Part shown: in pieces, positions 1 to 64,000 of the stretch
Layout: every line of letters starts with the position of its first letter
Numbering within the stretch: the first letter of the stretch is position 1
Source: Paenibacillus durus ATCC 35681
Lineage (GTDB): Bacteria > Bacillota > Bacilli > Paenibacillales > Paenibacillaceae
NCBI RefSeq assembly: GCF_000993825.1
Contig: NZ_CP011114.1
Coordinates: 1,860,001 to 1,924,000, forward strand
Reading direction: 5' to 3'
DNA: 64,000 nucleotides
Program-made: the position numbers and the translations under genes
Notes under the pieces: model-generated
Database searches by the model: none
What the model was told of the DNA's origin: nothing
Seen by the model: the letters and a program-made list of their open reading frames with translations, nothing else

Positions 1-1
1 T

Positions 2-271
2 CCCGTGCAGTATATCGGCAGTTACGCGGGACGTCTGCCGCTGATTCATCTGAAAGATATGAAGCGCTTGGTGGACGGCTCGGCGGAAACGGTGGTGCTT
101 GGCGAAGGTGAAGTGGATCTAGCCGCCATTCTGAAGGCGGCGGAACAGGCAGGCGTCAAGTGGGCCATTGTGGAGCAGGACTATTGCAGCCGGCCGCCGC
201 TGGACAGCGTGGCGGATAGTATAAAGTGGCTTGAAACAAACTATAAACAAGGAGGCAATATTCATGTTTAA
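2..271 (+). CDS. Sugar phosphate isomerase/epimerase, C-terminal part (truncated by window edge)
   Basis: This is the last 89 or so codons of a gene that begins before the window. It shows the end of a xylose-isomerase-like TIM barrel: the segment LIHLKDMK carries the metal-binding His of this fold, and VEQDY near the C-terminus is the position of the last metal-ligand Glu. The enzyme would interconvert keto and aldo or epimeric sugars or inositol derivatives; the substrate cannot be told. Its stop overlaps the start of the downstream dehydrogenase by 8 bases, so the two are translationally coupled. Family call is fairly sure; specificity is unknown. Confidence 0.75.
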   Translation, partial: PVQYIGSYAGRLPLIHLKDMKRLVDGSAETVVLGEGEVDLAAILKAAEQAGVKWAIVEQDYCSRPPLDSVADSIKWLETNYKQGGNIHV

Positions 272-1397
272 GACACTTAAAATCGCAATTATCGGCTGCG
301 GGGGCATCGCAAACGGCAAGCACCTGCCAAGTCTCTCGCGTCAAAAGAACGCCGAATTGGTCGCTTTCTGCGATATTAACGAAGAACGGGCGCAGGAAGC
401 CGCGGAAAAATATGGCGCAGAAGGCGCTAAGGTATATACGGACTACCAGAAGCTGCTGAAAGACGGCGGCATCGACGTGGTGCATGTATGTACGCCGAAT
501 GACAGCCACTCGGCAATTACGGTTGCCGCGCTCGAAGCCGATTGCCACGTAATGTGCGAGAAACCGATGGCGAAGACGACGGCTCAGGCGCAGGAAATGC
601 TGGACGCTGCCCGCCGGACCGGCAAGAAGCTGTCCATCGCCTACCAGAACCGTTTCCGCAACGATAGCCAGTATTTGAAGGAATTGTGCGAGAAGGGAGA
701 GCTGGGCGAAGTTTACTATGCCAAAGCGATCGCGCTGCGCCGCCGCGCGGTGCCGACTTGGGGCGTATTCCTGGACGAAGAGAAGCAGGGCGGAGGTCCG
801 CTGATCGACATCGGTACGCATGCGCTGGATTTAACGCTGTGGATGATGGACAACTACAAGCCGCGCAGCGTAACCGGCTCGGTGTTCCATAAGCTCGGAC
901 AGCGGGAGAATGCCGCCAACGCGTTCGGTCCATGGGACCCGGAACAGTTCAAGGTGGAGGATTCCGCATTCGGCTTCATTACGATGGAGAACGGAGCGAC
1001 GATTGCGCTGGAATCGAGCTGGGCGCTGAACGTCGCCGAGTACGGCGAAGCGAAGACGCTGCTGTGCGGAACGGAAGCCGGTGCCGATATGACCAGCGGA
1101 CTTCGCATTAACGGTGAACGCTATGGCCGTCTGTATGAGACGAATATCGAGCTTACTCCGGGCGGAGTCGCCTTCTATTCGGGAGATGAAGAGAGCGAGG
1201 CGGACCGTGAAGCGCGTCTGTGGCTTGAGGCGGTGAGCGAAGACAAGGAACCGCTGGTCAAACCGGAGCAGGCGCTTGTGGTTACGCAGATTCTGGAGGC
1301 CATTTACGAATCCGCACGTACCGGCAAGACGATTTATTTTGACGGAACACAAGATAGCGCAACCAAAGACTCGGCTCAAGCGGTACTGAATAAATAA
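264..1397 (+). CDS. Gfo/Idh/MocA family NAD(P)-dependent oxidoreductase
   Basis: A 377-residue protein with an N-terminal Rossmann fold (GCGGIANGKH at about residues 11-20) and the CEKPMAKT motif at about residue 105, whose Lys is the catalytic residue of the family. The C-terminal alpha/beta domain follows (GGGPLIDIGTHALD). Such enzymes oxidise sugars, inositols or sugar derivatives, typically next to TIM-barrel isomerases as here. The ATG at 264 is chosen because an AAGGAGG box lies 8 bases upstream; an earlier in-frame ATG at 231 has no such box and would overlap the preceding gene further. It sits in an operon with isomerase genes on both sides. The exact substrate is not predictable. Confidence 0.9.
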   Translation: MFKTLKIAIIGCGGIANGKHLPSLSRQKNAELVAFCDINEERAQEAAEKYGAEGAKVYTDYQKLLKDGGIDVVHVCTPNDSHSAITVAALEADCHVMCEKPMAKTTAQAQEMLDAARRTGKKLSIAYQNRFRNDSQYLKELCEKGELGEVYYAKAIALRRRAVPTWGVFLDEEKQGGGPLIDIGTHALDLTLWMMDNYKPRSVTGSVFHKLGQRENAANAFGPWDPEQFKVEDSAFGFITMENGATIALESSWALNVAEYGEAKTLLCGTEAGADMTSGLRINGERYGRLYETNIELTPGGVAFYSGDEESEADREARLWLEAVSEDKEPLVKPEQALVVTQILEAIYESARTGKTIYFDGTQDSATKDSAQAVLNK

Positions 1398-1427
1398 GAC
1401 GATAAACGGAGAGGGGAAACACAATCC

Positions 1428-2396
1428 ATGAAACTTGGCGTATTTATGGTATTGTTCGGCGGCCGCAAGCTGGAGGATGCGCTGGACTATGTGGCGGAAA
1501 AAGGAGTTAAAGCGGTGGAGATCGGCACGGGAGGTAATCCTGGAAAAAGCCACTGCGATCCGCAGCTGCTGCTTGAAGACGAGCGCGCGCTGAAAGAGTT
1601 CAAGCATGCGGTAGAGTCGAGAGGGCTGATTATCAGTGCGCTCAGCTGCCACGGCAACCCGCTGCACCCGCAAAAGGCGCTGGCGCAGAAGGACCACGAG
1701 GACTTCCAAAATTCGGTCAGATTAGCGGAGAAGCTGGGCGTTTCGGTTGTCAATACGTTCTCCGGCTGCCCTGGAGACCATGAGGATGCGAAGTACCCGA
1801 ACTGGCCGGTCGCTCCCTGGCCGAATGATTTTCAGGAAGTGCTGAAATGGCAGTGGGAGAATAAAGTCATTCCTTACTGGATAGAGGCGGGAGCTTTTGC
1901 GGCGGATCATGGCGTCAAGGTGGGACTTGAGCTGCATGGCGGCTTCTCGGTGCATACACCGGCAACGCTGCTCCGTCTGAGAGAAGCGGCGGGCGAAGTC
2001 ATCGGCGCCAATCTGGACCCCAGCCATATGTGGTGGCAGGGAATCGACCCAGTGCAGGCTATTCATATCCTGGGCCGGGCCGGAGCGATTCATCACTTCC
2101 ATGCCAAGGATACGGTCATAGATCCGGTTAACGTGAACAAGTATGGCCTGACCGATATGCAGACCTATGACAACATGCTGGACCGCGCCTGGCAGTTCCG
2201 CACCGTCGGCTACGGCCATGACCTGAAGACCTGGGCGGATATTGTCAGCGCGCTTCGCCTGGTTGGTTATGATTATGTCGTCAGCATTGAGCATGAAGAC
2301 GGGCTGATGTCGATCAATGAAGGCTTCTCCAAAGCGGTCGACAATCTGAATCAGGTGCTGATCCAAGAGCAGCTTGGCGAAATGTGGTGGCTGTAA
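1428..2396 (+). CDS. Sugar phosphate isomerase/epimerase (xylose isomerase-like TIM barrel)
   Basis: A 322-residue protein of the AP-endonuclease-2/xylose isomerase-like superfamily. Putative metal ligands of this fold are visible in order: Glu in GLELHGG (about residue 166), Asp and His in NLDPSH (about 196), His in HFHAKD (about 223) and Glu in SIEHED (about 286). Start ATG follows a GGAGAGGGG box. Together with the upstream Gfo/Idh/MocA dehydrogenase and isomerase it forms a three-gene sugar or cyclitol catabolic operon whose upstream part lies outside the window. The operon ends at a clear terminator at 2441-2482. Family call is firm, substrate unknown. Confidence 0.88.
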   Translation: MKLGVFMVLFGGRKLEDALDYVAEKGVKAVEIGTGGNPGKSHCDPQLLLEDERALKEFKHAVESRGLIISALSCHGNPLHPQKALAQKDHEDFQNSVRLAEKLGVSVVNTFSGCPGDHEDAKYPNWPVAPWPNDFQEVLKWQWENKVIPYWIEAGAFAADHGVKVGLELHGGFSVHTPATLLRLREAAGEVIGANLDPSHMWWQGIDPVQAIHILGRAGAIHHFHAKDTVIDPVNVNKYGLTDMQTYDNMLDRAWQFRTVGYGHDLKTWADIVSALRLVGYDYVVSIEHEDGLMSINEGFSKAVDNLNQVLIQEQLGEMWWL

Positions 2397-4138
<1,742 letters not shown>

Positions 4139-4173
4139 GTTGGAAGAGGATTTTAGGAAACGCCGTACAGCGG

Positions 4174-4211
4174 AACAAGCGCCGAGCCTCATTTGAGGAC
4201 CGGCGCTTGTT
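4174..4211. terminator. Hairpin between convergent genes
   Basis: AACAAGCGCCG and CGGCGCTTGTT form a perfect 11-bp stem, with CCTC/GAGG pairing again in the loop. It lies between the glucosidase gene and the convergent carbamoyltransferase gene and may terminate both. T runs are short, so strength is uncertain. Confidence 0.6.
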
Positions 4212-4215
4212 AGCG

Positions 4216-5100
4216 TTAAGAAGCCGTATGTCTGGAGTGAAAAAGGCAGTACAGCATAATGGCCTGCTGGACATACAGAAGACATTTTTTGAAATCATAT
4301 CCGACAAAATAATCCGATTCTATGATATCCGCCGAGACCTCTTCCTCTCTGAAAAAGGGCGGGCACGGATTGAGCAGTGCGCCGGGCTTAGCCGAACGCA
4401 TCCGCTGTAAATTTAACTGGTACTTCCCTATGTATTCGGCATTCCGGTATTCCTCCGGCAAAGAATCGGTCAGCAGGACGTCGCTGTCCGGTATTATCCC
4501 GTCCAGACGGGTATGAAACGAATAATTGGCGGTTTCCGGCCCAAGCGCATTGCCCTTAGTAGAGACGTGATGGAAGTTTAAATTCATCCTCTTCGCCATG
4601 CTCATCCATGTTCGGCTGATGTTGCCTCCCGGGCCCACAAAGGTATAGACCAGGTCCTTATAATCCGGTCTCCGCCTGCTGATTGCATAGAGGTCGGACA
4701 TGATTTCGCACGGATGATTTTCCGAAGTCATGGCATTGATGACAGGAATCGAAGCATTACGCGACAGCTCCCGAAGCTTATTGAGGTCCGGATGCCGGAC
4801 TACGGCCGCGTCGGCCCAGTTCTCCATATAGCCTATGACATCGGCAAGGTCTTCTCTCTTATTCAGAGCTTCCGGTGACATGCAAATACATTCACCCCGC
4901 AGATCGCGGATGCCTTTCTCAAAGCTTACTCTCGTGCGAAGACTGGTCTCGGGAAATAATAAAACGAACGTTTTTCCTTGAAGCAGGGGCTGCTCCCGGT
5001 TCTGGCAAAGCCGGTCGGTCAGGCTAAAAATTTCTTCAATCTGTTCCGGCTTACACTCCTCAATATCCAGAAAATTCAGGGCGATCACGTCCTTATACAA
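4216..5100 (-). CDS. Ornithine/aspartate carbamoyltransferase-family protein
   Basis: A 294-residue protein of the carbamoyltransferase fold. The carbamoyl phosphate-binding motif appears as ETSLRTRVSFE (the family consensus is STRTR) and the HPCQ motif as ENHPCEIMSDL. A C-terminal NPCPP stands where ornithine transcarbamylases have HCLP, so ornithine is doubtful as the substrate. The protein would join carbamoyl phosphate to an amino acid or polyamine. It stands alone, not with arginine genes, convergent to the glucosidase. Its start appears to be TTG at 5100 with no good ribosome binding site; a GTG at 5086 is another option. Family likely, substrate unknown. Confidence 0.7.
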   Translation of the reverse strand: MYKDVIALNFLDIEECKPEQIEEIFSLTDRLCQNREQPLLQGKTFVLLFPETSLRTRVSFEKGIRDLRGECICMSPEALNKREDLADVIGYMENWADAAVVRHPDLNKLRELSRNASIPVINAMTSENHPCEIMSDLYAISRRRPDYKDLVYTFVGPGGNISRTWMSMAKRMNLNFHHVSTKGNALGPETANYSFHTRLDGIIPDSDVLLTDSLPEEYRNAEYIGKYQLNLQRMRSAKPGALLNPCPPFFREEEVSADIIESDYFVGYDFKKCLLYVQQAIMLYCLFHSRHTAS

Positions 5101-5381
5101 GAGATGGGTAAGTCTGAATAGCGAAAAAATATAGTAAAATATGTATTAGTATACACTAACTATTATGAATAGTGATATGAAAAACGTTCTAAACTCTCTC
5201 AGTGCGGGGGAGTATTTTAACATAAAATACCTATCAATATATGTTATATAAGATGACAAAACTAAAAATTTAATGAAAGTGTGTCATTTATATTGACATT
5301 CATTTATGCACGATAGTATTATTATCGCAAATAACAGCTGTAACGAAGATGAAAGGTTCAGAAAGGTTGTTTTCATTTGTG

Positions 5382-5395
5382 GGAAAAGGTTTTCC
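5382..5395. promoter_or_regulatory. Putative LacI-family operator, copy 1
   Basis: GGAAAAGGTTTTCC has perfect 6-base arms around a central GG, the usual shape of LacI-family operators. An identical 14-mer occurs 56 bases downstream, just before the LacI gene. Autoregulation and control of the alpha-glucoside operon is the simplest reading. Confidence 0.6.
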
Positions 5396-5437
5396 TCGCA
5401 TTGCTTAACAAAGGTTCTCTCTTTTTTTTGAGACTGA

Positions 5438-5451
5438 GGAAAAGGTTTTCC
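5438..5451. promoter_or_regulatory. Putative LacI-family operator, copy 2
   Basis: Second identical copy of GGAAAAGGTTTTCC, ending 25 bases before the start codon of the LacI regulator. The spacing of 56 bases (about five helical turns) between copies would allow two dimers to bind on one face or form a small loop. Confidence 0.6.
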
Positions 5452-5476
5452 TGATTATGACAAAGGGGGTGAAAGC

Positions 5477-6487
5477 ATGTCATTTACAATCAAGGATGTG
5501 GCAAGGCTAGCGAATGTCTCCATTGCCACGGTGTCGCGGGTGCTGAACCGGAGCAAGCCTGTTAGTCCCGAAGTGCGTGAGAAAGTGATGAAAGTGGTGG
5601 ACGAGCTCGGATACAATCCAAATCCCGTGGCCCGAACGCTGATTATGAAGGAGAGTATGCTGGTCGGTGTGCTGATTTCGGATGTCGCCAATACCTTTAT
5701 TTCGATGTTTGTCCGCGGCATTGAAAAAGAACTCTTCCAGCATGGCTATACGACTCTGCTCTGCAATACGAACGGGGATACGGATGTTGAACTCCATTAT
5801 TTAAATCTGCTTCGTGATAAGTATGTGGATGGCGTTGTACTGTTAACCTCCGCTCCGAAACAGGAGCAAATCGATTTCTTCGATAAGAACGATATTCCCG
5901 TTATATTCTCCAGTCACACGGACAAGGACGGCCGGTTCTCTTGCATCAACATCGATGATTACCAGGCCACCTATGATGCCGCAAAGTATCTGATCGGGCT
6001 GGGTCACCGCAGCATCGCTTTTTTCAGCGGACCGATGGAGTATTACCAAACGGTTGAGCGGTATAACGGCTATATGCAGGCTCTGGCCGATCACGGCATT
6101 GAATACCAAGAAGGATGGCTTTTTGATAAGGATTATGACCTTGATTCGGGTTACAAGAGCGGGATGGAACTGTTCGCGCGGGAGGATCGGCCGACAGCTG
6201 TCTGCTGTGTCAGTGATATGGTTGCCATCGGGGCGATCCGGGCGGCGGAGGACAGTGGTCTGCGGGTCCCAGAGGATATATCGATCATGGGATTTGACGA
6301 TATTCCGATTGCCGGAGCTTATCGTCCCAAAATAACGACCGTACGCCAGCCGGTGTACGAGCTGGGCTCCGGGTCCGCGCAAATGCTGCTTAAACAAATT
6401 CGGGAAAAAGGAACCGGAAGCTGTGAATCCATGGTACTTCCCCATGAAATTATCGTAAGAGAAAGCTGCCGGGCACTGACTGACTAA
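5477..6487 (+). CDS. LacI-family transcriptional regulator of the alpha-glucoside operon
   Basis: A 336-residue LacI/GalR repressor. The N-terminal helix-turn-helix reads TIKDVARLANVSIATVSRVL, followed by a hinge helix with NPVARTL at about residues 50-56. Residues 60-330 form the periplasmic-binding-protein-like sugar sensor (GFDDIPIAGAYRPKITTVRQP is typical of the C-terminal subdomain). Start ATG has an AAAGGGGGTG box. It is followed after 41 bases by the solute-binding protein, so it probably is the local regulator and part of the operon. The two 14-base palindromes upstream are its likely operators. The inducer is probably a maltose- or isomaltose-type sugar, by context. Confidence 0.92.
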   Translation: MSFTIKDVARLANVSIATVSRVLNRSKPVSPEVREKVMKVVDELGYNPNPVARTLIMKESMLVGVLISDVANTFISMFVRGIEKELFQHGYTTLLCNTNGDTDVELHYLNLLRDKYVDGVVLLTSAPKQEQIDFFDKNDIPVIFSSHTDKDGRFSCINIDDYQATYDAAKYLIGLGHRSIAFFSGPMEYYQTVERYNGYMQALADHGIEYQEGWLFDKDYDLDSGYKSGMELFAREDRPTAVCCVSDMVAIGAIRAAEDSGLRVPEDISIMGFDDIPIAGAYRPKITTVRQPVYELGSGSAQMLLKQIREKGTGSCESMVLPHEIIVRESCRALTD

Positions 6488-6528
6488 AGTCTTTCTTATT
6501 CATTTACAAACTAAAGGAGAGATTTGAA

Positions 6529-7809
6529 ATGACAAAGAAATTGGGACTTCTCACACTTTGTATGATGTTGATATTTGTGCTCTCGGCCTGCGGCGGCAAG
6601 CCGGGTTCCGGGGCAGAGAATTCGGGAAATGCCGCCGCTGATTCCGGCGGGGAAGCGACAGCCGAGGGAACGGAGGAATTAACGCCGGAACCGGGAGCGG
6701 AGTTGACCTTCTGGACGATCAAGGATGGTTTCAGCGATTACGCCGTTCAAGAGTTTGAAAAGAAATATAACATTAAAGTAACGGTAGAAGACGTTGCTTA
6801 CTGGGACAGCGTAGCCCGTATGACAACGGATGGACCGTCCGGTACGGGTGCCGATGTATTCGGGATGACGAACGATTTCCTTGGAGGGGCTGTCAATGCC
6901 GGCCTTGTATTGCCGAACGATTATTTTGAAGAAGATACCAAAACCATCAATCGTAAGCTGGCTGTTGACGCATCGACATATGAGGGGATTCTGTATGGTT
7001 ATCCTCGTTCAGTTTATACGTATGGGCTTTATGTCAATAAAGATCTGGTGAAGGACGCCAAGCTGGATACATGGGACGATGTCATTGCGTTTTCGAAGAA
7101 ATTTAATGACGTTAAAAGCAATAAATACGGCTTCATGTTTGACAGTGGTTCCTTTTATCTCTTTAGCTTTCTGACCGGTTACGGCGGTTATATATTTGGC
7201 AGCAATGAAACGGACCCGACGGATATCGGCGTTAACAATGAAGGGTCGGTTAAAGGCATGACATTCTTAAAATCGCTAAAAGACATTTTACCGTTCAAAT
7301 TGACCGACATGACCAGAGACGCGAAGAATGGACTTTGGGAACAAGGCAAATTGGCCATGAATATGGATGGCAGCTGGGAAATTGGCAAATACAGCAAGCT
7401 TCCGTTTCAAGTAGCCGTTATCCCGCTGCCGGCCATGCCGGAAGGGAAAGCTCCGGTTACACTGGCGGGAACCACTTCGTATTATGTAAGCACGTATTCG
7501 AAATATCCGAATGCGGCGAAGCTGTTCGCCAATTTTATTACCTCAAAGGATATGCAGATTAAAGATAACGAATTAATCGGCTCCATTCCGGCTGCCGAAG
7601 GAATTGACGACAGCATTAGAAAAGATGAAATCATGCAGGGCTTCTTAAAACAGATAGAAAGCAGCCGCATGTGGTCAAGTCTTCCGGAAATGCAATACTT
7701 TGGGCAATACATGGACCCGGCATTTGATGCGGTCTGGAACGGCGCCGATGTCAAGGCGACCCTCGACAAAGCAGCGGAAGGCATGAAGACAAGCATAGGG
7801 ATGAAATAA
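6529..7809 (+). CDS. Maltodextrin-type ABC transporter substrate-binding lipoprotein
   Basis: A 426-residue extracellular solute-binding protein. The signal peptide ends in a lipobox LSAC (Cys at about residue 21), so the protein is lipid-anchored outside the membrane. A low-complexity G/A/E linker follows, then a MalE-type fold (LTFWTIKDGF; GLWEQGKLAMNMDGSWEIG is the conserved core of this class). Start ATG with AAAGGAGAG box. It precedes two permease genes of the MalF/MalG type and an alpha-glucosidase, so its ligand is likely maltose, maltodextrin or another alpha-glucoside. A strong stem-loop follows the gene and may stabilise its message relative to the permeases. Confidence 0.93.
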   Translation: MTKKLGLLTLCMMLIFVLSACGGKPGSGAENSGNAAADSGGEATAEGTEELTPEPGAELTFWTIKDGFSDYAVQEFEKKYNIKVTVEDVAYWDSVARMTTDGPSGTGADVFGMTNDFLGGAVNAGLVLPNDYFEEDTKTINRKLAVDASTYEGILYGYPRSVYTYGLYVNKDLVKDAKLDTWDDVIAFSKKFNDVKSNKYGFMFDSGSFYLFSFLTGYGGYIFGSNETDPTDIGVNNEGSVKGMTFLKSLKDILPFKLTDMTRDAKNGLWEQGKLAMNMDGSWEIGKYSKLPFQVAVIPLPAMPEGKAPVTLAGTTSYYVSTYSKYPNAAKLFANFITSKDMQIKDNELIGSIPAAEGIDDSIRKDEIMQGFLKQIESSRMWSSLPEMQYFGQYMDPAFDAVWNGADVKATLDKAAEGMKTSIGMK

Positions 7810-7824
7810 GCGGAGATAAAAAAA

Positions 7825-7858
7825 GGGGGTCATCCGGGGCTTTCCGGGTGATCCCCCC
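7825..7858. terminator. Stem-loop between binding-protein and permease genes
   Basis: A GC-rich hairpin (GGGGGTCATCCGG paired with CCGGGTGATCCCCC) lies 15 bases after the binding-protein stop. No T run follows it on the + strand, so it more likely limits readthrough partly or protects the upstream message from 3' decay, as is common after binding-protein genes. Confidence 0.6.
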
Positions 7859-7883
7859 TAACTTAGATGGGAGTTGAAAGGAG

Positions 7884-9230
7884 ATGCAGCAGCTGGCGAT
7901 TGGATCTAAGTATCCCGAACCTTCCAAAAAGTTCAGAAAAAAGGCCGCCCTGTTATCCGTTATCGCTATGGGACTGGGCCAGATCTATAACCGGCAGTAT
8001 GTCAAGGGGTTCCTTCTGCTCGCCTTTTACGTGTACGGCATATTTACAGCAGTGACAAGTCTGCCCCATGCGCTTTGGGCGCTCATCACGCTTGGCGAGA
8101 CGGAGACTCACCTGCAGAAAGTCGGAAGATTATACAAGCAGGTCATGGGCGACCATTCGATCTTTCTAATGGTCGAGAGTTTGATCACGGTGTTCATCAT
8201 GCTTGTGCTGATTTGGCTGTATATAGCCGGCATCAAGGACGCTTACCGGACCGGCAAGCTGCGGGAAGAAGGCGTTAGGCCCAATACGTTCAAGCAGACG
8301 CTTAGCTTTGTGGCGGCATACCGCTTCCCGCACATCGTGCTGGCCATTCCGTTGCTCGGTGTCGTGTTCTTCACGGTGATGCCGATTATTTTTATGATCC
8401 TGGTCGCCTTTACCGACTTCACCCGGGAAACTATGCCGCCTGCCCATCTGATCAACTGGGAAGGACTTCAGGCATTCAAGGAGCTTTTGCGCACCAAGGC
8501 ATGGAGCCACACCTTTTACAGTGTGACGTTATGGACGTTTATCTGGGCGTTTTTTGCAACAATCACGGGCTATTTCGGCGGATTCGCGGCGGCGCTGCTT
8601 GTGCAGTCTAAGGGAATTCGGTTCAGATCGTTCTGGCGGACGGCTTTCATTCTGCCCTTTGCCATCCCGATGTTCGTCTCCACCCTGATCATGCGCAATA
8701 TTTTTAACGGCCAATTCGGACCCGTCAACCAATATTTGGGGATGCTCGGGATCGCCAAGGCTCCCTGGCTGTCCGATCCGCTCTGGGCAAAAATCACGCT
8801 AATCTTAGTCAATTTCTGGCTGAGCTTCCCGGTCTCCATGCTGATGATTATCGGAATCCTGTCCACCATACCAAGGGATATGTATGAAGCGGCGGATATC
8901 GACGGTGCGAGCGGCTCCCAGAAGACGCGGCTGATCACTTTTCCGATGGTAATGTATTCGATGGCGCCGCTGATTATTATGCAATTCGTAGCCAATATCA
9001 ATAACTTCAATATCGTATATCTGCTAACGAACGGCAAGCCGCTTAACGGAGACTTTCAGTTCGCCGGGCATACCGATATTCTGATCACCTGGCTGTTCAA
9101 GCTGTCGATGGAGCAGGGGAAATATAACTACGCCTCGGTAATCGGGATTTTCATCTTCATTGTGCTCTCCGTATTCGCCATATGGAATGTTCGCCGCACC
9201 AAAGCGTTCAAGGAGGAGGATGCTTCATGA
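7884..9230 (+). CDS. MalF-like sugar ABC transporter permease
   Basis: A 448-residue membrane protein with an N-terminal extension that includes a short hydrophobic hairpin (GLGQIYNRQYVKG, as in Gram-positive MalF proteins). The permease core has several membrane segments and the cytoplasmic EAA loop MYEAADIDGASGSQKTRL at about residues 333-350, which docks the ATPase. The first ATG directly abuts GGAG, which is tight; a CTG three codons on would have better spacing, so the exact start is uncertain. Its stop overlaps the next start by four bases (ATGA). It works with the upstream lipoprotein and the MalG-like permease. Confidence 0.92.
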   Translation: MQQLAIGSKYPEPSKKFRKKAALLSVIAMGLGQIYNRQYVKGFLLLAFYVYGIFTAVTSLPHALWALITLGETETHLQKVGRLYKQVMGDHSIFLMVESLITVFIMLVLIWLYIAGIKDAYRTGKLREEGVRPNTFKQTLSFVAAYRFPHIVLAIPLLGVVFFTVMPIIFMILVAFTDFTRETMPPAHLINWEGLQAFKELLRTKAWSHTFYSVTLWTFIWAFFATITGYFGGFAAALLVQSKGIRFRSFWRTAFILPFAIPMFVSTLIMRNIFNGQFGPVNQYLGMLGIAKAPWLSDPLWAKITLILVNFWLSFPVSMLMIIGILSTIPRDMYEAADIDGASGSQKTRLITFPMVMYSMAPLIIMQFVANINNFNIVYLLTNGKPLNGDFQFAGHTDILITWLFKLSMEQGKYNYASVIGIFIFIVLSVFAIWNVRRTKAFKEEDAS

Positions 9231-10066
9231 GACCCGGAAACCAAGCGAGAACGAGAATCCGGCTGTCGCTCAGCTATACCGCGCTTATTCTTCTTACAGC
9301 CTTCTGCGCCTATCCGGCCCTGTGGGTGCTGATGTCTTCTTTTCGTACCGGGGACGCGCTATTTAGCGATACAATCCTGCCGACCTCTTACACCTTCAGC
9401 CATTATACCGAACTGTTCGCCAAGCATCCGTTCGGCGTCTGGTACATGAATACGCTGAAAATCGCGGTCTCCAGCATGATTCTCGGCACGATTCTTACGC
9501 TGCTCACGGGTTACGCCTTCTCGGTATTCCGTTTCACCGGGCGCAAAAATCTGATGAGCATCCTGCTGGTGCTCGGATTGTTTCCCGGATTTATGAGTAT
9601 GATCGCAATTTATATTTTGCTCAATCAGATGAATCTGCTGAATACGCACACCGCCGTGGTCATCGTATATGCGGCGGGAGCGCCGCTGTATTTTCTGTTC
9701 GCCAAAAGCTATTTCGACACGATTCCGAGGAGTCTTGTCGAAGCCGCGCGGATTGACGGAGCCGGGCATATGCCGATATTCTTTCGGATCGTGCTTCCGC
9801 TGTCGACCCCGCTCATTGTGTATACCGCGCTTATGACATTCACGGGGGCGTTCACGGATTTCATCTTCGCCAAGCTGGTACTGCGTTCGCCGGACAAGAA
9901 GACGCTTGCGGTCGGCCTGTTCGACATGATTGGCGACCGCTTCTCGAATGAATTTACGATGTTCGCCGCAGGCTGCGTATTGGCTGCCGTTCCGGTCACC
10001 ATCTTGTTCATCCTGATGCAGCGCTTCCTGGTAGACGGATTAACGGCTGGGGCCGATAAGGGATAA
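9227..10066 (+). CDS. MalG-like sugar ABC transporter permease
   Basis: A 279-residue permease with six predicted membrane segments and the EAA loop SLVEAARIDGAGHMPIFFRI at about residues 168-187. Start at the ATG overlapping the malF-like stop (ATGA), preceded by AGGAGGA. No ATP-binding subunit is encoded in the operon, which is usual for Gram-positive sugar transporters that share an MsmX-type ATPase; that ATPase is not in this window. It forms the channel together with the preceding permease. Confidence 0.93.
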   Translation: MRPGNQARTRIRLSLSYTALILLTAFCAYPALWVLMSSFRTGDALFSDTILPTSYTFSHYTELFAKHPFGVWYMNTLKIAVSSMILGTILTLLTGYAFSVFRFTGRKNLMSILLVLGLFPGFMSMIAIYILLNQMNLLNTHTAVVIVYAAGAPLYFLFAKSYFDTIPRSLVEAARIDGAGHMPIFFRIVLPLSTPLIVYTALMTFTGAFTDFIFAKLVLRSPDKKTLAVGLFDMIGDRFSNEFTMFAAGCVLAAVPVTILFILMQRFLVDGLTAGADKG

Positions 10067-10144
10067 GCGAACGCTCCAGATACAAATTTTGAATTAGATA
10101 CTCAAGAGTATTAACGCTCAACTAACGTTCAGGAGGATTAAGAC

Positions 10145-12607
10145 ATGTTAACCAGCGAACAGATCAGTCCCGATAAAATGCAGGCCGATTACGCAGCCGG
10201 GTTCACCCGGACTTTGGGACGCGTTCAGGCCGTTACTGCGGAGGTCGGGCTTATCCTTTTTTCGTGTGAAAATGGCAAACTCGCCGTCAGCAGGGTTCGT
10301 ACAGGAATCATCCGGATCAAGCTGTTCGCCGGAGCCGAGCCTGGAGACCCGATTCATCTGCGCACCACGGAGGCGGTCATCGGGTACGAGGAGAATCCCG
10401 GCGGGAAAGAAGCGGAACTGCAGGTAAGCGACACCGAGTCCGCCTATAGGATTGAAACGGACGGCATAACGGTTGAAGTCGCCAAGCAGGACAGCAGTCT
10501 CCGGTTCATAAATGAGTCCGGACAGATTCTGGCTCATAATCCGCTGCTTGCCTGGAATGAAGACAAGGCGGCGGCCGCTCTGTTCCAGGCAACGGAGCAT
10601 ACGCATTATTACGGGCTGGGGGAGAAGACGGGCTTTCTGGACAAACGGGGAGAGCGCTACGAAATGTGGAACTCCGATAACTTTTCCCCGCATGTGCCGG
10701 AAATTGAAGCGCTGTACCAGTCGATTCCTTTCTTAATCGTAAACGAGCCGGGGAATGCCTATGGGATTTTTCTGGATAATCCGGGGAGATCGGTATTTGA
10801 CATGCGCGGCTCGGAGCAGGCGTTCACGATTCATGCGGAAACGGGCGGGGTGGATTATTACTTCATCGCCGGACCGAAACTCAAGGATGTGGTAGGGCGC
10901 TATACCGCTCTTACCGGACGGATTCAGCTTCCGCCAAGGTGGTCCATCGGGTATCACCAGTCCCGCTACAGCTACATGGATCAGGAGGAAGTGCTGGAGC
11001 TGGCCCGCACTTTTCGCGAAAAAGAAATTCCGTGCGACGTCATCCACCTGGACATTCATTATATGAACGAATACCGTGTCTTTACGTTTGATCCGGTGCG
11101 GTTCCCCGATCCGAAAGCGATGATTGCGGAATTGAAAAATCTTGGCATCCGGATTGTGCCCATCATTGATCCGGGCGTCAAGTTCGATCCGGACTACCAC
11201 GTCTATCAAGAAGGCGCGGAGTCGAATTACTTCTGCTTGAAGCCGGATGGCACTCCCTTTATCGGTCCGGTCTGGCCGGGTCAAAGCGTGTTTCCCGACT
11301 TCACGGAGGCGAAGGTGCGCGAATGGTGGGGAGGGCTTCACCGGTTCTTTACGGAGATGGGGATCGAAGGCATTTGGAACGACATGAACGAACCCTCCGT
11401 CTTCAACGAATGCAAGACAATTGAACCGGATACGCTCCACGGCAATGACGGCCATCCGGCAACGCATCAGGAGATTCATAATCTGTACGGCATGATGATG
11501 TCCAAAGCGACCGCTGAAGGGATGACAAGTCATTTAGGGGGCCGTCCATTTGTCCTGTCGCGGGCGGGCTACGCCGGAATCCAGCGCTATGCGGCTGTCT
11601 GGACGGGCGATAACCGCAGCTACTGGGAGCATATGGCGCTCGCAATGCCGATGGTGCTCAATCTGGGGCTGTCGGGCGTAGCCTTCGCGGGTCCCGATAT
11701 AGGGGGATTCGGTCACCACACGACCGGAGAACTGCTGGCGAGATGGACGCAGATGGGAGCGCTGTTCCCTTTTTGCCGGAATCACAGCATGCTGGACACC
11801 ATTCGCCAGGAGCCTTGGTCCTTCGGAACCGATGTGGAGAACATTTGCCGGGATTACATCAGCCTCCGCTACTCCTTGATGCCGCTGCTGTACTCCGTGT
11901 TCCGGGAGGCTGCCGAGACGGGGATGCCGGTCATAAGGCCGCTGCTGCTGGAGTACCCGGACGACCCCAATACGGTGAACCTGTGCGATCAATTCCTGCT
12001 GGGAGATCAGCTGCTGGCGGCTCCCGTCTATCGCCCCAATACGTATCACCGTGTCGTCTACTTGCCTGAAGGAAACTGGTTCGATTACTGGACGGGCGAA
12101 AGAAGACGAGGGGGCGGCCACTTTATGGCGCATGCTCCATTAGATACGCTGCCGTTGTACGTTAAGGAAGGGGCAATGATCCCCCGTACCGAACCGGCCG
12201 CATCAACCGAATTTCAACGCTCGCGGGAGCTGCTGCTGCTGGATATTTATACACCTGAGAATGGCGCCAGCGCCTTTGACCTGTACGATGACGACGGAAC
12301 GACTTATGCCTTTAAGGACAATTTCTACAACCTGCACCGGTTGACGGTGGAAGAGGCTGAGGGAAGGGTCAAATTCCGTATTCAACCTGCATGTATCGGC
12401 TATGACGAAGGCTGGAAGAGATGGACCGTAACGTTCAAGCATCTCCGGTTTGCCGGGTGCCGTCTGGATTTCGGGACAGAAGTACCTAGCCGGGAAGAAC
12501 TGGAGACTCTCGCCAAGGGATGGCATTTCGACCGAGCCGCCGGAGAACTGACCGTGGTTATGAATCAGCCTTTGGAGGATATGGAACTGCTCATTCAAGC
12601 TCTGTAG
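10145..12607 (+). CDS. GH31 family alpha-glucosidase
   Basis: An 820-residue glycoside hydrolase of family 31 without signal peptide, so it acts in the cytoplasm on imported oligosaccharides. The catalytic nucleophile lies in GIWNDMNEPSVF (about residue 418) and the acid/base Asp in VWTGDNRSYWEHM (about residue 490). The N-terminal beta-sandwich is followed by the (beta/alpha)8 barrel and C-terminal beta-domains ending with DLYDDDGTTYAF. Start ATG has a CAGGAGGA box. Placed directly after the permeases, it probably hydrolyses alpha-glucosides brought in by them; alpha-xylosidase activity is possible in this family. Confidence 0.93.
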   Translation: MLTSEQISPDKMQADYAAGFTRTLGRVQAVTAEVGLILFSCENGKLAVSRVRTGIIRIKLFAGAEPGDPIHLRTTEAVIGYEENPGGKEAELQVSDTESAYRIETDGITVEVAKQDSSLRFINESGQILAHNPLLAWNEDKAAAALFQATEHTHYYGLGEKTGFLDKRGERYEMWNSDNFSPHVPEIEALYQSIPFLIVNEPGNAYGIFLDNPGRSVFDMRGSEQAFTIHAETGGVDYYFIAGPKLKDVVGRYTALTGRIQLPPRWSIGYHQSRYSYMDQEEVLELARTFREKEIPCDVIHLDIHYMNEYRVFTFDPVRFPDPKAMIAELKNLGIRIVPIIDPGVKFDPDYHVYQEGAESNYFCLKPDGTPFIGPVWPGQSVFPDFTEAKVREWWGGLHRFFTEMGIEGIWNDMNEPSVFNECKTIEPDTLHGNDGHPATHQEIHNLYGMMMSKATAEGMTSHLGGRPFVLSRAGYAGIQRYAAVWTGDNRSYWEHMALAMPMVLNLGLSGVAFAGPDIGGFGHHTTGELLARWTQMGALFPFCRNHSMLDTIRQEPWSFGTDVENICRDYISLRYSLMPLLYSVFREAAETGMPVIRPLLLEYPDDPNTVNLCDQFLLGDQLLAAPVYRPNTYHRVVYLPEGNWFDYWTGERRRGGGHFMAHAPLDTLPLYVKEGAMIPRTEPAASTEFQRSRELLLLDIYTPENGASAFDLYDDDGTTYAFKDNFYNLHRLTVEEAEGRVKFRIQPACIGYDEGWKRWTVTFKHLRFAGCRLDFGTEVPSREELETLAKGWHFDRAAGELTVVMNQPLEDMELLIQAL

Positions 12608-12759
12608 AAAGCCGGTATAACCACTGCCAGCGCTGATCGGACTTGTTAACTTTTGTACATTGACGCGTGAATAAAAATTACATGAAAATAATAATAATCC
12701 ATAAGTTTACAAGAAAGTTTAGACCGGATAACAAAATATACCTGTTTTTTTGTGCGGCT

Positions 12760-12810
12760 TAACATAAATCATGTTATGTAATTGACGATAAAGCTGACGT
12801 GCGATTAACT
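12760..12810 (+). promoter_or_regulatory. Putative promoter with upstream palindrome
   Basis: TTGACG (12782-12787) and TTAACT (12805-12810) are separated by 17 bases and fit a sigma-A promoter. Just upstream lies TAACAT-5-ATGTTA (12760-12776), a possible operator. The unit would drive the secreted nucleosidase-like gene. The rest of the 12608-12849 gap shows nothing recognisable. Confidence 0.5.
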
Positions 12811-12849
12811 TCTAGATGATGAAACTATAACTCGATGAGGTGATCGCAG

Positions 12850-13935
12850 ATGAAAAAATGGTTGTTATTCAGTTTCGCATTTCTTTTGATTCTTATGCCA
12901 CTGCAAGTCCAAGCCGCGAGCAGTCAAGTGGTCCGGCCAATCGCCGTGCAAGGCGCAATGGACATGGAAGTCGCTTATTTCCTGAAGCAAATGGGCGATT
13001 ATAAGACGGAAACCTTCGGTTCATATCATTTTTATTCCGGCAAAATCGCAGGCGTTCCGGTTGTCGTCTCCCAAACGAATATCGGTATGGTGAATGCCGC
13101 CGCCTCGACGACGCTCTTAATCGAGAAATATCACCCGAAAGCAATCATTAACCAGGGAACGGCAGGCGGTCACGACCCGGCACTCCACAAGTTTGACATC
13201 GTGATTGGCGAAAAATCCATTAATTACGGCTGGTTCCAATCCGCACACCGGGACGCCGGGGCGGGAGTTGACACCGGTAGCTGGAAGGTGCTTACAGAGC
13301 CGGTTGAGCCGGACCCTGTACTGTATAAGACGGCAATGAGCGTGGCGAACCGGTATCAGCACGGTAAAGTGGTCTCTGGAGTAATCGGCACATCGGACGC
13401 ATGGAACAGAGAACTCGACCGCATCAAGGAACTGCATGATACTTTGGGCACAAGCGCGGAAGAAATGGAGACCGGATCGGTTGCCGAGGTAGCCAAGACG
13501 TTCAATGTTCCTTTTCTGGGTATCCGGATCTTGTCGAATTCCGAATTGTATGCAGAGGATTTCGATCCGAAGTCGGCGGACTACTGCTCCGAGTTCGTCA
13601 TTGAAGTGATCAAAGAAATCGAGAGCGGCGTGGCCTTCTCGGACAAGCTGCAGGTGTACGCAGATGGTAAAGAAGTGGTTGGGCTTCTCGGACAATATGT
13701 GAACGGTCAAGCGCTAGTTCCGCTGCGCGGCGCACTGGAAAGCCTTGGATCGGAAGTGAGCTGGGACATCGCCAAGAAGCAAATCCATGTTGTTCACGGC
13801 GGCAAGCACATTATGGTCAAAGCCGGCGAGACGATGGTCAGCCAGGGCACAGCATGGATCGAAGCGGACTCGCTGCAAAAGATATTCGGAGTGAAAACGG
13901 ATGTCCTTGGCTCGAGTGTATACATTTATGAATAA
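12850..13935 (+). CDS. Secreted MTA/SAH nucleosidase-like protein with copper-amine-oxidase-like N1 domain
   Basis: A 361-residue protein with a Sec signal peptide (MKKWLLFSFAFLLILMPLQVQA). Residues about 27-250 match the phosphorylase/5'-methylthioadenosine nucleosidase superfamily: NQGTAGG and the purine-site motif EEMETGSVAEVA are present. Where MTA/SAH nucleosidases have SD (catalytic Asp), this protein has LSNSEL, so the acid that protonates the base is missing. The C-terminus (about 265-361, VNGQALVPLRGALESLG) is the stalk-like copper amine oxidase N1 domain common in Paenibacillus exported proteins. It may bind or cleave nucleosides outside the cell. Single-gene unit; activity is uncertain. 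Confidence 0.8.
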   Translation: MKKWLLFSFAFLLILMPLQVQAASSQVVRPIAVQGAMDMEVAYFLKQMGDYKTETFGSYHFYSGKIAGVPVVVSQTNIGMVNAAASTTLLIEKYHPKAIINQGTAGGHDPALHKFDIVIGEKSINYGWFQSAHRDAGAGVDTGSWKVLTEPVEPDPVLYKTAMSVANRYQHGKVVSGVIGTSDAWNRELDRIKELHDTLGTSAEEMETGSVAEVAKTFNVPFLGIRILSNSELYAEDFDPKSADYCSEFVIEVIKEIESGVAFSDKLQVYADGKEVVGLLGQYVNGQALVPLRGALESLGSEVSWDIAKKQIHVVHGGKHIMVKAGETMVSQGTAWIEADSLQKIFGVKTDVLGSSVYIYE

Positions 13936-13971
13936 CTGATACTCACACCCTAACCGTTCTGCGGTTTATGA

Positions 13972-13998
13972 AGAGCTCTCCCTTGCCGGGAGGGCTCT
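13972..13998. terminator. Stem-loop between convergent genes
   Basis: AGAGC-x-CTCCC pairs with GGGAG-x-GCTCT around TTGCC. It overlaps the stop codon of the convergent AlkD-like gene. No T run follows, so termination efficiency is uncertain. Confidence 0.55.
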
Positions 13999-14668
13999 AC
14001 TGCGTTATATCGGCTCTTATCAGCCATTTCAGCCCTTCCCGCCGGCTCAGCGGCTTCAGTTCCTCTTGCTCGATAAACGCCTTGACCGAATCTGGATTGC
14101 TCTTGGAATATTCCCTCAAAGCCCAGCCGATCGCCTTTTGAATGAAAAATTCATTGGACGCCGCATGCTCGCGGATATAGCGGTACAGCAGCTCTTCGTC
14201 CGTCGCTTCCTTATAATGAAGCTGAAACAGGAGTGCCGTGCGGTTGAGCCACATATTATCGGAACGCAGCCATTTCTCGCCATACTCCGGCTGAAGCTCG
14301 GGGTATTTGCGCAGCAGAAACCCGGCGGCGTTTGAAGCAAGCAAGTCGACGGTATCCCACCAGGAGTGCCGGGTGATGCAGGTTTCGATCATGGGGAGGT
14401 CGGCGGGTTTCAGCTTTTTCCGCAGGGTTTGCGCGATATCTACCCCGCAGTATTGATACTCGCGCTCAGGCATTTCCCACAGCAGAGGAATCCATTCCTT
14501 TTTCGGCGGATGTGCCGCCAGGAAGGTCTTAAGAACTTGTCTCCGCAGGGGCGTTCGGACGCCCAAAAAAGGAAATTGATTCCGCTGATACGCGCTCATG
14601 GCCGCCGCCGCGTCCGGGTCCCGCAATTCCTCCAGTCCCCGGGCCAGCAGCTTAAGGTCTTCGCTCAT
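13997..14668 (-). CDS. DNA alkylation repair protein (AlkD-like, HEAT-repeat)
   Basis: A 223-residue all-helical protein of the AlkC/AlkD superfamily, which excises N3- and N7-alkylated purines. The stretch HSWWDTVDLLA (about residues 101-111) contains the Trp and Asp that correspond to the catalytic pair of Bacillus cereus AlkD, and KAIGWALREYS follows at about 179-189. Start ATG is preceded, on the minus strand, by AAAGGAAC. It is a single gene converging on the nucleosidase-like gene. Length and motifs fit the family well. Confidence 0.88.
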   Translation of the reverse strand: MSEDLKLLARGLEELRDPDAAAAMSAYQRNQFPFLGVRTPLRRQVLKTFLAAHPPKKEWIPLLWEMPEREYQYCGVDIAQTLRKKLKPADLPMIETCITRHSWWDTVDLLASNAAGFLLRKYPELQPEYGEKWLRSDNMWLNRTALLFQLHYKEATDEELLYRYIREHAASNEFFIQKAIGWALREYSKSNPDSVKAFIEQEELKPLSRREGLKWLIRADITQ

Positions 14669-14830
14669 ATTTATTCGTTCCTTTCTTCATAGAAGAGTTC
14701 AGTAAGGTCCTCGTTGGCATAGTTCAATCATTGTATCATGAGCGGATGTATTGCCATACTCAGCATTGCACAGATGTTGGAAGTGAAAACGGAAAACTGC
14801 TATTCTTAATAACGTCAGGAGGAATGCGAA

Positions 14831-15439
14831 ATGACGATTCAAACGATAAACTGGCTGGACGGAATCTGGACGAACCGGCCTGTATCCAGCAGCGTTGACC
14901 GCGAAAGACTGATTGTCGAAGCCGCAGAGCAGAGCGACTATTGGCAGCAAACGATGTATGGCTTTCAGCACGACAGCGGCCATGCCCTGCTGCATTCATG
15001 GGAACGGCGATATGCTGCCGAGGTCAGCTTCAGGCTGGATCATTTCACCGAATTATATGATCAGGCGGGACTAATGTTATGGCATGGCCCTTCCCAGTGG
15101 ATTAAATCGGGGATTGAAATTAACGATGGCGTTCCCCATATTGGGGCCGTTGTCACCGATACATACTCGGACTGGTCTTTGTCCCCTGTGCCTGAGTGGG
15201 CTGGAAAAGAGATCACCATTCGCGCGTCGCGGCTTAATGATGCCGTAATCATCCGCGCAAAAGCGGAGCAGGATGCCTGGCGAACGGTCAGAGTTGCCCG
15301 TTTTCCGTATCCGGCTGATGTGCAGGCCGGTCCTTTTTTATGCGCGCCCACCAGATCAGGTTTTCAGGTTACATTTACCCGCTGGGTGCTCACGAGTCCC
15401 GACGAGGACATCCATACCGATCCGCCCGCAGAAGCATGA
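14831..15439 (+). CDS. DUF1349 domain protein
   Basis: A 202-residue cytoplasmic protein matching the DUF1349 (concanavalin A-like beta-sandwich) family: YDQAGLMLWHGPSQWIKSGIE and DAWRTVRVARFP are typical segments. No signal peptide or membrane segment. Start ATG has a CAGGAGGA box. The molecular role of the family is unknown. The gene is 23 bases upstream of the exonuclease III gene and may be cotranscribed with it, but no functional link is evident. Confidence 0.8.
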   Translation: MTIQTINWLDGIWTNRPVSSSVDRERLIVEAAEQSDYWQQTMYGFQHDSGHALLHSWERRYAAEVSFRLDHFTELYDQAGLMLWHGPSQWIKSGIEINDGVPHIGAVVTDTYSDWSLSPVPEWAGKEITIRASRLNDAVIIRAKAEQDAWRTVRVARFPYPADVQAGPFLCAPTRSGFQVTFTRWVLTSPDEDIHTDPPAEA

Positions 15440-15462
15440 GAAAGTAAGGAGCTTAAGAAATC

Positions 15463-16221
15463 ATGAAACTGATATCTTGGAATGTCAACGGGCTGAGAGC
15501 CTGTGTGAACAAAGGATTTAACGAGTATTTTGCGGAAGAAGACGCGGATATCTTCTGCTTGCAGGAAACGAAGCTTCAGGAAGGGCAGATCACCCTGGAC
15601 CACGGGGAGAAATATAGGCAGTACTGGAACTATGCCGTGAAGAAAGGATACTCCGGAACCGCTGTTTTCACCAAAAAAGAACCTCTCTCAGTGTCCATCG
15701 GCATTGAGGGAGAAGAGGAGACCGAGGGGAGAGTCATCACGCTCGAATTTGAGGGCTTCTATCTCGTGAACGCCTACAGCCCCAATGCCCGGCGCGACCT
15801 TTCGCGGCTGGCCTACCGGCTGGAATGGGAAGACCGTTTCCGCGCCCACCTGCAGCGTCTCGACAAGCAAAAGCCGGTTGTCATATGCGGGGATCTGAAC
15901 GTTGCGCATCAGGAAATCGATCTGAAAAATCCGAAGTCCAACAATGGGAATTCCGGATTTACGCTTGAGGAACGCGGGAAGATGACCGAGCTTCTGGCCT
16001 CGGGATTTGTTGATTCGTTCCGGTATCTGTATCCCGATAAAAAGGACGTCTATTCCTGGTGGTCTTATATGCCGAAGGTGCGGGAGCGGAATGTAGGCTG
16101 GCGGATTGACTATTTTCTCGTATCGGAAAGGCTGGCTCCCGCTATTGCCGATGCCAGGATCGAATGCGCGGTTATGGGCAGCGACCATTGTCCGGTCGTG
16201 CTGGAGCTGAACGGATTTTAA
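15463..16221 (+). CDS. exoA: Exodeoxyribonuclease III / AP endonuclease
   Basis: A 252-residue member of the exonuclease III family, which cuts DNA 5' of abasic sites during base excision repair. Visible catalytic motifs: SWNVNGLRA with Asn near residue 7, LQETKLQ with the metal-binding Glu near residue 35, CGDLNVAH (Asp and Asn, about 146-152) and GSDHCPV at the C-terminus with the catalytic His. Length is typical. Start ATG has an AAGGAG box 11 bases upstream. Confidence 0.95.
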   Translation: MKLISWNVNGLRACVNKGFNEYFAEEDADIFCLQETKLQEGQITLDHGEKYRQYWNYAVKKGYSGTAVFTKKEPLSVSIGIEGEEETEGRVITLEFEGFYLVNAYSPNARRDLSRLAYRLEWEDRFRAHLQRLDKQKPVVICGDLNVAHQEIDLKNPKSNNGNSGFTLEERGKMTELLASGFVDSFRYLYPDKKDVYSWWSYMPKVRERNVGWRIDYFLVSERLAPAIADARIECAVMGSDHCPVVLELNGF

Positions 16222-16265
16222 GGAACTTTGCTTTAAAACACAGAATAATCGGAGGATGAGAGGGC

Positions 16266-17498
16266 ATGACTTCATTTGAACAGATGCTGGATAAATACGC
16301 GAATTTGGTTATCAAAGTGGGGGTGAACATTCAGCCCGGGCAGGTGCTGATGGTCCATGCTCCGCTGGAGACCGCCGAGCTGACCCGGCTGATTGTAGCC
16401 AAGGCTTATGAAGCGGGCGCCAAATACGTCATTGTGGATTGGGACGACGAAGCGGTATCCCGAATCCGTTACGAGAAAGCACCGGAGGATTCTTTCGGCT
16501 ACTACCCGCAGTGGTATGCGGATATGCTGGAGAAATTCGCTGAAGAGGGCGGCGCGATCCTGCATATTAAAGTACCCGATCCGGAGCTGCTGCGCGGCAT
16601 CGATTCGGCCAAAGTGTCCACAGCGGTCAAAGCGGCGGCGGTCACCCGTCAGAAATATCAGGCTTATACCCGAAACAGCCGGATCAGCTGGTCGCTGGTC
16701 AAGGCGCCGACCCGGGCCTGGGCCGACAAAGTGTTCGCCGATCTGCCGGAGGAACAGCGCATTGACGCCATGTGGGAGGCGATCTTCCAGATGAACCGGG
16801 TCGAAGCGGAAGGCGATCCCGTCGCCGCCTGGCAGAAGCATATCGCCAATCTGAAAGAAAGCCAGGAGAAGCTGAACGCCAAGCGTTACAAAAGTCTGCA
16901 TTACCGCGCTCCGGGAACCGATCTGCGCGTCGAGCTGCCGGAAGGCCATTTATGGCGGGCCGCAGGCGGGGAGAATGAACAAGGCGTCTATTTTGTCGCC
17001 AATATGCCGACAGAAGAAGTGTACACGATGCCGCACCGTACCGGCGTGAACGGAACCGTGAGCAGTACAATGCCGCTTAATCTGAACGGACGGCTTGTGG
17101 ACGGTATTAAATTGACCTTCAAGGAAGGCAAGGTAACGGAGTTTGACGCCAGGGCCGGACGCGAGCATTTGGCTTCGCTGCTGGAGACGGACGAAGGCGC
17201 GTCCTATCTGGGCGAGATGGCGCTTGTCCCGTACGATTCGCCGATATCGCGGCTGAACCGGGTTTTTTACAATACGGGCATCGACGAGAACGCCTCCTGC
17301 CACTTCGCGCTCGGCAGCGCTTATCCCGTCAATATTGAGGGAGGAACGAAGCTTAAGCAGGAGGAGCTGTTGGCGAAGGGGGCTAATGTCAGCCTGACCC
17401 ATGTAGACTTTATGATCGGGTCGGCGGAGCTGGACATTGACGGCGAGCTGCCGGACGGAACGGTAGAGCCGGTGTTCAGACAAGGAAACTGGGCGTAA
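16266..17498 (+). CDS. ampS: Aminopeptidase, peptidase family M29 (AmpS/aminopeptidase T)
   Basis: A 410-residue cytoplasmic metallo-aminopeptidase of family M29. The protein has the family length and the characteristic metal-site segments GVYFVANMPTEEVYTMP (Glu ligands, about 238-254) and CHFALGSAYP plus THVDFMIGS near the C-terminus (about 345 and 379). It releases N-terminal amino acids from short peptides. Start ATG has a GGAGGATGAGAGGGC leader. It is followed by a strong terminator, so it ends a possible exoA-ampS unit. Confidence 0.93.
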   Translation: MTSFEQMLDKYANLVIKVGVNIQPGQVLMVHAPLETAELTRLIVAKAYEAGAKYVIVDWDDEAVSRIRYEKAPEDSFGYYPQWYADMLEKFAEEGGAILHIKVPDPELLRGIDSAKVSTAVKAAAVTRQKYQAYTRNSRISWSLVKAPTRAWADKVFADLPEEQRIDAMWEAIFQMNRVEAEGDPVAAWQKHIANLKESQEKLNAKRYKSLHYRAPGTDLRVELPEGHLWRAAGGENEQGVYFVANMPTEEVYTMPHRTGVNGTVSSTMPLNLNGRLVDGIKLTFKEGKVTEFDARAGREHLASLLETDEGASYLGEMALVPYDSPISRLNRVFYNTGIDENASCHFALGSAYPVNIEGGTKLKQEELLAKGANVSLTHVDFMIGSAELDIDGELPDGTVEPVFRQGNWA

Positions 17499-17553
17499 GC
17501 GAACAGGATAGACATAAGATCAGCGAACGGATTAGAATGTAAACTTAACAAAG

Positions 17554-17603
17554 GGCAAGCCGTATACGGACTGTTATGTCTGGTATGAACGGCTTGCCTT
17601 TTT
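17554..17603 (+). terminator. Rho-independent terminator
   Basis: GGCAAGCCGT (17554-17563) pairs with ACGGCTTGCC (17589-17598) and is followed by TTTTT. It closes the aminopeptidase unit. Confidence 0.85.
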
Positions 17604-17742
17604 CGGTTTGGCGGCACGGCCGCTCGACCCGCTAACGAATCTTTCAAGGCTTCATTGATGTTTCCTTCACAAATTCATCGCCTAAATCATATTTTAGGGC
17701 TGGAGGGCTGAGGAAGGTCCTGATAAAAAGGAGGGAGAGGTC

Positions 17743-18171
17743 ATAGCCACTGCAAAAAGCGAACAGTTTGTTGAGCTTACCGCCGGATCAGAAACATGCG
17801 CATTAAGTATTAAAGACATCCACGAGATTATCAGGATGCAGGACATTACGGATATACCATTCAGCAAACCCGCGGTTAAAGGCATAATCAATCATCGGGG
17901 CAGGGTTGTTCCCGTAATGAGTCTAAGGAATCTGCTTGGGCTGCCGGATGAGTCTTACACTAAGACAACGCGAATAATCATTGTAAGCCGTAATGAAGAG
18001 CTCATTGGATTCATTGTCGACAAAGTCAGCCACATGACGGCATATGATAAGATTCATTCTCCATTGGGCGCGGCATATGAAGACAGCCGAGATGGAGTAT
18101 TTCTTGGAATTGCCAGCAAAGGAGAACGGCTTATTGGCATTCTGAAGCTGGAAGGGCTGTTAGACAGCTAA
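17743..18171 (+). CDS. cheW: CheW-like chemotaxis coupling protein with apparent ATA start
   Basis: The frame encodes a CheW domain: EQFVELTAGSETCALSIKDI is the N-terminal strand pair and KGIINHRGRVVPVMSLRNLL the core. The domain begins about 30 codons before the first ATG (17836), which cannot be the true start unless the first strands are lost. The codon with correct spacing (about 8 bases) to the ribosome site AAGGAGG is ATA at 17743. Either ATA is used as a rare start, or an ATG start was mutated. The product would be 142 residues. A CheA relic follows in the same frame after the stop, and an MCP gene comes next, so this is the remains of a chemotaxis cluster. Confidence 0.7.
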   Translation: MATAKSEQFVELTAGSETCALSIKDIHEIIRMQDITDIPFSKPAVKGIINHRGRVVPVMSLRNLLGLPDESYTKTTRIIIVSRNEELIGFIVDKVSHMTAYDKIHSPLGAAYEDSRDGVFLGIASKGERLIGILKLEGLLDS

Positions 18172-18342
18172 GGGAGAGCGGGCAATAACAATGGAGCGGT
18201 GGATGAAATTGCAGACAGCCAGGAGGTGGTAGTTAAGTCACGGGGAGCTTTCCTTGAACCAGGGTCCCATGTAGCCGGAGCAGCAATTCCCGGCAGCGGA
18301 CAACTTGCGCTTATTTTGGAGGCTTCTTTTCTGGCTGGTTGA
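18172..18342 (+). pseudogene. CheA C-terminal (P5) domain relic
   Basis: Directly after the CheW stop, in the same frame, the sequence encodes about 50 residues matching the end of the CheW-like P5 domain of the histidine kinase CheA: VDEIADSQEVVVKS (18199 on) and AAIPGSGQLALILEASFLAG, ending with TGA at 18340-18342. CheA normally reads VDELxGQQEVVVKSL and GATILGDGxVALILD. There is no start codon, kinase domain or ribosome site, so this is a 3' remnant of a cheA gene deleted by recombination. Confidence 0.75.
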
Positions 18343-18394
18343 TGATTTGCTCAATGTAATACATTAATAAGTGTTTGGTCTGGGAGGACAGCTT

Positions 18395-19855
18395 ATGAAA
18401 TGGTTCTATAATTTAAAGACCGCTGTGAAGCTACTGCTGGCTTTTTCCGTTCTTGGCATTATGGTATTGATCACAGGTCTAGCCGGGATAAAGCAGCTAG
18501 GGGAAATGAACAACCGGCTCAATGACATGTATCAGAATCATTTCTTGGCAATTAAGCCGCTCATAGAAACAACAGATATTTTCAACCAATCGAGAAATGA
18601 AATACGAAAATTATATACGGGGAGCGCAAGCGAGCGTTCATTAACCATCAAAGCACTTAGAGACGACATGACCGCTGCCGGCAAAAAGCTTGAGGAATTC
18701 AAGAATACAGAGCTTTCAGCGGAATCCCAGGAACAATTGCGCGTCTTGGAAACGGCTCTGGACAGCTACAAACAGACTGTTGATGAGATCATTCAAATGG
18801 CCGCCGCTAACCCAAACAACCAGCTGCTTCAACTGCTTAACGATGTTAATGGAGTGTATTCTCAAGGAAGAGATGATACCGTAGCCGTACTCGATAAGCT
18901 GATTGATATAAACGCAAGCGAAGCACAGCGGGCCGAACAGGCAGGGAAAGAGGCGTTTGCCTCAGGCCGAGAGCTTGTTTATTGGATTATTGCAGCGGTG
19001 GTGGCTGTCACAATCGTTATGGGTATTTTTCTGTCCAGCATAATATCAAGACCTCTTCGAAAAATAGGCGGCGCTGTCAAGCAAGCTGCTGAGGGAGACC
19101 TGGAGATCGTATCGGGCATTAGCACAAAGGACGAGATTGGTGTGCTGGCAAACGCCGTGGATGTAATGATCCTGAACCTGCGAAAAGTAGTGGACAGTGT
19201 TCTTCATAGCGCCGAAAGCTTGGTAACCACTTCACAGCAAATCTCCGCCGCGAGTGGGGAAATTGCCGGAAGCGATAGCAATCAGGCCGAGCTTTCCGGA
19301 CAAAGCGTAAGCATAACCGATAAGGGCAAGGAAGTAGTCAATTCCTCGATAAACAGCATGAATGATGTTTGCGGCCATATGGCGGAGCTTGAAAAAGACT
19401 CGCTTGTGATCGGCGGCATTGTTGAAGTGATCGAGGATATCGCCGACCGGTCGAACCTGCTTGCCTTAAGTGCGGCTATCGAAGCCGCCCGCGCCGGAGA
19501 ACAGGGACGAGGCTTTGCTGTGGTTGCCGATGAGGTTCGGAAGCTGGCGGAAAGCAGCAGTTCGGCTGTGAAAGAGATTACCGGCATGATCAAGGGCATT
19601 CAGGAGAATATACATCTAGCAGTAATTACCGTACAGCAAAGCGTGACATATGCCCATAAGACCGCCGAGTCTTTTGGAGAGATTCAAAAAATGGTCAGTG
19701 CATCGGAAGCGAAGGCAACGAAAGAAACGGCAGCGGCTAGTGAAAAAATGACGGCGACCGCTCAAGCTTTAGCTCAAATGGCGGATGAATTGCAGAAATC
19801 GGTCAGTATTTTCAAGATTGACCGGAATGAAGGGACCGGGAGGGAATCGGAGTAA
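18395..19855 (+). CDS. Methyl-accepting chemotaxis protein with shortened signalling hairpin
   Basis: A 486-residue membrane chemoreceptor: membrane segments at about 12-32 and 192-216, a four-helix-bundle extracellular domain between them, HAMP at about 215-268, and the signalling tip [33 protein letters not shown] 18395 is chosen because GGGAGGA lies 7 bases upstream. Compared with common MCPs the signalling helices look shorter on both sides of the tip, consistent with a symmetric deletion. Adjacent cheW and cheA relics suggest a decaying cluster; the receptor may still feed the chromosomal chemotaxis system. Confidence 0.85.
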
Positions 19856-19937
19856 AGATAATGGACGGGATGGGAGGCGTATCGCCTCCCGGCTGCTTCC
19901 CGCTTGTCAAAAAACGGAATTTAATTTATCATCAGAT

Positions 19938-19954
19938 TAGTACAATCGTTCTAT
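19938..19954. promoter_or_regulatory. TetR operator, copy upstream of the TetR gene
   Basis: TAGTACAATCGTTCTAT matches, with three mismatches, the reverse complement of the site at 20591-20607 before the glycosyltransferase gene. It lies 25 bases upstream of the TetR start. A shared operator for autoregulation and control of the next gene is likely. Confidence 0.6.
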
Positions 19955-19978
19955 ATTAAAGGAAAGTAGTGAGGAATA

Positions 19979-20566
19979 GTGTCCAAGAGAAGCTACGACA
20001 GCGAACGGGTCCGGCAGGATGTGCTGAAGGAAGCCGAAGGGCTATTCTCGCGAAAAGGGTATACCGCCACCTCGATCGCGGATATTTCCAAGGCAACTGG
20101 ACACAGCAAGGGTCATATTTATTATCACTTTAAGAGCAAAGAGGAGCTGTTCGTCGCTCTGGCGCAGCAGACGATGCGAAGGTGGGGGGAGCGATGGCTG
20201 GAGCTCGCAGCAACTTGTTCCTCGCCTTCGGATAAGCTGTACGCCATTGCCGATTTCGTGATGAACAACTATAAGCAGGATCTGCTGAAAGCGGGCCAGG
20301 AGCTGGCGGCGCTTCCCGATGTGCAGATGTCCACCTTGCAGGCGCTGTATGGTTTGGCGAGCACGCCGATAGGGGCTTACCACGAAATCATTAGCGAAGG
20401 AATGGCAAGCGGCGACTTCAGGCAAGGGGACGCGGAGCGGCTCAGCCTGCTGTTCAGCGGATGGCTCGGCGGGCTTAACGCGTTCGTGCACACGCTGGAC
20501 AAGGAGACGCTGCAAGATTTGTACCGGGAGACGGTGTCCTTGTTTCTACGGGCGATTTCCGAGTAG
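19979..20566 (+). CDS. TetR/AcrR family transcriptional regulator
   Basis: A 195-residue TetR-type repressor. The N-terminal DNA-binding domain reads EAEGLFSRKGYTATSIADISKATGHSKGHIYYHFKSKEELF (about residues 16-55; the helix-turn-helix is TSIADISKATGHSKGHIYYHF). The rest is the ligand-binding helical domain. Start is a GTG at 19979; the weak GAGGAA box is close, so the start is less certain. The matching operator copies upstream of this gene and of the next gene suggest it controls the glycosyltransferase. Confidence 0.9.
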   Translation: MSKRSYDSERVRQDVLKEAEGLFSRKGYTATSIADISKATGHSKGHIYYHFKSKEELFVALAQQTMRRWGERWLELAATCSSPSDKLYAIADFVMNNYKQDLLKAGQELAALPDVQMSTLQALYGLASTPIGAYHEIISEGMASGDFRQGDAERLSLLFSGWLGGLNAFVHTLDKETLQDLYRETVSLFLRAISE

Positions 20567-20590
20567 GAAACCCGTATTTTTTTCAGAAGA

Positions 20591-20607
20591 TTAGAACGAT
20601 CGTACAA
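20591..20607. promoter_or_regulatory. TetR operator, copy upstream of the glycosyltransferase gene
   Basis: TTAGAACGATCGTACAA is a near-palindrome centred on CGATCG. It is the inverted counterpart of the site before the TetR gene and lies 24 bases before the glycosyltransferase start. Confidence 0.6.
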
Positions 20608-20630
20608 TTTGAGAAAAAGGGTGATGCCGC

Positions 20631-21764
20631 ATGGAATGGTTGTATTGGCTGCTTTCGGGTGTAAACGCGCTGATGTGGGGAGGCGTGGCGTTATTGTATA
20701 CGGCCAAGGCGGGACAGATCGGCCAACTGTACAAGACGGAAGTGATGCCCCTGGAAGAACCGCCGCTGATCTCGGTGATCATTGCCGCCAGAAATGAGCA
20801 TAAAGCCTTGGAACGCTGCATACGCTCGCTTGCCGGTCAGACCTATTCAAACCTTGAAATTATCGCTGTTGACGACCGTTCTACGGACAGCACCCGGGCG
20901 ATTATCGAAGAGATGGCTGCCAAGTACCTAAGTGTATCCGGAGTATATATAGAGGAGTTGCCGGAGGGCTGGATGGGAAAAAGCCATGCTTTGTACGAGG
21001 GAGTGAAGCGGGCGAACGGAGAGTGGCTGCTTTTTACGGATGGGGATACCCTATTTCAACCGGAATGTGTATCCAAGGCGGAGGCCTACTGCCGGAAGGG
21101 GCGGCTTGATCATTTAACGCTTATTCCCGATTTCCACGGCAGTCATTTGTTCTCGAAATGGTACGGCGCATTTATCTTTCTCAGCGCGTCGTCCTTCGGG
21201 ATGCTCTGGAAGGTGAAGAATCCGAAAGCACCGCAATCGCTCGGTGTTGGAGCTTTTAATCTGGTCAAGCGCAGCGCCTATGAAAGAATCGGCACGCACG
21301 CGGCTTTCTCTTATAACACAACAGACGACGCCACGCTCGGCAAAAGAATCAAACAGGCGGGCTGCCGCCAGGATGCCGTATACGGTACCCGAATGATTGC
21401 CGTCTGGAACTGGTATGAGAGTCTGGGACAATTAATCGGAAGTGTGGAAAAGTCGGTGTTCAGCTTTCGAAACGCGCTGACCATAACCTTTTCCTGTCTG
21501 CTGACAATGCTGTATCCTTGGGCAGGTCTCTTTATCGGTCCGATGGCTCCGAGAATACTCTGCGCGGTGAGCCTGCTGTCGGTATTCTGGCTGTACTATG
21601 TTTACGCGCGCCATGCCGGCGGCGGCCGATGGTACGGCATTGCCCACCCGCTAGTCGGGCTTTGCCTTATATTTGGCGGGCTCCGGGGCGCTGTCCGGGC
21701 TTCCCGAAGAGGCGGCATGACCTGGCGCGGTACCACTTATGATCTGAAAAATTTGAAGTCCTGA
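20631..21764 (+). CDS. Membrane-associated family 2 glycosyltransferase
   Basis: A 377-residue GT2 enzyme resembling carotenoid/hopanoid-type glycosyltransferases (CrtQ/HpnB-like). One N-terminal membrane segment (about 2-24) is followed by the catalytic domain (SVIIAARNEHKALERCIRSL, VDDRSTDST, and the metal-binding FTDGDT at about 139-144), a QxxRW-like region is not clear, and three hydrophobic segments close the protein. It would add a sugar to a lipid acceptor at the inner face of the membrane. Start ATG with AAAAAGGGTG upstream. The TetR gene and its operator precede it. Family sure, substrate unknown. Confidence 0.85.
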   Translation: MEWLYWLLSGVNALMWGGVALLYTAKAGQIGQLYKTEVMPLEEPPLISVIIAARNEHKALERCIRSLAGQTYSNLEIIAVDDRSTDSTRAIIEEMAAKYLSVSGVYIEELPEGWMGKSHALYEGVKRANGEWLLFTDGDTLFQPECVSKAEAYCRKGRLDHLTLIPDFHGSHLFSKWYGAFIFLSASSFGMLWKVKNPKAPQSLGVGAFNLVKRSAYERIGTHAAFSYNTTDDATLGKRIKQAGCRQDAVYGTRMIAVWNWYESLGQLIGSVEKSVFSFRNALTITFSCLLTMLYPWAGLFIGPMAPRILCAVSLLSVFWLYYVYARHAGGGRWYGIAHPLVGLCLIFGGLRGAVRASRRGGMTWRGTTYDLKNLKS

Positions 21765-21774
21765 AGGGGGCAAT

Positions 21775-21808
21775 AAGGGGTATCCCATTCTAAGCGGGTG
21801 CCCTTTTT
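21775..21808 (+). terminator. Rho-independent terminator
   Basis: AAGGGGTATCCC pairs with GGGTGCCCTT (one bulge), and a T run follows. It ends the tetR-glycosyltransferase unit. Confidence 0.65.
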
Positions 21809-21957
21809 CGGTAGAACCAAGAAATTCAACCAATCGTTCCGCTTACAAAGTGATAAGTATGACATTGATCACGCCATTTTTGTGAAATTTTTTAGAAAAT
21901 TTAATGAAACATGAAAAGTCATCATAGAGGAGGCATAACAAGCTAAAGGAGGCCAAA

Positions 21958-23160
21958 ATGGGCGCAATCAGAACGTATTTGAAGCTTGGCGAGTTGTTGG
22001 AACGTTATCCGGATAAAGAGGGTGTGCTCAAGGAGTTTTTTGATGCGGGCTCGTCAGAGGAGCTGCTTCGCCGTTACGGAGCGGACGCTTACCTGAACCG
22101 GATGCTGAAGAGCGAAGCGAAACCGGCGGACACCCTGCTGTCGCTGCTTAATGAGGGAGAGGAACATCAGCCGCTGCCCGCAGCGGGAGACCTGGACTTT
22201 CTGGGAATGACCATCTGTTTGATGCGCCAGCGGTTTCAGGCTTGCTTCGATGATTGGATGACGGATTACCGGGAAGAGACAGGCGGAATCTTCAATTGTT
22301 ACCTGCCCCGAAATTGCGGCAGCGGCAACCCGTACCGGAATGTCTGGCTGGCTGAGAACGTCCGTGACTTCCCGGGCATTGTGAGCGGCTGCGGGTTTAG
22401 CGATTTTTTCCGTACCGAGTTCCGGGACAATCTGCTTACGAAAAATGTGTTTCAATCTGTCGACATGCCGATCAATGCTTCGCTTTCCCAGGAACTGCTT
22501 GATCCCTTTGGCGCTTATACGCTGTATGGAATCTATCCCTATGTGATGATGATCGACGAGACCCGAATCGGTTCGCTGCCGCGTCCGAGGGAATGGGCTG
22601 ATTTGATGAATCCCGTCTACGAAAATAATGTCATTGTCATCGGTTCCACCGAAAAAGTATCGGAGCTGCTGCTGATGTACACGCATAAAGAGCATGGCGA
22701 CGAAGGAATACGCCGGCTCGGCGTGACAATCAAGGACGGCTGGCACGGTTCCAAAATGGCTAAACACGCAGGCAGCGGTCTAACGGAAGGCGCGGCGATT
22801 TATGTGCTGCCTTATGCTTTTGCCCGGTATAGTCCGAGACCGGATAAAGTATCCGTCGTGTGGCCGGAGGACGGAGCGATCGCGAATCCGCTGTTCATGC
22901 TGGTCCGTAAGGATCGGTACCGCGATCTGGAGCCGATTGCGCGCTATATGACCGGTCCGCAGCTTGGCCGCGAGGTGGCCGCCTGCTCCTTCCCGGCGCT
23001 TAATGCCGAGGTGGACAACGGACTGCCGGCGCATGCCAAGATGAAATGGCTGGGCTGGGAATACCTGCGTTCCATCGATCTTCAGCAGCTGAAAGGCCAT
23101 ACCCAATCGCTGTTTCAGCAGAATTGGAAGAGAAACTCCCATGTGGAGGTTTCCAAATAA
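21958..23160 (+). CDS. Cytoplasmic periplasmic-binding-protein-like protein with N-terminal DUF1858-like segment
   Basis: A 400-residue protein without signal peptide. Residues about 1-60 (LGELLERYPDKEGVLKEFF) resemble the helical DUF1858 domain, and residues about 75-400 have the look of a type-2 ABC substrate-binding protein of the iron/sulfate class (YPYVMMIDETRIGSLPRPREWADLMNP, ALNAEVDNGLPAHAKMKWLGWEYLRS). Lack of an export signal means it is not a normal transporter subunit; it may sense or carry an anion or metal in the cytoplasm. Start ATG has AAAGGAGG. It is followed by an acetyltransferase gene after 11 bases. Function not known. Confidence 0.65.
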   Translation: MGAIRTYLKLGELLERYPDKEGVLKEFFDAGSSEELLRRYGADAYLNRMLKSEAKPADTLLSLLNEGEEHQPLPAAGDLDFLGMTICLMRQRFQACFDDWMTDYREETGGIFNCYLPRNCGSGNPYRNVWLAENVRDFPGIVSGCGFSDFFRTEFRDNLLTKNVFQSVDMPINASLSQELLDPFGAYTLYGIYPYVMMIDETRIGSLPRPREWADLMNPVYENNVIVIGSTEKVSELLLMYTHKEHGDEGIRRLGVTIKDGWHGSKMAKHAGSGLTEGAAIYVLPYAFARYSPRPDKVSVVWPEDGAIANPLFMLVRKDRYRDLEPIARYMTGPQLGREVAACSFPALNAEVDNGLPAHAKMKWLGWEYLRSIDLQQLKGHTQSLFQQNWKRNSHVEVSK

Positions 23161-23171
23161 GGAGAAATGAA

Positions 23172-23726
23172 ATGCAGATTAACCCACAGGAGTTCAGCGT
23201 AAATGGGCTAGGCTATACGATTAGATCCGCAGTTGCCTATGACGCGCCAGCTTTATCTGAAATCAGAGTGCGGATTGACGGAGAGACTGAAAATTTGGAC
23301 AGAGAGCCGGGGGAGGCGTTCATAGATACACCCGGTTTTGAACAGATGATTAGAACGGATACGGAAAGTAGGAGAAACCTGTTCTTAGTTGCAGCAGTTG
23401 ATGACAGGATCGTCGGATTTTCAAGATGCGAAGGAAATCCATTGAAACGGTTCTCCCATAAAGTGGAATTTGGAATATGCGTATTAAAAGATTATTGGGG
23501 ATATGGCATTGGGAAAAATCTGTTGCAAGAATCTATCTCTTGGGCAGATTCAAACGGTATTAAAAAAATAGCTTTAAATGGTGTGCTGGAAACAAATCAT
23601 AAAGCCATAGAGCTATATAAAAAGCTTGGATTTGAAATAGAAGGGGTTTTAAAAAAGGACAAAGTCCTTGCTGACGGCACGTACTATAACACCATTGTTA
23701 TGGGAAGATTTAATGATCAACTTTAG
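23172..23726 (+). CDS. GNAT family N-acetyltransferase
   Basis: A 184-residue acetyltransferase. The acetyl-CoA-binding motif A is VLKDYWGYGIGKNLLQESISWA (given in part, about residues 107-128), with the late strand ETNHKAIELYKKLGFEIEG typical of the RimI-like group. ATG 23172 has GGAGAAATG just upstream. An earlier in-frame GTG would place 42 residues inside the preceding gene and is not favoured. The 3' half is more AT-rich than its neighbours. The acetyl acceptor is unknown. Confidence 0.85.
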   Translation: MQINPQEFSVNGLGYTIRSAVAYDAPALSEIRVRIDGETENLDREPGEAFIDTPGFEQMIRTDTESRRNLFLVAAVDDRIVGFSRCEGNPLKRFSHKVEFGICVLKDYWGYGIGKNLLQESISWADSNGIKKIALNGVLETNHKAIELYKKLGFEIEGVLKKDKVLADGTYYNTIVMGRFNDQL

Positions 23727-23795
23727 ACCCAAACCGTTCGCAATGGCTTCAACATCGGAACTTTGGGATGGACGAAGAGAATAGCCTCGTCAGTC

Positions 23796-24215
23796 TCAAG
23801 GTTCCAGCCTCATATAAACGCTTCTCTCTCTAAATCCGAGCGACTTCCAAAATGCATAGGCTCGTTCATTCCAGAACATCACCTCGATATCCAGCTTGTC
23901 CGTTTCAAGACACTCCCTAAGCTTACGGAAAGCAACCAGGCCGTAGCCCTGTCTTCTGCTATTCCGGCAAATAAAAAAATGCCTTACATACAGCGGGCTG
24001 CGGCCATGATCGACAAGCGCGTAACCTTTGACCTCTCCGGCTGCCGAAAACAGGTATGCTCTATATTCTCCCCCCAAAAAGTTCTTCATCCGTTCCTTCA
24101 ATTGTTCCGTATCCATTGTATTATCATGCTGTTCGTCTTCGATCAACTGCCGGTTCAGTTCTACCAACAGCTCCAAATCGGTCTCTCCACAGGTCTTAAT
24201 GACCAAGTTATTCAT
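23796..24215 (-). CDS. GNAT family N-acetyltransferase
   Basis: A 139-residue GNAT protein. RHFFICRNSRRQGYGLVAFRKL (about 77-98) contains the acetyl-CoA loop RRQGYG, and NERAYAFWKSLGF near the C-terminus is the typical last helix-strand. Start ATG has a GGGAGGAAAC box on the minus strand. It lies 108 bases downstream of an MCP gene on the same strand; a perfect 10-bp hairpin lies between them. Acceptor unknown. Confidence 0.85.
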   Translation of the reverse strand: MNNLVIKTCGETDLELLVELNRQLIEDEQHDNTMDTEQLKERMKNFLGGEYRAYLFSAAGEVKGYALVDHGRSPLYVRHFFICRNSRRQGYGLVAFRKLRECLETDKLDIEVMFWNERAYAFWKSLGFRERSVYMRLEP

Positions 24216-24256
24216 GTATGTTTCCTCCCAAAGCAGAATCCTGCATATTGATATGA

Positions 24257-24280
24257 CCGCGTTAGAGAAATCTAACGCGG
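24257..24280. other. Perfect 10-bp hairpin between MCP and acetyltransferase genes
   Basis: CCGCGTTAGA-GAAA-TCTAACGCGG is a perfect stem closed by a GAAA tetraloop. No T run follows on either strand. It may act as a weak terminator or processing hairpin for the MCP message. Confidence 0.5.
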
Positions 24281-24323
24281 CGCAGCCTATTTCGCTTGTA
24301 ATCTTTAACCGAGGGGGGCGTCA

Positions 24324-26009
24324 TCAGATTTTAAAGCGGGAGATCAGCGACTGGAGGTTTCCTGCCATGGTGCTTAGCGATTCGGCTGCGGAATGCATTT
24401 CTTCGCCGGAAGCCAACTGCTCCTCGGTTGCTGCGGCAATTTCTTGCGTGCCCGCTGAAATGTCGCTTGTTCCTATTCCTACGGATTCCATCGTTTGCGA
24501 TACGACAGTGAACTGGCTGTGCACAAGCTGCGCCGAGCCGGAGATTTCCGACGTTTTACCGGAGACCTCGCTTATAGAACGCAAGATCTCTTGGAACTGA
24601 TCCAAGCTAAGGCTCGTGATTTCGTTCCCTTCGGCGGTTCTGGCTTTGACGTCCGTCATGCTGCTGAGCGCCAGATTGGCGTTCTCGCGAATGTTTGCGA
24701 TGAGTGTACTGATTTCTTTGGCCGACTCGGCGGAATAGCCCGCCAGCTTTTTCACTTCCCCGGCCACTACGTTAAATCCGCGGCCCGCTTCGCCCGCTCT
24801 TGCCGCTTCGATTGAAGCGTTGAGCGCAAGCAGGTGGGTGTGCTCGGAAATTTCGTTGATCAGCGAGGTAATCTCCGCGATCTTCACCGTTTGCCCGGAG
24901 AGCAGGGTTAATCTCGAATCCGCCTCGTCAACCGCCCGCTTGATATCGTTCATTTTTTCTCCCATTCGGGCAATCGTCTGCTCGCCGGCACCGGCCCGCT
25001 CACGCATGCTGAGCGAAGCGGCGGCCATGCCGGAGGAGTAATGAGAGATGGATTCGATCCTTGCCAGCGATTCGCGGGTCTCTTTTGCATTAACTTCAGT
25101 AAGTCTATTTTGCTCGGAAGCTCTGTCGGCAATGGTCTGCATGGACCCGGCAATAAGCTGTGATGTGGAGCTGGACTGCTCGACGCTTGCGAAGAATTGC
25201 TGCGATACGGCAGAAAGATGGTTGGTGGCTTCGCCGACTTTACCGATGATATCCCTTAAGGATGTGACAAAAGCATTGAAACTTCCCGCCAGCATGCCAA
25301 ATTCATCATTTTGAGCAATATGTATTGTTCTTGTAAGGTCGGCTTCCCCGGCCGCGATTTCATTCATCTGCTCATTAAGCAGTCTTAAAGGCTTCAAAAT
25401 AATTCGCAGAAGCAGGATGGAGGCGGCCGTTCCGAGAATTACACTTAAAATAGCGACTGTCAGTAAAATCGTTTGAGAGCGGGCTGAGTTTTCTTTAATA
25501 TGATTCTCAACCGGAGCAGCCTCCTCCGCAAGCAGCTTAACCACTTTTTCAACGGCCGGATTTACATTTTGCTTCCGCAGGCTTCGCTCTTGCTCGAAAT
25601 GTATATTTTCGGCCTGCTGCACAGAGCCGCTCCCGCGCAGGCGAACCATTCCGCCGTTCAATTGGAACAGCTTCGTCAAAGCGCTTTCGATCTCTTGCAT
25701 CGCTGAGCCATACTTGCTCTTAAGAACCGGGGCCATGGGTTGCAGCAGTTTGTTAATATTGTCGATCTTCGTTTGCATTTCCCCTGTGAATTCCGTCTGG
25801 CCGGTAAGTAGGTATCCTCGCTCGTCATTTGCCAGCCCGGCCAGCAGATATTGAACCTGCTTCATGTCCCGCTGCAGTTCATTCAGTTCGCGCAGCTCCT
25901 GCGCTTCTTCCGCTATTCCACGGATTGATGTTACAGCCAAAATACTGCTGCCGGCAAGCGCTGCAATCAGCAGCGACACCAGCACGATTAATTTACTTCT
26001 GACTTTCAT
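24324..26009 (-). CDS. Methyl-accepting chemotaxis protein with CHASE3-type sensor
   Basis: A 561-residue chemoreceptor with membrane segments at about 6-28 and 183-206 around a helical CHASE3-like extracellular domain ([16 protein letters not shown] is the hallmark at about 60-75). HAMP follows at about 205-258 and a full-length signalling domain with tip [29 protein letters not shown]. The second of two close ATGs is chosen: GGAGGA abuts the first but stands 6-7 bases from the second. It is a single-gene unit. The ligand is unknown. Confidence 0.9.
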
Positions 26010-26130
26010 TTCCATTCCTCCAGGACTTTATACTCTTATTTATATCGGGAGGTGTTACCTGCTTTGTTACACCACAGTGCCGAAAGATTAGTCAGAACTC
26101 CGCAGTGTACTGTCCCGCTTCAGGCGTACG

Positions 26131-26682
26131 CTACATCAGCTTCCAGTCTTCCTGTTCCTCGGTATACACGGCGACGAGCACAAGGGCGGTATCTTCCCCT
26201 ATATTTTGGACCTTGTGGGGAGTGCAGGCATTCCAGCTAAAAGAGTCGCCTTCCTCCAGCACCGCCGCATCCTCCCCCTGCTCGGCAAGAATCCTGCCCC
26301 GGATAACCAGATGCGTCTCCTCGCCTTCGTGGGCGCGGGGAGCTGCGCCGGTGGATGACCCGGGAGGGAACTCGACGAGCACCATCCGCATATTTTTCGT
26401 TCTGCTCAAATGGAATACTTTTAATTGCTCGGGTCCGCTGGTAGTTTGCGGGCGTTCCTGGCTCCGGACGATATGCATTTTTTCTTCTTTTCGGAGCAGC
26501 AGGTAGGCCAGCGGCACACCTAGTGCTTGGGCGATGCTTTCAAGTGTTGCGATGGACGGTGAGGTTTTATTCGTCTCAACTTGGCTCATGAATCCTTGCG
26601 ACAGCCCGGTCAGCTCGCATATTTGGGCGATTGTAATATTTTTGCGTTTACGTATGGAGCGGATCGTGGAACCGATATCCAC
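26131..26682 (-). CDS. XRE-cupin transcriptional regulator
   Basis: A 183-residue regulator: helix-turn-helix of the XRE class at residues 1-60 (TIAQICELTGLSQGFMSQVETNKTSPS) and a cupin-2 sensor domain at about 105-175 (PRAHEGEETHLVIRGR, DSFSWNACTPHKVQN). Regulators of this architecture control amino acid, polyamine or stress genes and sense a small ligand through the cupin. It is divergent from the DoxX/dioxygenase pair, which may be its target; the 219-base space between them holds a good promoter for that pair. Confidence 0.9.
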   Translation of the reverse strand: MDIGSTIRSIRKRKNITIAQICELTGLSQGFMSQVETNKTSPSIATLESIAQALGVPLAYLLLRKEEKMHIVRSQERPQTTSGPEQLKVFHLSRTKNMRMVLVEFPPGSSTGAAPRAHEGEETHLVIRGRILAEQGEDAAVLEEGDSFSWNACTPHKVQNIGEDTALVLVAVYTEEQEDWKLM

Positions 26683-26817
26683 AGGCAGTCACCTCGCTTG
26701 AAGTTATGTAGGGATTCCAATATTTTAGCATTTTCGGCGGCGGAAAGACCAATCCAATTGAATAGGTATTAAAAAATTGGTTAATAAATAACAATTAGTA
26801 AGAAACTATATTTATTA

Positions 26818-26846
26818 TTGACAAAACGCACTTTTTTGATTATGTT
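26818..26846 (+). promoter_or_regulatory. Sigma-A promoter for the doxX-dioxygenase pair
   Basis: TTGACA (26818-26823) and TATGTT (26841-26846) are separated by exactly 17 bases. The site lies 56 bases upstream of the doxX-like start, in an AT-rich region that also contains the XRE-cupin promoter on the other strand. Confidence 0.75.
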
Positions 26847-26901
26847 TATTTACACAAAATAAAAATTTATATTGCTTATATTTTAGGAGGAGAAATGAAT
26901 A

Positions 26902-27303
26902 ATGAAAAACACAGTAACGATTTTGATGAGAGTGGTACTCGGCGTCTTATTCCTGGCTCACGGGATCAGCAAAGTGCAAATGGGTCTCGGCAATGTCGCG
27001 GGATGGTTTGACAGTATCGGTCTTCCCGGATTTTTAGCTTATGTCGTAGCGGCAATTGAGCTCATTGGCGGGATTATGCTGATCTTAGGTCTGCTCACGC
27101 GCTACGTATCGGTGCTGCTGATTATTGTGCTTCTTGGCGCAGTCTTTACCGTAAAGCTGTCTGCCGGCCTGCTCGGCAATGGACAATCCGGGGGATATGA
27201 GCTTGATTTGACCTATATCTTGATCGCTCTGTACCTGGCTGTTGCGGGCTCATCCGGCTTGTCACTGGATCGCGTACTCTTTCGCAAAGGCGAACAAGGT
27301 TGA
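26902..27303 (+). CDS. DoxX family membrane protein
   Basis: A 133-residue protein with four hydrophobic segments and the family signature RVVLGVLFLAHGISKV at the N-terminus; IELIGGIMLILGLLTRY is the second helix pair. DoxX proteins often accompany ring-cleaving dioxygenases or quinone/thiol stress systems, as in Bacillus catDE. Start ATG has a TAGGAGGAG box. A dioxygenase gene follows after 29 bases. Confidence 0.9.
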   Translation: MKNTVTILMRVVLGVLFLAHGISKVQMGLGNVAGWFDSIGLPGFLAYVVAAIELIGGIMLILGLLTRYVSVLLIIVLLGAVFTVKLSAGLLGNGQSGGYELDLTYILIALYLAVAGSSGLSLDRVLFRKGEQG

Positions 27304-27332
27304 TGGATACCCCATAAGAGGAGTGAACCGAT

Positions 27333-28112
27333 ATGATGCCGTCTTACTTTGTTGCGCACGGAGCGCCGTCGCTTGTGATTGAAGATCATGAGTATACCTC
27401 TTTCCTGAAAAATATGGCCGCTACGCTTCCGTACAAGCCGAAGGCCATTGTCATCTTTTCCGCCCACTGGGAGCATAACGTCCAGCAGGTCAGTGCGGTT
27501 AACACCCACGGCACCATCTACGATTTCTCCGGGTTTCCGGAGGAAATGTACCGGATGACGTACCCGGCTTCCGGGGACGCTTCGCTTAGCGAGCAGGTAT
27601 TGTTGCTGCTGAAAGAGGCAGGGATTCCAGCCGTGCCGGACACAAGCCGGGGGCTCGATCACGGGTCCTGGGCGGTGCTTAAGCTGATCTATCCGGATGC
27701 GGACATTCCCGTCGTGGCGCTGTCGGTGAATCGGTATCTGGACAATGCGAAGCAGTATGAAATTGGAAAAGCGCTGGCGAAGCTGCGGGAGCAGGACGTT
27801 CTCATCATCGGCAGCGGCGGAATCGTCCACAATCTGCGGCAGATCAAATGGGGCGCTGGAGCCGAATCCGTAGATGCATGGGCGCTTGAGTTCGATACCT
27901 GGATAGAGAAGCGTCTGGAGGACTGGAATGTGGAAGAATTATTCCGTTACCGGGAGCTTGCGCCATACGCAGAACAGGCTGTGCCGACAAATGAGCATTT
28001 CATTCCGCTGCTGCTGGCGATGGGAAGCGGGGATGCGGTCCGGCAAGCGGAGCTTCTTCACCGAAGCTACCAGTGGGGGAGCCTGAGCCTGACGGCTTGG
28101 CGGTTCAACTAA
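27333..28112 (+). CDS. Class III extradiol dioxygenase (LigB/DODA family)
   Basis: A 259-residue protein of the 4,5-DOPA dioxygenase (YgiD-like) group of iron-dependent extradiol ring-cleavage enzymes. Probable iron ligands are the His in VAHGAPSL (about residue 9), the His in FSAHWEH (about 46) and His in GGIVHNL (about 170); LDHGSWAVLKLIYP is a conserved segment. It would open catechol-type rings in the cytoplasm. With DoxX upstream the pair resembles Bacillus catDE in layout, though that dioxygenase belongs to another class. Start is one of two adjacent ATGs. Confidence 0.88.
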   Translation: MMPSYFVAHGAPSLVIEDHEYTSFLKNMAATLPYKPKAIVIFSAHWEHNVQQVSAVNTHGTIYDFSGFPEEMYRMTYPASGDASLSEQVLLLLKEAGIPAVPDTSRGLDHGSWAVLKLIYPDADIPVVALSVNRYLDNAKQYEIGKALAKLREQDVLIIGSGGIVHNLRQIKWGAGAESVDAWALEFDTWIEKRLEDWNVEELFRYRELAPYAEQAVPTNEHFIPLLLAMGSGDAVRQAELLHRSYQWGSLSLTAWRFN

Positions 28113-28179
28113 AGCGGGGAAGGAGGACAGAGGCCGTCTCGCCTTCCGCCCAGCGATAGCCTTCACCCAAAAAATAAAC

Positions 28180-28228
28180 TTGAAAAACTAATGTCATTAG
28201 TTTATATTTAAACTAACGATATTAGTTT
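28180..28228 (+). promoter_or_regulatory. Promoter overlapped by two palindromic operators
   Basis: TTGAAA (28180-28185) and TATATT (28203-28208) are 17 bases apart. The spacer is filled by the perfect palindrome AAACTAAT-GTC-ATTAGTTT (28185-28203), and a second copy with one mismatch (28210-28228) covers the start of transcription. This is a textbook arrangement for a repressed promoter; a MarR-type repressor is plausible, not proven. It would control the DUF2568 gene. Confidence 0.7.
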
Positions 28229-28270
28229 TTTGTTTTTTGCGGGGAATTTGCATGAATAAGAGGGCAGGAG

Positions 28271-28624
28271 ATGAATGAGATCATGATTGAGATGCTGAAG
28301 ATGTTCAACCTCGGGCTTCGCTTTATGCTGGAACTGATTGTCTTGACTGTTTACGGGTTCTGGGGTTACCGGATCGGGTGGGGGGCATGGAGCCGATGGG
28401 TTCTTTCCATCGGTCTGCCGCTGGCTGCGGCTGTTCTCTGGGGAATGCTGGGCGCTCCCAAGGCGGATTTTGCTTTGCCGGTCCCGCTGCATTCATTGCT
28501 GGAACTTCTGATGTTCGGTCTGCCGGTCGTTCTGCTGCTGCGAATGAACCACACTGCACTCGCAGTGTTATACGGAGCAGTGGTCCTCGCCAATAAGCTG
28601 CTGATGATATTTTGGAACCAGTGA
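28271..28624 (+). CDS. YrdB/DUF2568 family small membrane protein
   Basis: A 117-residue protein with four hydrophobic helices; FMLELIVLTVYGFWGYRIG and AAAVLWGMLGAPKA are characteristic of the DUF2568 (YrdB) family. Function of the family is unknown. The GGAG box directly abuts the first ATG; the ATG at 28283 is an alternative start. The gene is alone and its promoter is overlapped by two palindromic operators, so it is probably tightly repressed. Confidence 0.82.
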   Translation: MNEIMIEMLKMFNLGLRFMLELIVLTVYGFWGYRIGWGAWSRWVLSIGLPLAAAVLWGMLGAPKADFALPVPLHSLLELLMFGLPVVLLLRMNHTALAVLYGAVVLANKLLMIFWNQ

Positions 28625-28705
28625 AGGTTGACAGTGGAAATTCGGCATTGATGTCCGTGACTCAGGCGCTCATCTTCATACCGGCCAGCTGCTCCAACAA
28701 AGTTA

Positions 28706-28744
28706 TCGAAAAAAACCCATCCTCCATTTGCAGAAGGATGGGTT
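28706..28744 (-). terminator. Terminator of the iron alcohol dehydrogenase gene
   Basis: AGGATGGGTT and AACCCATCCT form a perfect 10-bp stem. On the minus strand it is followed by a run of T, placing it 54 bases after the dehydrogenase stop. Confidence 0.8.
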
Positions 28745-28797
28745 CGTCCATATATAGTAGAGAGGAGGACGAGCGGGATTAAGTACTGCTTACATCG

Positions 28798-29952
28798 TTA
28801 CATGGCGTGTTCGAAAATTTCCATGATTTCATCTTGCGAGCCTTGGACCGGATTGGTCACGCCGCATGCATCCTTCAGCGCGTTTGCCGCAAGCACCGGG
28901 AAGTCTTCCCGCTTCACGCCCAGCGCCGACAGCCCGGACGGGATGCCGACACGCTCCGCCATCACCTCAATGGCCTCTAGCGCAAGCGCCGCACCTTTTT
29001 CCGCAGCGACGCCCTCGACATTCCGGCCGAGCGCCTGCGCCACATCCTTCAGCCGCGCTGCGGCTTTGGCCGAATTATACCGCTCCACATGCGGCAGCAG
29101 AATGGCGTTACAGACCCCGTGCGGCAAATTGTAGAAGCCTCCGAGCTGATGCGCCATCGCGTGGACATAGCCAAGGCCCGCGTTGTTGAACGCCATGCCG
29201 GCTAGGAATTCGGCATACGCCATCTGCTCGCGCGCTTCCTTGTCCGATCCGTCATCTACGGCCCGGACAAGATAATCCCGGATAAGATTAATCGCCTTAA
29301 GAGCGCAGGCATCGGTAATCGGCGTCGCGTTGATTGAGACGTACGCTTCGATCGCATGCGTCAGCGCATCCATGCCCGTGGCGGCGGTCAGGGATTTCGG
29401 CATTGCCATCATCAGGTCGGGATCGTTGACCGCGATCAGCGGCGTCGTATGCTTGTCAACTATCGCCATCTTGATATGGCGTACCTCATCAGTGATGATA
29501 CAGAACATCGTCATCTCACTGGCCGTTCCGGCCGTCGTGTTAATGGCGATGAGCGGAGCGGCGGGCTGTGCGGACTTGTCTACGCCCTCGTAATCTCCGA
29601 TTTCTCCGCCGTTTCCGGCTAGCAGCGCGATTCCTTTGGCACAGTCATGCGGCGAACCGCCTCCGAGCGAGACGACGCAGTCACACGAAGAATCCTTGTA
29701 GAGCTGCAGACCCTCGCGCACGTTCGTCACCGTGGGATTCGGCTGCGTTCCGCTGTATACAGCGGAGCCGATTCCGTTTTGATTCAGCATATCCGTGACT
29801 TTGGCGGCAATTCCGATGTCCACGAGCGGCTTGTCGGTAACGACAAGCGCTTTTTTGTAACCGAGCTTACTGATTTCTTCACCAGCGTCCGAGAGCGCTC
29901 CAGATCCCATCAGACTCATTCCCGGCATCATAAATTTTGCTTTACCTGACAT
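28798..29952 (-). CDS. Iron-containing alcohol dehydrogenase (group III)
   Basis: A 384-residue enzyme of the iron-dependent ADH family. The NAD-binding [15 protein letters not shown] lies at about residues 95-109, and iron-ligand segments are [14 protein letters not shown] (about 193-206), AMAHQLGG and [12 protein letters not shown] (about 262-285). It oxidises or forms alcohols such as ethanol, 1,3-propanediol or lactaldehyde; the substrate cannot be set. Start ATG has a GAGGTG box. It is divergent from an AraC regulator that may control it. Confidence 0.93.
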
Positions 29953-30079
29953 TTCGGCACCTCGCTATTTGTTGGTTGGAAAATAATGTGATATCCTTGC
30001 TTTAATATTAAAATAAGGCTTTAAACATCAAAAAACTAACCGTAACTGCGGTAAAATACACGAAACTTCTGGAGGACGC

Positions 30080-30955
30080 ATGGAAAAGCTTTTAAAGAAC
30101 TTTAGCCGGTACGATGAACTGCACTACGGGTTTCAAACCGATTTGATCCGGATTTTATATTATGATCTGCCTGAGCATTACTACGAGCAGTACTCTTCTT
30201 ATGAATACTCCAAGCTGTGTACGATTTTGGATGGGGAGAAGAAAGTGCGGATTAATAAAACGGAGAGCTTTCATTATAGGTCTGATGAAATGATTCTGCT
30301 TCCGCCGCACTCCTCAGTCGAAATGTCGATAGAGCGCCAGACGAAAGCGCTTGTATTCGAGCTGGGCGATGAACTGATTGAGCGCCTTGAACCAGTGGTA
30401 GGCGAAGAATTCGGACTTGCGGAGAAAGCGACGGTCGGGGATGTTGTACGGTGCGGATTGAAGAGCGATGAGATGGACCCTGTCGTAAAGGCAATCAGCC
30501 GGATGAAGACCTACATGGCTTACCCGGGAGACAGCAAAATCTTTCTGGTCGACCTTGCGGCGCAGGAACTGGCATATCATCTGCTGCGCATCCGGGCCTT
30601 CCGGCTGAGCCTGCATAACGAGAGCAAACATCCTGTGTTCCGCGCCATCCGCGACATTCACTCACAATTGTTAACGCTTGCATCTGTGAAAGAGCTGGCA
30701 GGCAGCTATAATATATCGCACACTCATTTCACCCATCTGTTCAAAAGGATAACAGGTCTCGCCCCGCTCGAATACATCACCCGCGAAAAAATGAAACTCG
30801 CCAGTAAGCTGCTTCAGGAGCGCACGGTTACGGAGACGGCAATGCATCTGAATTACGACAACATTTCACACTTCATTGCTTTGTTTAAAAAACAGTTTGG
30901 CGTGACGCCTAAGCAGTATCAGCTCAGCCGCACGCCGCAGGATAGCCGCATTTAA
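30080..30955 (+). CDS. AraC family transcriptional regulator
   Basis: A 291-residue regulator with an N-terminal cupin-like ligand domain (about 1-165) and a C-terminal double helix-turn-helix (about 185-285): VKELAGSYNISHTHFTHLFK and TVTETAMHLNYDNISHFIALFKKQFGVTPKQY (shown in part). Start ATG with GGAGGACGC upstream. It is divergent from the iron alcohol dehydrogenase across a 127-base gap, so it probably regulates that gene in response to its substrate; this is inference from position. Confidence 0.9.
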   Translation: MEKLLKNFSRYDELHYGFQTDLIRILYYDLPEHYYEQYSSYEYSKLCTILDGEKKVRINKTESFHYRSDEMILLPPHSSVEMSIERQTKALVFELGDELIERLEPVVGEEFGLAEKATVGDVVRCGLKSDEMDPVVKAISRMKTYMAYPGDSKIFLVDLAAQELAYHLLRIRAFRLSLHNESKHPVFRAIRDIHSQLLTLASVKELAGSYNISHTHFTHLFKRITGLAPLEYITREKMKLASKLLQERTVTETAMHLNYDNISHFIALFKKQFGVTPKQYQLSRTPQDSRI

Positions 30956-31022
30956 TGCATCAAGTATGTGCCGCGTATCCGAGAGCGATTACCGGAGATT
31001 CGCCGTCAAGGAGGTGAGGGAA

Positions 31023-31130
31023 ATGAACCAAATTATCGACTTCGTACTCATTTATGCTCCATGCAAAGTCTGCGGTATAAACAAAGCGAAGCTTGCATGG
31101 AGCGGTTATTGTTCGCTTGCAGGATCGTGA
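31023..31130 (+). CDS. Possible 35-residue ORF with CxxC, strong ribosome site
   Basis: The ATG at 31023 is preceded by AAGGAGGTGAGGGAA, an almost perfect ribosome binding site. The product (35 residues) has APCKVCG and a third Cys near the end, like a broken or minimal zinc-binding knuckle. An 11-bp perfect inverted repeat (GCTCCATGCAA at 31056-31066, TTGCATGGAGC at 31093-31103) lies within the frame. It may be a leader for the following CD3324-type gene or a small protein. I do not recognise it. Confidence 0.4.
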   Translation: MNQIIDFVLIYAPCKVCGINKAKLAWSGYCSLAGS

Positions 31131-31194
31131 CAGCGGTTTATACCCGCCGGCTTTGCCCTTAAAATATCAATTTATTTTAAGGAGCGGGAGCCGC

Positions 31195-31461
31195 ATGAAA
31201 TATTTGAAGGCCGATGAAATTCTTCCGAAGGAACTGCTGAAAGAGATTCAGCGGTATGTGGAGGGAGGCATTCTCTATATCCCCAAGTGCCATGGACCGA
31301 GGAAAAAATGGGGAGAAAACTCGGGAGGGGCTGCTTACTATCGGGCACGCAACGAGGAGATTCGCGACCGTTTTCATCACGGGATATCCATTACCCGATT
31401 GTCAGAGCTGTATGGGCTGTCCCTGGAAACGATCAGAAAAATTGTTTACGCCAAAAATTAA
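31195..31461 (+). CDS. CD3324 family small protein (HTH-like)
   Basis: An 88-residue protein resembling the CD3324 family of small Firmicute proteins with a C-terminal helix-turn-helix (SITRLSELYGLSLETIRKIVY, given in part) similar to Mor-type activators. KYLKADEILPKELLKEIQ and YIPK are typical N-terminal segments. ATG 31195 follows AAGGAGCGGGAG; an AT-rich hairpin (31157-31182) includes the first bases of that box and could limit translation. Role unknown, probably DNA binding. Confidence 0.75.
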   Translation: MKYLKADEILPKELLKEIQRYVEGGILYIPKCHGPRKKWGENSGGAAYYRARNEEIRDRFHHGISITRLSELYGLSLETIRKIVYAKN

Positions 31462-31593
31462 TTTCGGGCGAGCGGCGGAAAGCCGCTCTCTTTATTTTTC
31501 ATAAGGCAGGACAAGAACAATTATACCCATTGTCGGAATTTACGTCCGCTCAGGCTGGCGGTATGATGGGAACCAGAGAGGAGGGGAATTTGC

Positions 31594-32499
31594 ATGAAGA
31601 TTAAATACCGCGGCTACCAGCGGGGAGATATGATGAAGGTGCGCCGATTTCTGATGGACAGTTACTCCAATTTAAAACAGCCGAACAGCTGGTTGATCGA
31701 CCGTTGGGAGTTCGAGATTTTTTTCGGGGAAGCAAGGAAGGGACAGCTTGAGGACTGGGAACGGCAGGTTGGATTATGGGAGGATGAAAGCGGTAAACTT
31801 GCCGGTGTCGCTTGTATGGATGGCGATATGTATTTTCAACTGAATACTCTTCATCCTACAGAGAGCCTGATGAGCGGATTGCTGGATTTTTACGAGGAAC
31901 TGGCGGATAAAAATTATTCATATAACAACGTAATTCATTTGGTTATTCCGGAGTTTATGACAAGCCTGAAGGCGCTGGCCAAGAACAGGGGATATGTGCA
32001 GGCGGATGGAGGCGATACGGTCGTTTCGATTGAGCTGGATCGAGATTTTCCGGTGGAATTGCCGCCGGGCATCACTCTCCGTAACGGACAGAGGCTGAGC
32101 GACCGGGATAAAGCTGTCGGCCATATTATGGCCTTTAACTATCCGAATACGGAAGAGGCAAAATGGACACTTGAATATTATGGGGAGCTGCGGAAGGCGC
32201 CGGGCTACCGCCCCGAACTGGATTTGGCTGCGGTTAACGGACGGGGAGAGGTGGTGTCATTTTGCAACATATTTTGGGATGACCGGAACAGGATAGGTAT
32301 GCTTGAGCCTGTAGGCACTCATATCGATTACCGGCGGCTCGGACTGGGCCGGGCGGTCATCTATGAAGGCTTGAATCGGCTGAGAGCAATGGGAGCGGTC
32401 AAAGTATATACGGGTCCGACGCAGCCTTTCTATGAAGCAATCGGATTCAGAACGGAAGTGACGATGAAGCGCTGGTCCAAGAACAGTTCAGGAACTTAA
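31594..32499 (+). CDS. GNAT family N-acetyltransferase (two GNAT-like halves)
   Basis: A 301-residue protein. The C-terminal half has a clear GNAT core: EPVGTHIDYRRLGLGRAVIYEGL with the acetyl-CoA loop RRLGLG at about 246-251 and TGPTQPFYEAIGFR at the end. The N-terminal half (KIKYRGYQRGDMMKVRRFLM) looks like a second, degenerate GNAT fold. Start ATG has an AGAGGAGGGG box. The substrate is unknown. It is upstream of the nitrogenase-like operon but has its own unit. Confidence 0.85.
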   Translation: MKIKYRGYQRGDMMKVRRFLMDSYSNLKQPNSWLIDRWEFEIFFGEARKGQLEDWERQVGLWEDESGKLAGVACMDGDMYFQLNTLHPTESLMSGLLDFYEELADKNYSYNNVIHLVIPEFMTSLKALAKNRGYVQADGGDTVVSIELDRDFPVELPPGITLRNGQRLSDRDKAVGHIMAFNYPNTEEAKWTLEYYGELRKAPGYRPELDLAAVNGRGEVVSFCNIFWDDRNRIGMLEPVGTHIDYRRLGLGRAVIYEGLNRLRAMGAVKVYTGPTQPFYEAIGFRTEVTMKRWSKNSSGT

Positions 32500-32557
32500 T
32501 GGGAAGCATATTTGCATTTTTGAGAAACCGGAATTGAAAAAATTTGAAAAAAGTTCA

Positions 32558-32586
32558 TTGACAGCGCGGGAAATCTTCTCTATAAT
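32558..32586 (+). promoter_or_regulatory. Consensus sigma-A promoter of the nitrogenase-like operon leader
   Basis: TTGACA (32558-32563) and TATAAT (32581-32586) are both perfect consensus hexamers with a 17-base spacer. Transcription would start near 32593, giving a leader of over 300 bases before the cysteine synthase-like gene, interrupted by a terminator. Confidence 0.85.
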
Positions 32587-32650
32587 CCACATTATCCATT
32601 AATTCACATTGAAATAATATGATTTAGCAATTAGCTGACCGGACCCCCGG

Positions 32651-32698
32651 AAGCTGAGCCTCCTAATGTATTTGGAGCGCTTGGCTTCCTTTTTTTAT
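32651..32698 (+). terminator. Leader terminator upstream of the nitrogenase-like operon
   Basis: GGAAGC and GCTTCC close a stem whose inner part pairs GAGC/GCTT and CTCC/GGAG, followed by seven T. It lies between the consensus promoter and the first gene, so it would stop most transcripts. Either it is an attenuator or the genes use a second promoter near the Fnr-like site. Confidence 0.75.
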
Positions 32699-32707
32699 CC
32701 GCCGGAT

Positions 32708-32723
32708 TGTGATTATTATCACA
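32708..32723. promoter_or_regulatory. Fnr/Crp-type palindrome upstream of the nitrogenase-like operon
   Basis: TGTGATTATTATCACA fits TGTGA-N6-TCACA exactly, the site recognised by Bacillus Fnr and other Crp-family regulators. A TATACT at 32741-32746 could be the -10 of an activated promoter whose start (about 32753) would place the palindrome near -37.5. The 6-base spacing separates it from GlnR/TnrA boxes, which need 7. Confidence 0.6.
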
Positions 32724-32914
32724 TATATTGCTGCTTTATTTATACTCGTATGCCAACCAGTTCACTGGAGGCTTGATCTTGACCATTCATGGCGGGGACA
32801 AGTCTCTTTTTTAGATTAAAGAGGGATTCGGCAACTTCATCGAAAAGACTCCAATAGGAGTTTTTCTCATAACCTGCATCTTCTGCAGTTCAAATTGAAA
32901 TGGAGGAACAAGGT

Positions 32915-33871
32915 ATGACAAGAATCGCTAGTAAACTGACGGACCTTATTGGCAACACTCCGCTATTGGAGCTTAAGGCCTTCAACGAAGAGAAAAATCT
33001 GGGTGCGCCGGTAATAGCAAAGCTGGAATACTTCAATCCGGCAGGAAGCGTAAAGGACCGGATCGGTTATGCGATGATCAAGGATGCGGAGGATCAGGGC
33101 CTGATCGGTCCTGGGACTGTTCTAATAGAGCCTACAAGCGGTAATACCGGAATTGCGCTTGCTTTTGTAGCTGCGGCCCGCGGATACCGGCTGATCTTGA
33201 CGATGCCTGACACGATGAGCATAGAGCGCCGCAATCTGCTGAAGGCGCTGGGCGCTGAGCTGGTGCTGACTCCTGGCGCGGAGGGTATCAAGGGTTCTGT
33301 CCGCAAGGCGGAAGCGCTGGCGGCGGTTACCCCGAATTCGTTCATTCTGCAGCAGTTCAACAATTCGGCCAATCCTAAAATCCACCGTCAGACAACCGCC
33401 GAGGAAATCTGGCGGGATACAGACGGGAAAGTAGATATCTTCGTCAGCGGCGTCGGAACCGGGGGAACGATAACCGGAGTTGGAGAAGTTCTGAAAGAAC
33501 GGAACCCGGATGTGCAGATTGTGGCTGTGGAGCCGTTTGATTCTCCAGTTCTTTCGGGCGGAAATCCCGGTCCGCATAAAATCCAGGGTCTTGGCGCCGG
33601 ATTCGTTCCGCTCATTCTGAACCGGGAAATCATCGACGAGGTGTACAAGGTACGGAACGAAGAAGCACTGGAAACGGCGCGGGAATTGGCGAGCACGGAA
33701 GGGCTGCTGGTTGGCATCTCCTCGGGCGCAGCCGTCTTTGCAGCCTCTCAGCTGGCTAAACGAAAAGAGAATAGAGGCAAAAATATTGTCGTGCTGCTGC
33801 CGGATACCGGCGAACGCTACTTATCCACCGTATTGTTTCAGGAACCGGCGCAAACAGGAGGTTTATCATGA
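32915..33871 (+). CDS. cysK: Cysteine synthase (O-acetylserine sulfhydrylase)-like, first gene of nitrogenase-like operon
   Basis: A 318-residue PLP enzyme of the cysteine synthase family. The PLP lysine is in [11 protein letters not shown] (about residue 47), the substrate loop is [12 protein letters not shown], the PLP phosphate loop [10 protein letters not shown], and SSGAAV lies near residue 270. It joins sulfide to O-acetylserine or a related acceptor. The ATG at 32915 is chosen because GGAGGA is 7 bases upstream; an earlier in-frame ATG at 32900 overlaps that box. Its stop overlaps the NifK-like start (ATGA), so sulfide handling is coupled to the nitrogenase-like subunits. That suggests it captures sulfide released by them. 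Confidence 0.9.
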
Positions 33872-35208
33872 GCAAAGTAATTGAAAGACCGCGTTATGTA
33901 TGCGCCCTTGGCGGTGCGATCGGCACTATCCAGTCCCTGCCCCGGGCGATTCCGATTCTTCATTCTTCCTCGGGCTGCGGCGGGAATCTGGCGGGCGCCC
34001 TAAGCGGAGCTTCCGGGTATAACGGCGGCAATTATTGCGGCGGGCAGGCGCTCCCAAGCTCGAACGTATCCGAGCGGGACATTGTGTTCGGCGGCGAAGG
34101 ACGGCTGTACGAACAAATCGAGAATACCCTGAAGGTAATGGACGGGGATCTGTATTTTGTAGTCACGGGCTGCATGGTTGAAATGATCGGCGACAATGTT
34201 CATGCGGTAACCAAACGCTTCAAGGGCGGAGAATTACCGGTACTGGCGGCGGAAACGGTCAGCTTCAAAGGAAACTCCTATTACGGTTATGAGCTGGTTC
34301 TTGAGACTTTATTCCGCGATTTTGTCGAAAAGACTGAGGAAAAAGACGCCAAGACGGTCAACTTGTGGGGCGTTGTTCCGATGCAGGACGTGTTCTGGAA
34401 AGGCAATCTCGGTGTGCTGAAAAATTTGCTTAAGAAGCTGGGCTTCGAGGCCAATACGTTCTTCGGCCAAGGCGAGACTTTGGACAACCTGAAAAATGCC
34501 GCCAAAGCAAGCCTCAACATCGTGGTGTCGGACGCATACGGGATCGAAGCGGCCAAAGTATTCGAAGAAGTACACGGTGTTCCCTATCTGACGGTTCAAT
34601 TGCCGGTTGGCGATCACGGCACTTCGCGTTTCCTTCGTACAGTGGGCAAGGCTCTCGGCGTCGATGACATTAAGATCGAGAGATTGATCCAGGAAGAAAG
34701 AAAGGCGTACTATCCTTACCTGGAACGTCTGGCCGATGTGTACAATGACCTCGATTTCCAGCGTTATGCCACCGTGGTTGGCGATCCTAATTACACGCAG
34801 GCGCTGACGCGGTTTCTTGCCGACGATCTGGGCTGGCTGCCGGAACTGGTTGTTATTACCGACATATTGGCGGAGGAACAGAAGGAACGGGTTCTTGCCA
34901 CGTTCAGCGATTATGAATCCGGGCTGCGCCCGGAAATTGTATTCGATGAGGATGCCTCAAGTGTCGGCGGATACATCAACCGTCACTGGCCGCAGAACCA
35001 GGGGCAGAAATATTATAAAGGGTTTGCGCCCGGCGTTATTCTGGGAAGCGTCATGGAACGCGATACGGCGGAGCAATTCAAAGTACCGCTTCTGCCGGTC
35101 ACGTATCCCATCTCCAACCGTGTAGTGCTGAACCGGGCCTACGCCGGATATACGGGCGGGCTTACTCTAGCCGAGGATGTGCTGAGTCTGGTTGTCGCTC
35201 ATCGTTAA
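33868..35208 (+). CDS. Nitrogenase component 1-like subunit, NifK/NifN type
   Basis: A 446-residue member of the oxidoreductase/nitrogenase component 1 family. Cysteines at positions 12 (VCALGG), 37 (SSGCGGN) and 102 ([12 protein letters not shown]) match the three P-cluster ligands of NifK (Cys70, Cys95, Cys153), with an extra Cys57 in NYCGG. The spacing of the N-terminal part is that of NifK/NifN, but the protein is shorter and lacks the long NifK N-terminus. It should pair with the NifD-like protein encoded next and take electrons from the NifH-like ATPase. The gene overlaps cysK by four bases. Not a classical nitrogenase subunit. Confidence 0.88.
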
Positions 35209-35250
35209 AAGGTATCTTTTTTACATCATACATTTAGGAGGTTTGCGAAA

Positions 35251-36789
35251 GTGGATTATATCAAACATAAAGTACCGCCGGTGCGTGAAGATCGCCTGAT
35301 GGCTTGCCAAGCCTATGGAGGAACTTGCGGTGATCTGTCCAAAGATTCCAAGAAAGGCTGCCTTTATGCCAGCAAGCGCACCTTCTCCCAGACCCAAGGC
35401 TGCCAGCTTAACCTAAGTCTTGGCATGATCAGCTCGATGCGCGACGCGGTTATGGTCATTCACAGTCCGATAGGCTGCGGCGGCAATCTGATCCAGAACG
35501 CCGGGATTAATAAAGTATTTCAGAAGCTGCGTCAGGAATCGGCGATTGGCTTACGCTGGATTAACACGAATCTCAGCGAAGTGGATGTAATCAGCGGAGG
35601 CGAAGCCAAGCTGCGTCAGGCCGTGCTCAAAGCCGAGCGGGAATTCCGTCCGAGCGCCATTCTTGTATTTAACAGCTGCGTGCCGGCCTTGATCGGCGAT
35701 GATATTGACGGTATCCTGGATGATCTGCAGAAGCAGGTATCGGCCAAGATCGTCCCTATTCACTGCGAAGGCTTCAAGACCAAAATTCAGGCAACCGCCT
35801 ATGATTCCGTCTATCACGGTCTGATCCGCAACCTTGTCGGCGAAGACAAAGATACGAAACCGGCGGTCGTTCGCACACCGGAGGAGGAAGCCGAACACCA
35901 GGCTATAATCAGCAAGACGGTTAATCTGCTCAATGTCGGCTCGATGAGCCGCATAGATGAGGAGGAATTGGTTCGCCTGCTCAAGGCGCTTGATCTCAAT
36001 GTACGGATTTTGCCTTCTTATTCGCATCCCGATGATTTTGTCTATGCCCATGAAGCGGCTCTTAATGTGAGCATCTGCGCAACGCATGATGACTATTTCG
36101 TCGAGCATTTCCAGCAATTGTACGGTATCCCTTATGTGCTGCGGACGATTCCAATCGGCATCGCCAATACGAACAAATGGCTGCGCGATATCGCTTCCTT
36201 CTTCGGAATCGAAGAACAGGCCGAGAAGCTGATTGCCGCGGAGACGGCGGAGCTTAAGCAAGCGATTGAACCGTTTAAAGCTGAGTTCAAAGGCAAGACG
36301 GCGTTTCTTACCGGCGGTGAGGTTCGGATATTGACTACAGCAGAGCTGCTGCATAATCTCGGGTTTGAGATCCTGGGTCTGCGGGGATATCATTTCGACA
36401 AATACGGCGAGATTCTTCTGGATGAATATATGGAGGATGTTCCGAATTCGGAAAAAGCGATCTTTAATATCGGTTCGGGCCAAGTGTTCGAGCAGGCCAA
36501 TCTGCTCAGCAAAATCACCCCCGACTTATTCGTCGGCCATATCGGAGTTAACGGCTCCGCAGCCAAGCAGGGATACCCGATCTTCCCGCTATTTGGACAA
36601 AGTGACGATTACCTGGGATACAAGGGCGTATATGAAGTAGCTGAACGGGTCAGCCGCATTTTGAAAAATCCTTCTTTTAACAAAAATCTTGGCAGCAATA
36701 CGAGACTGCCTTACCGGGATAGCTGGTACGAGCAGGACCCGTTCACGTATATTGACGATTCGGCTAGTATAGCCGCCCAAATTGGATAA
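35251..36789 (+). CDS. Nitrogenase component 1-like subunit, NifD type
   Basis: A 512-residue component 1-like protein. P-cluster-type cysteines stand at 51 (TQGCQLN), 76 (SPIGCGGN) and 143 (NSCVPALIGDD). Cys276 in LNVSICATHDDYF aligns with the FeMo-cofactor ligand Cys275 of NifD. The other cofactor ligand, His442, has no match (DDYLGYKG), and NifD His195 is replaced by a Tyr-containing segment after CEGF. The N-terminus adds cysteines 19, 26 and 37. These features point to a nitrogenase-like reductase with a different cofactor or substrate. GTG start with TTAGGAGGT box; 42 bases after the NifK-like gene. Confidence 0.88.
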   Translation: MDYIKHKVPPVREDRLMACQAYGGTCGDLSKDSKKGCLYASKRTFSQTQGCQLNLSLGMISSMRDAVMVIHSPIGCGGNLIQNAGINKVFQKLRQESAIGLRWINTNLSEVDVISGGEAKLRQAVLKAEREFRPSAILVFNSCVPALIGDDIDGILDDLQKQVSAKIVPIHCEGFKTKIQATAYDSVYHGLIRNLVGEDKDTKPAVVRTPEEEAEHQAIISKTVNLLNVGSMSRIDEEELVRLLKALDLNVRILPSYSHPDDFVYAHEAALNVSICATHDDYFVEHFQQLYGIPYVLRTIPIGIANTNKWLRDIASFFGIEEQAEKLIAAETAELKQAIEPFKAEFKGKTAFLTGGEVRILTTAELLHNLGFEILGLRGYHFDKYGEILLDEYMEDVPNSEKAIFNIGSGQVFEQANLLSKITPDLFVGHIGVNGSAAKQGYPIFPLFGQSDDYLGYKGVYEVAERVSRILKNPSFNKNLGSNTRLPYRDSWYEQDPFTYIDDSASIAAQIG

Positions 36790-36807
36790 CAGAGAGGAGA
36801 ATGGGAA

Positions 36808-37680
36808 GTGGCCACTGAAGCGAAAATTAAGGTGAGCGGGGTTACCCGCAGATATTCGATCCGGCTGAATAAAGATGAGGAGAAGAAGCAGTTTACCGCG
36901 TTGCAGGACGTGGATCTGGAAGTACGACCCGGTGAATTCTTGACCATCGTGGGACCCAGCGGCTGCGGAAAATCAACCCTGCTGGATCTTATAGCCGGGC
37001 TTGCAACGCCGACCGAAGGCGAACTGTATATTGATGGCAAAAAAATTACCGGCCCCGCTCTGGATCGGGGAATCGTTATGCAGGGCTACGCCTTATTTCC
37101 TTGGCGGACGGTTCGCCGCAATGTCGAGTTTGGTCTTGAAATTAAGAAGGTTCCGAAAAAAGACCGGAAAGCCATCAGCGACCGGTTTCTGGAGCTTGTC
37201 GGGTTAAGCAATTATGCGGACCGTTACCCGTATGAACTGTCGGGCGGGATGAAACAGCGGGTAGCTATTGCCCGGGCTCTGGCCTATGATCCTGAAGTGC
37301 TGCTTATGGACGAGCCGTTTGCGGCGGTGGATGCCCAGACCCGCGAGACGCTGCAGGATGAACTGCTGCGGATCTGGGAGCAGACCGGAAAAACGATTAT
37401 TTTTGTTACCCACAGTATCGATGAAGCTGTCGCTCTTGCCGATCGGGTCGTGGTGATGTCTCCGAATCCCGGCAAGGTTCGCGAAATTGTTCCCGTTTCT
37501 CTGCCTCGTCCGAGGAGTGTAGGGGATGTCCAGTCCACCGCAGATTTCAGCTGGATTCGGCATCGGGTATGGGAGCTGCTGCAAGGCGAGACGGCCGCGG
37601 CCAAACCGCCAGCCCAGCCGGCCGCAGCCAAAGCGCCGCTTGAGCTTGCCGAACAGCTATCCTCATCGGCGGCGTTATGA
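36808..37680 (+). CDS. ABC transporter ATPase, nitrate/sulfonate/taurine class
   Basis: A 290-residue ATPase with Walker A GPSGCGKST (about 49-57), signature LSGGMKQRVAIARAL, Walker B LLMDEPF and the switch His in VTHSIDEA. MQGYALFPWRTV is typical of the SsuB/TauB/NrtD class. It would power uptake of an oxyanion or organosulfur compound, but no permease or binding protein is encoded nearby. GTG start with AGAGAGGAGA box, 18 bases after the NifD-like stop, so it is firmly inside the operon. An Ala/Pro-rich tail extends the C-terminus. The link with CysK suggests a sulfur compound. Confidence 0.9.
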   Translation: MATEAKIKVSGVTRRYSIRLNKDEEKKQFTALQDVDLEVRPGEFLTIVGPSGCGKSTLLDLIAGLATPTEGELYIDGKKITGPALDRGIVMQGYALFPWRTVRRNVEFGLEIKKVPKKDRKAISDRFLELVGLSNYADRYPYELSGGMKQRVAIARALAYDPEVLLMDEPFAAVDAQTRETLQDELLRIWEQTGKTIIFVTHSIDEAVALADRVVVMSPNPGKVREIVPVSLPRPRSVGDVQSTADFSWIRHRVWELLQGETAAAKPPAQPAAAKAPLELAEQLSSSAAL

Positions 37681-37759
37681 TTCTGCCAAGGGGATAACCG
37701 TTAGACGTTGTCCGTATACCAATGTTAAAATGCGTATAACAGCGAAGGAGTGCTTTTTA

Positions 37760-38638
37760 ATGGCTAAAAAAATAAAACAAATCGCAATCTACGGCAAAGG
37801 GGGGATAGGCAAGTCAACGACAACTTCCAACATTAGCGCGGCTCTGTCTGTGGCTGGCTACAAGGTAATGCAGTTCGGCTGCGATCCAAAGAGTGATTCG
37901 ACCAACACACTGCGCGGCGGCGAATATATTCCCACTGTGCTAGATACGTTAAGGGATAAGCAGATTGTGAGAGCGCATGACGTTATTTTTGAAGGCTTCA
38001 ATGGAATTTACTGCGTGGAAGCGGGCGGACCGGCTCCGGGTGTCGGCTGCGCGGGAAGAGGGATCATTACCTCCGTCTCTCTGCTGAAGCAGCAGAAAGT
38101 CTTTGAAGAGCTTGATCTGGACTATGTCATTTATGATGTCCTTGGGGACGTAGTCTGCGGGGGATTTGCCGTTCCTGTACGGGAAGGCATTGCCGAGCAT
38201 GTATTTACGGTTACCTCCGCCGATTTCATGGCGCTTTATGCGGCTAACAACCTTTTTAAAGGGATTCATAAATACTCTACCGAGGGCGGCGCCTTGCTTG
38301 GCGGGGTTATTGCCAACTCGATCAACGCTCCTTACGCCAAGGAGATCGTTGATGATTTCGTTGCCCGTACGCATACGCAGGTGATGGAGTATGTTCCGCG
38401 TTCGGTATCCGTGACGCAGGCTGAGCTGCAAGGGAAGACGACCATTGAAGCGGACCCTAACTCCAAACAGGCGCAGATCTATAAATCGCTGGCGCAGAAA
38501 ATCGTGGACCATACCGAGTCTAAAGTTCCGGTTCCTCTGGAAACGAGCGAACTCCGGGAGTGGGCTTCCAATTGGGGCAAACAGCTGGTGGAATTGGAAG
38601 CCGGTGTGTTATCTCCAGCGGCGGCAGGGAATTTGTAA
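37760..38638 (+). CDS. NifH-like nitrogenase reductase (component 2)
   Basis: A 292-residue Fe protein homologue: P-loop YGKGGIGKSTT at the N-terminus, the 4Fe-4S cysteines in GVGCAGRG (about residue 97) and DVVCGGFAVP (about residue 132), and switch residues DPKSDST. It would hydrolyse ATP and pass electrons to the two component 1-like subunits. An in-frame GTG at 37526 exists, but the ATG at 37760 has AGCGAAGGAG 9 bases upstream and gives the standard NifH N-terminus. It is the last gene of the operon, ended by a terminator at 38649-38679. No NifH-associated maturation genes are nearby. Confidence 0.93.
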   Translation: MAKKIKQIAIYGKGGIGKSTTTSNISAALSVAGYKVMQFGCDPKSDSTNTLRGGEYIPTVLDTLRDKQIVRAHDVIFEGFNGIYCVEAGGPAPGVGCAGRGIITSVSLLKQQKVFEELDLDYVIYDVLGDVVCGGFAVPVREGIAEHVFTVTSADFMALYAANNLFKGIHKYSTEGGALLGGVIANSINAPYAKEIVDDFVARTHTQVMEYVPRSVSVTQAELQGKTTIEADPNSKQAQIYKSLAQKIVDHTESKVPVPLETSELREWASNWGKQLVELEAGVLSPAAAGNL

Positions 38639-38648
38639 TAAAAGATGA

Positions 38649-38679
38649 GGGACGTCCCAGAATCGGGGCGTCCCTTTTG
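38649..38679 (+). terminator. Terminator of the nitrogenase-like operon
   Basis: GGGACGTCCC pairs with GGGGCGTCCC (one G-T wobble) around AGAATC, followed by TTTTG. It lies just after the NifH-like stop. Confidence 0.8.
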
Positions 38680-38689
38680 TATATCCCAG

Positions 38690-38854
38690 TTACTGATTTA
38701 AATCCTCGATATCCTCGTGCTCTGCAATGAATGTACGTAAACGCCCGCTAACGTCAGCCATCATCCGGTCCAGTTCTTCAATACTTTTGCCATCTGTTTC
38801 AGCCGCCAGCTGATCTGTCGACTCTTTCAAAGATGCGAAGTATTCTGCCGACAT
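38690..38854 (-). CDS. Possible small acidic protein, unrecognised
   Basis: A 54-residue frame (MSAEYFASLKESTDQ..., acidic, predicted helical, no Cys) convergent to the nitrogenase-like operon. It has only a weak GTGGTG box; a start ten codons earlier has none. It could be a real small protein or chance. The 38885-39130 stretch beyond it shows no gene. Confidence 0.35.
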   Translation of the reverse strand: MSAEYFASLKESTDQLAAETDGKSIEELDRMMADVSGRLRTFIAEHEDIEDLNQ

Positions 38855-39130
38855 GTCGGTAACACCACTCTCAGATAAAAACATTAACCAATTGCGGTCA
38901 ATCGTTTATGCAAATAGAAGGTAATCTATATCCAATATCGACCTTGCTTAAATTGTATTATTTATCCATAATTGAATGGGGCATAGAACTAATAGCTCCT
39001 TAGAGCATAGCCCTCTACTACGTTTAAAGGAGTGATAATGTGAATAAGAACAAACAAATTGATAAGCATGTGAGGGGTTTATATTTATAGTGGATAAATC
39101 CTCTCATAGGCTCATGGGAGGCAAACGGGC

Positions 39131-40349
39131 ATGGCGTATTCTCATAAATTGCTTCATGGAGTGGAACTCACTAGTCAAAACTTCTGCAAGGCATCAGGGC
39201 TGTTTGACGATTTAAACCAACATTTATCGATAAAGGGTGTCATTTCAGGCGTTGTACCCGGTCGAGTTTTCCTGTCTAATGACTGTAAAACAGCAGTATT
39301 AATGAGTCCTCAAGGTTTTTTCCTGGGAGGCAGTCCAGAGAACACCTCTTTTTTCGAAGAAGTGAACAAACTGCTCTCAAAGGAACTATTACCAAAGCTT
39401 GCATCCAGTGGAAAGTTAGATTATGTAGTGTTTTATCCGTCGGATGAGACATGGGAGAATGTTCTCAAGCTGGTTATGAAAGATTTATTGCCTCTCCGCA
39501 GTGGGAGAATGACTTTTACTCACGATTTGAATGGTGTGGATACCTCCCACGATGATTGCATTATTCCGGTGAATGCCAGCTTGTTAAAGCGACAAGATTT
39601 AGTGGGTCTTAATGAATTAATTGGTGAAATTCAAGAGGGTTGGCCTTCATTAGAAGCTTACGAGGACAGAGGATTTGGATGTGTTGCTATACAAAATACC
39701 GATGAAGATCCGACTATTATTAGCTGGTGCCTTACAGATTGGGTAGTTGGAAATGAATGCGAGTTGGGAATTCAAACCGGTGAAAAGATATCGAGGTAAT
39801 GGATGGGCACGCAAGACAGCGTTAGGAGCACTTTCGCTCGCCAAACAGCGGGGGATTACCAGAGTTGGATGGCAATGCTGGTCCAACAACATCGGTTCAC
39901 AAAGAACAGCTATGTCTGCGGGTTTCAAGCTGCTTGCTGATTTCCCCGTTCTGTTTGGATGGAATCTCCCATTAAATAATTTCCTTGTCAACGGAAACCA
40001 TTATATGCGCGGCGATACGAAGTATGGTGTGAATAAAGACTACTCCCGTGCTGCTTGGAGCTACGCACAAGCCCTTGATAGAGGCTGGGACTGGAACAGG
40101 GATGCCGCGCTGTATTGGAACGCAGCCTGTTTGTTTTATTTGACTGGTGAAAAGGAACGTGCAATATATTATTATCAAAAGGCTATCGAATACGGATGGA
40201 TAGACATCCACCAACCCCATTATCACGAGCATGTTTATAGAGAAGAGGACAGCGAACAGATCGCAACTATTCTTGCTGAAGCATCAATAAGCAATCCAGT
40301 TAATACCTTGGAACTGTCCCATAAAGTAGTTTCTCCTACTGATGGATAA
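39131..40349 (+). pseudogene. GNAT acetyltransferase with TPR-like tail, frameshifted
   Basis: Two frames give one protein of about 405 residues. The first (39131-39799) ends within the acetyl-CoA motif; the second resumes it: CELGIQTGE then RYRGNGWARKTALGAL. One extra A in the GAAAAG run near 39783-39787 explains the shift. After the GNAT core (about 215-275) the tail (YSRAAWSYAQALDRGWDW, YWNAACLFYLTGEKERAIYY) resembles tetratricopeptide repeats. Start ATG has a GGGAGGC box. As sequenced the product lacks the CoA loop and would be inactive; a sequencing error in the A run is equally possible. Confidence 0.75.
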
Positions 40350-40378
40350 CTCCTTTTCATAAATCCTGTTGTTATTTT

Positions 40379-40428
40379 AAAAAAAGGGTCGAGAAGGGTT
40401 TACAACTATTCCCTTTCTTGACCTTTTT
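40379..40428. terminator. Bidirectional terminator
   Basis: AAAAAAGGGTCGAGAAGGG pairs with CCCTTTCTTGACCTTTTT around TTTACAACTATT. A- and T-rich flanks on both sides allow termination from both directions, between the GNAT-TPR gene and the convergent anti-sigma gene. Confidence 0.8.
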
Positions 40429-40593
40429 GCTCCAAAGTCCGGCTCTTCGCCGGATAATTTCTCGACCCGCTCTATTTTCTGCTGCTTCAGGTTGACTTCG
40501 GATATTTTAGTCGAGATATGGAAGTAATATATCACCCATAGTCGTACATAGTAAAGCCCGCGTACGGCACGGGCTGTTTGCATTTATTATCAG

Positions 40594-42255
40594 CTAATTC
40601 CGTATCTTGGAAGATGACCGATCATATGTCGGGATAGAAATGGATTTTAAGGCTTCATTCCGTTCAATTATAGGCAGCTCAAAACCCCAATCCACATCGG
40701 TGTATCTCTTGTCCGTGATGGTGCGAGTGAGCGAAAGCTTCTCCGGAAATGTTGTCATTCCTTTAGCGATTAGATAGCTGGGACTTGTTCCCCCATTCGG
40801 TCCGTCAATCGTAACAGTTACACCATCGGTAAGTGCTCCTCTAAAAATAACATTGTACTCCTTGCCATCTCCGTCACGGGCGACCCAATGATCGCTATTG
40901 AACTTGTTGGCAAATTTTCCGCTGACCGTCATCCAACCAGACATACCCGGTTCATCAGGAATTTCCTTAATCTCCATGTCATGTATCTTCAGGCTGTCGC
41001 CTTGATTATTAAAAATAGCGGGCTGTCGTTTGATTTCCTTCGGCCGGAAAGTAATGGAGTCATTGGATTCCACGGGTATATAGTAACCATCCAGTATAAA
41101 GCGTACCTTCATGCTGTCATAGGGGAGGAAGTAGAAATAATAGGTCCAGTGCTGTTTTCCATCCTGAGCATCCTCTTCCATGGAGTAGCTTATGGTTGTG
41201 TCGATGCGCCCTCCATCGTCGTTGGAACTGTTGATTCTGGAAAGTTCGTGTTTGTTCTCATCCTCGAAGTGGAACATCACGCCAAGAAGATTTCTGAGGT
41301 TCTCCGGCGTACGGGCTGCCGCTTCAGCGGTGAGCGATGTGCTAAATTTCAGTTGGACTCCGGCGGGGGTACGAACAAGCTGTTCCATCTCCACATTTAG
41401 TCCTTCAGGAGTGGTATATGACTCATTTAAATTTGAGGTTACCGATAAATCCCGGGCTTTGGTCATGTCGGCTTTATAACTGAAACTCCAGTCCCCGGAA
41501 AGGGCCTTCCCTTTACCGTCGCCGTTCTCAAGCTCATGAACATCTCCCTGAATGACTATCGAGTCACCGGGCTTTTCATTAGGAAAAATGTAAGTCAACA
41601 TTACATACTTTTGGGCAGATTTCCCGGATACAGCGGGGTTGTCGATTGGCATGGTGGATCTGAGTTCTCCGATATCGGCCCCGGCTTCATTCTTGATGTG
41701 CAATTGATTGAAATCGAACCTGTTCATCGCTGCATCCGCCGGTTTTCCCGCGCTGTCGGTAATCCGTATGGTTAGCACCGTTCGCGTAGGATCGGCTACA
41801 ACAGTTTGCAACGAAAAGACAAAACCGTGATCGCTTACCTGAATATTCGGCTGCTGAACCACACCGAGTTCTTGGGCTTCCTGCAGTCCGACATCCGGCC
41901 ATTCGTTGGTGTATGCGGGTAGCTCATTGGTCAGTTTTGACACGAACAGCTTCTTGATTGGCGAATGGGTCAGAGACGGCTCCGAGACTGCGGAGGTAAT
42001 CAGAAGAACCAAAGCTACAGCTCCGGCCGCAGCGCCTCCCCATTGCAGACCAAGTCTCACCCTTCTGGCACGGCGCATTCCAGAAAGCACGCTCACTCTT
42101 GTTCCGGAAGCGGGCAGTATCTCGGTCCGGTACAAGCGATCCATTACCTGTTCCGTAAAATGATCGGGAAGCTGCCGGGTTGGCTCTGAACTTAGGCAGA
42201 GGAACAGTTCGTCTTCAGCAATATCATCTGGTTTGCTGTATTCCCATTTTTTCAT
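40594..42255 (-). CDS. DUF4179 domain protein, probable anti-sigma factor
   Basis: A 553-residue single-pass membrane protein. The cytoplasmic N-terminus (about 1-68) is followed by one membrane segment (about 72-90) and a large external region with the DUF4179 domain. This layout, and the 32-base overlap with the upstream ECF sigma gene, are those of membrane anti-sigma factors that hold the sigma factor until an envelope signal arrives. Start ATG lies inside the sigma gene. A GC hairpin at 40555-40575 follows its stop. Confidence 0.82.
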   Translation of the reverse strand: MKKWEYSKPDDIAEDELFLCLSSEPTRQLPDHFTEQVMDRLYRTEILPASGTRVSVLSGMRRARRVRLGLQWGGAAAGAVALVLLITSAVSEPSLTHSPIKKLFVSKLTNELPAYTNEWPDVGLQEAQELGVVQQPNIQVSDHGFVFSLQTVVADPTRTVLTIRITDSAGKPADAAMNRFDFNQLHIKNEAGADIGELRSTMPIDNPAVSGKSAQKYVMLTYIFPNEKPGDSIVIQGDVHELENGDGKGKALSGDWSFSYKADMTKARDLSVTSNLNESYTTPEGLNVEMEQLVRTPAGVQLKFSTSLTAEAAARTPENLRNLLGVMFHFEDENKHELSRINSSNDDGGRIDTTISYSMEEDAQDGKQHWTYYFYFLPYDSMKVRFILDGYYIPVESNDSITFRPKEIKRQPAIFNNQGDSLKIHDMEIKEIPDEPGMSGWMTVSGKFANKFNSDHWVARDGDGKEYNVIFRGALTDGVTVTIDGPNGGTSPSYLIAKGMTTFPEKLSLTRTITDKRYTDVDWGFELPIIERNEALKSISIPTYDRSSSKIRN

Positions 42256-42805
42256 TGGAGTCCTCCTTTGCTTGCGGCCATTGTTTCTTCAGCTTTTGAC
42301 GGGCACGGAAGAGGCGGTTCTTGACTTGATGCATCGTCATTCCCGTAATGTCGGAGATTTCCTCATAGGTTAATTCATTGGTATAGCGCAGCAAAAGTAC
42401 AATCCGGTACCGTTCCGGCAGCTTGGCCAGCTTCTTATGTATTTCAAGTTTCTCCTCCTTACGCATATACTGTTCTTCCGGGGTGGGGGATTGATCTTTC
42501 TCCAACAACAGGGAGTTGACCCCAAAGCTGAACCTTTTGCGCCTCTTCAGGTCTCTGAACCGATTGATGGCAATGGCATATAGCCATGCGACAAAGCTGC
42601 AATTGCTGCTGAGATTGTGAAGCTTCTGGTACGCCATAATAAAAGTATCCTGCGCCAAATCCTGCGCATCCTGATCGCTCGCGCCCATTCGGAGCAGGAA
42701 AGCGTATAATCCGGACTTGTATTTGTCCACCAGTACCGCAAACACTTCACGTTTTCCCTTCAGCACCTCGCCGATGATGTATTCATCGCTTACTTGTTCG
42801 TTCAT
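42224..42805 (-). CDS. ECF-type RNA polymerase sigma factor
   Basis: A 193-residue sigma-70 family protein with region 2 (GLYAFLLRMGASDQDAQDLAQDTFIMAYQKL in part, and FVAWLYAIAINRFRDLKRR) and region 4 (LPERYRIVLLLRYTNELTYEEISDITGMTMHQVKNRLFRARQ in part). Start ATG has a TTTGGAGGC box. Its own promoter looks ECF-type (TGAGAA-17-CGTC on the minus strand), which implies autoregulation. It is cotranscribed with the overlapping anti-sigma gene. Closest to SigW/SigV-type factors of Bacillus by appearance. Confidence 0.9.
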   Translation of the reverse strand: MNEQVSDEYIIGEVLKGKREVFAVLVDKYKSGLYAFLLRMGASDQDAQDLAQDTFIMAYQKLHNLSSNCSFVAWLYAIAINRFRDLKRRKRFSFGVNSLLLEKDQSPTPEEQYMRKEEKLEIHKKLAKLPERYRIVLLLRYTNELTYEEISDITGMTMHQVKNRLFRARQKLKKQWPQAKEDSNEKMGIQQTR

Positions 42806-42840
42806 TGGGTGCCTCCAAACAGAATTGATTTATATATTAA

Positions 42841-42867
42841 GACGTAACTGGACAGGCAAATTTCTCA
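42841..42867 (-). promoter_or_regulatory. Putative ECF-type autoregulatory promoter
   Basis: On the minus strand TGAGAA (42867-42862) and CGTC (42844-42841) are separated by 17 bases, close to the TGAAAC-N16/17-CGTC pattern used by Bacillus ECF sigma factors. It lies 36 bases upstream of the sigma gene. Confidence 0.55.
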
Positions 42868-43023
42868 CTTTTTTTTGTAAAAAGAATAATTTTACCCTTG
42901 ATAATGCCATATATTTACTTGATCAGCCTGGTTCGAGGAATGGAAAATGATTCTCCGGTGAAGCAACTCTCGCTTTCCTCGTTCGTTTCGTATTTCAGGT
43001 TGGGACTGGCAGCTTCATTCCTA

Positions 43024-43052
43024 TTGAAAAGTTGTTTCGTCATTGTTAAACT
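43024..43052 (+). promoter_or_regulatory. Putative promoter of the efflux gene leader
   Basis: TTGAAA (43024-43029) and TAAACT (43047-43052) are 17 bases apart. A start near 43059 would leave about 10 bases before the leader peptide's ribosome site, as expected for an attenuation leader. Confidence 0.5.
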
Positions 43053-43079
43053 GACTGTAGCTTGTATGGAGGTGTTTTT

Positions 43080-43109
43080 TTGGGTACCCATTCCATGCGT
43101 TTAAGGTAA
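43080..43109 (+). CDS. Leader peptide MGTHSMRLR, macrolide-sensing attenuator
   Basis: A nine-codon frame starts at TTG 43080 with GGAGG (43068-43072) exactly 7 bases upstream and ends at TAA 43107-43109. The product is MGTHSMRLR. The ErmD leader peptide begins MTHSMRLR, and MRLR is the minimal sequence at which macrolide-bound ribosomes stall. The next gene is a Mef-like macrolide efflux pump. Downstream lie a small GC hairpin with seven T (to 43143) and bases able to pair back with the leader frame (GCATGG at 43152-43157 with CCATGC at 43093-43098). Stalling at the last codons would change this folding and turn on the pump. Confidence 0.75.
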   Translation: MGTHSMRLR

Positions 43110-43126
43110 TAAGTGAGTGGATCACG

Positions 43127-43143
43127 AGGCTCGGCCTTTTTTT
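43127..43143 (+). terminator. Candidate attenuator hairpin of the efflux leader
   Basis: AGGC-TCG-GCCT followed by T7 (43137-43143). The stem is only four base pairs, so it is weak alone, but it lies between the leader peptide and the efflux gene where an attenuator is expected. Confidence 0.4.
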
Positions 43144-43208
43144 GAAAAATGGCATGGGTTTTATTTGTGTTTCATTTATACATTATCTAAAACAAAGGAT
43201 GGTATTTT

Positions 43209-44423
43209 ATGCTAGCTCACTGGAAAAAAGCGTTCGCGATCCTGTTTACCGGACAGATCTTCTCCATTTTAACTAGCTCTATGGTTCAATTCTCAATCAT
43301 CTGGCATTTGACGGAAACGACGCAGTCGGCAATGGTATTAACTACAGCCGGACTTGCCGGTTTTATGCCGCAAGCGATTTTAGGTCCTTTTATCGGCGTA
43401 TGGCTTGACCGGTGGAACCGCAAGAAAACGATGATCGCAGCAGACAGCACAATTGCGTTTTTCAGCCTGATTTTAGGTTTGTATTTCTATCTGGGCGATC
43501 CCGGCTTGGGACTTGTCTACCTAATATTAATGGTGCGCTCTGTCGCGACCGCTTTCCATGCCCCCTCATTCCAGGCGGTAATTCCGCTCCTCGCTCCCGA
43601 AGAGCAGTTGACGCGAGTAGCGGGCTGGCATCAAATGGTCTTTTCGTTCTCTAACGTGATCGGTCCGGCTCTCGGCATTGCTGTCTATTCGGCTGCTTCC
43701 CTTGGCATCGTGCTGTTCTTGGACGTGGCAGGCGCATTAATTGCCAACCTCATGCTGTTGTTCGTCCGCATCAATCAACCGAAGCCGGAAGCGCAGCAAT
43801 CGCCTAATTTTATGAGCGAATTTAAGCTGGGCTGGCAAGCGTTCATTAAGGTTAGAGCAATTGTCGTCATTACGATGGCTACGGCGGTTTTCAGCGTGGT
43901 GTTCATGCCGCTTGCGACACTCTTTCCCTTTATGACGCTGTCACATTTTGGACGCGGAGGATACAGCGCGAGCTTTATTGAAGCGGTATTCAGCATCGGT
44001 ATGATCCTTGGCGGATTATTGCTGGCTGTCGCGGCTTCGAAGTGGAACGATATTGTGTATATTTGCGGGAGCTTGATTATCATGGGCTTAACCTGCTTGG
44101 TTAGCGGAATAATCAGCAATGAGGCTTTTTTCGTCTTTGTCATATTGTCGTTTCTGATAGGAGCGGCTGCCCCTTTCTTTAACGGGCCGTATATGGCCAT
44201 GATTCAGAGGGCGTATGAGCCTGCGATGCTGGGCCGCGTTATTTCGCTTGTTACCAGCGTGATGCTGCTCGCCTCACCGATCGGATTGCTGCTGGCTGGA
44301 CCAATCGTAGACAAGTATGGCGTTCAAGCGTGGTTTTTCTGGTCAGGGGTCGTTGTTGTGTTGACCGGGATTTTTCTGCTGACCCAATTCAAGCGATTGC
44401 AGATAAACGAAGCCTCTGCTTAA
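43209..44423 (+). CDS. MFS efflux pump, Mef(A)-like (macrolide)
   Basis: A 404-residue twelve-helix major facilitator. It resembles Mef(A) closely in several stretches: SAMVLTTAGLAGFMPQAILGP, GVWLDRWNRKKTMIAAD, RSVATAFHAPSFQAVIPLL and the C-terminal LGRVISLVTSVMLLASPIGLLLAG. Mef proteins export 14- and 15-membered macrolides in exchange for protons. Start ATG has an AAAGGATGG box. A leader peptide with the macrolide arrest motif precedes it, which supports a macrolide substrate and drug induction. No msr/mel ABC-F partner follows. Confidence 0.88.
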   Translation: MLAHWKKAFAILFTGQIFSILTSSMVQFSIIWHLTETTQSAMVLTTAGLAGFMPQAILGPFIGVWLDRWNRKKTMIAADSTIAFFSLILGLYFYLGDPGLGLVYLILMVRSVATAFHAPSFQAVIPLLAPEEQLTRVAGWHQMVFSFSNVIGPALGIAVYSAASLGIVLFLDVAGALIANLMLLFVRINQPKPEAQQSPNFMSEFKLGWQAFIKVRAIVVITMATAVFSVVFMPLATLFPFMTLSHFGRGGYSASFIEAVFSIGMILGGLLLAVAASKWNDIVYICGSLIIMGLTCLVSGIISNEAFFVFVILSFLIGAAAPFFNGPYMAMIQRAYEPAMLGRVISLVTSVMLLASPIGLLLAGPIVDKYGVQAWFFWSGVVVVLTGIFLLTQFKRLQINEASA

Positions 44424-44453
44424 TGTTGTTTGCATTGTGAATAAATAACTCCC

Positions 44454-44484
44454 AAAGGCTGCCGGCATCTTGCCGGCAGCCTTT
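44454..44484 (+). terminator. Rho-independent terminator
   Basis: AAAGGCTGCCGGC and GCCGGCAGCCTTT form a perfect 13-bp stem with a 5-base loop after the efflux gene. The remaining gap up to 44893 contains no gene I can support; only a CGAACGTTCG palindrome stands out. Confidence 0.85.
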
Positions 44485-44893
44485 GTTGCAACTAATCGTT
44501 TCAAAATTGTAGAAGGCATAGACTTCCATTGTGATAACTCCGGACTCTCAATTTCAAGGAGCATTATCATTCATCAGCCAGGCGTGTATTTCAACCGAAC
44601 GTTCGCATAAATGCATATCCCTGTTAAAGAAAAAAAGTAAACGCTCCCGTGGCGTGACTTTTGACTCAATCCTCCTAACTGGATGAATGATCGTCTGGCA
44701 TATAACGACGCTTAAAATGAACTGATTAGGCTTGTAGTATCGCGGTTGTAAGTCAGCGGCAGGATTGCATAAAGTCCATTCTAGTTCATTAAGTAAAACT
44801 TGGGACTAATGAATTATGGGAAAATTGTAATATAAAGCCGATAAAAGAGAAAGTATTGCTTTTATATATTTTATTAGGACAAGGAGTTTTGAA

Positions 44894-46198
44894 ATGAACA
44901 GCTGCTATGGATTTGCCAGAAAGACCCTCTTTACCCTGCTTGTCTTCGTTTTGGCACTTACCGAAGTCACAGTGGGACGTGCAAAAGCTGAAGGAGTAGT
45001 AGCAGCTCCGTCTGATGATGCTTATGTGTATTATGTATCTAACGGGGATCTGTACCGGGTGCGAACCGATGGAAGCCCCGCGCAGAAAATTCGCGAAAAT
45101 TTCGACGGAGTGAAGCTGAAGCCTGCGGGCAATTATTTGTACTATTTGTATGATGCCACATCCACGACATTGCTTCGCTTGTCACTAACAGATGACAAAG
45201 CCAAAATTTCTAATTTTGGCGGAGACAAAAGGATACTTCATTACATAACAGAGGGCGACCTTATTTATTACATGGATGACAAGGGTGGAATTTACCGCGC
45301 ATCGGCCAACGCCGAGAGATCTACAGACGGTACCTTGATTGCCGATATGGCGGATACGAACTTCCCTCGATTTACGGTAGTGAGCGGCAGAGTTTATTAT
45401 AATGCGCTGAAGAATGGGCGCACCTGGGTGGCTTCCAAAGCGGCAGACGGCAGCGGAACTGTTCAATGGATTGCCAGCGGAGCCTTTCCGGGTGATTATT
45501 TTGCGCATACATACAATAACACGCTTTACCTGATGGTGGATACTAAGCCTGCTGAAACCACGTATTCTTTGAACAGTATGGTGCTATACACGCTGCCAGC
45601 AGGCGGCGGTAATGCCAGAGCTGTTAATGCAAAAGCTCCTCTGGACGCGAATTCGGTATTGTCCGGCTCATGGGCAGGAGATTATTATTTGTTCAATAAA
45701 GGGATTCGTCTTGACTCTAACGATGATTATGACTATTCCAAAGGCAAAGGCATTCTCATGGATAGAACCGGCAAATTCATAACCTTGAATCAAACCGGCG
45801 TGTATGAAATAGTCAATCTGGGATCGAACAAATTCGCTTATGTGGATGGTAAAGATAAGGCTTATGTCAGCACGATTGCCAATGGGAAAGTAACGAGCAC
45901 CAAGAAGCTTCCTTTAGCGAATGTCGGATATGTCCGTAATTTAATGAATGGTGGAAAAGTAAGATCGACCGTGCTGTTTGCCGAAAGCGGAGCGTATGTG
46001 CTCAATTCAAACTTAACGCTGACCAAGATGGTTGGCGTGGAATGGGATTTGTGCGTATATGAAGACGATATCGCTGGGATTTTCTATATAAATGCGAGTG
46101 ATAACGGCCGTTTGTACCGGATGAGCGAGGACGGTAAGACGACTGTGAAGTTGTCCGATGATAAGGTATCCCGTATTGTGTTGATCTCCAAGAACTAA
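44894..46198 (+). CDS. Secreted DUF5050 beta-propeller protein
   Basis: A 434-residue exported protein: signal peptide to about residue 32 (ends AKA), then repeated strands of the form VYYVSNGDLYRVRTDGS, LIYYMDDKGGIYRAS and IFYINASDNGRLYRMSEDG, the DUF5050 repeat that builds a beta-propeller. No catalytic motif is seen. Start ATG with CAAGGAG box. It is followed by a lipoprotein and a membrane protein on the same strand, perhaps an envelope-stress group. Function unknown. Confidence 0.8.
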   Translation: MNSCYGFARKTLFTLLVFVLALTEVTVGRAKAEGVVAAPSDDAYVYYVSNGDLYRVRTDGSPAQKIRENFDGVKLKPAGNYLYYLYDATSTTLLRLSLTDDKAKISNFGGDKRILHYITEGDLIYYMDDKGGIYRASANAERSTDGTLIADMADTNFPRFTVVSGRVYYNALKNGRTWVASKAADGSGTVQWIASGAFPGDYFAHTYNNTLYLMVDTKPAETTYSLNSMVLYTLPAGGGNARAVNAKAPLDANSVLSGSWAGDYYLFNKGIRLDSNDDYDYSKGKGILMDRTGKFITLNQTGVYEIVNLGSNKFAYVDGKDKAYVSTIANGKVTSTKKLPLANVGYVRNLMNGGKVRSTVLFAESGAYVLNSNLTLTKMVGVEWDLCVYEDDIAGIFYINASDNGRLYRMSEDGKTTVKLSDDKVSRIVLISKN

Positions 46199-46332
46199 AA
46201 TTAAGCAAGGATGCGCATCTAGGGGTTGTCTTCTAGGTCATCAATAATGACGAAAGGATGGCCCCTTTTTATGTACGCAAGGCATTTTAGCCAATTTGCG
46301 GCAACGATTAATACTAGCGGAGGATAATTATT

Positions 46333-47430
46333 GTGCAAATTTTGAAAAAATCTGGTTTGCTGGCTGGGATTTTGGGTTTTCTTCTAATGTTATCGGCATG
46401 TTCTTCTCTCCAAACGCAGAGAGCGGCCGAGACGAAATCAGAAGCGGCGGATACGGGAACGAAGACGGATGGGGCAACGGCTTCAGCGGCAGCTAAAGAA
46501 GCGGGATCTGATGAATCCGAGAATCTTACTGACACCGACAAGCTCAATCTGGAAATGGCAAAGTACAACGCTTATGTCGATCTTAATAATTTTATGACCA
46601 GCCGTATGCAAGATGTGCTTAATGATTACTTTGAAGAGTTCGGAGACGGGAATCAGCCTAAGATCGAAAAGCATTTTAGCGGCTCCCTGCTCTCTATTTC
46701 GGATAACGATAAGGATACAATGAACCGGGCTTTTGATTATGCGGATAAGGAACCTGCATTTGATGCGGTTGATACGGCCATAGTTCAACTGGAGCCTGCG
46801 ATTAAGAAATTGACGGCTGTTCTGGGCGAAGCTTATGATTATTACGATGTAAAAGGGTATGTGGATGATAAATTTGCCAAAGGCAAGCAGCTGCATACAC
46901 AAATCGTAACTGCTTATAAGGCTTATGAAAAAGCGGGGAATGTGTTTTTTGACGCTATGAATGATTTAGGGCAGAAACGTACGCAAGCCGAGTTGAAGGA
47001 ATTGCTTAAGAACGATGAACAAATCAGGTATTCGATCTTGACTTTTATGCTTGATGCGGAAGCTCTGTCTGATGTAATGGAGCAGCAGGAGATATATGCC
47101 GACAATATCTTGAAACTTGATCTGAAACCCTTTAAAGAAAAATACAAGGTGCTGATCGCCGATCTTCAAAATATCGATAAATATGCGACAGACAAAGCGC
47201 GAATAAAGACAGAAGGTTTCAGAGAGTACGCGCTAGAGAGTTATGTTGATGCGGCCAAAGAAGTAAAGGTAGCGGCAACTAACATTATAGAACGTGTAAA
47301 TAATAAAGAACCAGTGGATGAGTTTGATTTGAACAGCAGCTTTTTCCGGAAAAATGAGGATGGAACCCCCGAGAATTACAATGATAAACTCAGCATATTG
47401 ATCGACAAATACAATCAGCTGAATCAATAG
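46333..47430 (+). CDS. DUF3829 (YiiG-like) lipoprotein
   Basis: A 365-residue lipoprotein. The signal peptide ends in the lipobox LSAC (Cys at about 23). A low-complexity linker (about 25-65) precedes a mostly helical DUF3829 domain (NLEMAKYNAYVDLNNFM, AFDAVDTAIVQLEPAIKKL). Start is GTG with GCGGAGG 9 bases upstream. A small membrane protein gene follows after 25 bases and is probably cotranscribed. Function of the family is unknown. Confidence 0.8.
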   Translation: MQILKKSGLLAGILGFLLMLSACSSLQTQRAAETKSEAADTGTKTDGATASAAAKEAGSDESENLTDTDKLNLEMAKYNAYVDLNNFMTSRMQDVLNDYFEEFGDGNQPKIEKHFSGSLLSISDNDKDTMNRAFDYADKEPAFDAVDTAIVQLEPAIKKLTAVLGEAYDYYDVKGYVDDKFAKGKQLHTQIVTAYKAYEKAGNVFFDAMNDLGQKRTQAELKELLKNDEQIRYSILTFMLDAEALSDVMEQQEIYADNILKLDLKPFKEKYKVLIADLQNIDKYATDKARIKTEGFREYALESYVDAAKEVKVAATNIIERVNNKEPVDEFDLNSSFFRKNEDGTPENYNDKLSILIDKYNQLNQ

Positions 47431-47455
47431 TTTTTATTTTAGGAGGAAAAAGATC

Positions 47456-48091
47456 ATGACTACTCATTCTTTGAGCGAATCGGATATATTCATTACATCC
47501 GGAGACGAAGCGGTGGTACTGACACCCGATACCATTTATGCGAAAGTGAAATTGGAGAAGGCGAAGCAAATCATCAATGGCGTCACAGGAGATGCTGGGG
47601 TTAAAGAGCTGTTGCATTCCGATGAGACGATTGCGATTTCTACCATTACCCGAATTGCGGCCAATAAGAAGACAAGATGGATTCGTTTATACACTAAAAT
47701 TAATGGAAAAAAAGACAGTGAATTTATCGTAATTGAAGATGCCCAAGTTAAACAGCAATTCATTGATAAATTATACACGTACATGCAGGGGAGTCATACT
47801 TACCGGATAGAGGAATACAACGTCCTCAAGGCTGGAATCAGACCTTTACTAACGCTGCTGATTACTATTCTAGCCGGAATTATACTGACCTGGTTAGCTA
47901 ATGAAGCCAAAGTCGGACCCCAGCGCACGATGTATGTAAAGGCTTCTGTTAAGTTGGTTTATGAAATACTGTTAATCATAGGGCCTCTAGGCGTTATAAT
48001 CATTGCTGGAATTGTGGCGCTAATTACCCTTTACGTCTTAGTTCGCAGGATTAGTAATCCGCCGGTCATGGTGGTGATAGATAAAAAATAA
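47456..48091 (+). CDS. Membrane protein with cytoplasmic N-terminal domain, unrecognised
   Basis: A 211-residue protein. Residues 1-115 are soluble and rich in short strands (DEAVVLTPDTIYAKVKL, KTRWIRLYTKINGKKDSEFIV), reminiscent of a PH-like fold. Two membrane helices follow (about 125-145 and 165-197). Start ATG has a TAGGAGGAA box, 25 bases after the lipoprotein gene. I do not recognise the family; a partner role for the lipoprotein is possible by position only. Confidence 0.7.
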   Translation: MTTHSLSESDIFITSGDEAVVLTPDTIYAKVKLEKAKQIINGVTGDAGVKELLHSDETIAISTITRIAANKKTRWIRLYTKINGKKDSEFIVIEDAQVKQQFIDKLYTYMQGSHTYRIEEYNVLKAGIRPLLTLLITILAGIILTWLANEAKVGPQRTMYVKASVKLVYEILLIIGPLGVIIIAGIVALITLYVLVRRISNPPVMVVIDKK

Positions 48092-48221
48092 TAGGGAAGA
48101 GCATCGATAGTGCTGTAATCCTCGCCGTTCTTCGTTAAACCTGAGCGACGCTCCTTGAATCTTGGTATTGCTCATCCGATTCTGTATATCTTTAAGCTCT
48201 TGTTCCGAGCAAACAGCCCAA

Positions 48222-48485
48222 AAAAGAGCCGCGTCAGCCTGCCTTAGCCCTTAAGCCCGCTTCAAACGCGGGCTTTTCTCATTTACTCCTCCCGGTCGTA
48301 ACCGGGTTTTCCTCATAGCTAATCCCGTCACTCCAACTTCCCGCGTACAGCGTAACATTCCTGTACTCGACCTTGTTTAGCGCCAACACATTCGGGCAGG
48401 TTGTGACACCTGATCCACATTAGACGATGACTTCGCGGCCGGGATCGATGCCGGCAAACTTCTCTTTCAGCGCAGCAGCGTTTTT
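48222..48485 (-). pseudogene. Truncated copy of the sulfurtransferase 3' end
   Basis: This stretch is a diverged copy of 52599-52878, the end of the intact sulfurtransferase gene with its terminator (AGCCCGC-7-GCGGGCT at 48254-48274). On the minus strand it encodes the active-site region with a stop: IVY of the intact gene reads IV-stop before CGSGVT. The copy ends abruptly about 70 codons from the gene's 3' end. It is a pseudogene and forms a direct repeat that flanks the SDR-ADH cassette. Confidence 0.75.
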
Positions 48486-48497
48486 ATGCTCAAAAAA

Positions 48498-48585
48498 TAG
48501 GTACTTATCAGTACCTATATTACTTTTAAGTACCTATATTACAAAAAAGTACCTAATTTTCATTCGTGTCTGACAGAACTATAAT
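48498..48585 (+). promoter_or_regulatory. Operator array and promoter of the SDR-ADH cassette
   Basis: A 20-base palindrome TAGGTACTTATCAGTACCTA (48498-48517) is followed by further AGTACCTA copies at 48529 and 48549, spaced 19-20 bases. TTTTCA (48557-48562) and TATAAT (48580-48585), 17 bases apart, follow at once. The spacing of about two helical turns suggests cooperative binding of a regulator not encoded in this window. Confidence 0.6.
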
Positions 48586-48680
48586 AGCAAATGCACATCA
48601 AAAGCAAGGTGTACTTCAGTTTCGGTTCGTGAATGGTTATGGACTTGACGAGTACATAATGACACGAAAGGAGAATGTTT

Positions 48681-49475
48681 ATGGAATTAAACTTGAAAGA
48701 TAAATTAGTCCTTATTACAGGATCCACGGCCGGAATTGGTAAAGGAGCAGCTGTCAGTTTTTTGAAAGAAGGAGCCAAAGTTATTATTAACGGCCGCTCT
48801 GAAGAAAATGTTAAAGCAACGGTTAAAGAACTGTCCGCACTCGGAACGGTTTATGGAATTGCCGCAGACGTTTCCGGTAAAGCGGAATGCGATAATTTGA
48901 TCAATAAAGTGAACGAAATTGGAGATTTGGATGTCTTAATCAATAATACGGGTGTTTTTACCGTAAAGCCTTTTGTTGATGTGACGGATGAGGAATGGCT
49001 GGAGTACTATCAAATTAATGTGATGAGCGCAGTTCGTTTATCCAGAGCATTCCTGCCCAAGATGATTGAACGCAATGCGGGACGAATCATTAACGTTGCG
49101 AGTGAAGCCGGAATCAAGCCCTATCCTGAACTTATTCCTTATGGTATATCTAAAACTTCACTCATTACGCTTTCAAGAGGTTTGGCGGAAGTAGCCAAAG
49201 GAACAAAAGTAACGGTCAACTCGGTTCTTCCAGGACCGACGTGGACGGAAGGATTCGGCACTTTCATTACAGACCTGGCTAAAGAGAACGGAAAAGACCT
49301 GGATACCTTTATCAAAGAATACTTTAAGAATGACCAGCCTACTTCTCTGATTCAGCGTTATGCCACAGTCGAGGAAGTAGCGGATACCATTGTATTTCTT
49401 GCATCCGATAAAGCATCAGCCATCAATGGTGCGGCTCAAAGAGTTGAGGGCGGAATTATCCACAGCATTTTGTAA
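48681..49475 (+). CDS. Short-chain dehydrogenase/reductase
   Basis: A 264-residue SDR enzyme: cofactor loop TGSTAGIGKGAA at the N-terminus, NNTG at about 90, catalytic Ser in NVASEAG (about 140) and YGISK (about 153-157). RSEEN after the second strand suggests NADP(H) preference. The second ATG (48681) is chosen for its 8-base spacing to AAAGGAGA; a first ATG abuts that box. The GC content is lower than in the neighbourhood, as for the next genes. It heads an SDR-ADH-monooxygenase group probably used on aldehydes or quinones. Confidence 0.88.
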   Translation: MELNLKDKLVLITGSTAGIGKGAAVSFLKEGAKVIINGRSEENVKATVKELSALGTVYGIAADVSGKAECDNLINKVNEIGDLDVLINNTGVFTVKPFVDVTDEEWLEYYQINVMSAVRLSRAFLPKMIERNAGRIINVASEAGIKPYPELIPYGISKTSLITLSRGLAEVAKGTKVTVNSVLPGPTWTEGFGTFITDLAKENGKDLDTFIKEYFKNDQPTSLIQRYATVEEVADTIVFLASDKASAINGAAQRVEGGIIHSIL

Positions 49476-49513
49476 TAACACGGCCGAAGCAGTATAAAAA
49501 GGAGGAGTACCAT

Positions 49514-50680
49514 ATGAATCCCTTTAAATTTAATAATCCTACTAAAATCCTTTTTGGACGCGGGCAAGTCGAAGAAATTAAAAATGAAATTCCATCCTTT
49601 GGACGGCGTGTTTTGCTTCTATATGGGGGCGGAAGTATTAAAAAGAATGGGCTGTACGATCAAGTGATTAAAGCCTTGTCTGAAATTACAGATGTCTATA
49701 TTACGGAACTGAGCGGAGTGGAACCCAATCCCCGACTAACAACAGTGAAAAAGGGAATTGACCTTATCAAAGCAAATAATTTGGATTTTATCCTTGCTAT
49801 TGGCGGCGGAAGCGTAATTGATTGTGCAAAAGCTATCTCTGTAGGCGTATACTACGAAGGCGACGTATGGGATATTGTAACGAATAAGGCAACAGCGACA
49901 AAAGCCGTTCCTTTCGGCACGGTGCTGACCATCTCCGCGACAGGATCAGAAGTGAACAGCGGTGCGGTCATTACGAATTGGGAGGAAAAGGATAAACGTT
50001 TTTTTGTTTCCGATCTTACTTTCCCTAAATTCAGTGTTCTGGACCCGGAAAACACTTTTTCCGTACCCAAAAACCAAACGGTCTACGGTATGGTAGATAT
50101 TATGTCCCATGTCTTCGAACAATACTTTCATTCTTCATCCAATGCCCCGCTGCAAGAACGGTTCGGTGAATCCATCCTGCAGACAACAATGGAAGTTGCG
50201 CCTAAGTTAATTAATGATCTGGGTAATTACGATTACCGCGAAGTCATCATGCTCAATGCGTCTCTTGCTTTAAATGGCATTTTAGCCATGGGTGTTGAAA
50301 CCGATTGGGCAACCCATGCGATCGAGCATGCGGTCTCAGCGGTTCATGACATTCCTCATGGCGGCGGATTAGCAATCTTGTTCCCGAATTGGATGGAATT
50401 TGTCGCTGCCAAGAGACCGGAAAAAGTGGCTCAACTAGGGATTCGCGTGTTTGGAATTGATGCTGCAGGCAAAAATGACTCTGACGTGGCGGCTGAGACG
50501 ATTCAAAAATTACGTGAATTCTGGACCTTGCTAGGGGCGCCTGAGAAACTTTCTGATTATGGAATCGATGATAAGGAAATCGGCATAATGCTTGAGAGAG
50601 CAATGGTGGCCGAAACCCTTGGAAGTTATGTTCCTTTAAATAAAAATGATGTGGAGACAATTTTAAGAAAATCATTGTAA
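49514..50680 (+). CDS. Iron-containing alcohol dehydrogenase (YugJ/BdhA-like)
   Basis: A 388-residue iron-dependent alcohol/aldehyde reductase. NAD(P)-binding GGGSVIDCAKAI (about 97-108), TISATGSEVNSGAVITN (about 136-152) and the metal segments DIMSHVFEQYF (about 197-207), THAIEHAVSA and DIPHGGGLAILFP (about 265-290) are all present. It belongs to the butanol dehydrogenase/YqhD side of the family, which often reduces toxic aldehydes with NADPH. Start ATG has AAAGGAGGAG. It is 38 bases after the SDR gene. Confidence 0.9.
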   Translation: MNPFKFNNPTKILFGRGQVEEIKNEIPSFGRRVLLLYGGGSIKKNGLYDQVIKALSEITDVYITELSGVEPNPRLTTVKKGIDLIKANNLDFILAIGGGSVIDCAKAISVGVYYEGDVWDIVTNKATATKAVPFGTVLTISATGSEVNSGAVITNWEEKDKRFFVSDLTFPKFSVLDPENTFSVPKNQTVYGMVDIMSHVFEQYFHSSSNAPLQERFGESILQTTMEVAPKLINDLGNYDYREVIMLNASLALNGILAMGVETDWATHAIEHAVSAVHDIPHGGGLAILFPNWMEFVAAKRPEKVAQLGIRVFGIDAAGKNDSDVAAETIQKLREFWTLLGAPEKLSDYGIDDKEIGIMLERAMVAETLGSYVPLNKNDVETILRKSL

Positions 50681-50731
50681 TTTTTTAACGAAGTTTCTCG
50701 GATAAGCTGTTAAAAAGGGAGATGAAAGAAA

Positions 50732-51022
50732 ATGAGCGCTATTTCTATTACAGCCATCCTTCAAGCAAAACCGGGGAAAGAGCAGCTTCTGCATCAAGAG
50801 TTAGTGAAATTAGTAACACCTTCCAGATCGGAAGAGGGATGCATAAAGTATGTCCTTCATCAATCTATAGAAAATAATGCAGTTTTTGTGTTTTATGAAA
50901 TCTGGAAAGATGAAGAGTCTATCAACTTCCATATTGAGACTGATCACTATAAGCAATTCCGGCGTAATATAGAGGATCTTATCGAGTCAAGGCAAGTACA
51001 TCGATTGCGCGAAGTTAATTAA
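50732..51022 (+). CDS. Antibiotic biosynthesis monooxygenase (ABM) domain protein
   Basis: A 96-residue ferredoxin-like ABM/YgiN-type protein: ITAILQAKPGKEQLLHQEL at the N-terminus, EEGCIKYVLHQS and the EIWKDEESINFHIETDHY segment are characteristic. YgiN-like proteins act on quinols or protect against reactive quinones. Start ATG with AAAAGGGAGATG upstream. It is the last gene before a strong terminator and probably belongs to the SDR-ADH operon. Confidence 0.85.
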   Translation: MSAISITAILQAKPGKEQLLHQELVKLVTPSRSEEGCIKYVLHQSIENNAVFVFYEIWKDEESINFHIETDHYKQFRRNIEDLIESRQVHRLREVN

Positions 51023-51048
51023 TAATTGACTTGATATAAAAAACACAG

Positions 51049-51085
51049 AATTGGCCCTAAGCAAAAACTTTGCTCAGGGCCAATT
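51049..51085. terminator. Rho-independent terminator
   Basis: AATTGGCCCTAAGCAAA pairs with TTTGCTCAGGGCCAATT (one mismatch) around ACT. It ends the SDR-ADH-ABM unit. Confidence 0.8.
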
Positions 51086-51133
51086 TCAATAACTATATAC
51101 GATGAACTTTAAAAAATGGCATCAGGGTAAGGA

Positions 51134-51269
51134 GTAACGAAGGGGAAGTTTGGAATTGTAGGAACGATAGTGATCGCCTTTGTCTTCGGATTTCATCCGC
51201 GAAGAGCGGTTTATATCGAGAAATCTGAAGACAACAGCGGCCGGAAGTCCAAACGTTCCTCGTAGTTAC
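51134..51269. repeat. Fold-back repeat element (MITE- or REP-like)
   Basis: A 136-base element whose ends are inverted copies: GTAACGAAGGGGAAGTTTGGA at the left matches, with mismatches, the reverse complement of TCCAAACGTTCCTCGTAGTTAC at the right. Inside, TTGTCTTCGGATTTC (51180-51194) and GAAATCTGAAGACAA (51220-51234) pair with one wobble. The whole stretch can form one long hairpin. No gene is seen in it. It sits between the ABM and MFS genes, and may be a dispersed intergenic repeat of the genome; no second copy is visible here. Confidence 0.55.
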
Positions 51270-51362
51270 GACTGATATCTGATGTGAAAATCTTAAGTTC
51301 AGCTTATATAGACTCCAAATACCTGGAAAATATTTTTGCATAAGTCAGGAGAAAATCAAACG

Positions 51363-52574
51363 ATGTCTTTAACAAAAAATGATAACCGTCTTAGACTTGT
51401 TTTGCTGTTAGGCGCTTTTTCGGCACTGGGTCCTCTTACAATCGATATGTATTTGCCGTCATTTCCTGAAATCGCTGCTGATTTTGGCGCCCGTGCTTCT
51501 CTGGTGCAGCTTAGTCTAACTGCTTGCCTAATAGGATTAGGTCTGGGTCAAATGATTATGGGCCCTTTGAGTGACGTTCATGGAAGACGCAAGCCCATAA
51601 TTATCTCACTTATTCTCTACTTAATCGCTTCATTTGTCTGCGCGGTCTCACCTAATATCATCTATTTCATAGCAGCACGCTTTGTTCAAGGCTTTGCCGC
51701 CTCAGCAGGAATTGTTATTTCTCGGGCGATCATCCGCGATGTTTATAGCGGACCGGAACTCACGAAGTTTTTTTCACTGCTTATGTTAGTGAATAATTTA
51801 TTTCCCTTAATTGCACCAATTGCAGGAAGCGGCGTTATATCCTTTACTACATGGGTGGGAGTTTTTGTGGTTTTGGGTACTGTTGGATTGGTGTTAGTTA
51901 TTCTTGCAACCGTGAATCTTAAAGAGACCTTGCCCGCTCAGAATCGAATTTCAGGCAACTTTGGTGAGCTGATTATAGGTATGCGGACCTTGCTAAAAGA
52001 TCGTGAGTTCGCCGGGTACGCGCTGGCACAAGGTATCATGATCGGAGGGGTTTTCGCTTATGTGTCAGGAACTCCTTTTATCTACCAGAATATTTATGGC
52101 GCCTCTCCCCAACTGTTTGCCATTTTATTCGGATCGAATGGGATAAGTTTAATTCTCGGTTCTCAAGTCGTTGGACGCTTTAACCATGTGATTTCGGAGC
52201 GGCGATTCCTGCGTTTTGGATTGCTGTTATCCGGCGCATCCAGTCTTGCGGCCTTACTTGTGATTCTCCTGAACGGCCCATTACTGGCATTAGTTATTCC
52301 GCTGTTCTTTTTTGTCGCATCTATCGGAACAACTTCAACAGCCTCCTTCTCTTTAGCCATGGAGTCACAAAGTCAGAGGGCAGGGAGCGCATCCGCGCTT
52401 CTCGGATTGCTGCCGTTTCTGCTGGGGGCATTTACCTCTCCGTTAGTTGGTATTGCCGGTGAATATACAGCAGTCCCAATGGGAGTCATTATCTTGTCGA
52501 CCAGCTTACTGGCTCTCCTGGCTTACTTTGGACTTGCACATAAATCCCAAACCAGCTATTCTCCGTGCTCTTAA
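51363..52574 (+). CDS. Bcr/CflA family MFS drug transporter
   Basis: A 403-residue twelve-helix transporter of the Bcr/CflA group: LGPLTIDMYLPSFPEIA in helix 1 with the conserved D and P, GQMIMGPLSDVHGRRKP in loop 2-3 and RFVQGFAASAGIVISRAIIRD in helix 4. Such pumps export bicyclomycin, chloramphenicol and related compounds. ATG 51363 has CAGGAGA 11 bases upstream; an in-frame TTG at 51336 is less likely. GC is lower than flanking genes, like the SDR-ADH cassette it follows. Confidence 0.9.
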   Translation: MSLTKNDNRLRLVLLLGAFSALGPLTIDMYLPSFPEIAADFGARASLVQLSLTACLIGLGLGQMIMGPLSDVHGRRKPIIISLILYLIASFVCAVSPNIIYFIAARFVQGFAASAGIVISRAIIRDVYSGPELTKFFSLLMLVNNLFPLIAPIAGSGVISFTTWVGVFVVLGTVGLVLVILATVNLKETLPAQNRISGNFGELIIGMRTLLKDREFAGYALAQGIMIGGVFAYVSGTPFIYQNIYGASPQLFAILFGSNGISLILGSQVVGRFNHVISERRFLRFGLLLSGASSLAALLVILLNGPLLALVIPLFFFVASIGTTSTASFSLAMESQSQRAGSASALLGLLPFLLGAFTSPLVGIAGEYTAVPMGVIILSTSLLALLAYFGLAHKSQTSYSPCS

Positions 52575-52648
52575 TTACCGACTATCCGTAAAAGTATGTC
52601 AAAAAAGGCCGCGACAGCCTGCCTCTCGACAGCCTGCCACGGCCCTCA

Positions 52649-52669
52649 AGCCCGCGTCTAACGCGGGCT
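52649..52669. terminator. Terminator between MFS and sulfurtransferase genes
   Basis: AGCCCGCGT-CTA-ACGCGGGCT is a perfect 9-bp stem between the convergent genes. A related hairpin occurs in the truncated copy at 48254-48274. Confidence 0.7.
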
Positions 52670-52677
52670 CTTCACAT

Positions 52678-53523
52678 TTACTCCTCTCCCGTCGCAATCG
52701 GATTCCCCTCGTAGCTAATCCAGTCGCTCCAGCTCCCCGCATACAGCCGCACCTTGTCATACCCGGCTCGATGAAGCGCGAGCACGTTCGGGCAGGCAGT
52801 GACGCCGGAGCCGCAGTAGACGATTGTCTCGCGGCTTGGATCGATGCCGGCAAACTGCTCCTTCAGCGCGGCGGCGTCTTTCCATCGGCCCTGGTCGTCA
52901 AGGACATCTTTCCAGAACCGGTTGACCGCACCTGGGATATGCCCAGCCTTAGCGTCGATCGGTTCTTCAAGGCCGACATAGCGGCGCGGCTCACGCGAGT
53001 CGATCAGCAGCGCAGCGGCGGAGCCGCCAGCCTGCGAATACTGCGCGACTTCCTGGGCGCTTGCCAGCATTTCCGGGTGGACCTCCGGTTCGTACGCGGT
53101 TGGGATTCGGACAGGCTTACTATCGCTTACCGGAAAATCCGCCGCCTTCCACGCCGAATAACCTTCATCCATAACAAAAACTTTATCGTGACCTAAATAG
53201 CGCAGCATCCACCACAGTCTGGAAGCGAATGCGCCTCCTTGGTCATCGTAAGCGACGACGATGCTGTCACGGCTAATACCCGCTTGGCCCAGTACAGCTG
53301 CAATTAGAGCGGGTTCCGGCAGGGGGTGACGGCCGCCATGCGGGCCGACAGGGGCGGATAACTGCTCCTCCAAATGCAAATAAACGGCCCCTGGTATATG
53401 ATCTTTCAGGTAGGCGCTGCGTCCCGCTTCGGGATCGGACAGCAGAAAGCGGCAATCCGCAATGACCAGCTCGGGTTCATACAGCCGGGCCAGCAGCCAG
53501 CGGGTGGAAACGACGGAATCCAT
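52678..53523 (-). CDS. sseA: Sulfurtransferase (3-mercaptopyruvate/thiosulfate, SseA-like)
   Basis: A 281-residue protein with two rhodanese domains. The first (about 1-130) lacks the catalytic Cys; the second carries the active loop VYCGSGVTAC at about 238-247, of the CGSGV type usual for 3-mercaptopyruvate sulfurtransferases (thiosulfate enzymes have CRKGV). Other markers are YDDQGGAFASRLWWMLRYLG and GHIPGAVNRFW. Start ATG with GGAGGAAGGTTG upstream on the minus strand. A truncated diverged copy of its 3' end lies at 48222-48485. It would transfer sulfane sulfur in the cytoplasm. Confidence 0.92.
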   Translation of the reverse strand: MDSVVSTRWLLARLYEPELVIADCRFLLSDPEAGRSAYLKDHIPGAVYLHLEEQLSAPVGPHGGRHPLPEPALIAAVLGQAGISRDSIVVAYDDQGGAFASRLWWMLRYLGHDKVFVMDEGYSAWKAADFPVSDSKPVRIPTAYEPEVHPEMLASAQEVAQYSQAGGSAAALLIDSREPRRYVGLEEPIDAKAGHIPGAVNRFWKDVLDDQGRWKDAAALKEQFAGIDPSRETIVYCGSGVTACPNVLALHRAGYDKVRLYAGSWSDWISYEGNPIATGEE

Positions 53524-53695
53524 AATTTCAACCTTCCTCCCAATTTTTCAAGTATATTAAAGCTATTATAACGGAAAAAGAAGAGGGGACAAAGAGAGCG
53601 GGAATTGGCTGACGGCTGGAGTAGAGCGACAATTCTGCGGGAGATACCGCGCCGTCCGTATAGAAGCAAAAAAAGACGGGTTGTCCCGTCTTCTC

Positions 53696-54076
53696 CTAGC
53701 TGTCTTCTTGGCTCGATGTCATTGTCCAGAGATCAAGCTCGCTCGTCAGAATTTCTTCCTCTTCCGGGGTCAAGTCGAGTCTGACTCCGTACTGGTATTC
53801 GCCAAGGCCATACATCCAGCCCCATCGGACGCTTCCCGTAAACCGAAGCATGTTCTCGTTCAACTTAAAATGAATGATGATTTTGGTGTCCTTGGAAGTG
53901 AACCGGACGTTTAATGAACTGCGAACCTTGCAGCCCGAACGGCTGAGATCGAGCAGCACACCCTCGGTCTGCTTTCCGGCACCCAGACCCGTGCTGCCTG
54001 CCGGCAGTTCCAGCCAGCAATCAATCGGTTGATTCATAACATAACGGAATGGTTCTTTTCTACTGGCAGCGCCCAT
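53696..54076 (-). CDS. PilZ domain protein (c-di-GMP receptor)
   Basis: A 126-residue protein with a PilZ domain: KEPFRYVMNQPIDCWLEL near the N-terminus provides the Arg region, and LLDLSRSGCKV at about 42-52 is the D-x-S-x-x-G motif that binds c-di-GMP. The first motif has only one Arg (EPFRY) where RxxxR is usual, so binding affinity may be altered. Start ATG has GGGAGGGAAA. It is divergent from a GGDEF protein gene, which makes a local signalling pair plausible. Confidence 0.82.
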   Translation of the reverse strand: MGAASRKEPFRYVMNQPIDCWLELPAGSTGLGAGKQTEGVLLDLSRSGCKVRSSLNVRFTSKDTKIIIHFKLNENMLRFTGSVRWGWMYGLGEYQYGVRLDLTPEEEEILTSELDLWTMTSSQEDS

Positions 54077-54376
54077 AATTTCCCTCCGCCCGTTTATTTG
54101 CTATTATAACGAAATGCTGCGTCTAGGACAATCTTCCTTAAACATTATTTTGCAAAAATATTGGAGAGAGCAACAAAAAAAGGCGAATACTGCTTCGTAA
54201 AAGTAAGCGTTGCAGAAAACGCGTTTCGATTGCCGATTTTATATGTACCGCAGCTTCAGAAAACCCCTCTGTTTTCCGATATAAGAATTAAAACGAAAAA
54301 TATGCCAAAATGCTGTTGTCATATTACAACAAAGTCTTCTGGAACGTTACATAGGGAAAAGGGAGGGGAGAACGGG

Positions 54377-56002
54377 GTGTCTATAAATTTGCGGACCCTA
54401 TTCGCGGGCGCGTTTGCAGCCGTTATTATTTTATTGACCGTACTGCTCAGTTATTTGATTGGCAACGAAACCTCCAAGACCGCAGAAGTTACCACTGGAA
54501 AATCACTGGCAGAAGCGGCATATCAGATGTCGTATAATCTGGATCACTTCATGTGGGCGCGGGCCGGGGAAATAGAGATGCTTGGCACGCTTGGCGCTTT
54601 TCAGGAGCCAGTGAATAAGGAGGAGATTGCGGGGCTTCTGAATCAGCTGAAAGAAAGTCTGCCTGTATTTACCTGGATCGGTTATGCGGATATAAAAGGC
54701 AGCGTTCTTGCGGCAACCGGCAATATTATGGAAGGCAGAAGCATGAAGGAGCAACCCGTTTTTCAAAATGGGCTCCAGGCTCCCTATATCGGCGATGTGC
54801 ATGATGACTCGCTATTGACCGAAATTCTGCCCAATCCAAGCGGAGAGCGGCTTCAATTTGTGGATATCGGCGTCCCTGTAAAGGACAAAAGCGGACGGAC
54901 CTTAGGCGTATTGGCAGCTTATCTGAGCTGGGAATGGGCCCGTCAGGCTGAATCCTCTATTTTGGCGCCTCTAAAAGAACGGGTGGAGGGTGCCGAGGTC
55001 TATGTCGTCAGCAATCATAACCATAAAATTCTGCTTGGACCAAGCAACCAGGTTGGCAAGCAGATGACGGACTCAGCGCTGGCGCGTCAGGGCAGAAGCT
55101 CCTGGCTCATTGAAAAGTACAAGGGAAGCCAATCGTTTTTAACCGGTTACGCTTATGGAGACGGCGAAATGGACTATCCCGGTCTCGGTTGGTCCGTGAT
55201 TATTCGTCAGCCGGCGGATATCGCTTTAGCCCCCGTGCGCAAGCTGCAAAATAATTTCGTTCTGTCGGGGATGGCTATTGCCGTGCTGTTCGGTATTGCA
55301 GGATGGTTATGCGCCGGATGGATGATCCGTCCGCTTCAGCGGATCAGTGAGAGCGCCGATCTGCTCAGTTCGGGCGGCAAGGCGGAGATTCCCGAGTTTA
55401 AGCGGATTAAAGATCTGTCCATGCTCTCTAGATCGCTGCGCAATCTTGTGAATAAACTCACCCGGCCGGAACCGGAGCCGTTCTATATGTCTGATATGAC
55501 GAGGCATGATCCGCTCACGGGACTGCCTAATCGAACAGCTCTTGACGATTATTTGGCTCATGCCGTAAACAAAGCCAAGCGGAATCGCTCGACATTAAGC
55601 TTCTTGTATCTCGGTTTGGACGGATTCAAGAAGGTGAACGAGACGCTGGGACATAAAACAGGCGACAAGCTGCTGCAAGAGGTATCCTTCCGTCTGCTGG
55701 AATCGACCAGGGAAAATGAGATGATCACGCGCATAGGAGGGGATGAGTTCGTGGTTATCCTGCATACGTCGGCCGCAAAGCCGATGCAGGAAGCCGAGAT
55801 CGTAGCCAAACGGATCATTGACAAGATCAACCAGCCCTTCCTGATCGACGGGGAATTCGTGCATGTCGGCTGCAGCATTGGCGCCGCCGTCTGGAGTCCT
55901 GAGAACCAGGATACAAGCGAAATATTGCGTTTGGCGGACGACGCGTACTATATATCCAAGCGAAGCGGCAAGAACCGGATTACTTTTGAAACGGCGGTAT
56001 AA
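54377..56002 (+). CDS. Membrane GGDEF protein with dCache-like sensor
   Basis: A 541-residue protein: membrane helix at about 10-30, extracellular dCache-like domain, second helix at about 295-315, HAMP-like linker, and a GGDEF domain at about 375-540. The signature loop RIGGDEFVVIL is intact. However, the first metal-ligand Asp of the usual DLDxFK motif is Gly here (YLGLDGFKKVNETLGH), and no RxxD inhibitory site precedes GGDEF. It may be a weak or inactive diguanylate cyclase. GTG 54377 with GGGAGGGGAG is chosen; an upstream in-frame start at 54161 would add 72 residues of poor character. Confidence 0.85.
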   Translation: MSINLRTLFAGAFAAVIILLTVLLSYLIGNETSKTAEVTTGKSLAEAAYQMSYNLDHFMWARAGEIEMLGTLGAFQEPVNKEEIAGLLNQLKESLPVFTWIGYADIKGSVLAATGNIMEGRSMKEQPVFQNGLQAPYIGDVHDDSLLTEILPNPSGERLQFVDIGVPVKDKSGRTLGVLAAYLSWEWARQAESSILAPLKERVEGAEVYVVSNHNHKILLGPSNQVGKQMTDSALARQGRSSWLIEKYKGSQSFLTGYAYGDGEMDYPGLGWSVIIRQPADIALAPVRKLQNNFVLSGMAIAVLFGIAGWLCAGWMIRPLQRISESADLLSSGGKAEIPEFKRIKDLSMLSRSLRNLVNKLTRPEPEPFYMSDMTRHDPLTGLPNRTALDDYLAHAVNKAKRNRSTLSFLYLGLDGFKKVNETLGHKTGDKLLQEVSFRLLESTRENEMITRIGGDEFVVILHTSAAKPMQEAEIVAKRIIDKINQPFLIDGEFVHVGCSIGAAVWSPENQDTSEILRLADDAYYISKRSGKNRITFETAV

Positions 56003-56015
56003 GCTCGGGGATAAA

Positions 56016-56051
56016 CAAAGCGCCTCTTACCGTTCGGTAGAAGGCGCTTTG
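56016..56051 (+). terminator. Rho-independent terminator
   Basis: CAAAGCGCC and GGCGCTTTG form a 9-bp stem, with TACC/GGTA pairing in the inner part, after the GGDEF gene. Confidence 0.7.
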
Positions 56052-56131
56052 ACGCTGCTTGATGGCATTAATCAATCGCTGACTTCGGAAACACAAGCTC
56101 TGCAAAAAGACAGCGCAGCCGGTTCTTCTTG

Positions 56132-57175
56132 TTATACCGGATGTGTCACAGGAGGTTCACTGAGCAGCGCGTTCTTCCAGACGCTGTATGCCTCCCAAGC
56201 CTTGCCGCTGTCCAGAAGCTCCTTGCAGGTATAGACTCCTTCCTCAATGGAACCGACGCGGCCAGCCAAATGCAATCGAACGGCGCCGTTTAACATAACT
56301 TGATTGTAGAAAGCGAGATGACCGCCCCCCCGGAGTACAGCTTCCGCCGTCTCTAACTGAAGACGGGCATCCCAGTCGAGTTCCGGAACGGGAGTGTCCA
56401 GCCCCAGTGCCTCGGGGTCTATAATATCGAGACCCGAATCGCCGTTCTCTACCGTGTATACCCGGGTAGGACGGTCGATATACAGATCTTCCGACCCTTC
56501 GGGCCCTTGAACGATCAGGGCTTTGCGGTAGCCAAGCTTGATCAGAAGTCTCGAGAGACGGTCAAAGACCGTGTTATGATAAATTCCGAACACGATGAAG
56601 GGGGAACAGGAGTAGTCAACCAGCTTCTCCACCGTATTCAAAATGGTCCGCATGCCGATTTCCTCGCGGATCCCCCGGATACGCCCGAGCGGCGGGCACC
56701 ATTCCTCTGAGCTTACATACAAGACACCGCTGCGGCTGGCGGCATGAATAGAGCTTGTACGGGAAAGTGAGGGAGCGGGAATATCCGCTTCCATAATAAT
56801 ATCCTGCAGCGTAATTCCCCATTTCGGAGGAAGCGAAGCAGAGCTGTGCAGTGTTACCGGCAGTCCTGCGGCGGCAAGCAAAAAGGCTGTAGGAAAGGTC
56901 GCGGCAAAAGAGCGAAGACGGCCGTCATAAGGACCGGCGCAGTCTATACCTTCGTGCAGGGGTTCACGCAGGGCGTAACTGCGGCAGACGGATACAAATG
57001 CCTCCAGCTCCTCTAGACTTTCAAGCTTGATCCGCTCGGCGATCAGGAATGCGCCAATTTGGGCCGGTGTGGCGGTCTGGCTAAGAATCGCTTCTGCGGA
57101 AGCGGCAGCTTCTTCATAATTTAGATCGCGGGCGCCCCTTTTGCCTCTGGCGACTTCTTTAAGTATGTTAATCAT
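56132..57175 (-). CDS. Anthranilate phosphoribosyltransferase-like protein (TrpD2/YbiB type)
   Basis: A 347-residue protein with the TrpD fold: helical N-terminal part (LNYEEAAASAEAILSQ, QIGAFLIAERIK) and an alpha/beta core. The PRPP-binding GTGGD motif is replaced by AGPYDGR, and the usual SSKxG loop by LPPKWG, so it is unlikely to make phosphoribosyl anthranilate; YbiB-type relatives bind nucleic acid instead. ATG 57175 has GGGGG 9 bases upstream. It is 13 bases downstream of the ANTAR regulator gene and cotranscribed with it, next to the nitrite reductase operon. Confidence 0.8.
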   Translation of the reverse strand: MINILKEVARGKRGARDLNYEEAAASAEAILSQTATPAQIGAFLIAERIKLESLEELEAFVSVCRSYALREPLHEGIDCAGPYDGRLRSFAATFPTAFLLAAAGLPVTLHSSASLPPKWGITLQDIIMEADIPAPSLSRTSSIHAASRSGVLYVSSEEWCPPLGRIRGIREEIGMRTILNTVEKLVDYSCSPFIVFGIYHNTVFDRLSRLLIKLGYRKALIVQGPEGSEDLYIDRPTRVYTVENGDSGLDIIDPEALGLDTPVPELDWDARLQLETAEAVLRGGGHLAFYNQVMLNGAVRLHLAGRVGSIEEGVYTCKELLDSGKAWEAYSVWKNALLSEPPVTHPV

Positions 57176-57188
57176 GAGCGGTACCCCC

Positions 57189-57788
57189 TTAGATTTGATC
57201 CTGAAGCATTCGGTATACCTTAACGATCGATGTCGCGACATCGACCATCCGTTTACGTTCGTTCATCGCTTGTTTGCGCAGAAGATCGTATGCTTCGGAT
57301 TCGGAAATATTTTTGGCTTTGGAGAGGATGCCCTTGGCCATCTCTATCCATTTTCTTTCTTCAAGACGGGAGAGTAGCTGCTCCTTTTCTTTCATCCACT
57401 GCTTCCGTTCAAAGCATTGTTTGGCTCCGAAATGAAGGCCCCAGTGTATCTCGTGAGGCTGCATGGACGGAGACAAGACGCCATCCGCAATAAAGTTGTC
57501 CTCGCACGCGGCTACGGAGAGGGTGGCGGTCTCTTCTGTACACCACCATATAATAGGAGCGGTCTTGCACGACATCAGCAGATCCGCCCAGTTTTTGAAC
57601 TCCGTAATCGGCAGACACAGTATGGAGGCGTCAACATCGGCAATCAGCGAGACGGCTTCTTCCCGGGAAGCGGCGACTTCAACGATATAGCCGCAGGATC
57701 TGAGAAGGAGTTCCGGCCTGGACCCGGCAGCGGTCTTGTCCGGAGAGTTTCCGTTCAGCCTGCTATATACAACCAACAGGGAATGCAT
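57189..57788 (-). CDS. ANTAR-domain RNA-binding antitermination regulator (NasT-like)
   Basis: A 199-residue protein with an N-terminal receiver-like domain (about 1-125) lacking a clear phosphorylatable Asp pattern, a coiled-coil (about 135-150) and a C-terminal ANTAR domain (LEERKWIEMAKGILSKAKNISESEAYDLLRKQAM in part). ANTAR proteins bind twin hexaloop RNA hairpins and prevent termination in nitrogen-assimilation leaders. Exactly such a pair precedes the divergent nirB gene. ATG 57788 is chosen for its GGAG box; an earlier ATG at 57812 overlaps it. Confidence 0.9.
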   Translation of the reverse strand: MHSLLVVYSRLNGNSPDKTAAGSRPELLLRSCGYIVEVAASREEAVSLIADVDASILCLPITEFKNWADLLMSCKTAPIIWWCTEETATLSVAACEDNFIADGVLSPSMQPHEIHWGLHFGAKQCFERKQWMKEKEQLLSRLEERKWIEMAKGILSKAKNISESEAYDLLRKQAMNERKRMVDVATSIVKVYRMLQDQI

Positions 57789-57861
57789 AGTCGGACGCTC
57801 CTTTTTTTGCAATAAGATGTACTAACTGCGCACTTCTAATCATGAGTTTCAAACTGTCTCA

Positions 57862-57878
57862 TGTTATTTTATATAACA
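57862..57878. promoter_or_regulatory. GlnR/TnrA box
   Basis: TGTTATTTTATATAACA matches TGTNA-N7-TNACA exactly, the binding site of GlnR and TnrA, the nitrogen regulators of Bacillales. It lies between the ANTAR and nirB genes. A second near-match (TGTCA-N7-TGACG, 57925-57941) overlaps the nirB -35 box. Confidence 0.7.
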
Positions 57879-57935
57879 CAAAATGAGGGTTGATGTCGAT
57901 ATTTTAAATAATTAAAATTTTATATGTCAAATTTA

Positions 57936-57964
57936 TTGACGTTTACTATATCGTGTTGTATAGT
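57936..57964 (+). promoter_or_regulatory. nirB promoter
   Basis: TTGACG (57936-57941) and TATAGT (57959-57964) with a 17-base spacer. Transcription would start near 57971, just upstream of the ANTAR-type hairpins. Confidence 0.75.
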
Positions 57965-57989
57965 CAGTTTAACAAAATCAATCTTTCAG

Positions 57990-58087
57990 GATACAAAGAC
58001 GTATCTAAGAAAAAGCGGCAATGGCGCCTGCTTGCATGTTTGGTTTGAGGGATGCTTTCTCTTGTGCCGGCGTGAAGCGGGCTTTTT
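57990..58087 (+). promoter_or_regulatory. ANTAR-responsive antitermination leader of nirB
   Basis: Hairpin P1 is GATAC-AAAGAC-GTATC (57990-58005). Hairpin P2 is AAGCGGC-AATGGC-GCCTGCTT (58013-58033, one bulged T). Both have six-base loops with A at position 1 and G at position 4, the ANTAR consensus. The 3' arm of P2 (GCCTGCTT, 58026-58033) also pairs with AAGCGGGC (58075-58082), which is followed by TTTTT: a terminator. P2 and the terminator are mutually exclusive, so protein-stabilised P2 would let transcription into nirB. Confidence 0.8.
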
Positions 58088-58125
58088 GTGTTTCCTGTGT
58101 TTTCCATCGAGAGGAGAGAGATAAA

Positions 58126-60555
58126 TTGACATTATCCCGTAAAAAACTGGTGCTCGTAGGCAATGGCATGGCAGGTGTACGCGCAATTGAACATCTGCTG
58201 AAACTGGCTCCCGATGCGTATGAAATTACGATTTTCGGCGCCGAGCCGCATCCGAACTACAACCGGATTATGCTTTCCTCCGTTCTTGCTGGGGGAACTG
58301 ATCTGTCCGAAATCGTAATTAACGATTATGAGTGGTACCGCAGCCATAATATTACCTTATATACAGGCCACAAGATCGAGAGTATCGATACCGTGAATAA
58401 TAAGGTGCGTTCCGACCTCGGGGTTGAGACTGTGTATGATGAACTGATCCTGGCCACCGGCTCCGATCCGTTCATGCTTCCTCTTCCGGGCGCGGATAAA
58501 GAAGGCGTTATCGCTTTCCGCGATATCAAGGACTGCCAGATCATGATGGAAACCTCCAAAACGTATAAAAAAGCTCTTGTCATCGGCGGGGGACTGCTTG
58601 GACTGGAAGCGGCACGCGGATTGCTGCATCTGGGGATGGAAGTATCCGTCGTGCACATCCATCACTATATCATGGAAAGACAGCTTGACCAGGAAGCGGC
58701 GGTTATGCTGCAAAGAGAGCTGGAAGCTCAAGGCATGAAATTTCTGCTAAGTAAGCAGTCGGAGGCCATTCTTGGCAAAAAGCGGGTCAAAAGCCTGCTC
58801 TTCGCCGACGGCAGTTCAGCAGAAGCCGATTTGATCGTGATGGCGGTCGGAATCCGGCCAAATACCGCGCTTGCGCAAAAAAGCGGCATTGCCGTAGGTC
58901 GCGGCATCGTCGTTAATGATTATATGGAAACTAATATTCCGGGTGTCTACGCCATCGGGGAATGCGCGGAGCATCGGGGGATCGCTTACGGTCTTGTCGC
59001 CCCGCTGTATGAGCAGGGGGCTGTTCTCGCCAAACGGCTGGCGGACGTCCAGGGGCAGGGCTACGAAGGCTCTGTAACCTCCACGAAGCTGAAAGTGTCA
59101 GGCGTGGATGTCTTCTCCGCAGGACAGTATGATGAACCTGCCGGGTCGCGTGCGCTTCGCTACCAGGATGAGATCGGCGGAGTCTATAAGAAACTAGTTA
59201 TCAGCGAGGACAAGCTGATCGGCGCGGTGCTGTTCGGCGACACGGCCGACGGCGCGCAGCTCTTTTCCCTGATCAAGAGCGGCGAATCGATCCAGGGCAA
59301 AGAAAGATCTCTGCTGCTCGGGCTCCCGGACGACGCACTGAAAGCTTCTCCGTCCGCCCGGCTGGAGGCGATGGCGGATGATGAAATCATCTGCGGCTGC
59401 AACGGCGTGTCCAAGGGGGCGATTGCGGAAGCCATTACTGTCGGCGGCTGCACAAGCGTAGGGCAAATTAAGGCATGCACCAAAGCGTCGGCATCGTGCG
59501 GAGGCTGCAAGCCGCTGGTGGAAGGACTGCTGGAGCTGTATGCGGGCGATGCGGCGGTCAAGGTCAAGGAAGGCATCTGCGGCTGTACGACGCTTGGGCG
59601 CGACGAAATCGTAGCCGAGATCAAACGAATGGAGCTCAAGACGGTCAAGGAAGTTATGAATGTGCTGGAATGGAGCACTGAGGAAGGCTGTTCGAAATGC
59701 CGCCCTTCCCTGAACTATTATCTCGGTATGCTGTGGCCGGAAGAATATGTGGACGAGAAAGAATCACGGATTACGAACGAACGCTATCACGCCAATATTC
59801 AGAAGGACGGCACCTTTTCCGTCGTTCCCCGGATATACGGCGGCGTAACTTCCCCGGGCGAGCTGAAAAAGATTGCCGAGGTCGCCGAGAAGTTCGACGT
59901 TCCGATGGTGAAGTTTACTGGGGGACAAAGGCTGGATCTTCTAGGCGTCAAGAAAGAAGATCTTCCAAAAATTTGGGAAGAGCTCGACATGCCTTCAGGC
60001 CATGCCTACGGCAAAACGCTGCGCACGGTCAAGACCTGCGTCGGATCAACGTTCTGCCGGTTCGGCACCCAGGATTCTATCGCCATGGGCATCCGGCTGG
60101 AGAAAGAGTTCGAGCGGCTGAATACACCGGCCAAGGTTAAGCTTGCCGTGTCCGGTTGTCCCCGCAACTGTGCGGAAGCAACGATCAAGGATTTCGGCGT
60201 TGTCGCAATTGATGGCGGCTGGGAGCTTCATGTCGGCGGCAACGGCGGCGTGCATGTTCGGGCAACGGATCTGCTGTGCGTCGTGAAGACGGAGGACGAG
60301 GTTGTCGAATGGGCGAGCGCGTTCCTTCAATACTATCGCGAAAATGCCAGCTGGAACGAGCGAACCTCCAATTGGGTGGAGCGGGTTGGACTTGACAGTA
60401 TCAAGGCGGCGCTTGATAACCGAGAAGACAGGTTGGCGCTGGGGCAAAGAATCCAGACGGCGCTCAGCGTGACCACTGACCCGTGGAAGCAAATCGTGGC
60501 GGAAAGGGAGCTCCGCAAAAATTTCGAGCCGATCTCTCCAATTGAGACGGCATAA
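58126..60555 (+). CDS. nirB: Assimilatory nitrite reductase [NAD(P)H], large subunit
   Basis: An 809-residue cytoplasmic enzyme that reduces nitrite to ammonium. The N-terminal FAD/NAD(P)H domain has VLVGNGMAGVRAIEHL, ATGSDP and VIGGGLLGLEAARGL; BFD-like cysteine motifs follow (ICGCNGVSKG, SCGGCKPL); the C-terminal siroheme/4Fe-4S half has CVGSTFCRFG and SGCPRNCAEATIKDFG. TTG 58126 is the likely start, since GAGGAGAG lies about 8 bases upstream and it gives the normal NirB N-terminus. Earlier in-frame starts run through the leader terminator. Regulated by GlnR/TnrA-type box and the ANTAR leader. Confidence 0.95.
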   Translation: MTLSRKKLVLVGNGMAGVRAIEHLLKLAPDAYEITIFGAEPHPNYNRIMLSSVLAGGTDLSEIVINDYEWYRSHNITLYTGHKIESIDTVNNKVRSDLGVETVYDELILATGSDPFMLPLPGADKEGVIAFRDIKDCQIMMETSKTYKKALVIGGGLLGLEAARGLLHLGMEVSVVHIHHYIMERQLDQEAAVMLQRELEAQGMKFLLSKQSEAILGKKRVKSLLFADGSSAEADLIVMAVGIRPNTALAQKSGIAVGRGIVVNDYMETNIPGVYAIGECAEHRGIAYGLVAPLYEQGAVLAKRLADVQGQGYEGSVTSTKLKVSGVDVFSAGQYDEPAGSRALRYQDEIGGVYKKLVISEDKLIGAVLFGDTADGAQLFSLIKSGESIQGKERSLLLGLPDDALKASPSARLEAMADDEIICGCNGVSKGAIAEAITVGGCTSVGQIKACTKASASCGGCKPLVEGLLELYAGDAAVKVKEGICGCTTLGRDEIVAEIKRMELKTVKEVMNVLEWSTEEGCSKCRPSLNYYLGMLWPEEYVDEKESRITNERYHANIQKDGTFSVVPRIYGGVTSPGELKKIAEVAEKFDVPMVKFTGGQRLDLLGVKKEDLPKIWEELDMPSGHAYGKTLRTVKTCVGSTFCRFGTQDSIAMGIRLEKEFERLNTPAKVKLAVSGCPRNCAEATIKDFGVVAIDGGWELHVGGNGGVHVRATDLLCVVKTEDEVVEWASAFLQYYRENASWNERTSNWVERVGLDSIKAALDNREDRLALGQRIQTALSVTTDPWKQIVAERELRKNFEPISPIETA

Positions 60556-60572
60556 CAGGAGGGCTAACGGAT

Positions 60573-60890
60573 ATGACGATGACCAAAATGCATATCGGCA
60601 ACGTAGCGGATATTGACCACAAGGGTTCGCGGACACTAAAAGTAAATGGCCTGGAAATCGCCTTGTTCCGCCTGTCGGATGGAGAGGTGCTGGCAGTAGA
60701 GAATAAATGCCCGCATAAAGGCGGCACGCTGTCGGAAGGGATGGTCTGCGGCAGCAAGGTTCACTGTCCGCTGCATGACTGGCGCATCGATCTTCATACC
60801 GGCAAGGTTGAGGAGCCGGACACGGGATGCGTCCCCACCTTTGAGGTTGAGGTAGACCCGGCCACAGGAGCCGTTTATCTGACGGTCTAA
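60573..60890 (+). CDS. nirD: Nitrite reductase small subunit, Rieske type
   Basis: A 105-residue Rieske protein: CPHKGGTLSEG and CPLHDWRIDL give the Cys-x-His...Cys-x-x-His set for a 2Fe-2S cluster. It is the small subunit of NirBD. Start ATG has AGGAGGG, 17 bases after nirB, in the same operon as nirB and cobA. Confidence 0.95.
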   Translation: MTMTKMHIGNVADIDHKGSRTLKVNGLEIALFRLSDGEVLAVENKCPHKGGTLSEGMVCGSKVHCPLHDWRIDLHTGKVEEPDTGCVPTFEVEVDPATGAVYLTV

Positions 60891-60933
60891 GCTGGAGGAT
60901 TATTCCAACTCGGTTAGGGAGGGAGAAAAGCGT

Positions 60934-61701
60934 ATGAAGACCGGAAGCATCTCCATTGTCGGAGCGGGGCCGGGAGACCCGGAATTGATCACAGTAAAGG
61001 CGGTGCGCCGCATCCGGGAAGCTGATGTCGTGCTGTATGACAGACTTGTGTCGGAGGAACTGCTGGACTATGCGAGGCAGGGTGCGCGTCTCATTTACTG
61101 CGGCAAAGCGCCGGGGCAGCACTCCATGTCCCAGGAGCAAATTGAGCATGTGATGATTCACCATGCCCGTCAAGGCCACAAGGTCGTCAGGTTGAAGGGA
61201 GGCGATCCGTTCGTCTTCGGCAGGGGCGGGGAAGAGGCGTTGGCCGCTGCCGAAGCCGGAATCGCCTGGGAAGTGGTGCCGGGCGTTACTTCCGCAGTCG
61301 GCGCTGCGGCTGCCGCAGGCATTCCGCTTACGCACCGCGGCGTCGCCGCTTCCTTTGCCGTTGTGACCGGCAGCCGCTGCGGGGATCATAAGGCGCCTGT
61401 GGACTGGAAGCATCTTGCCCGCAGCGTGGATACGATAGCCGTTTATATGGGTGTCGGCCGGCTTGGACAAATCCGGGAGGAGCTTCTGCGCCATGGCAAG
61501 GAAAGCTCGACGCCGGTGGCGCTGATCGAGAACGGAACGACAAGCCGGCAGCGGACGATCACAGGAACGCTGGACAATATCGAACAGCTGGCATCCGCGT
61601 TCCGGATCGGCAATCCGGCGATGATTATCATTGGGGAAGTCGTGAAGGTGAAAGAGCAGCTGATGAAATGGGCATCGGCTGCTAGTGAACAAATCGGATA
61701 A
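60934..61701 (+). CDS. cobA: Uroporphyrinogen-III C-methyltransferase
   Basis: A 255-residue SAM-dependent methyltransferase that makes precorrin-2 for siroheme, the cofactor of NirB. Hallmarks: VGAGPGDPELITVKA near the N-terminus, YDRLVS, RLKGGDPFVFGRGGEEA at about 86-102, and PGVTSAVGAAAAAGIPLTHR at about 113-132. Start ATG with GGGAGGGAG. It is the third gene of the nirBD operon, which ends in a strong terminator. Confidence 0.95.
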   Translation: MKTGSISIVGAGPGDPELITVKAVRRIREADVVLYDRLVSEELLDYARQGARLIYCGKAPGQHSMSQEQIEHVMIHHARQGHKVVRLKGGDPFVFGRGGEEALAAAEAGIAWEVVPGVTSAVGAAAAAGIPLTHRGVAASFAVVTGSRCGDHKAPVDWKHLARSVDTIAVYMGVGRLGQIREELLRHGKESSTPVALIENGTTSRQRTITGTLDNIEQLASAFRIGNPAMIIIGEVVKVKEQLMKWASAASEQIG

Positions 61702-61783
61702 CGTCCAGTCTCTGAATAAGTTGTTTCAGTTTGGCCGCAGGGGTTAATGTATACACAAGAACCCCCTTTTTATAGATCTTTGG

Positions 61784-61808
61784 CTCCGCCTACTGGCGGA
61801 GTTTTTTT
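61784..61808 (+). terminator. Terminator of the nirBD-cobA operon
   Basis: CTCCGCC-TACT-GGCGGAG followed by seven T. It also reads acceptably on the other strand for the convergent membrane-protein gene. Confidence 0.85.
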
Positions 61809-61812
61809 CATT

Positions 61813-62580
61813 TTAAGTCACCTTCACGAACCGTTTCGCGAATTGATCGCGGTAGTCTTTCGTGAAAAAGGGACCGCTGATCTGGTCTCTCCACTGCTGC
61901 TCGCTCTTGATACTATCCAGATCGGCATTATAAAATTTCTCAATCGAACCTTTGGTCAGCGAGACCGAATAGGTCTTCCCTTGATACGGCAGAGTGATGT
62001 CGATAGAAGCCATGCCCGGATATTGATGGAACAGCCGCGTCGATTCTTCCATTAAAATAGCATTAACAGCGTCAACAGAGCTGAACACGTTCGTGTAGTC
62101 GGATGAGGTAAGCTTTTCGCTTGGATTGGCCTTTTTGTATTCCGCGAAGCTGTTAAAGAAGTGAATCTCAATATTATCCGTTCCGATGCCAACGTCCCTT
62201 ATAAATGGAAAGCCCTTCAACTGCCGCGTATACGCCAGCACTTCCTGTTTCGGCAGAGGTACTTGGTCCGCAGAAATCGGTTGACTTGGCGCAGCAGATG
62301 GCTGAGCGGTCGCTGCCGGAGTATTCATAGCAGGCGATGCTGACGCTGGCGATTCGCTCGGCGTTGCGGAATTTTCGGCCGAAACGCTGGGTTCCGGAGC
62401 CGTAGAAGGAGTGACCGCAGCTTCCGGTGAAGGTTCCTGCGAACCGGCTGACATGGGCGACGCCGAGTGCAAGGCCGTCTGAGTTGTCTGCTTCCCGTTG
62501 TCAACCACTTTGATGATCCCCAAGGCAATGATGACGATAAGTACCCAGAACCACCATCTGGTGTAGATGGGTTTTTTCAT
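61813..62580 (-). CDS. Membrane-anchored protein with Ser/Pro/Ala-rich linker, unrecognised
   Basis: A 255-residue protein. One N-terminal membrane anchor (RWWFWVLIVIIALGIIKVV) is followed by a low-complexity linker rich in S, P, A and E (about 35-100) and a globular extracellular domain (about 105-255, EIHFFNSFAEYKKANPSEKL). The second ATG is used: GGAGG is 8 bases from it but only 2 from the first. No family recognised; the layout is common among Paenibacillus surface proteins. Confidence 0.7.
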   Translation of the reverse strand: MKKPIYTRWWFWVLIVIIALGIIKVVDNGKQTTQTALHSASPMSAGSQEPSPEAAVTPSTAPEPSVSAENSATPSESPASASPAMNTPAATAQPSAAPSQPISADQVPLPKQEVLAYTRQLKGFPFIRDVGIGTDNIEIHFFNSFAEYKKANPSEKLTSSDYTNVFSSVDAVNAILMEESTRLFHQYPGMASIDITLPYQGKTYSVSLTKGSIEKFYNADLDSIKSEQQWRDQISGPFFTKDYRDQFAKRFVKVT

Positions 62581-62697
62581 ATTCATAACCTCCTTGGCGC
62601 TAATGTTGGTGCTACTTTCAGTTTAGCAGAATTGACGCGCAAGGTTAAATTGGGGTAGCTTGAAAAAGACATATTATACCAGGGGGAGATCGTTATT

Positions 62698-63127
62698 TTG
62701 GATCAGACGATTTACTGGATCGGCGGATCGACCTGTGCCGGAAAAAGTACAATAGCCAAAAGGTATGCGGAGAAGCATGGGCTGGATCTATATGCTTGTG
62801 ATGAGCATCTGGAAAATCACTTGAAGAACATAACCGCCCGGAACCAGCCTGCTATGCATAAAATTTCGAGGATGAGTTATGATCCCTACCGAACCGTTCC
62901 AGCGTCATCATTACAGCCAGCGAATCTGGATACAGGATATACTTAACTCCACGGATGACCCGGCGGCGGCTTTTGATAATTGGATGCACAGGGATGCAAG
63001 ATTTGCTGATTTTGTAAAAAAAGAGGCCCAAGATTTAAATCTTCATATATTTAAAGTGGACGGAAGCAAAGACCTGCAAGCAACCTTTAACCGGATCGAG
63101 GAATACTTCGGCTCTGCTGAAGCTTAA
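62698..63127 (+). pseudogene. P-loop kinase-like gene with internal deletion and frame change
   Basis: The first frame (TTG 62698, GGGGGAGA box) gives YWIGGSTCAGKSTIAKRYAE, a P-loop of the adenylate/shikimate kinase-like type, and runs to SRMSYD. The sequence then joins, in another frame, to IPTEPFQRHHYSQRIWIQDIL and a C-terminal domain up to 63127. The middle part of such a kinase (roughly 60 residues) is absent, so this looks like a deletion with frame change near 62879. The product would be inactive. Its stop overlaps that of the convergent SRAP gene. Confidence 0.65.
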
Positions 63128-63792
63128 GCTTCATCTATCAAATCCTTTGAATCATTACGCACGTTGCCGACCTTCGTTGAGACGGGATAAGCTTTCATTT
63201 TCTCGGCACCGAACGGCTTCAGTAATTTGGCAAGGATGTCTATATCATGAATGCTCCGCTCCAGCCACAGACCGACGTCTTCCGGACGGAGAATTACCGG
63301 CATCCGGTTATGGATCTCCGCTGTCAGATCATTCGGTTCCGTGGTGATGATGGCGCAGGTGGCGAGCTTTTTTCCATCCGTATCTACCCAAATATCATAA
63401 ATTCCAGCCAGCGAAAAAATACCGCCGTCACGCATCAGAATCCGCATCGGCTGCTTGCTCCCCCCGCGATTGCGCCATTCATAGAATCCGTCTGCCGGAA
63501 TTACACAGCGCCGCGAGGACAGAAGCCGTCTGAACGAAGGTTTGTCCGTCAGCGTCTCGGCCCGGATATTGATCATTTTGCCACCGGACTTGTCGTCCTT
63601 CGCCCAGGAAGGAACAAGGCCCCAGCGCAGCTGTCCGATGCGGTTACCGGCGCCGCTGCCGATTACGGCAGGGATATACTGCATAGGCGCGGCATTATAT
63701 TTTGGAGCGTAATTCACGATCGTCACGTCCTGGGTGTAATATTGCAGCATAAGCTCATCCATTGTTACCGTTATCGTATAGCGTCCGCACAT
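63124..63792 (-). CDS. SOS response-associated peptidase (SRAP, YedK/HMCES family)
   Basis: A 222-residue SRAP protein, which crosslinks to abasic sites in single-stranded DNA through Cys2. The start ATG at 63792 gives MCGRYT, with the catalytic Cys directly after Met; longer in-frame starts would bury it. Other active-site markers are YNAAPMQ (Asn), DGFYEWR (Glu) and IHNRMPVIL (His). AGGGGTG lies upstream on the minus strand. Confidence 0.93.
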   Translation of the reverse strand: MCGRYTITVTMDELMLQYYTQDVTIVNYAPKYNAAPMQYIPAVIGSGAGNRIGQLRWGLVPSWAKDDKSGGKMINIRAETLTDKPSFRRLLSSRRCVIPADGFYEWRNRGGSKQPMRILMRDGGIFSLAGIYDIWVDTDGKKLATCAIITTEPNDLTAEIHNRMPVILRPEDVGLWLERSIHDIDILAKLLKPFGAEKMKAYPVSTKVGNVRNDSKDLIDEA

Positions 63793-63847
63793 CTTCAGCA
63801 CCCCTGAGCAAGGTTTGTCATAATAATAAGACAAGTCTCTCCTATGT

Positions 63848-64000
63848 TCAACGGCGATACTTTCGTTTCCTCTTGCTTGGCCCGATCTGTCTTTTCACTT
63901 TGCCGGATTCATCTGTTTCGATGATATACAGCTCTCTTACGCTAGCCGAGAGAATAAACCACTCTTTATGGGCTTCAGCTTCATTCAAGGGCCCGATTAT
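63848..64000 (-). CDS. C-terminal end of an unrecognised gene (truncated by window edge)
   Basis: The last 50 codons of a minus-strand gene that continues beyond the window: EAHKEWFILSASVRELYIIE, then a very basic tail (KRQIGPSKRKRKYRR) ending at 63848-63850. The open frame and the basic tail suggest a real protein, perhaps nucleic-acid-binding; I do not recognise it. Confidence 0.5.
   Translation of the reverse strand: MIGPLNEAEAHKEWFILSASVRELYIIETDESGKVKRQIGPSKRKRKYRR

Follow-up and report, generated by a model that had tools for sequence, protein, structure and literature searches.

The window, a 64-kb stretch of DNA from a soil-dwelling Paenibacillus, contains an operon at 32915..38638 whose sequence supports its assignment as a nitrogenase-like reductase that is not Nif, Vnf or Anf and is closest to the C–S-cleaving methylthio-alkane reductase (MAR). 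On balance, we think that it probably encodes an importer-fed, ATP-driven C–S bond reductase that would release sulfide (or a thiol), to be turned into cysteine by the co-encoded CysK. The encoded enzyme belongs to a family close to a known C–S-cleaving enzyme and is most likely not nitrogen-fixing. The sequence-only reading from which this analysis started is supported in outline.

Operon architecture

That reading described five tightly packed genes for CysK-, NifK-, NifD-, ATPase- and NifH-like proteins, and all five are indeed present in this order, the NifK-like gene overlapping cysK by 4 bases:

32915..33871, + strand: cysK, cysteine synthase A (O-acetylserine sulfhydrylase); TIGR01139, 474 bits, above the cut-off of 351 bits
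33868..35208, + strand: NifK-like beta subunit; PF00148, 246.1 bits; best PDB match MarK, 276.7 bits, next 84.1 bits; C12, C37, C102
35251..36789, + strand: NifD-like alpha subunit, GTG start; PF00148, 240.5 bits; best PDB match MarD, 224 bits, next non-MAR chain 114 bits; C51, C76, C143, C276, H430
36808..37680, + strand: NitT/TauT-family ABC transporter ATPase, GTG start; ntrCD 257, SaoA 255 and taurine 251 bits, each under its cut-off
37760..38638, + strand: NifH-like Fe protein of the MarH type; 77% identity over 281 residues to MarH (9fmg_D), 499 bits, next PDB chain 286 bits
38647..38676, + strand: intrinsic terminator 3' of the NifH-like gene; 12-pair stem with 8 G-C pairs

The cysK start at ATG 32915, preceded by GGAGGA, is the one kept in relatives; a further in-frame ATG lies at 32900. 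The operon is not a chance arrangement, because orthologues at 82–100% identity occur in 12 of the 100 Paenibacillus genomes searched, its own genome counted. A search of the whole window found neither nifB nor any further PF00148 match, in line with the claim that nifB, nifE and nifN are missing there.

Within the PDB, each of the three Nif-like proteins matches MarHDK (9fmg/9d9u) best, by a wide margin and far better than any nitrogenase. The NifH-like protein lies above the nifH cut-off (428 versus 394 bits). The NifD-like and NifK-like proteins match PF00148, yet both fall below every nif, vnf, anf and bch cut-off listed: the former scores 142.7 bits against nifD (cut-off 653.55) and does best among the listed models with nifE (175.5 versus 505.1), the latter scores 93.3 bits against nifK (cut-off 427.3) and does best with BchB (112.6 versus 490.35).

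Predicted metal-cluster ligands and other residues

Alignment to MarH, MarD and MarK bears out the Fe protein cysteines and the two sets of P-cluster-type cysteines that had been noticed by eye. Both NifH-like cysteines align with the two of MarH, C51, C76 and C143 of the NifD-like protein with MarD C66, C91 and C158, and C12, C37 and C102 of the NifK-like protein with MarK C32, C56 and C121. In MarK numbering, C32 and C56 are kept through the clade, in 73 of 74 K rows (one gap) and C121 likewise in 73 of 74 (one X); the 17 rows taken as MAR-type in this comparison were picked by identity under 43% and include L110, a window-clade row. The NifD-like protein also keeps both MAR-type ligands of the [Fe8S9C] cluster, Cys276 and the loop-I His430, and its clade has the equivalent of MAR C270 in 51/51 rows and that of H429 in 50/51, the remaining letter being X. 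With P-cluster ligands, L-cluster ligands and a MarH-type Fe protein, the predicted proteins have the features of an [Fe8S9C]-bearing group IV C–S reductase. If this is right, the printed view of Paenibacillus nif-like D proteins as devoid of cofactor ligands would need correcting: in the window pair the Cys is present, and the second ligand is in the MAR-type loop.

Could the enzyme be a methylthio-alkane reductase proper, converting methyl thioethers to methanethiol and a hydrocarbon and so feeding methionine? The MarHDK matches, the 77% identity to MarH and the residues His375 and Asp377 (MAR numbering), invariant in window and MAR clades alike, would fit, but the window subunits reach no more than 34% and 37% identity with MarD and MarK, whereas about 40 kb away the genome encodes a true orthologue of MAR, a pair 72% and 66% identical to these. 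Individual residues differ too: the MAR hallmark Arg428, present in 16/16 MAR-clade rows, is deleted in 51/51 rows of the window clade, Phe199 is Tyr in 51/51, Trp195 is Gln in the window protein, and the motif C-x-T-H-D-D-Y, starting at the cluster Cys and invariant in 51/51 rows, contrasts with C-x-T-L in MAR rows. As the operon moreover carries cysK instead of an O-acetylhomoserine-sulfhydrylase-type gene, we regard a MAR proper as unlikely.

Place in the nitrogenase family

The phylogeny that had been suggested as a check puts the NifD-like protein in a clade separate from the MarD clade in three D trees, and the K tree agrees; nif- and vnf-type sequences served only as outgroups and comparison rows in trees and alignments. 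Sampled with 13 rows, this clade has support of 100/99, which again argues against a MAR proper, as does an AU test, which rejects joining the NifD-like protein to the eight MAR rows at p 2e-48 but is lenient, since the protein entered it without its kin. The first D tree was built from 83 of 98 rows, after removal of those outside 430–560 aa and of locus rows more than 88% identical to a kept row. The second gave support of 100 for the window clade and of only 81 for the MAR clade; its row L040_x, a mis-called antisense frame with a branch of 8.23, was disregarded. Between these two trees the border of two window-clade sub-clades shifts. The window clade, which is found in several phyla, adjoins Isr-like rows related to L016, another pair of the same genome, but the weak support (86/85) and the long branches leave us unsure of the deep branching order.

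The genome holds further related genes. A Mo-nif set (NifD, NifK, NifE, NifN) lies at L015, and a vnf-type set at L011, with VnfD above its cut-off and a VnfK-like protein at 857 versus 874 bits; there are also a NifE/NifN-like pair and, at L011:7860-10729, a pair that matches no model at E<=1e-60. Both the genome's NifD and its VnfD pass their family cut-offs, and three nifB are above theirs. Further nif-like pairs occur at L014 and, with its own Fe protein, at L016.

Two other known activities can be weighed against this inventory. A sulfonate-reducing enzyme comparable to isethionate reductase (Isr) would release sulfite. Isr is likewise a group IV enzyme found near NitT/TauT-type transporters, but IsrD is published with one P-cluster Cys and without Cys275, whereas the window protein keeps three and the Cys275 equivalent, and it is the L016 pair that fits the Isr pattern; such an activity seems quite improbable here. 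We give still less credence to an unusual nitrogenase (group IV-A, Nfa-like). Endomicrobium proavitum is reported to take up 15N2 with NfaDK as its sole nif-like genes (as told in PMC9147875), and the window pair too has P- and [Fe8S9C]-type ligands, but it fails the nif, vnf and anf models, and Leu455 stands at NifD His442, in the column of the His of the genome's own NifD motif GPYHGFDG, with no His there in any of the 51 window-clade rows. Moreover, the genome already has Mo-nif and vnf-type sets, the proxies for Nfa (a pair of genome G047 and the Heliophilum pair beside a NifH-like gene) group with L014 and not with the window pair, and P. sabinae nif-like D genes have been published as giving no complementation of a nifD mutant.

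Each Paenibacillus genome that has such D genes, from one up to about four of them, carries exactly one MarH-type Fe protein gene, which suggests that one Fe protein may be common to several catalytic pairs. If so, a single Paenibacillus would offer several nitrogenase-family enzymes for comparison side by side on one Fe protein.

Cysteine synthase, importers and neighbouring genes

CysK of the window type occurs in 115 of 398 Bacillota genomes (E<=1e-130) and a NifD-like match in only 16 (E<=1e-55), own genome counted in both. Since this CysK type is common without the cluster, the operon link and not the type of protein is the evidence. A CysK lineage restricted to such clusters was ruled out, as CysKs at 63–79% are widespread in Bacillota; the window CysK shares 57% identity with the genome's pab-linked, presumably housekeeping, copy and 68–77% with most cluster copies.

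Beside relatives of the operon, cysK was found at 17/27 loci of the K-D type and 23/49 others, a permease at 15/27 and 23/49, and a binding protein at 12/27 and 30/49; NifB-like genes are also among the neighbours of the window clade across phyla. All these counts are minimum values, since contig ends cut many loci and long antisense ORFs masked genes; they exclude L054, L075 and L077 (no K called), the 27 K-D-type loci include six from Paenibacillus, and labels come from one representative per cluster. In P. rhizophilus the operon extends into a second cysK, a permease, a binding protein and a permease. The window ATPase has no adjoining permease in its own genome, which holds three cassettes of a binding protein and permease(s) without an adjoining NitT/TauT-type ATPase (nearby ATPases are at most 36% identical).

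The proposal that CysK captures the sulfide or thiol of the enzyme has thus held in part: the operon tie to cysK and importer is seen across several phyla, and sulfide as the product we infer. The statement that the gene order matches no known system did not hold, since the arrangement is already in print: Dos Santos (2012) pointed out the connection to cysteine synthase, Kountz and Balskus (2023; PMC10418091) described MarHDK-like genes within sulfur clusters, and both Xie (2014) and Li (2014) noted nif-like gene sets in Paenibacillus. The sulfur link of such operons is not new.

What do the remaining neighbours tell about the chemistry? MtaA-like genes adjoin 35/49 other and 7/27 K-D-type loci, corrinoid protein genes 21/49 and 7/27, and RamA-like genes 21/49 and 3/27; elsewhere in the genome of the window, one weak UroD/MtaA-like gene was seen, in L018 (52 bits versus a cut-off of 244). 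Such S-methyltransferase neighbours in many relatives suggest methyl-sulfur or methyl-selenium chemistry rather than simple sulfide release, and the same association is described for type I mlp clusters (PMC10418091). The operon could accordingly serve methyl-sulfur or methyl-selenium salvage together with corrinoid S-methyltransferases, a methylated thiol, for example, being released and then demethylated, but in Paenibacillus it has no adjoining methyltransferase genes, and we rate this as no likelier than a MAR proper.

A tandem leader RNA

The operon is headed by a tandem terminator/antiterminator RNA, copies of which also precede transporter and nif-like operons elsewhere in the genome:

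32558..32586, + strand: P1, sigma-A-type promoter TTGACA-N17-TATAAT, 12/12 consensus letters
32634..32696, + strand: attenuator unit 1, antiterminator-like hairpin GCUGACCGG-NNNN-CCGGAAGC overlapping the 5' arm of an intrinsic terminator; model R1, whose seed includes units 1 and 2 themselves, scores it at 70.3 bits
32708..32723, + strand: palindrome TGTGATTATTATCACA, Fnr/CRP-type; only match in the window, 0.03 expected
32718..32746, + strand: P2, possible second promoter ATCACA-N17-TATACT; 9/12 letters, with equally many chance matches expected in the region
32752..32814, + strand: attenuator unit 2, homologous to unit 1; 62.9 bits to the same model

Of 13 aligned Paenibacillus leaders, 12 contain P1, the thirteenth (L049) beginning downstream of it, and all 13 contain the half-sites of the palindrome; these rows represent 10 distinct genomes, three of them twice. 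The Fnr site of B. subtilis is TGTGA-N6-TCACA. Unit 1 shows covariation in both of its exclusive, computed folds. The R1 element also stands at each of the three orphan importer cassettes. Weaker copies in other species stand before regulators without a visible sulfur role, their gene labels being a reading of protein starts. The recurrence of the tandem leader and the single MarH-type Fe protein gene were both unexpected.

The window has no Rfam 15 match at the gathering threshold, and a known riboswitch in the leader was rejected, only PhrS appearing there at E 0.14. ANTAR control is weakened as an explanation, for the sole ANTAR match of the genome, at window positions 57189-57812, has no R1 match. 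That ANTAR match adjoins what looks like a nitrite reductase gene (no family call).

Proposed function

Taking genes, Cys and His ligands, clade, co-occurrence and common leader as they stand in the sequences, we infer the cluster, the C–S chemistry, the product, the pairing of ATPase and cassettes, and the substrate as follows. The ATPase would drive a NitT/TauT importer with permeases and binding proteins from the orphan cassettes elsewhere, under the same leader RNA. The NifD-like and NifK-like proteins would assemble as a heterotetramer that carries P-clusters and an [Fe8S9C] cluster made by NifB, to which the MarH-type Fe protein would pass electrons at the expense of ATP. The complex could then reductively cut a C–S bond in a small organosulfur compound taken up by the importer, and CysK would turn the released sulfide or small thiol into cysteine. 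If this is right, L-cluster enzymes of a large clade with broad taxonomic spread would supply cysteine sulfur from organosulfur compounds without oxygen.

A bolder version, which we consider doubtful, is that these enzymes form a third, hitherto undescribed class of nitrogenase-family C–S reductases freeing inorganic sulfide at [Fe8S9C], that several pairs in one cell (window, MAR and at least two more) run on one Fe protein, and that several pairs and importers are switched by a new, sulfur-sensing leader RNA family.

Comparison with known systems

MarHDK of Rhodospirillum rubrum (PDB 9fmg, 9d9u; PMC12552129) resembles the window enzyme in its Fe protein, the six P-cluster cysteines, the [Fe8S9C] Cys and loop-I His, His375 and Asp377, and differs in D and K (34–37% identity), in Arg428, Phe199 and Trp195, in the motif after the cluster Cys, and in that the window operon adds cysK and an importer ATPase. 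IsrBHDK of Rhodobacter capsulatus (PMC11423573), compared by description only, is alike in belonging to group IV, in anaerobic sulfur assimilation and in its NitT/TauT-class importer; in contrast to IsrD, with its single P-cluster Cys and no Cys275, the window D protein keeps C51, C76, C143 and C276, and its clade is apart from the Isr-like rows. The MarHDK-like genes of type I mlp clusters keep similar sulfur-gene company, including CysK, and relatives of the window operon in other Bacillota adjoin MtaA-like, corrinoid and RamA-like genes, whereas the Paenibacillus operon is without this methyltransferase part. Nfa and the Heliophilum nif-like pairs (PMC9147875) share group IV membership and a MarH-type Fe protein; of the Heliophilum pairs, the one beside the NifH-like gene groups with the L014 pair, while another (L088:8992-10491) lies inside the window clade.

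The operon and its order

The window spans bases 1860001-1924000 of a 5.58-Mb single-contig genome. The five-gene operon described in the sequence-only reading is found entire, on one strand:

32915-38638 (+): cysK, NifK-like (K), NifD-like (D), NitT/TauT-type ABC ATPase and NifH-like (H) genes, with an intrinsic terminator at the end

Orthologues of the NifD-like gene (82-100% identity) occur in 12 of the 100 Paenibacillus genomes searched, own genome counted. Gene order was judged from ORF calls in nine Paenibacillus relatives refetched with flanks (loci L161-L169), and its conservation, earlier named as a check, holds in part. The complete order was called in five (L161, L162, L163, L165, L169). 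The NifH-like ORF of L164 and the putative ATPase ORF and the NifH-like ORF of L168 went uncalled because longer antisense ORFs overlie them, and in both loci the NifH-like gene is present at the expected place. The order does not hold in L166, where the NifH-like gene lies elsewhere, apart from the operon, or in L167, which lacks cysK and also has its NifH-like gene elsewhere.

Cluster ligands and phylogeny

Against all solved structures, D, K and H each match methylthio-alkane reductase (MAR, MarHDK of Rhodospirillum rubrum) best, at 224, 277 and 499 bits, as against 114 for the next non-MAR chain for D and 84 and 286 for the next matches of K and H. MarH and H share 77% identity over 281 residues; D is 34% identical to MarD and K 37% to MarK. 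D and K fall below every nitrogenase and bch/chl family cut-off in the models compared.

The accessible text on MAR gives MarD C66, C91, C158 and MarK C32, C56, C121 as P-cluster ligands and C270 and H429 as [Fe8S9C] ligands, with Arg428-His429 as a possible hallmark (PMC12552129). Alignment to MarD and MarK places D C51, C76, C143 and K C12, C37, C102 at the P-cluster positions, which bears out the two cysteine sets claimed from the sequence alone, and D C276 and H430 at the [Fe8S9C] positions. Among the 51 D rows that group with window D (the window clade), the C270 equivalent is always Cys and the H429 equivalent His in 50, with X in one; a C-x-T-H-D-D-Y motif starting at the cluster Cys is invariant, and in all 51 rows His375 is retained, Arg428 deleted and Phe199 changed to Tyr. 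Arg428, His429, Trp195, Phe199 and His375 are each present in 16/16 MAR-clade D rows. Ligand retention together with the changes at Arg428 and Phe199 indicates that window D keeps the cluster ligands in a pocket remodelled relative to MAR. As far as their accessible text goes, Xie 2014 and Li 2014 describe the FeMoco ligands as non-conserved in Paenibacillus nif-like D proteins; contrary to this, window D conserves the Cys275 equivalent, with its His placed in the MAR-type loop.

A quick tree built from 83 D rows contains three group IV clades, all starred: the window clade with 51 rows, MAR with 16, among them R. rubrum MarD and three own-genome pairs, and Isr-like (after isethionate reductase) with 11. 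With 106 rows, support for the window clade is still 100 and that for the MAR clade is down to 81; a careful 29-row tree gives the window clade 100/99 and, at a weakly supported node (86/85), sets it beside the Isr-like rows. On the latter tree, joining window D to the MAR rows is rejected by an AU test (p 2e-48) that is lenient because window D was constrained apart from its relatives. The window clade is also recovered in the K tree. The phylogenetic check asked of the Nif-like proteins sets D and K apart from MAR, and both fail the nitrogenase cut-offs. Clade members come from Bacillota, Geobacteraceae, Spirochaetota and Planctomycetota, and a NifD-like match at E<=1e-55 occurs in 16/398 Bacillota genomes.

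Other pairs and the Fe protein

The own genome has 20 PF00148 genes forming ten pairs, and one short weak match. Locus L015 holds a Mo-nif set (NifD, NifK, NifE, NifN), and L011 a vnf-type set with VnfD over its cut-off, a VnfK-like protein, a NifE/NifN-like pair and a further pair. No NCBIfam model matches this last pair (L011:7860-10729), inside the vnf-type cluster, at E<=1e-60, and its branch beside group IV is very long. The remaining five pairs are group IV: the window pair and those of L012, L013, L014 and L016. The NifDK-like pair at L012:8005-10922 lies some 40 kb upstream of the window operon with no adjoining NifH gene; at 72% and 66% identity to R. rubrum MarDK, it is a MAR orthologue in Paenibacillus. 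The D protein of L016 is missing Cys275 and two P-cluster cysteines, as published for isethionate reductase:

L016:8593-13573: metK, NifH-like, NifD-like and NifK-like operon with its own NifH; the nif-like genes follow metK and an R1 element (the leader RNA treated below) directly

Only two NifH-like genes accompany the four conventional ones in the own genome. MarH-type NifH (at least 84% identity to window H) occurs in 16/100 Paenibacillus genomes, one copy in each, and window- or MAR-type D genes are present in the same 16. D matches of any kind (E<=1e-30) number three to six in 12 of these and one in four; in G077, the one further (17th) genome where D matches occur, only the L016 type is present. 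Given one MarH-type NifH beside several D genes, the economical reading is therefore that a single Fe protein would serve several catalytic pairs. The accessible text on Heliophilum proposes similar sharing (PMC9147875).

A shared leader RNA

The 340 bases 5' of cysK hold a consensus promoter and two units of a small covarying terminator/antiterminator RNA, R1, with TGTGATTATTATCACA between them (0.03 expected in the window):

32634-32696 and 32752-32814: tandem R1 units, cysK leader

TGTGATTATTATCACA is conserved in 13 aligned leader rows (ten distinct genomes), one of which, L049, begins 3' of the promoter. Each unit has two alternative folds: a hairpin of 21 bases that contains a GA/A internal loop, and a terminator using the hairpin's 3' side. 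In an alignment of 66 matches, fitted to the terminator-fold structure, pairing in the hairpin reaches 98.3% and 34 cells are doubly changed, where shuffles give 8.3; the fold with the terminator reaches 97.7%, with 165 such cells where shuffles give 36.7. The seed alignment of 13 units, made with no model and with a structure drawn from the same rows, has the same covariation (97.6% paired, 28 against 10.9). At E<=0.05, R1 occurs at nine places in the own genome, two of them in the window. Sites and positions are:

1239 kb: before a permease
2321 kb and 2763 kb: before transport cassettes
2761 kb: before a nifB remnant
1306 kb: before a methyltransferase gene
L014: before an operon of a FeMo-co-domain protein, a Cys/Met-metabolism enzyme, D and K
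L016: before the metK, H, D, K operon
L158:5243-5308, L159:10058-10125, L160:7319-7382, L014:12228-12291, L016:13645-13728: locus coordinates of R1 elements before nif-like and NitT/TauT operons

A fragmentary nifB-like stretch at L160:4282-4827 (-) (P. durus genome, G000, 2760281-2760826) has R1 upstream and adjoins an orphan permease/binding-protein cassette. L011, L012 (the MAR pair) and L013 gave no R1 match.

Under stricter filters, R1 at 40 bits or more is found in 12/12 Paenibacillus genomes with window-type D and in 0/88 others; a search of 74 relative loci (best 80 of 557) at E<=0.001 finds it in 27. R1-type leaders also precede nif-like and NitT/TauT operons in Bacillota and Geobacteraceae. 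Of the weaker matches, 18 were looked at and 12 placed. Among the placed ones, matches scoring 29-39 bits from genomes that lack MAR- and window-type D precede genes reading as metN, an SsuC/TauC-type permease, and AraC, GntR and LacI regulators, which counts against a purely sulfur-specific role. The leader has no Rfam match, and among the papers listed on antitermination with nitrogenase, mainly on ANTAR and other antitermination, no title or abstract opening names the element. The sole ANTAR-domain match of the own genome (57189-57812, -) adjoins a gene reading as nitrite reductase (58021-60555); no R1 element was found near it.

Gene company and the importer

In 79 named relative loci (best 80 of 557), cysK and the ATPase, permease and binding protein of NitT/TauT type are conserved as neighbours, and so are an MtaA/UroD-like methyltransferase, a corrinoid protein, a RamA-like activator, and NifB-like and NifX-like proteins. 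Identity divides these loci into 27 of the window's kind and 49 others, with three left out; K precedes D in 26 of the 27.

Neighbours in relative loci (best 80 of 557): window's kind; others
cysK: 17/27; 23/49
Permease: 15/27; 23/49
Binding protein: 12/27; 30/49
MtaA: 7/27; 35/49
Corrinoid protein: 7/27; 21/49
NifB-like: 11/27; 13/49
NifH-like: 8/27; 18/49

In some Paenibacillus relatives the operon is extended by permease, binding protein and permease; some have a BcrAD/HGD-D fusion 3' and a pyruvate-ferredoxin-oxidoreductase (PFOR)-like pair 5'. The fusion, resembling a double-cubane cluster protein with its reductase, flanks the operon in L050, L161, L162, L163, L164, L165, L168 and L169, and the PFOR-like alpha-beta pair in L050, L165 and L169; PFOR-like genes adjoin the L014 pair in the own genome. 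There the operon ATPase has no permease at its side, and binding-protein and permease gene(s) form three cassettes, at 1240, 2318 and 2763 kb, that have no adjoining NitT/TauT-type ATPase. The binding proteins of L050 and L158 match thiamine-precursor, taurine and SsuA-type structures only weakly. Locus L018 (17-6978) has genes that read as metN/metI, a binding protein of NlpA type and a weakly UroD/MtaA-like gene, shortly before an extra nifB-nifH pair.

Proposed function and known systems

What role might the operon have? Genes, ligands, clade, gene company and shared leader are shown by the sequence analysis. We infer the cluster identity, the chemistry, the product and the transporter pairing, and on balance we favour, with moderate confidence, importer-fed, ATP-driven reductive C-S cleavage with sulfur passed to CysK. 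The importer would supply a compound to the nitrogenase-like enzyme, a C-S bond would be cleaved reductively with ATP, and CysK would take up the sulfur.

In the accessible parts of these sources, Dos Santos (2012) already describes a sulfur link of cysteine-synthase-associated nif-like genes; the mlp-cluster link followed in 2023 (Kountz and Balskus preprint, PMC10418091). Our literature search, of partial coverage and mostly of titles, returned no functional study of the window clade. The accessible text of Li 2014 reports expression of the nif-like genes of one Paenibacillus species under conditions that, in that text, do not include sulfur limitation; this would argue against nitrogen fixation and gives no support for oxygen control via the Fnr-like site.

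Nitrogenase differs in that window D and K fail its family models and D has no His442 equivalent, and published isethionate reductase, in the accessible text, has a cysteine pattern different from that of window D (PMC11423573). The window enzyme would work like MAR, yet window D lacks the hallmark Arg428 and groups outside the MAR clade; it is not MAR.
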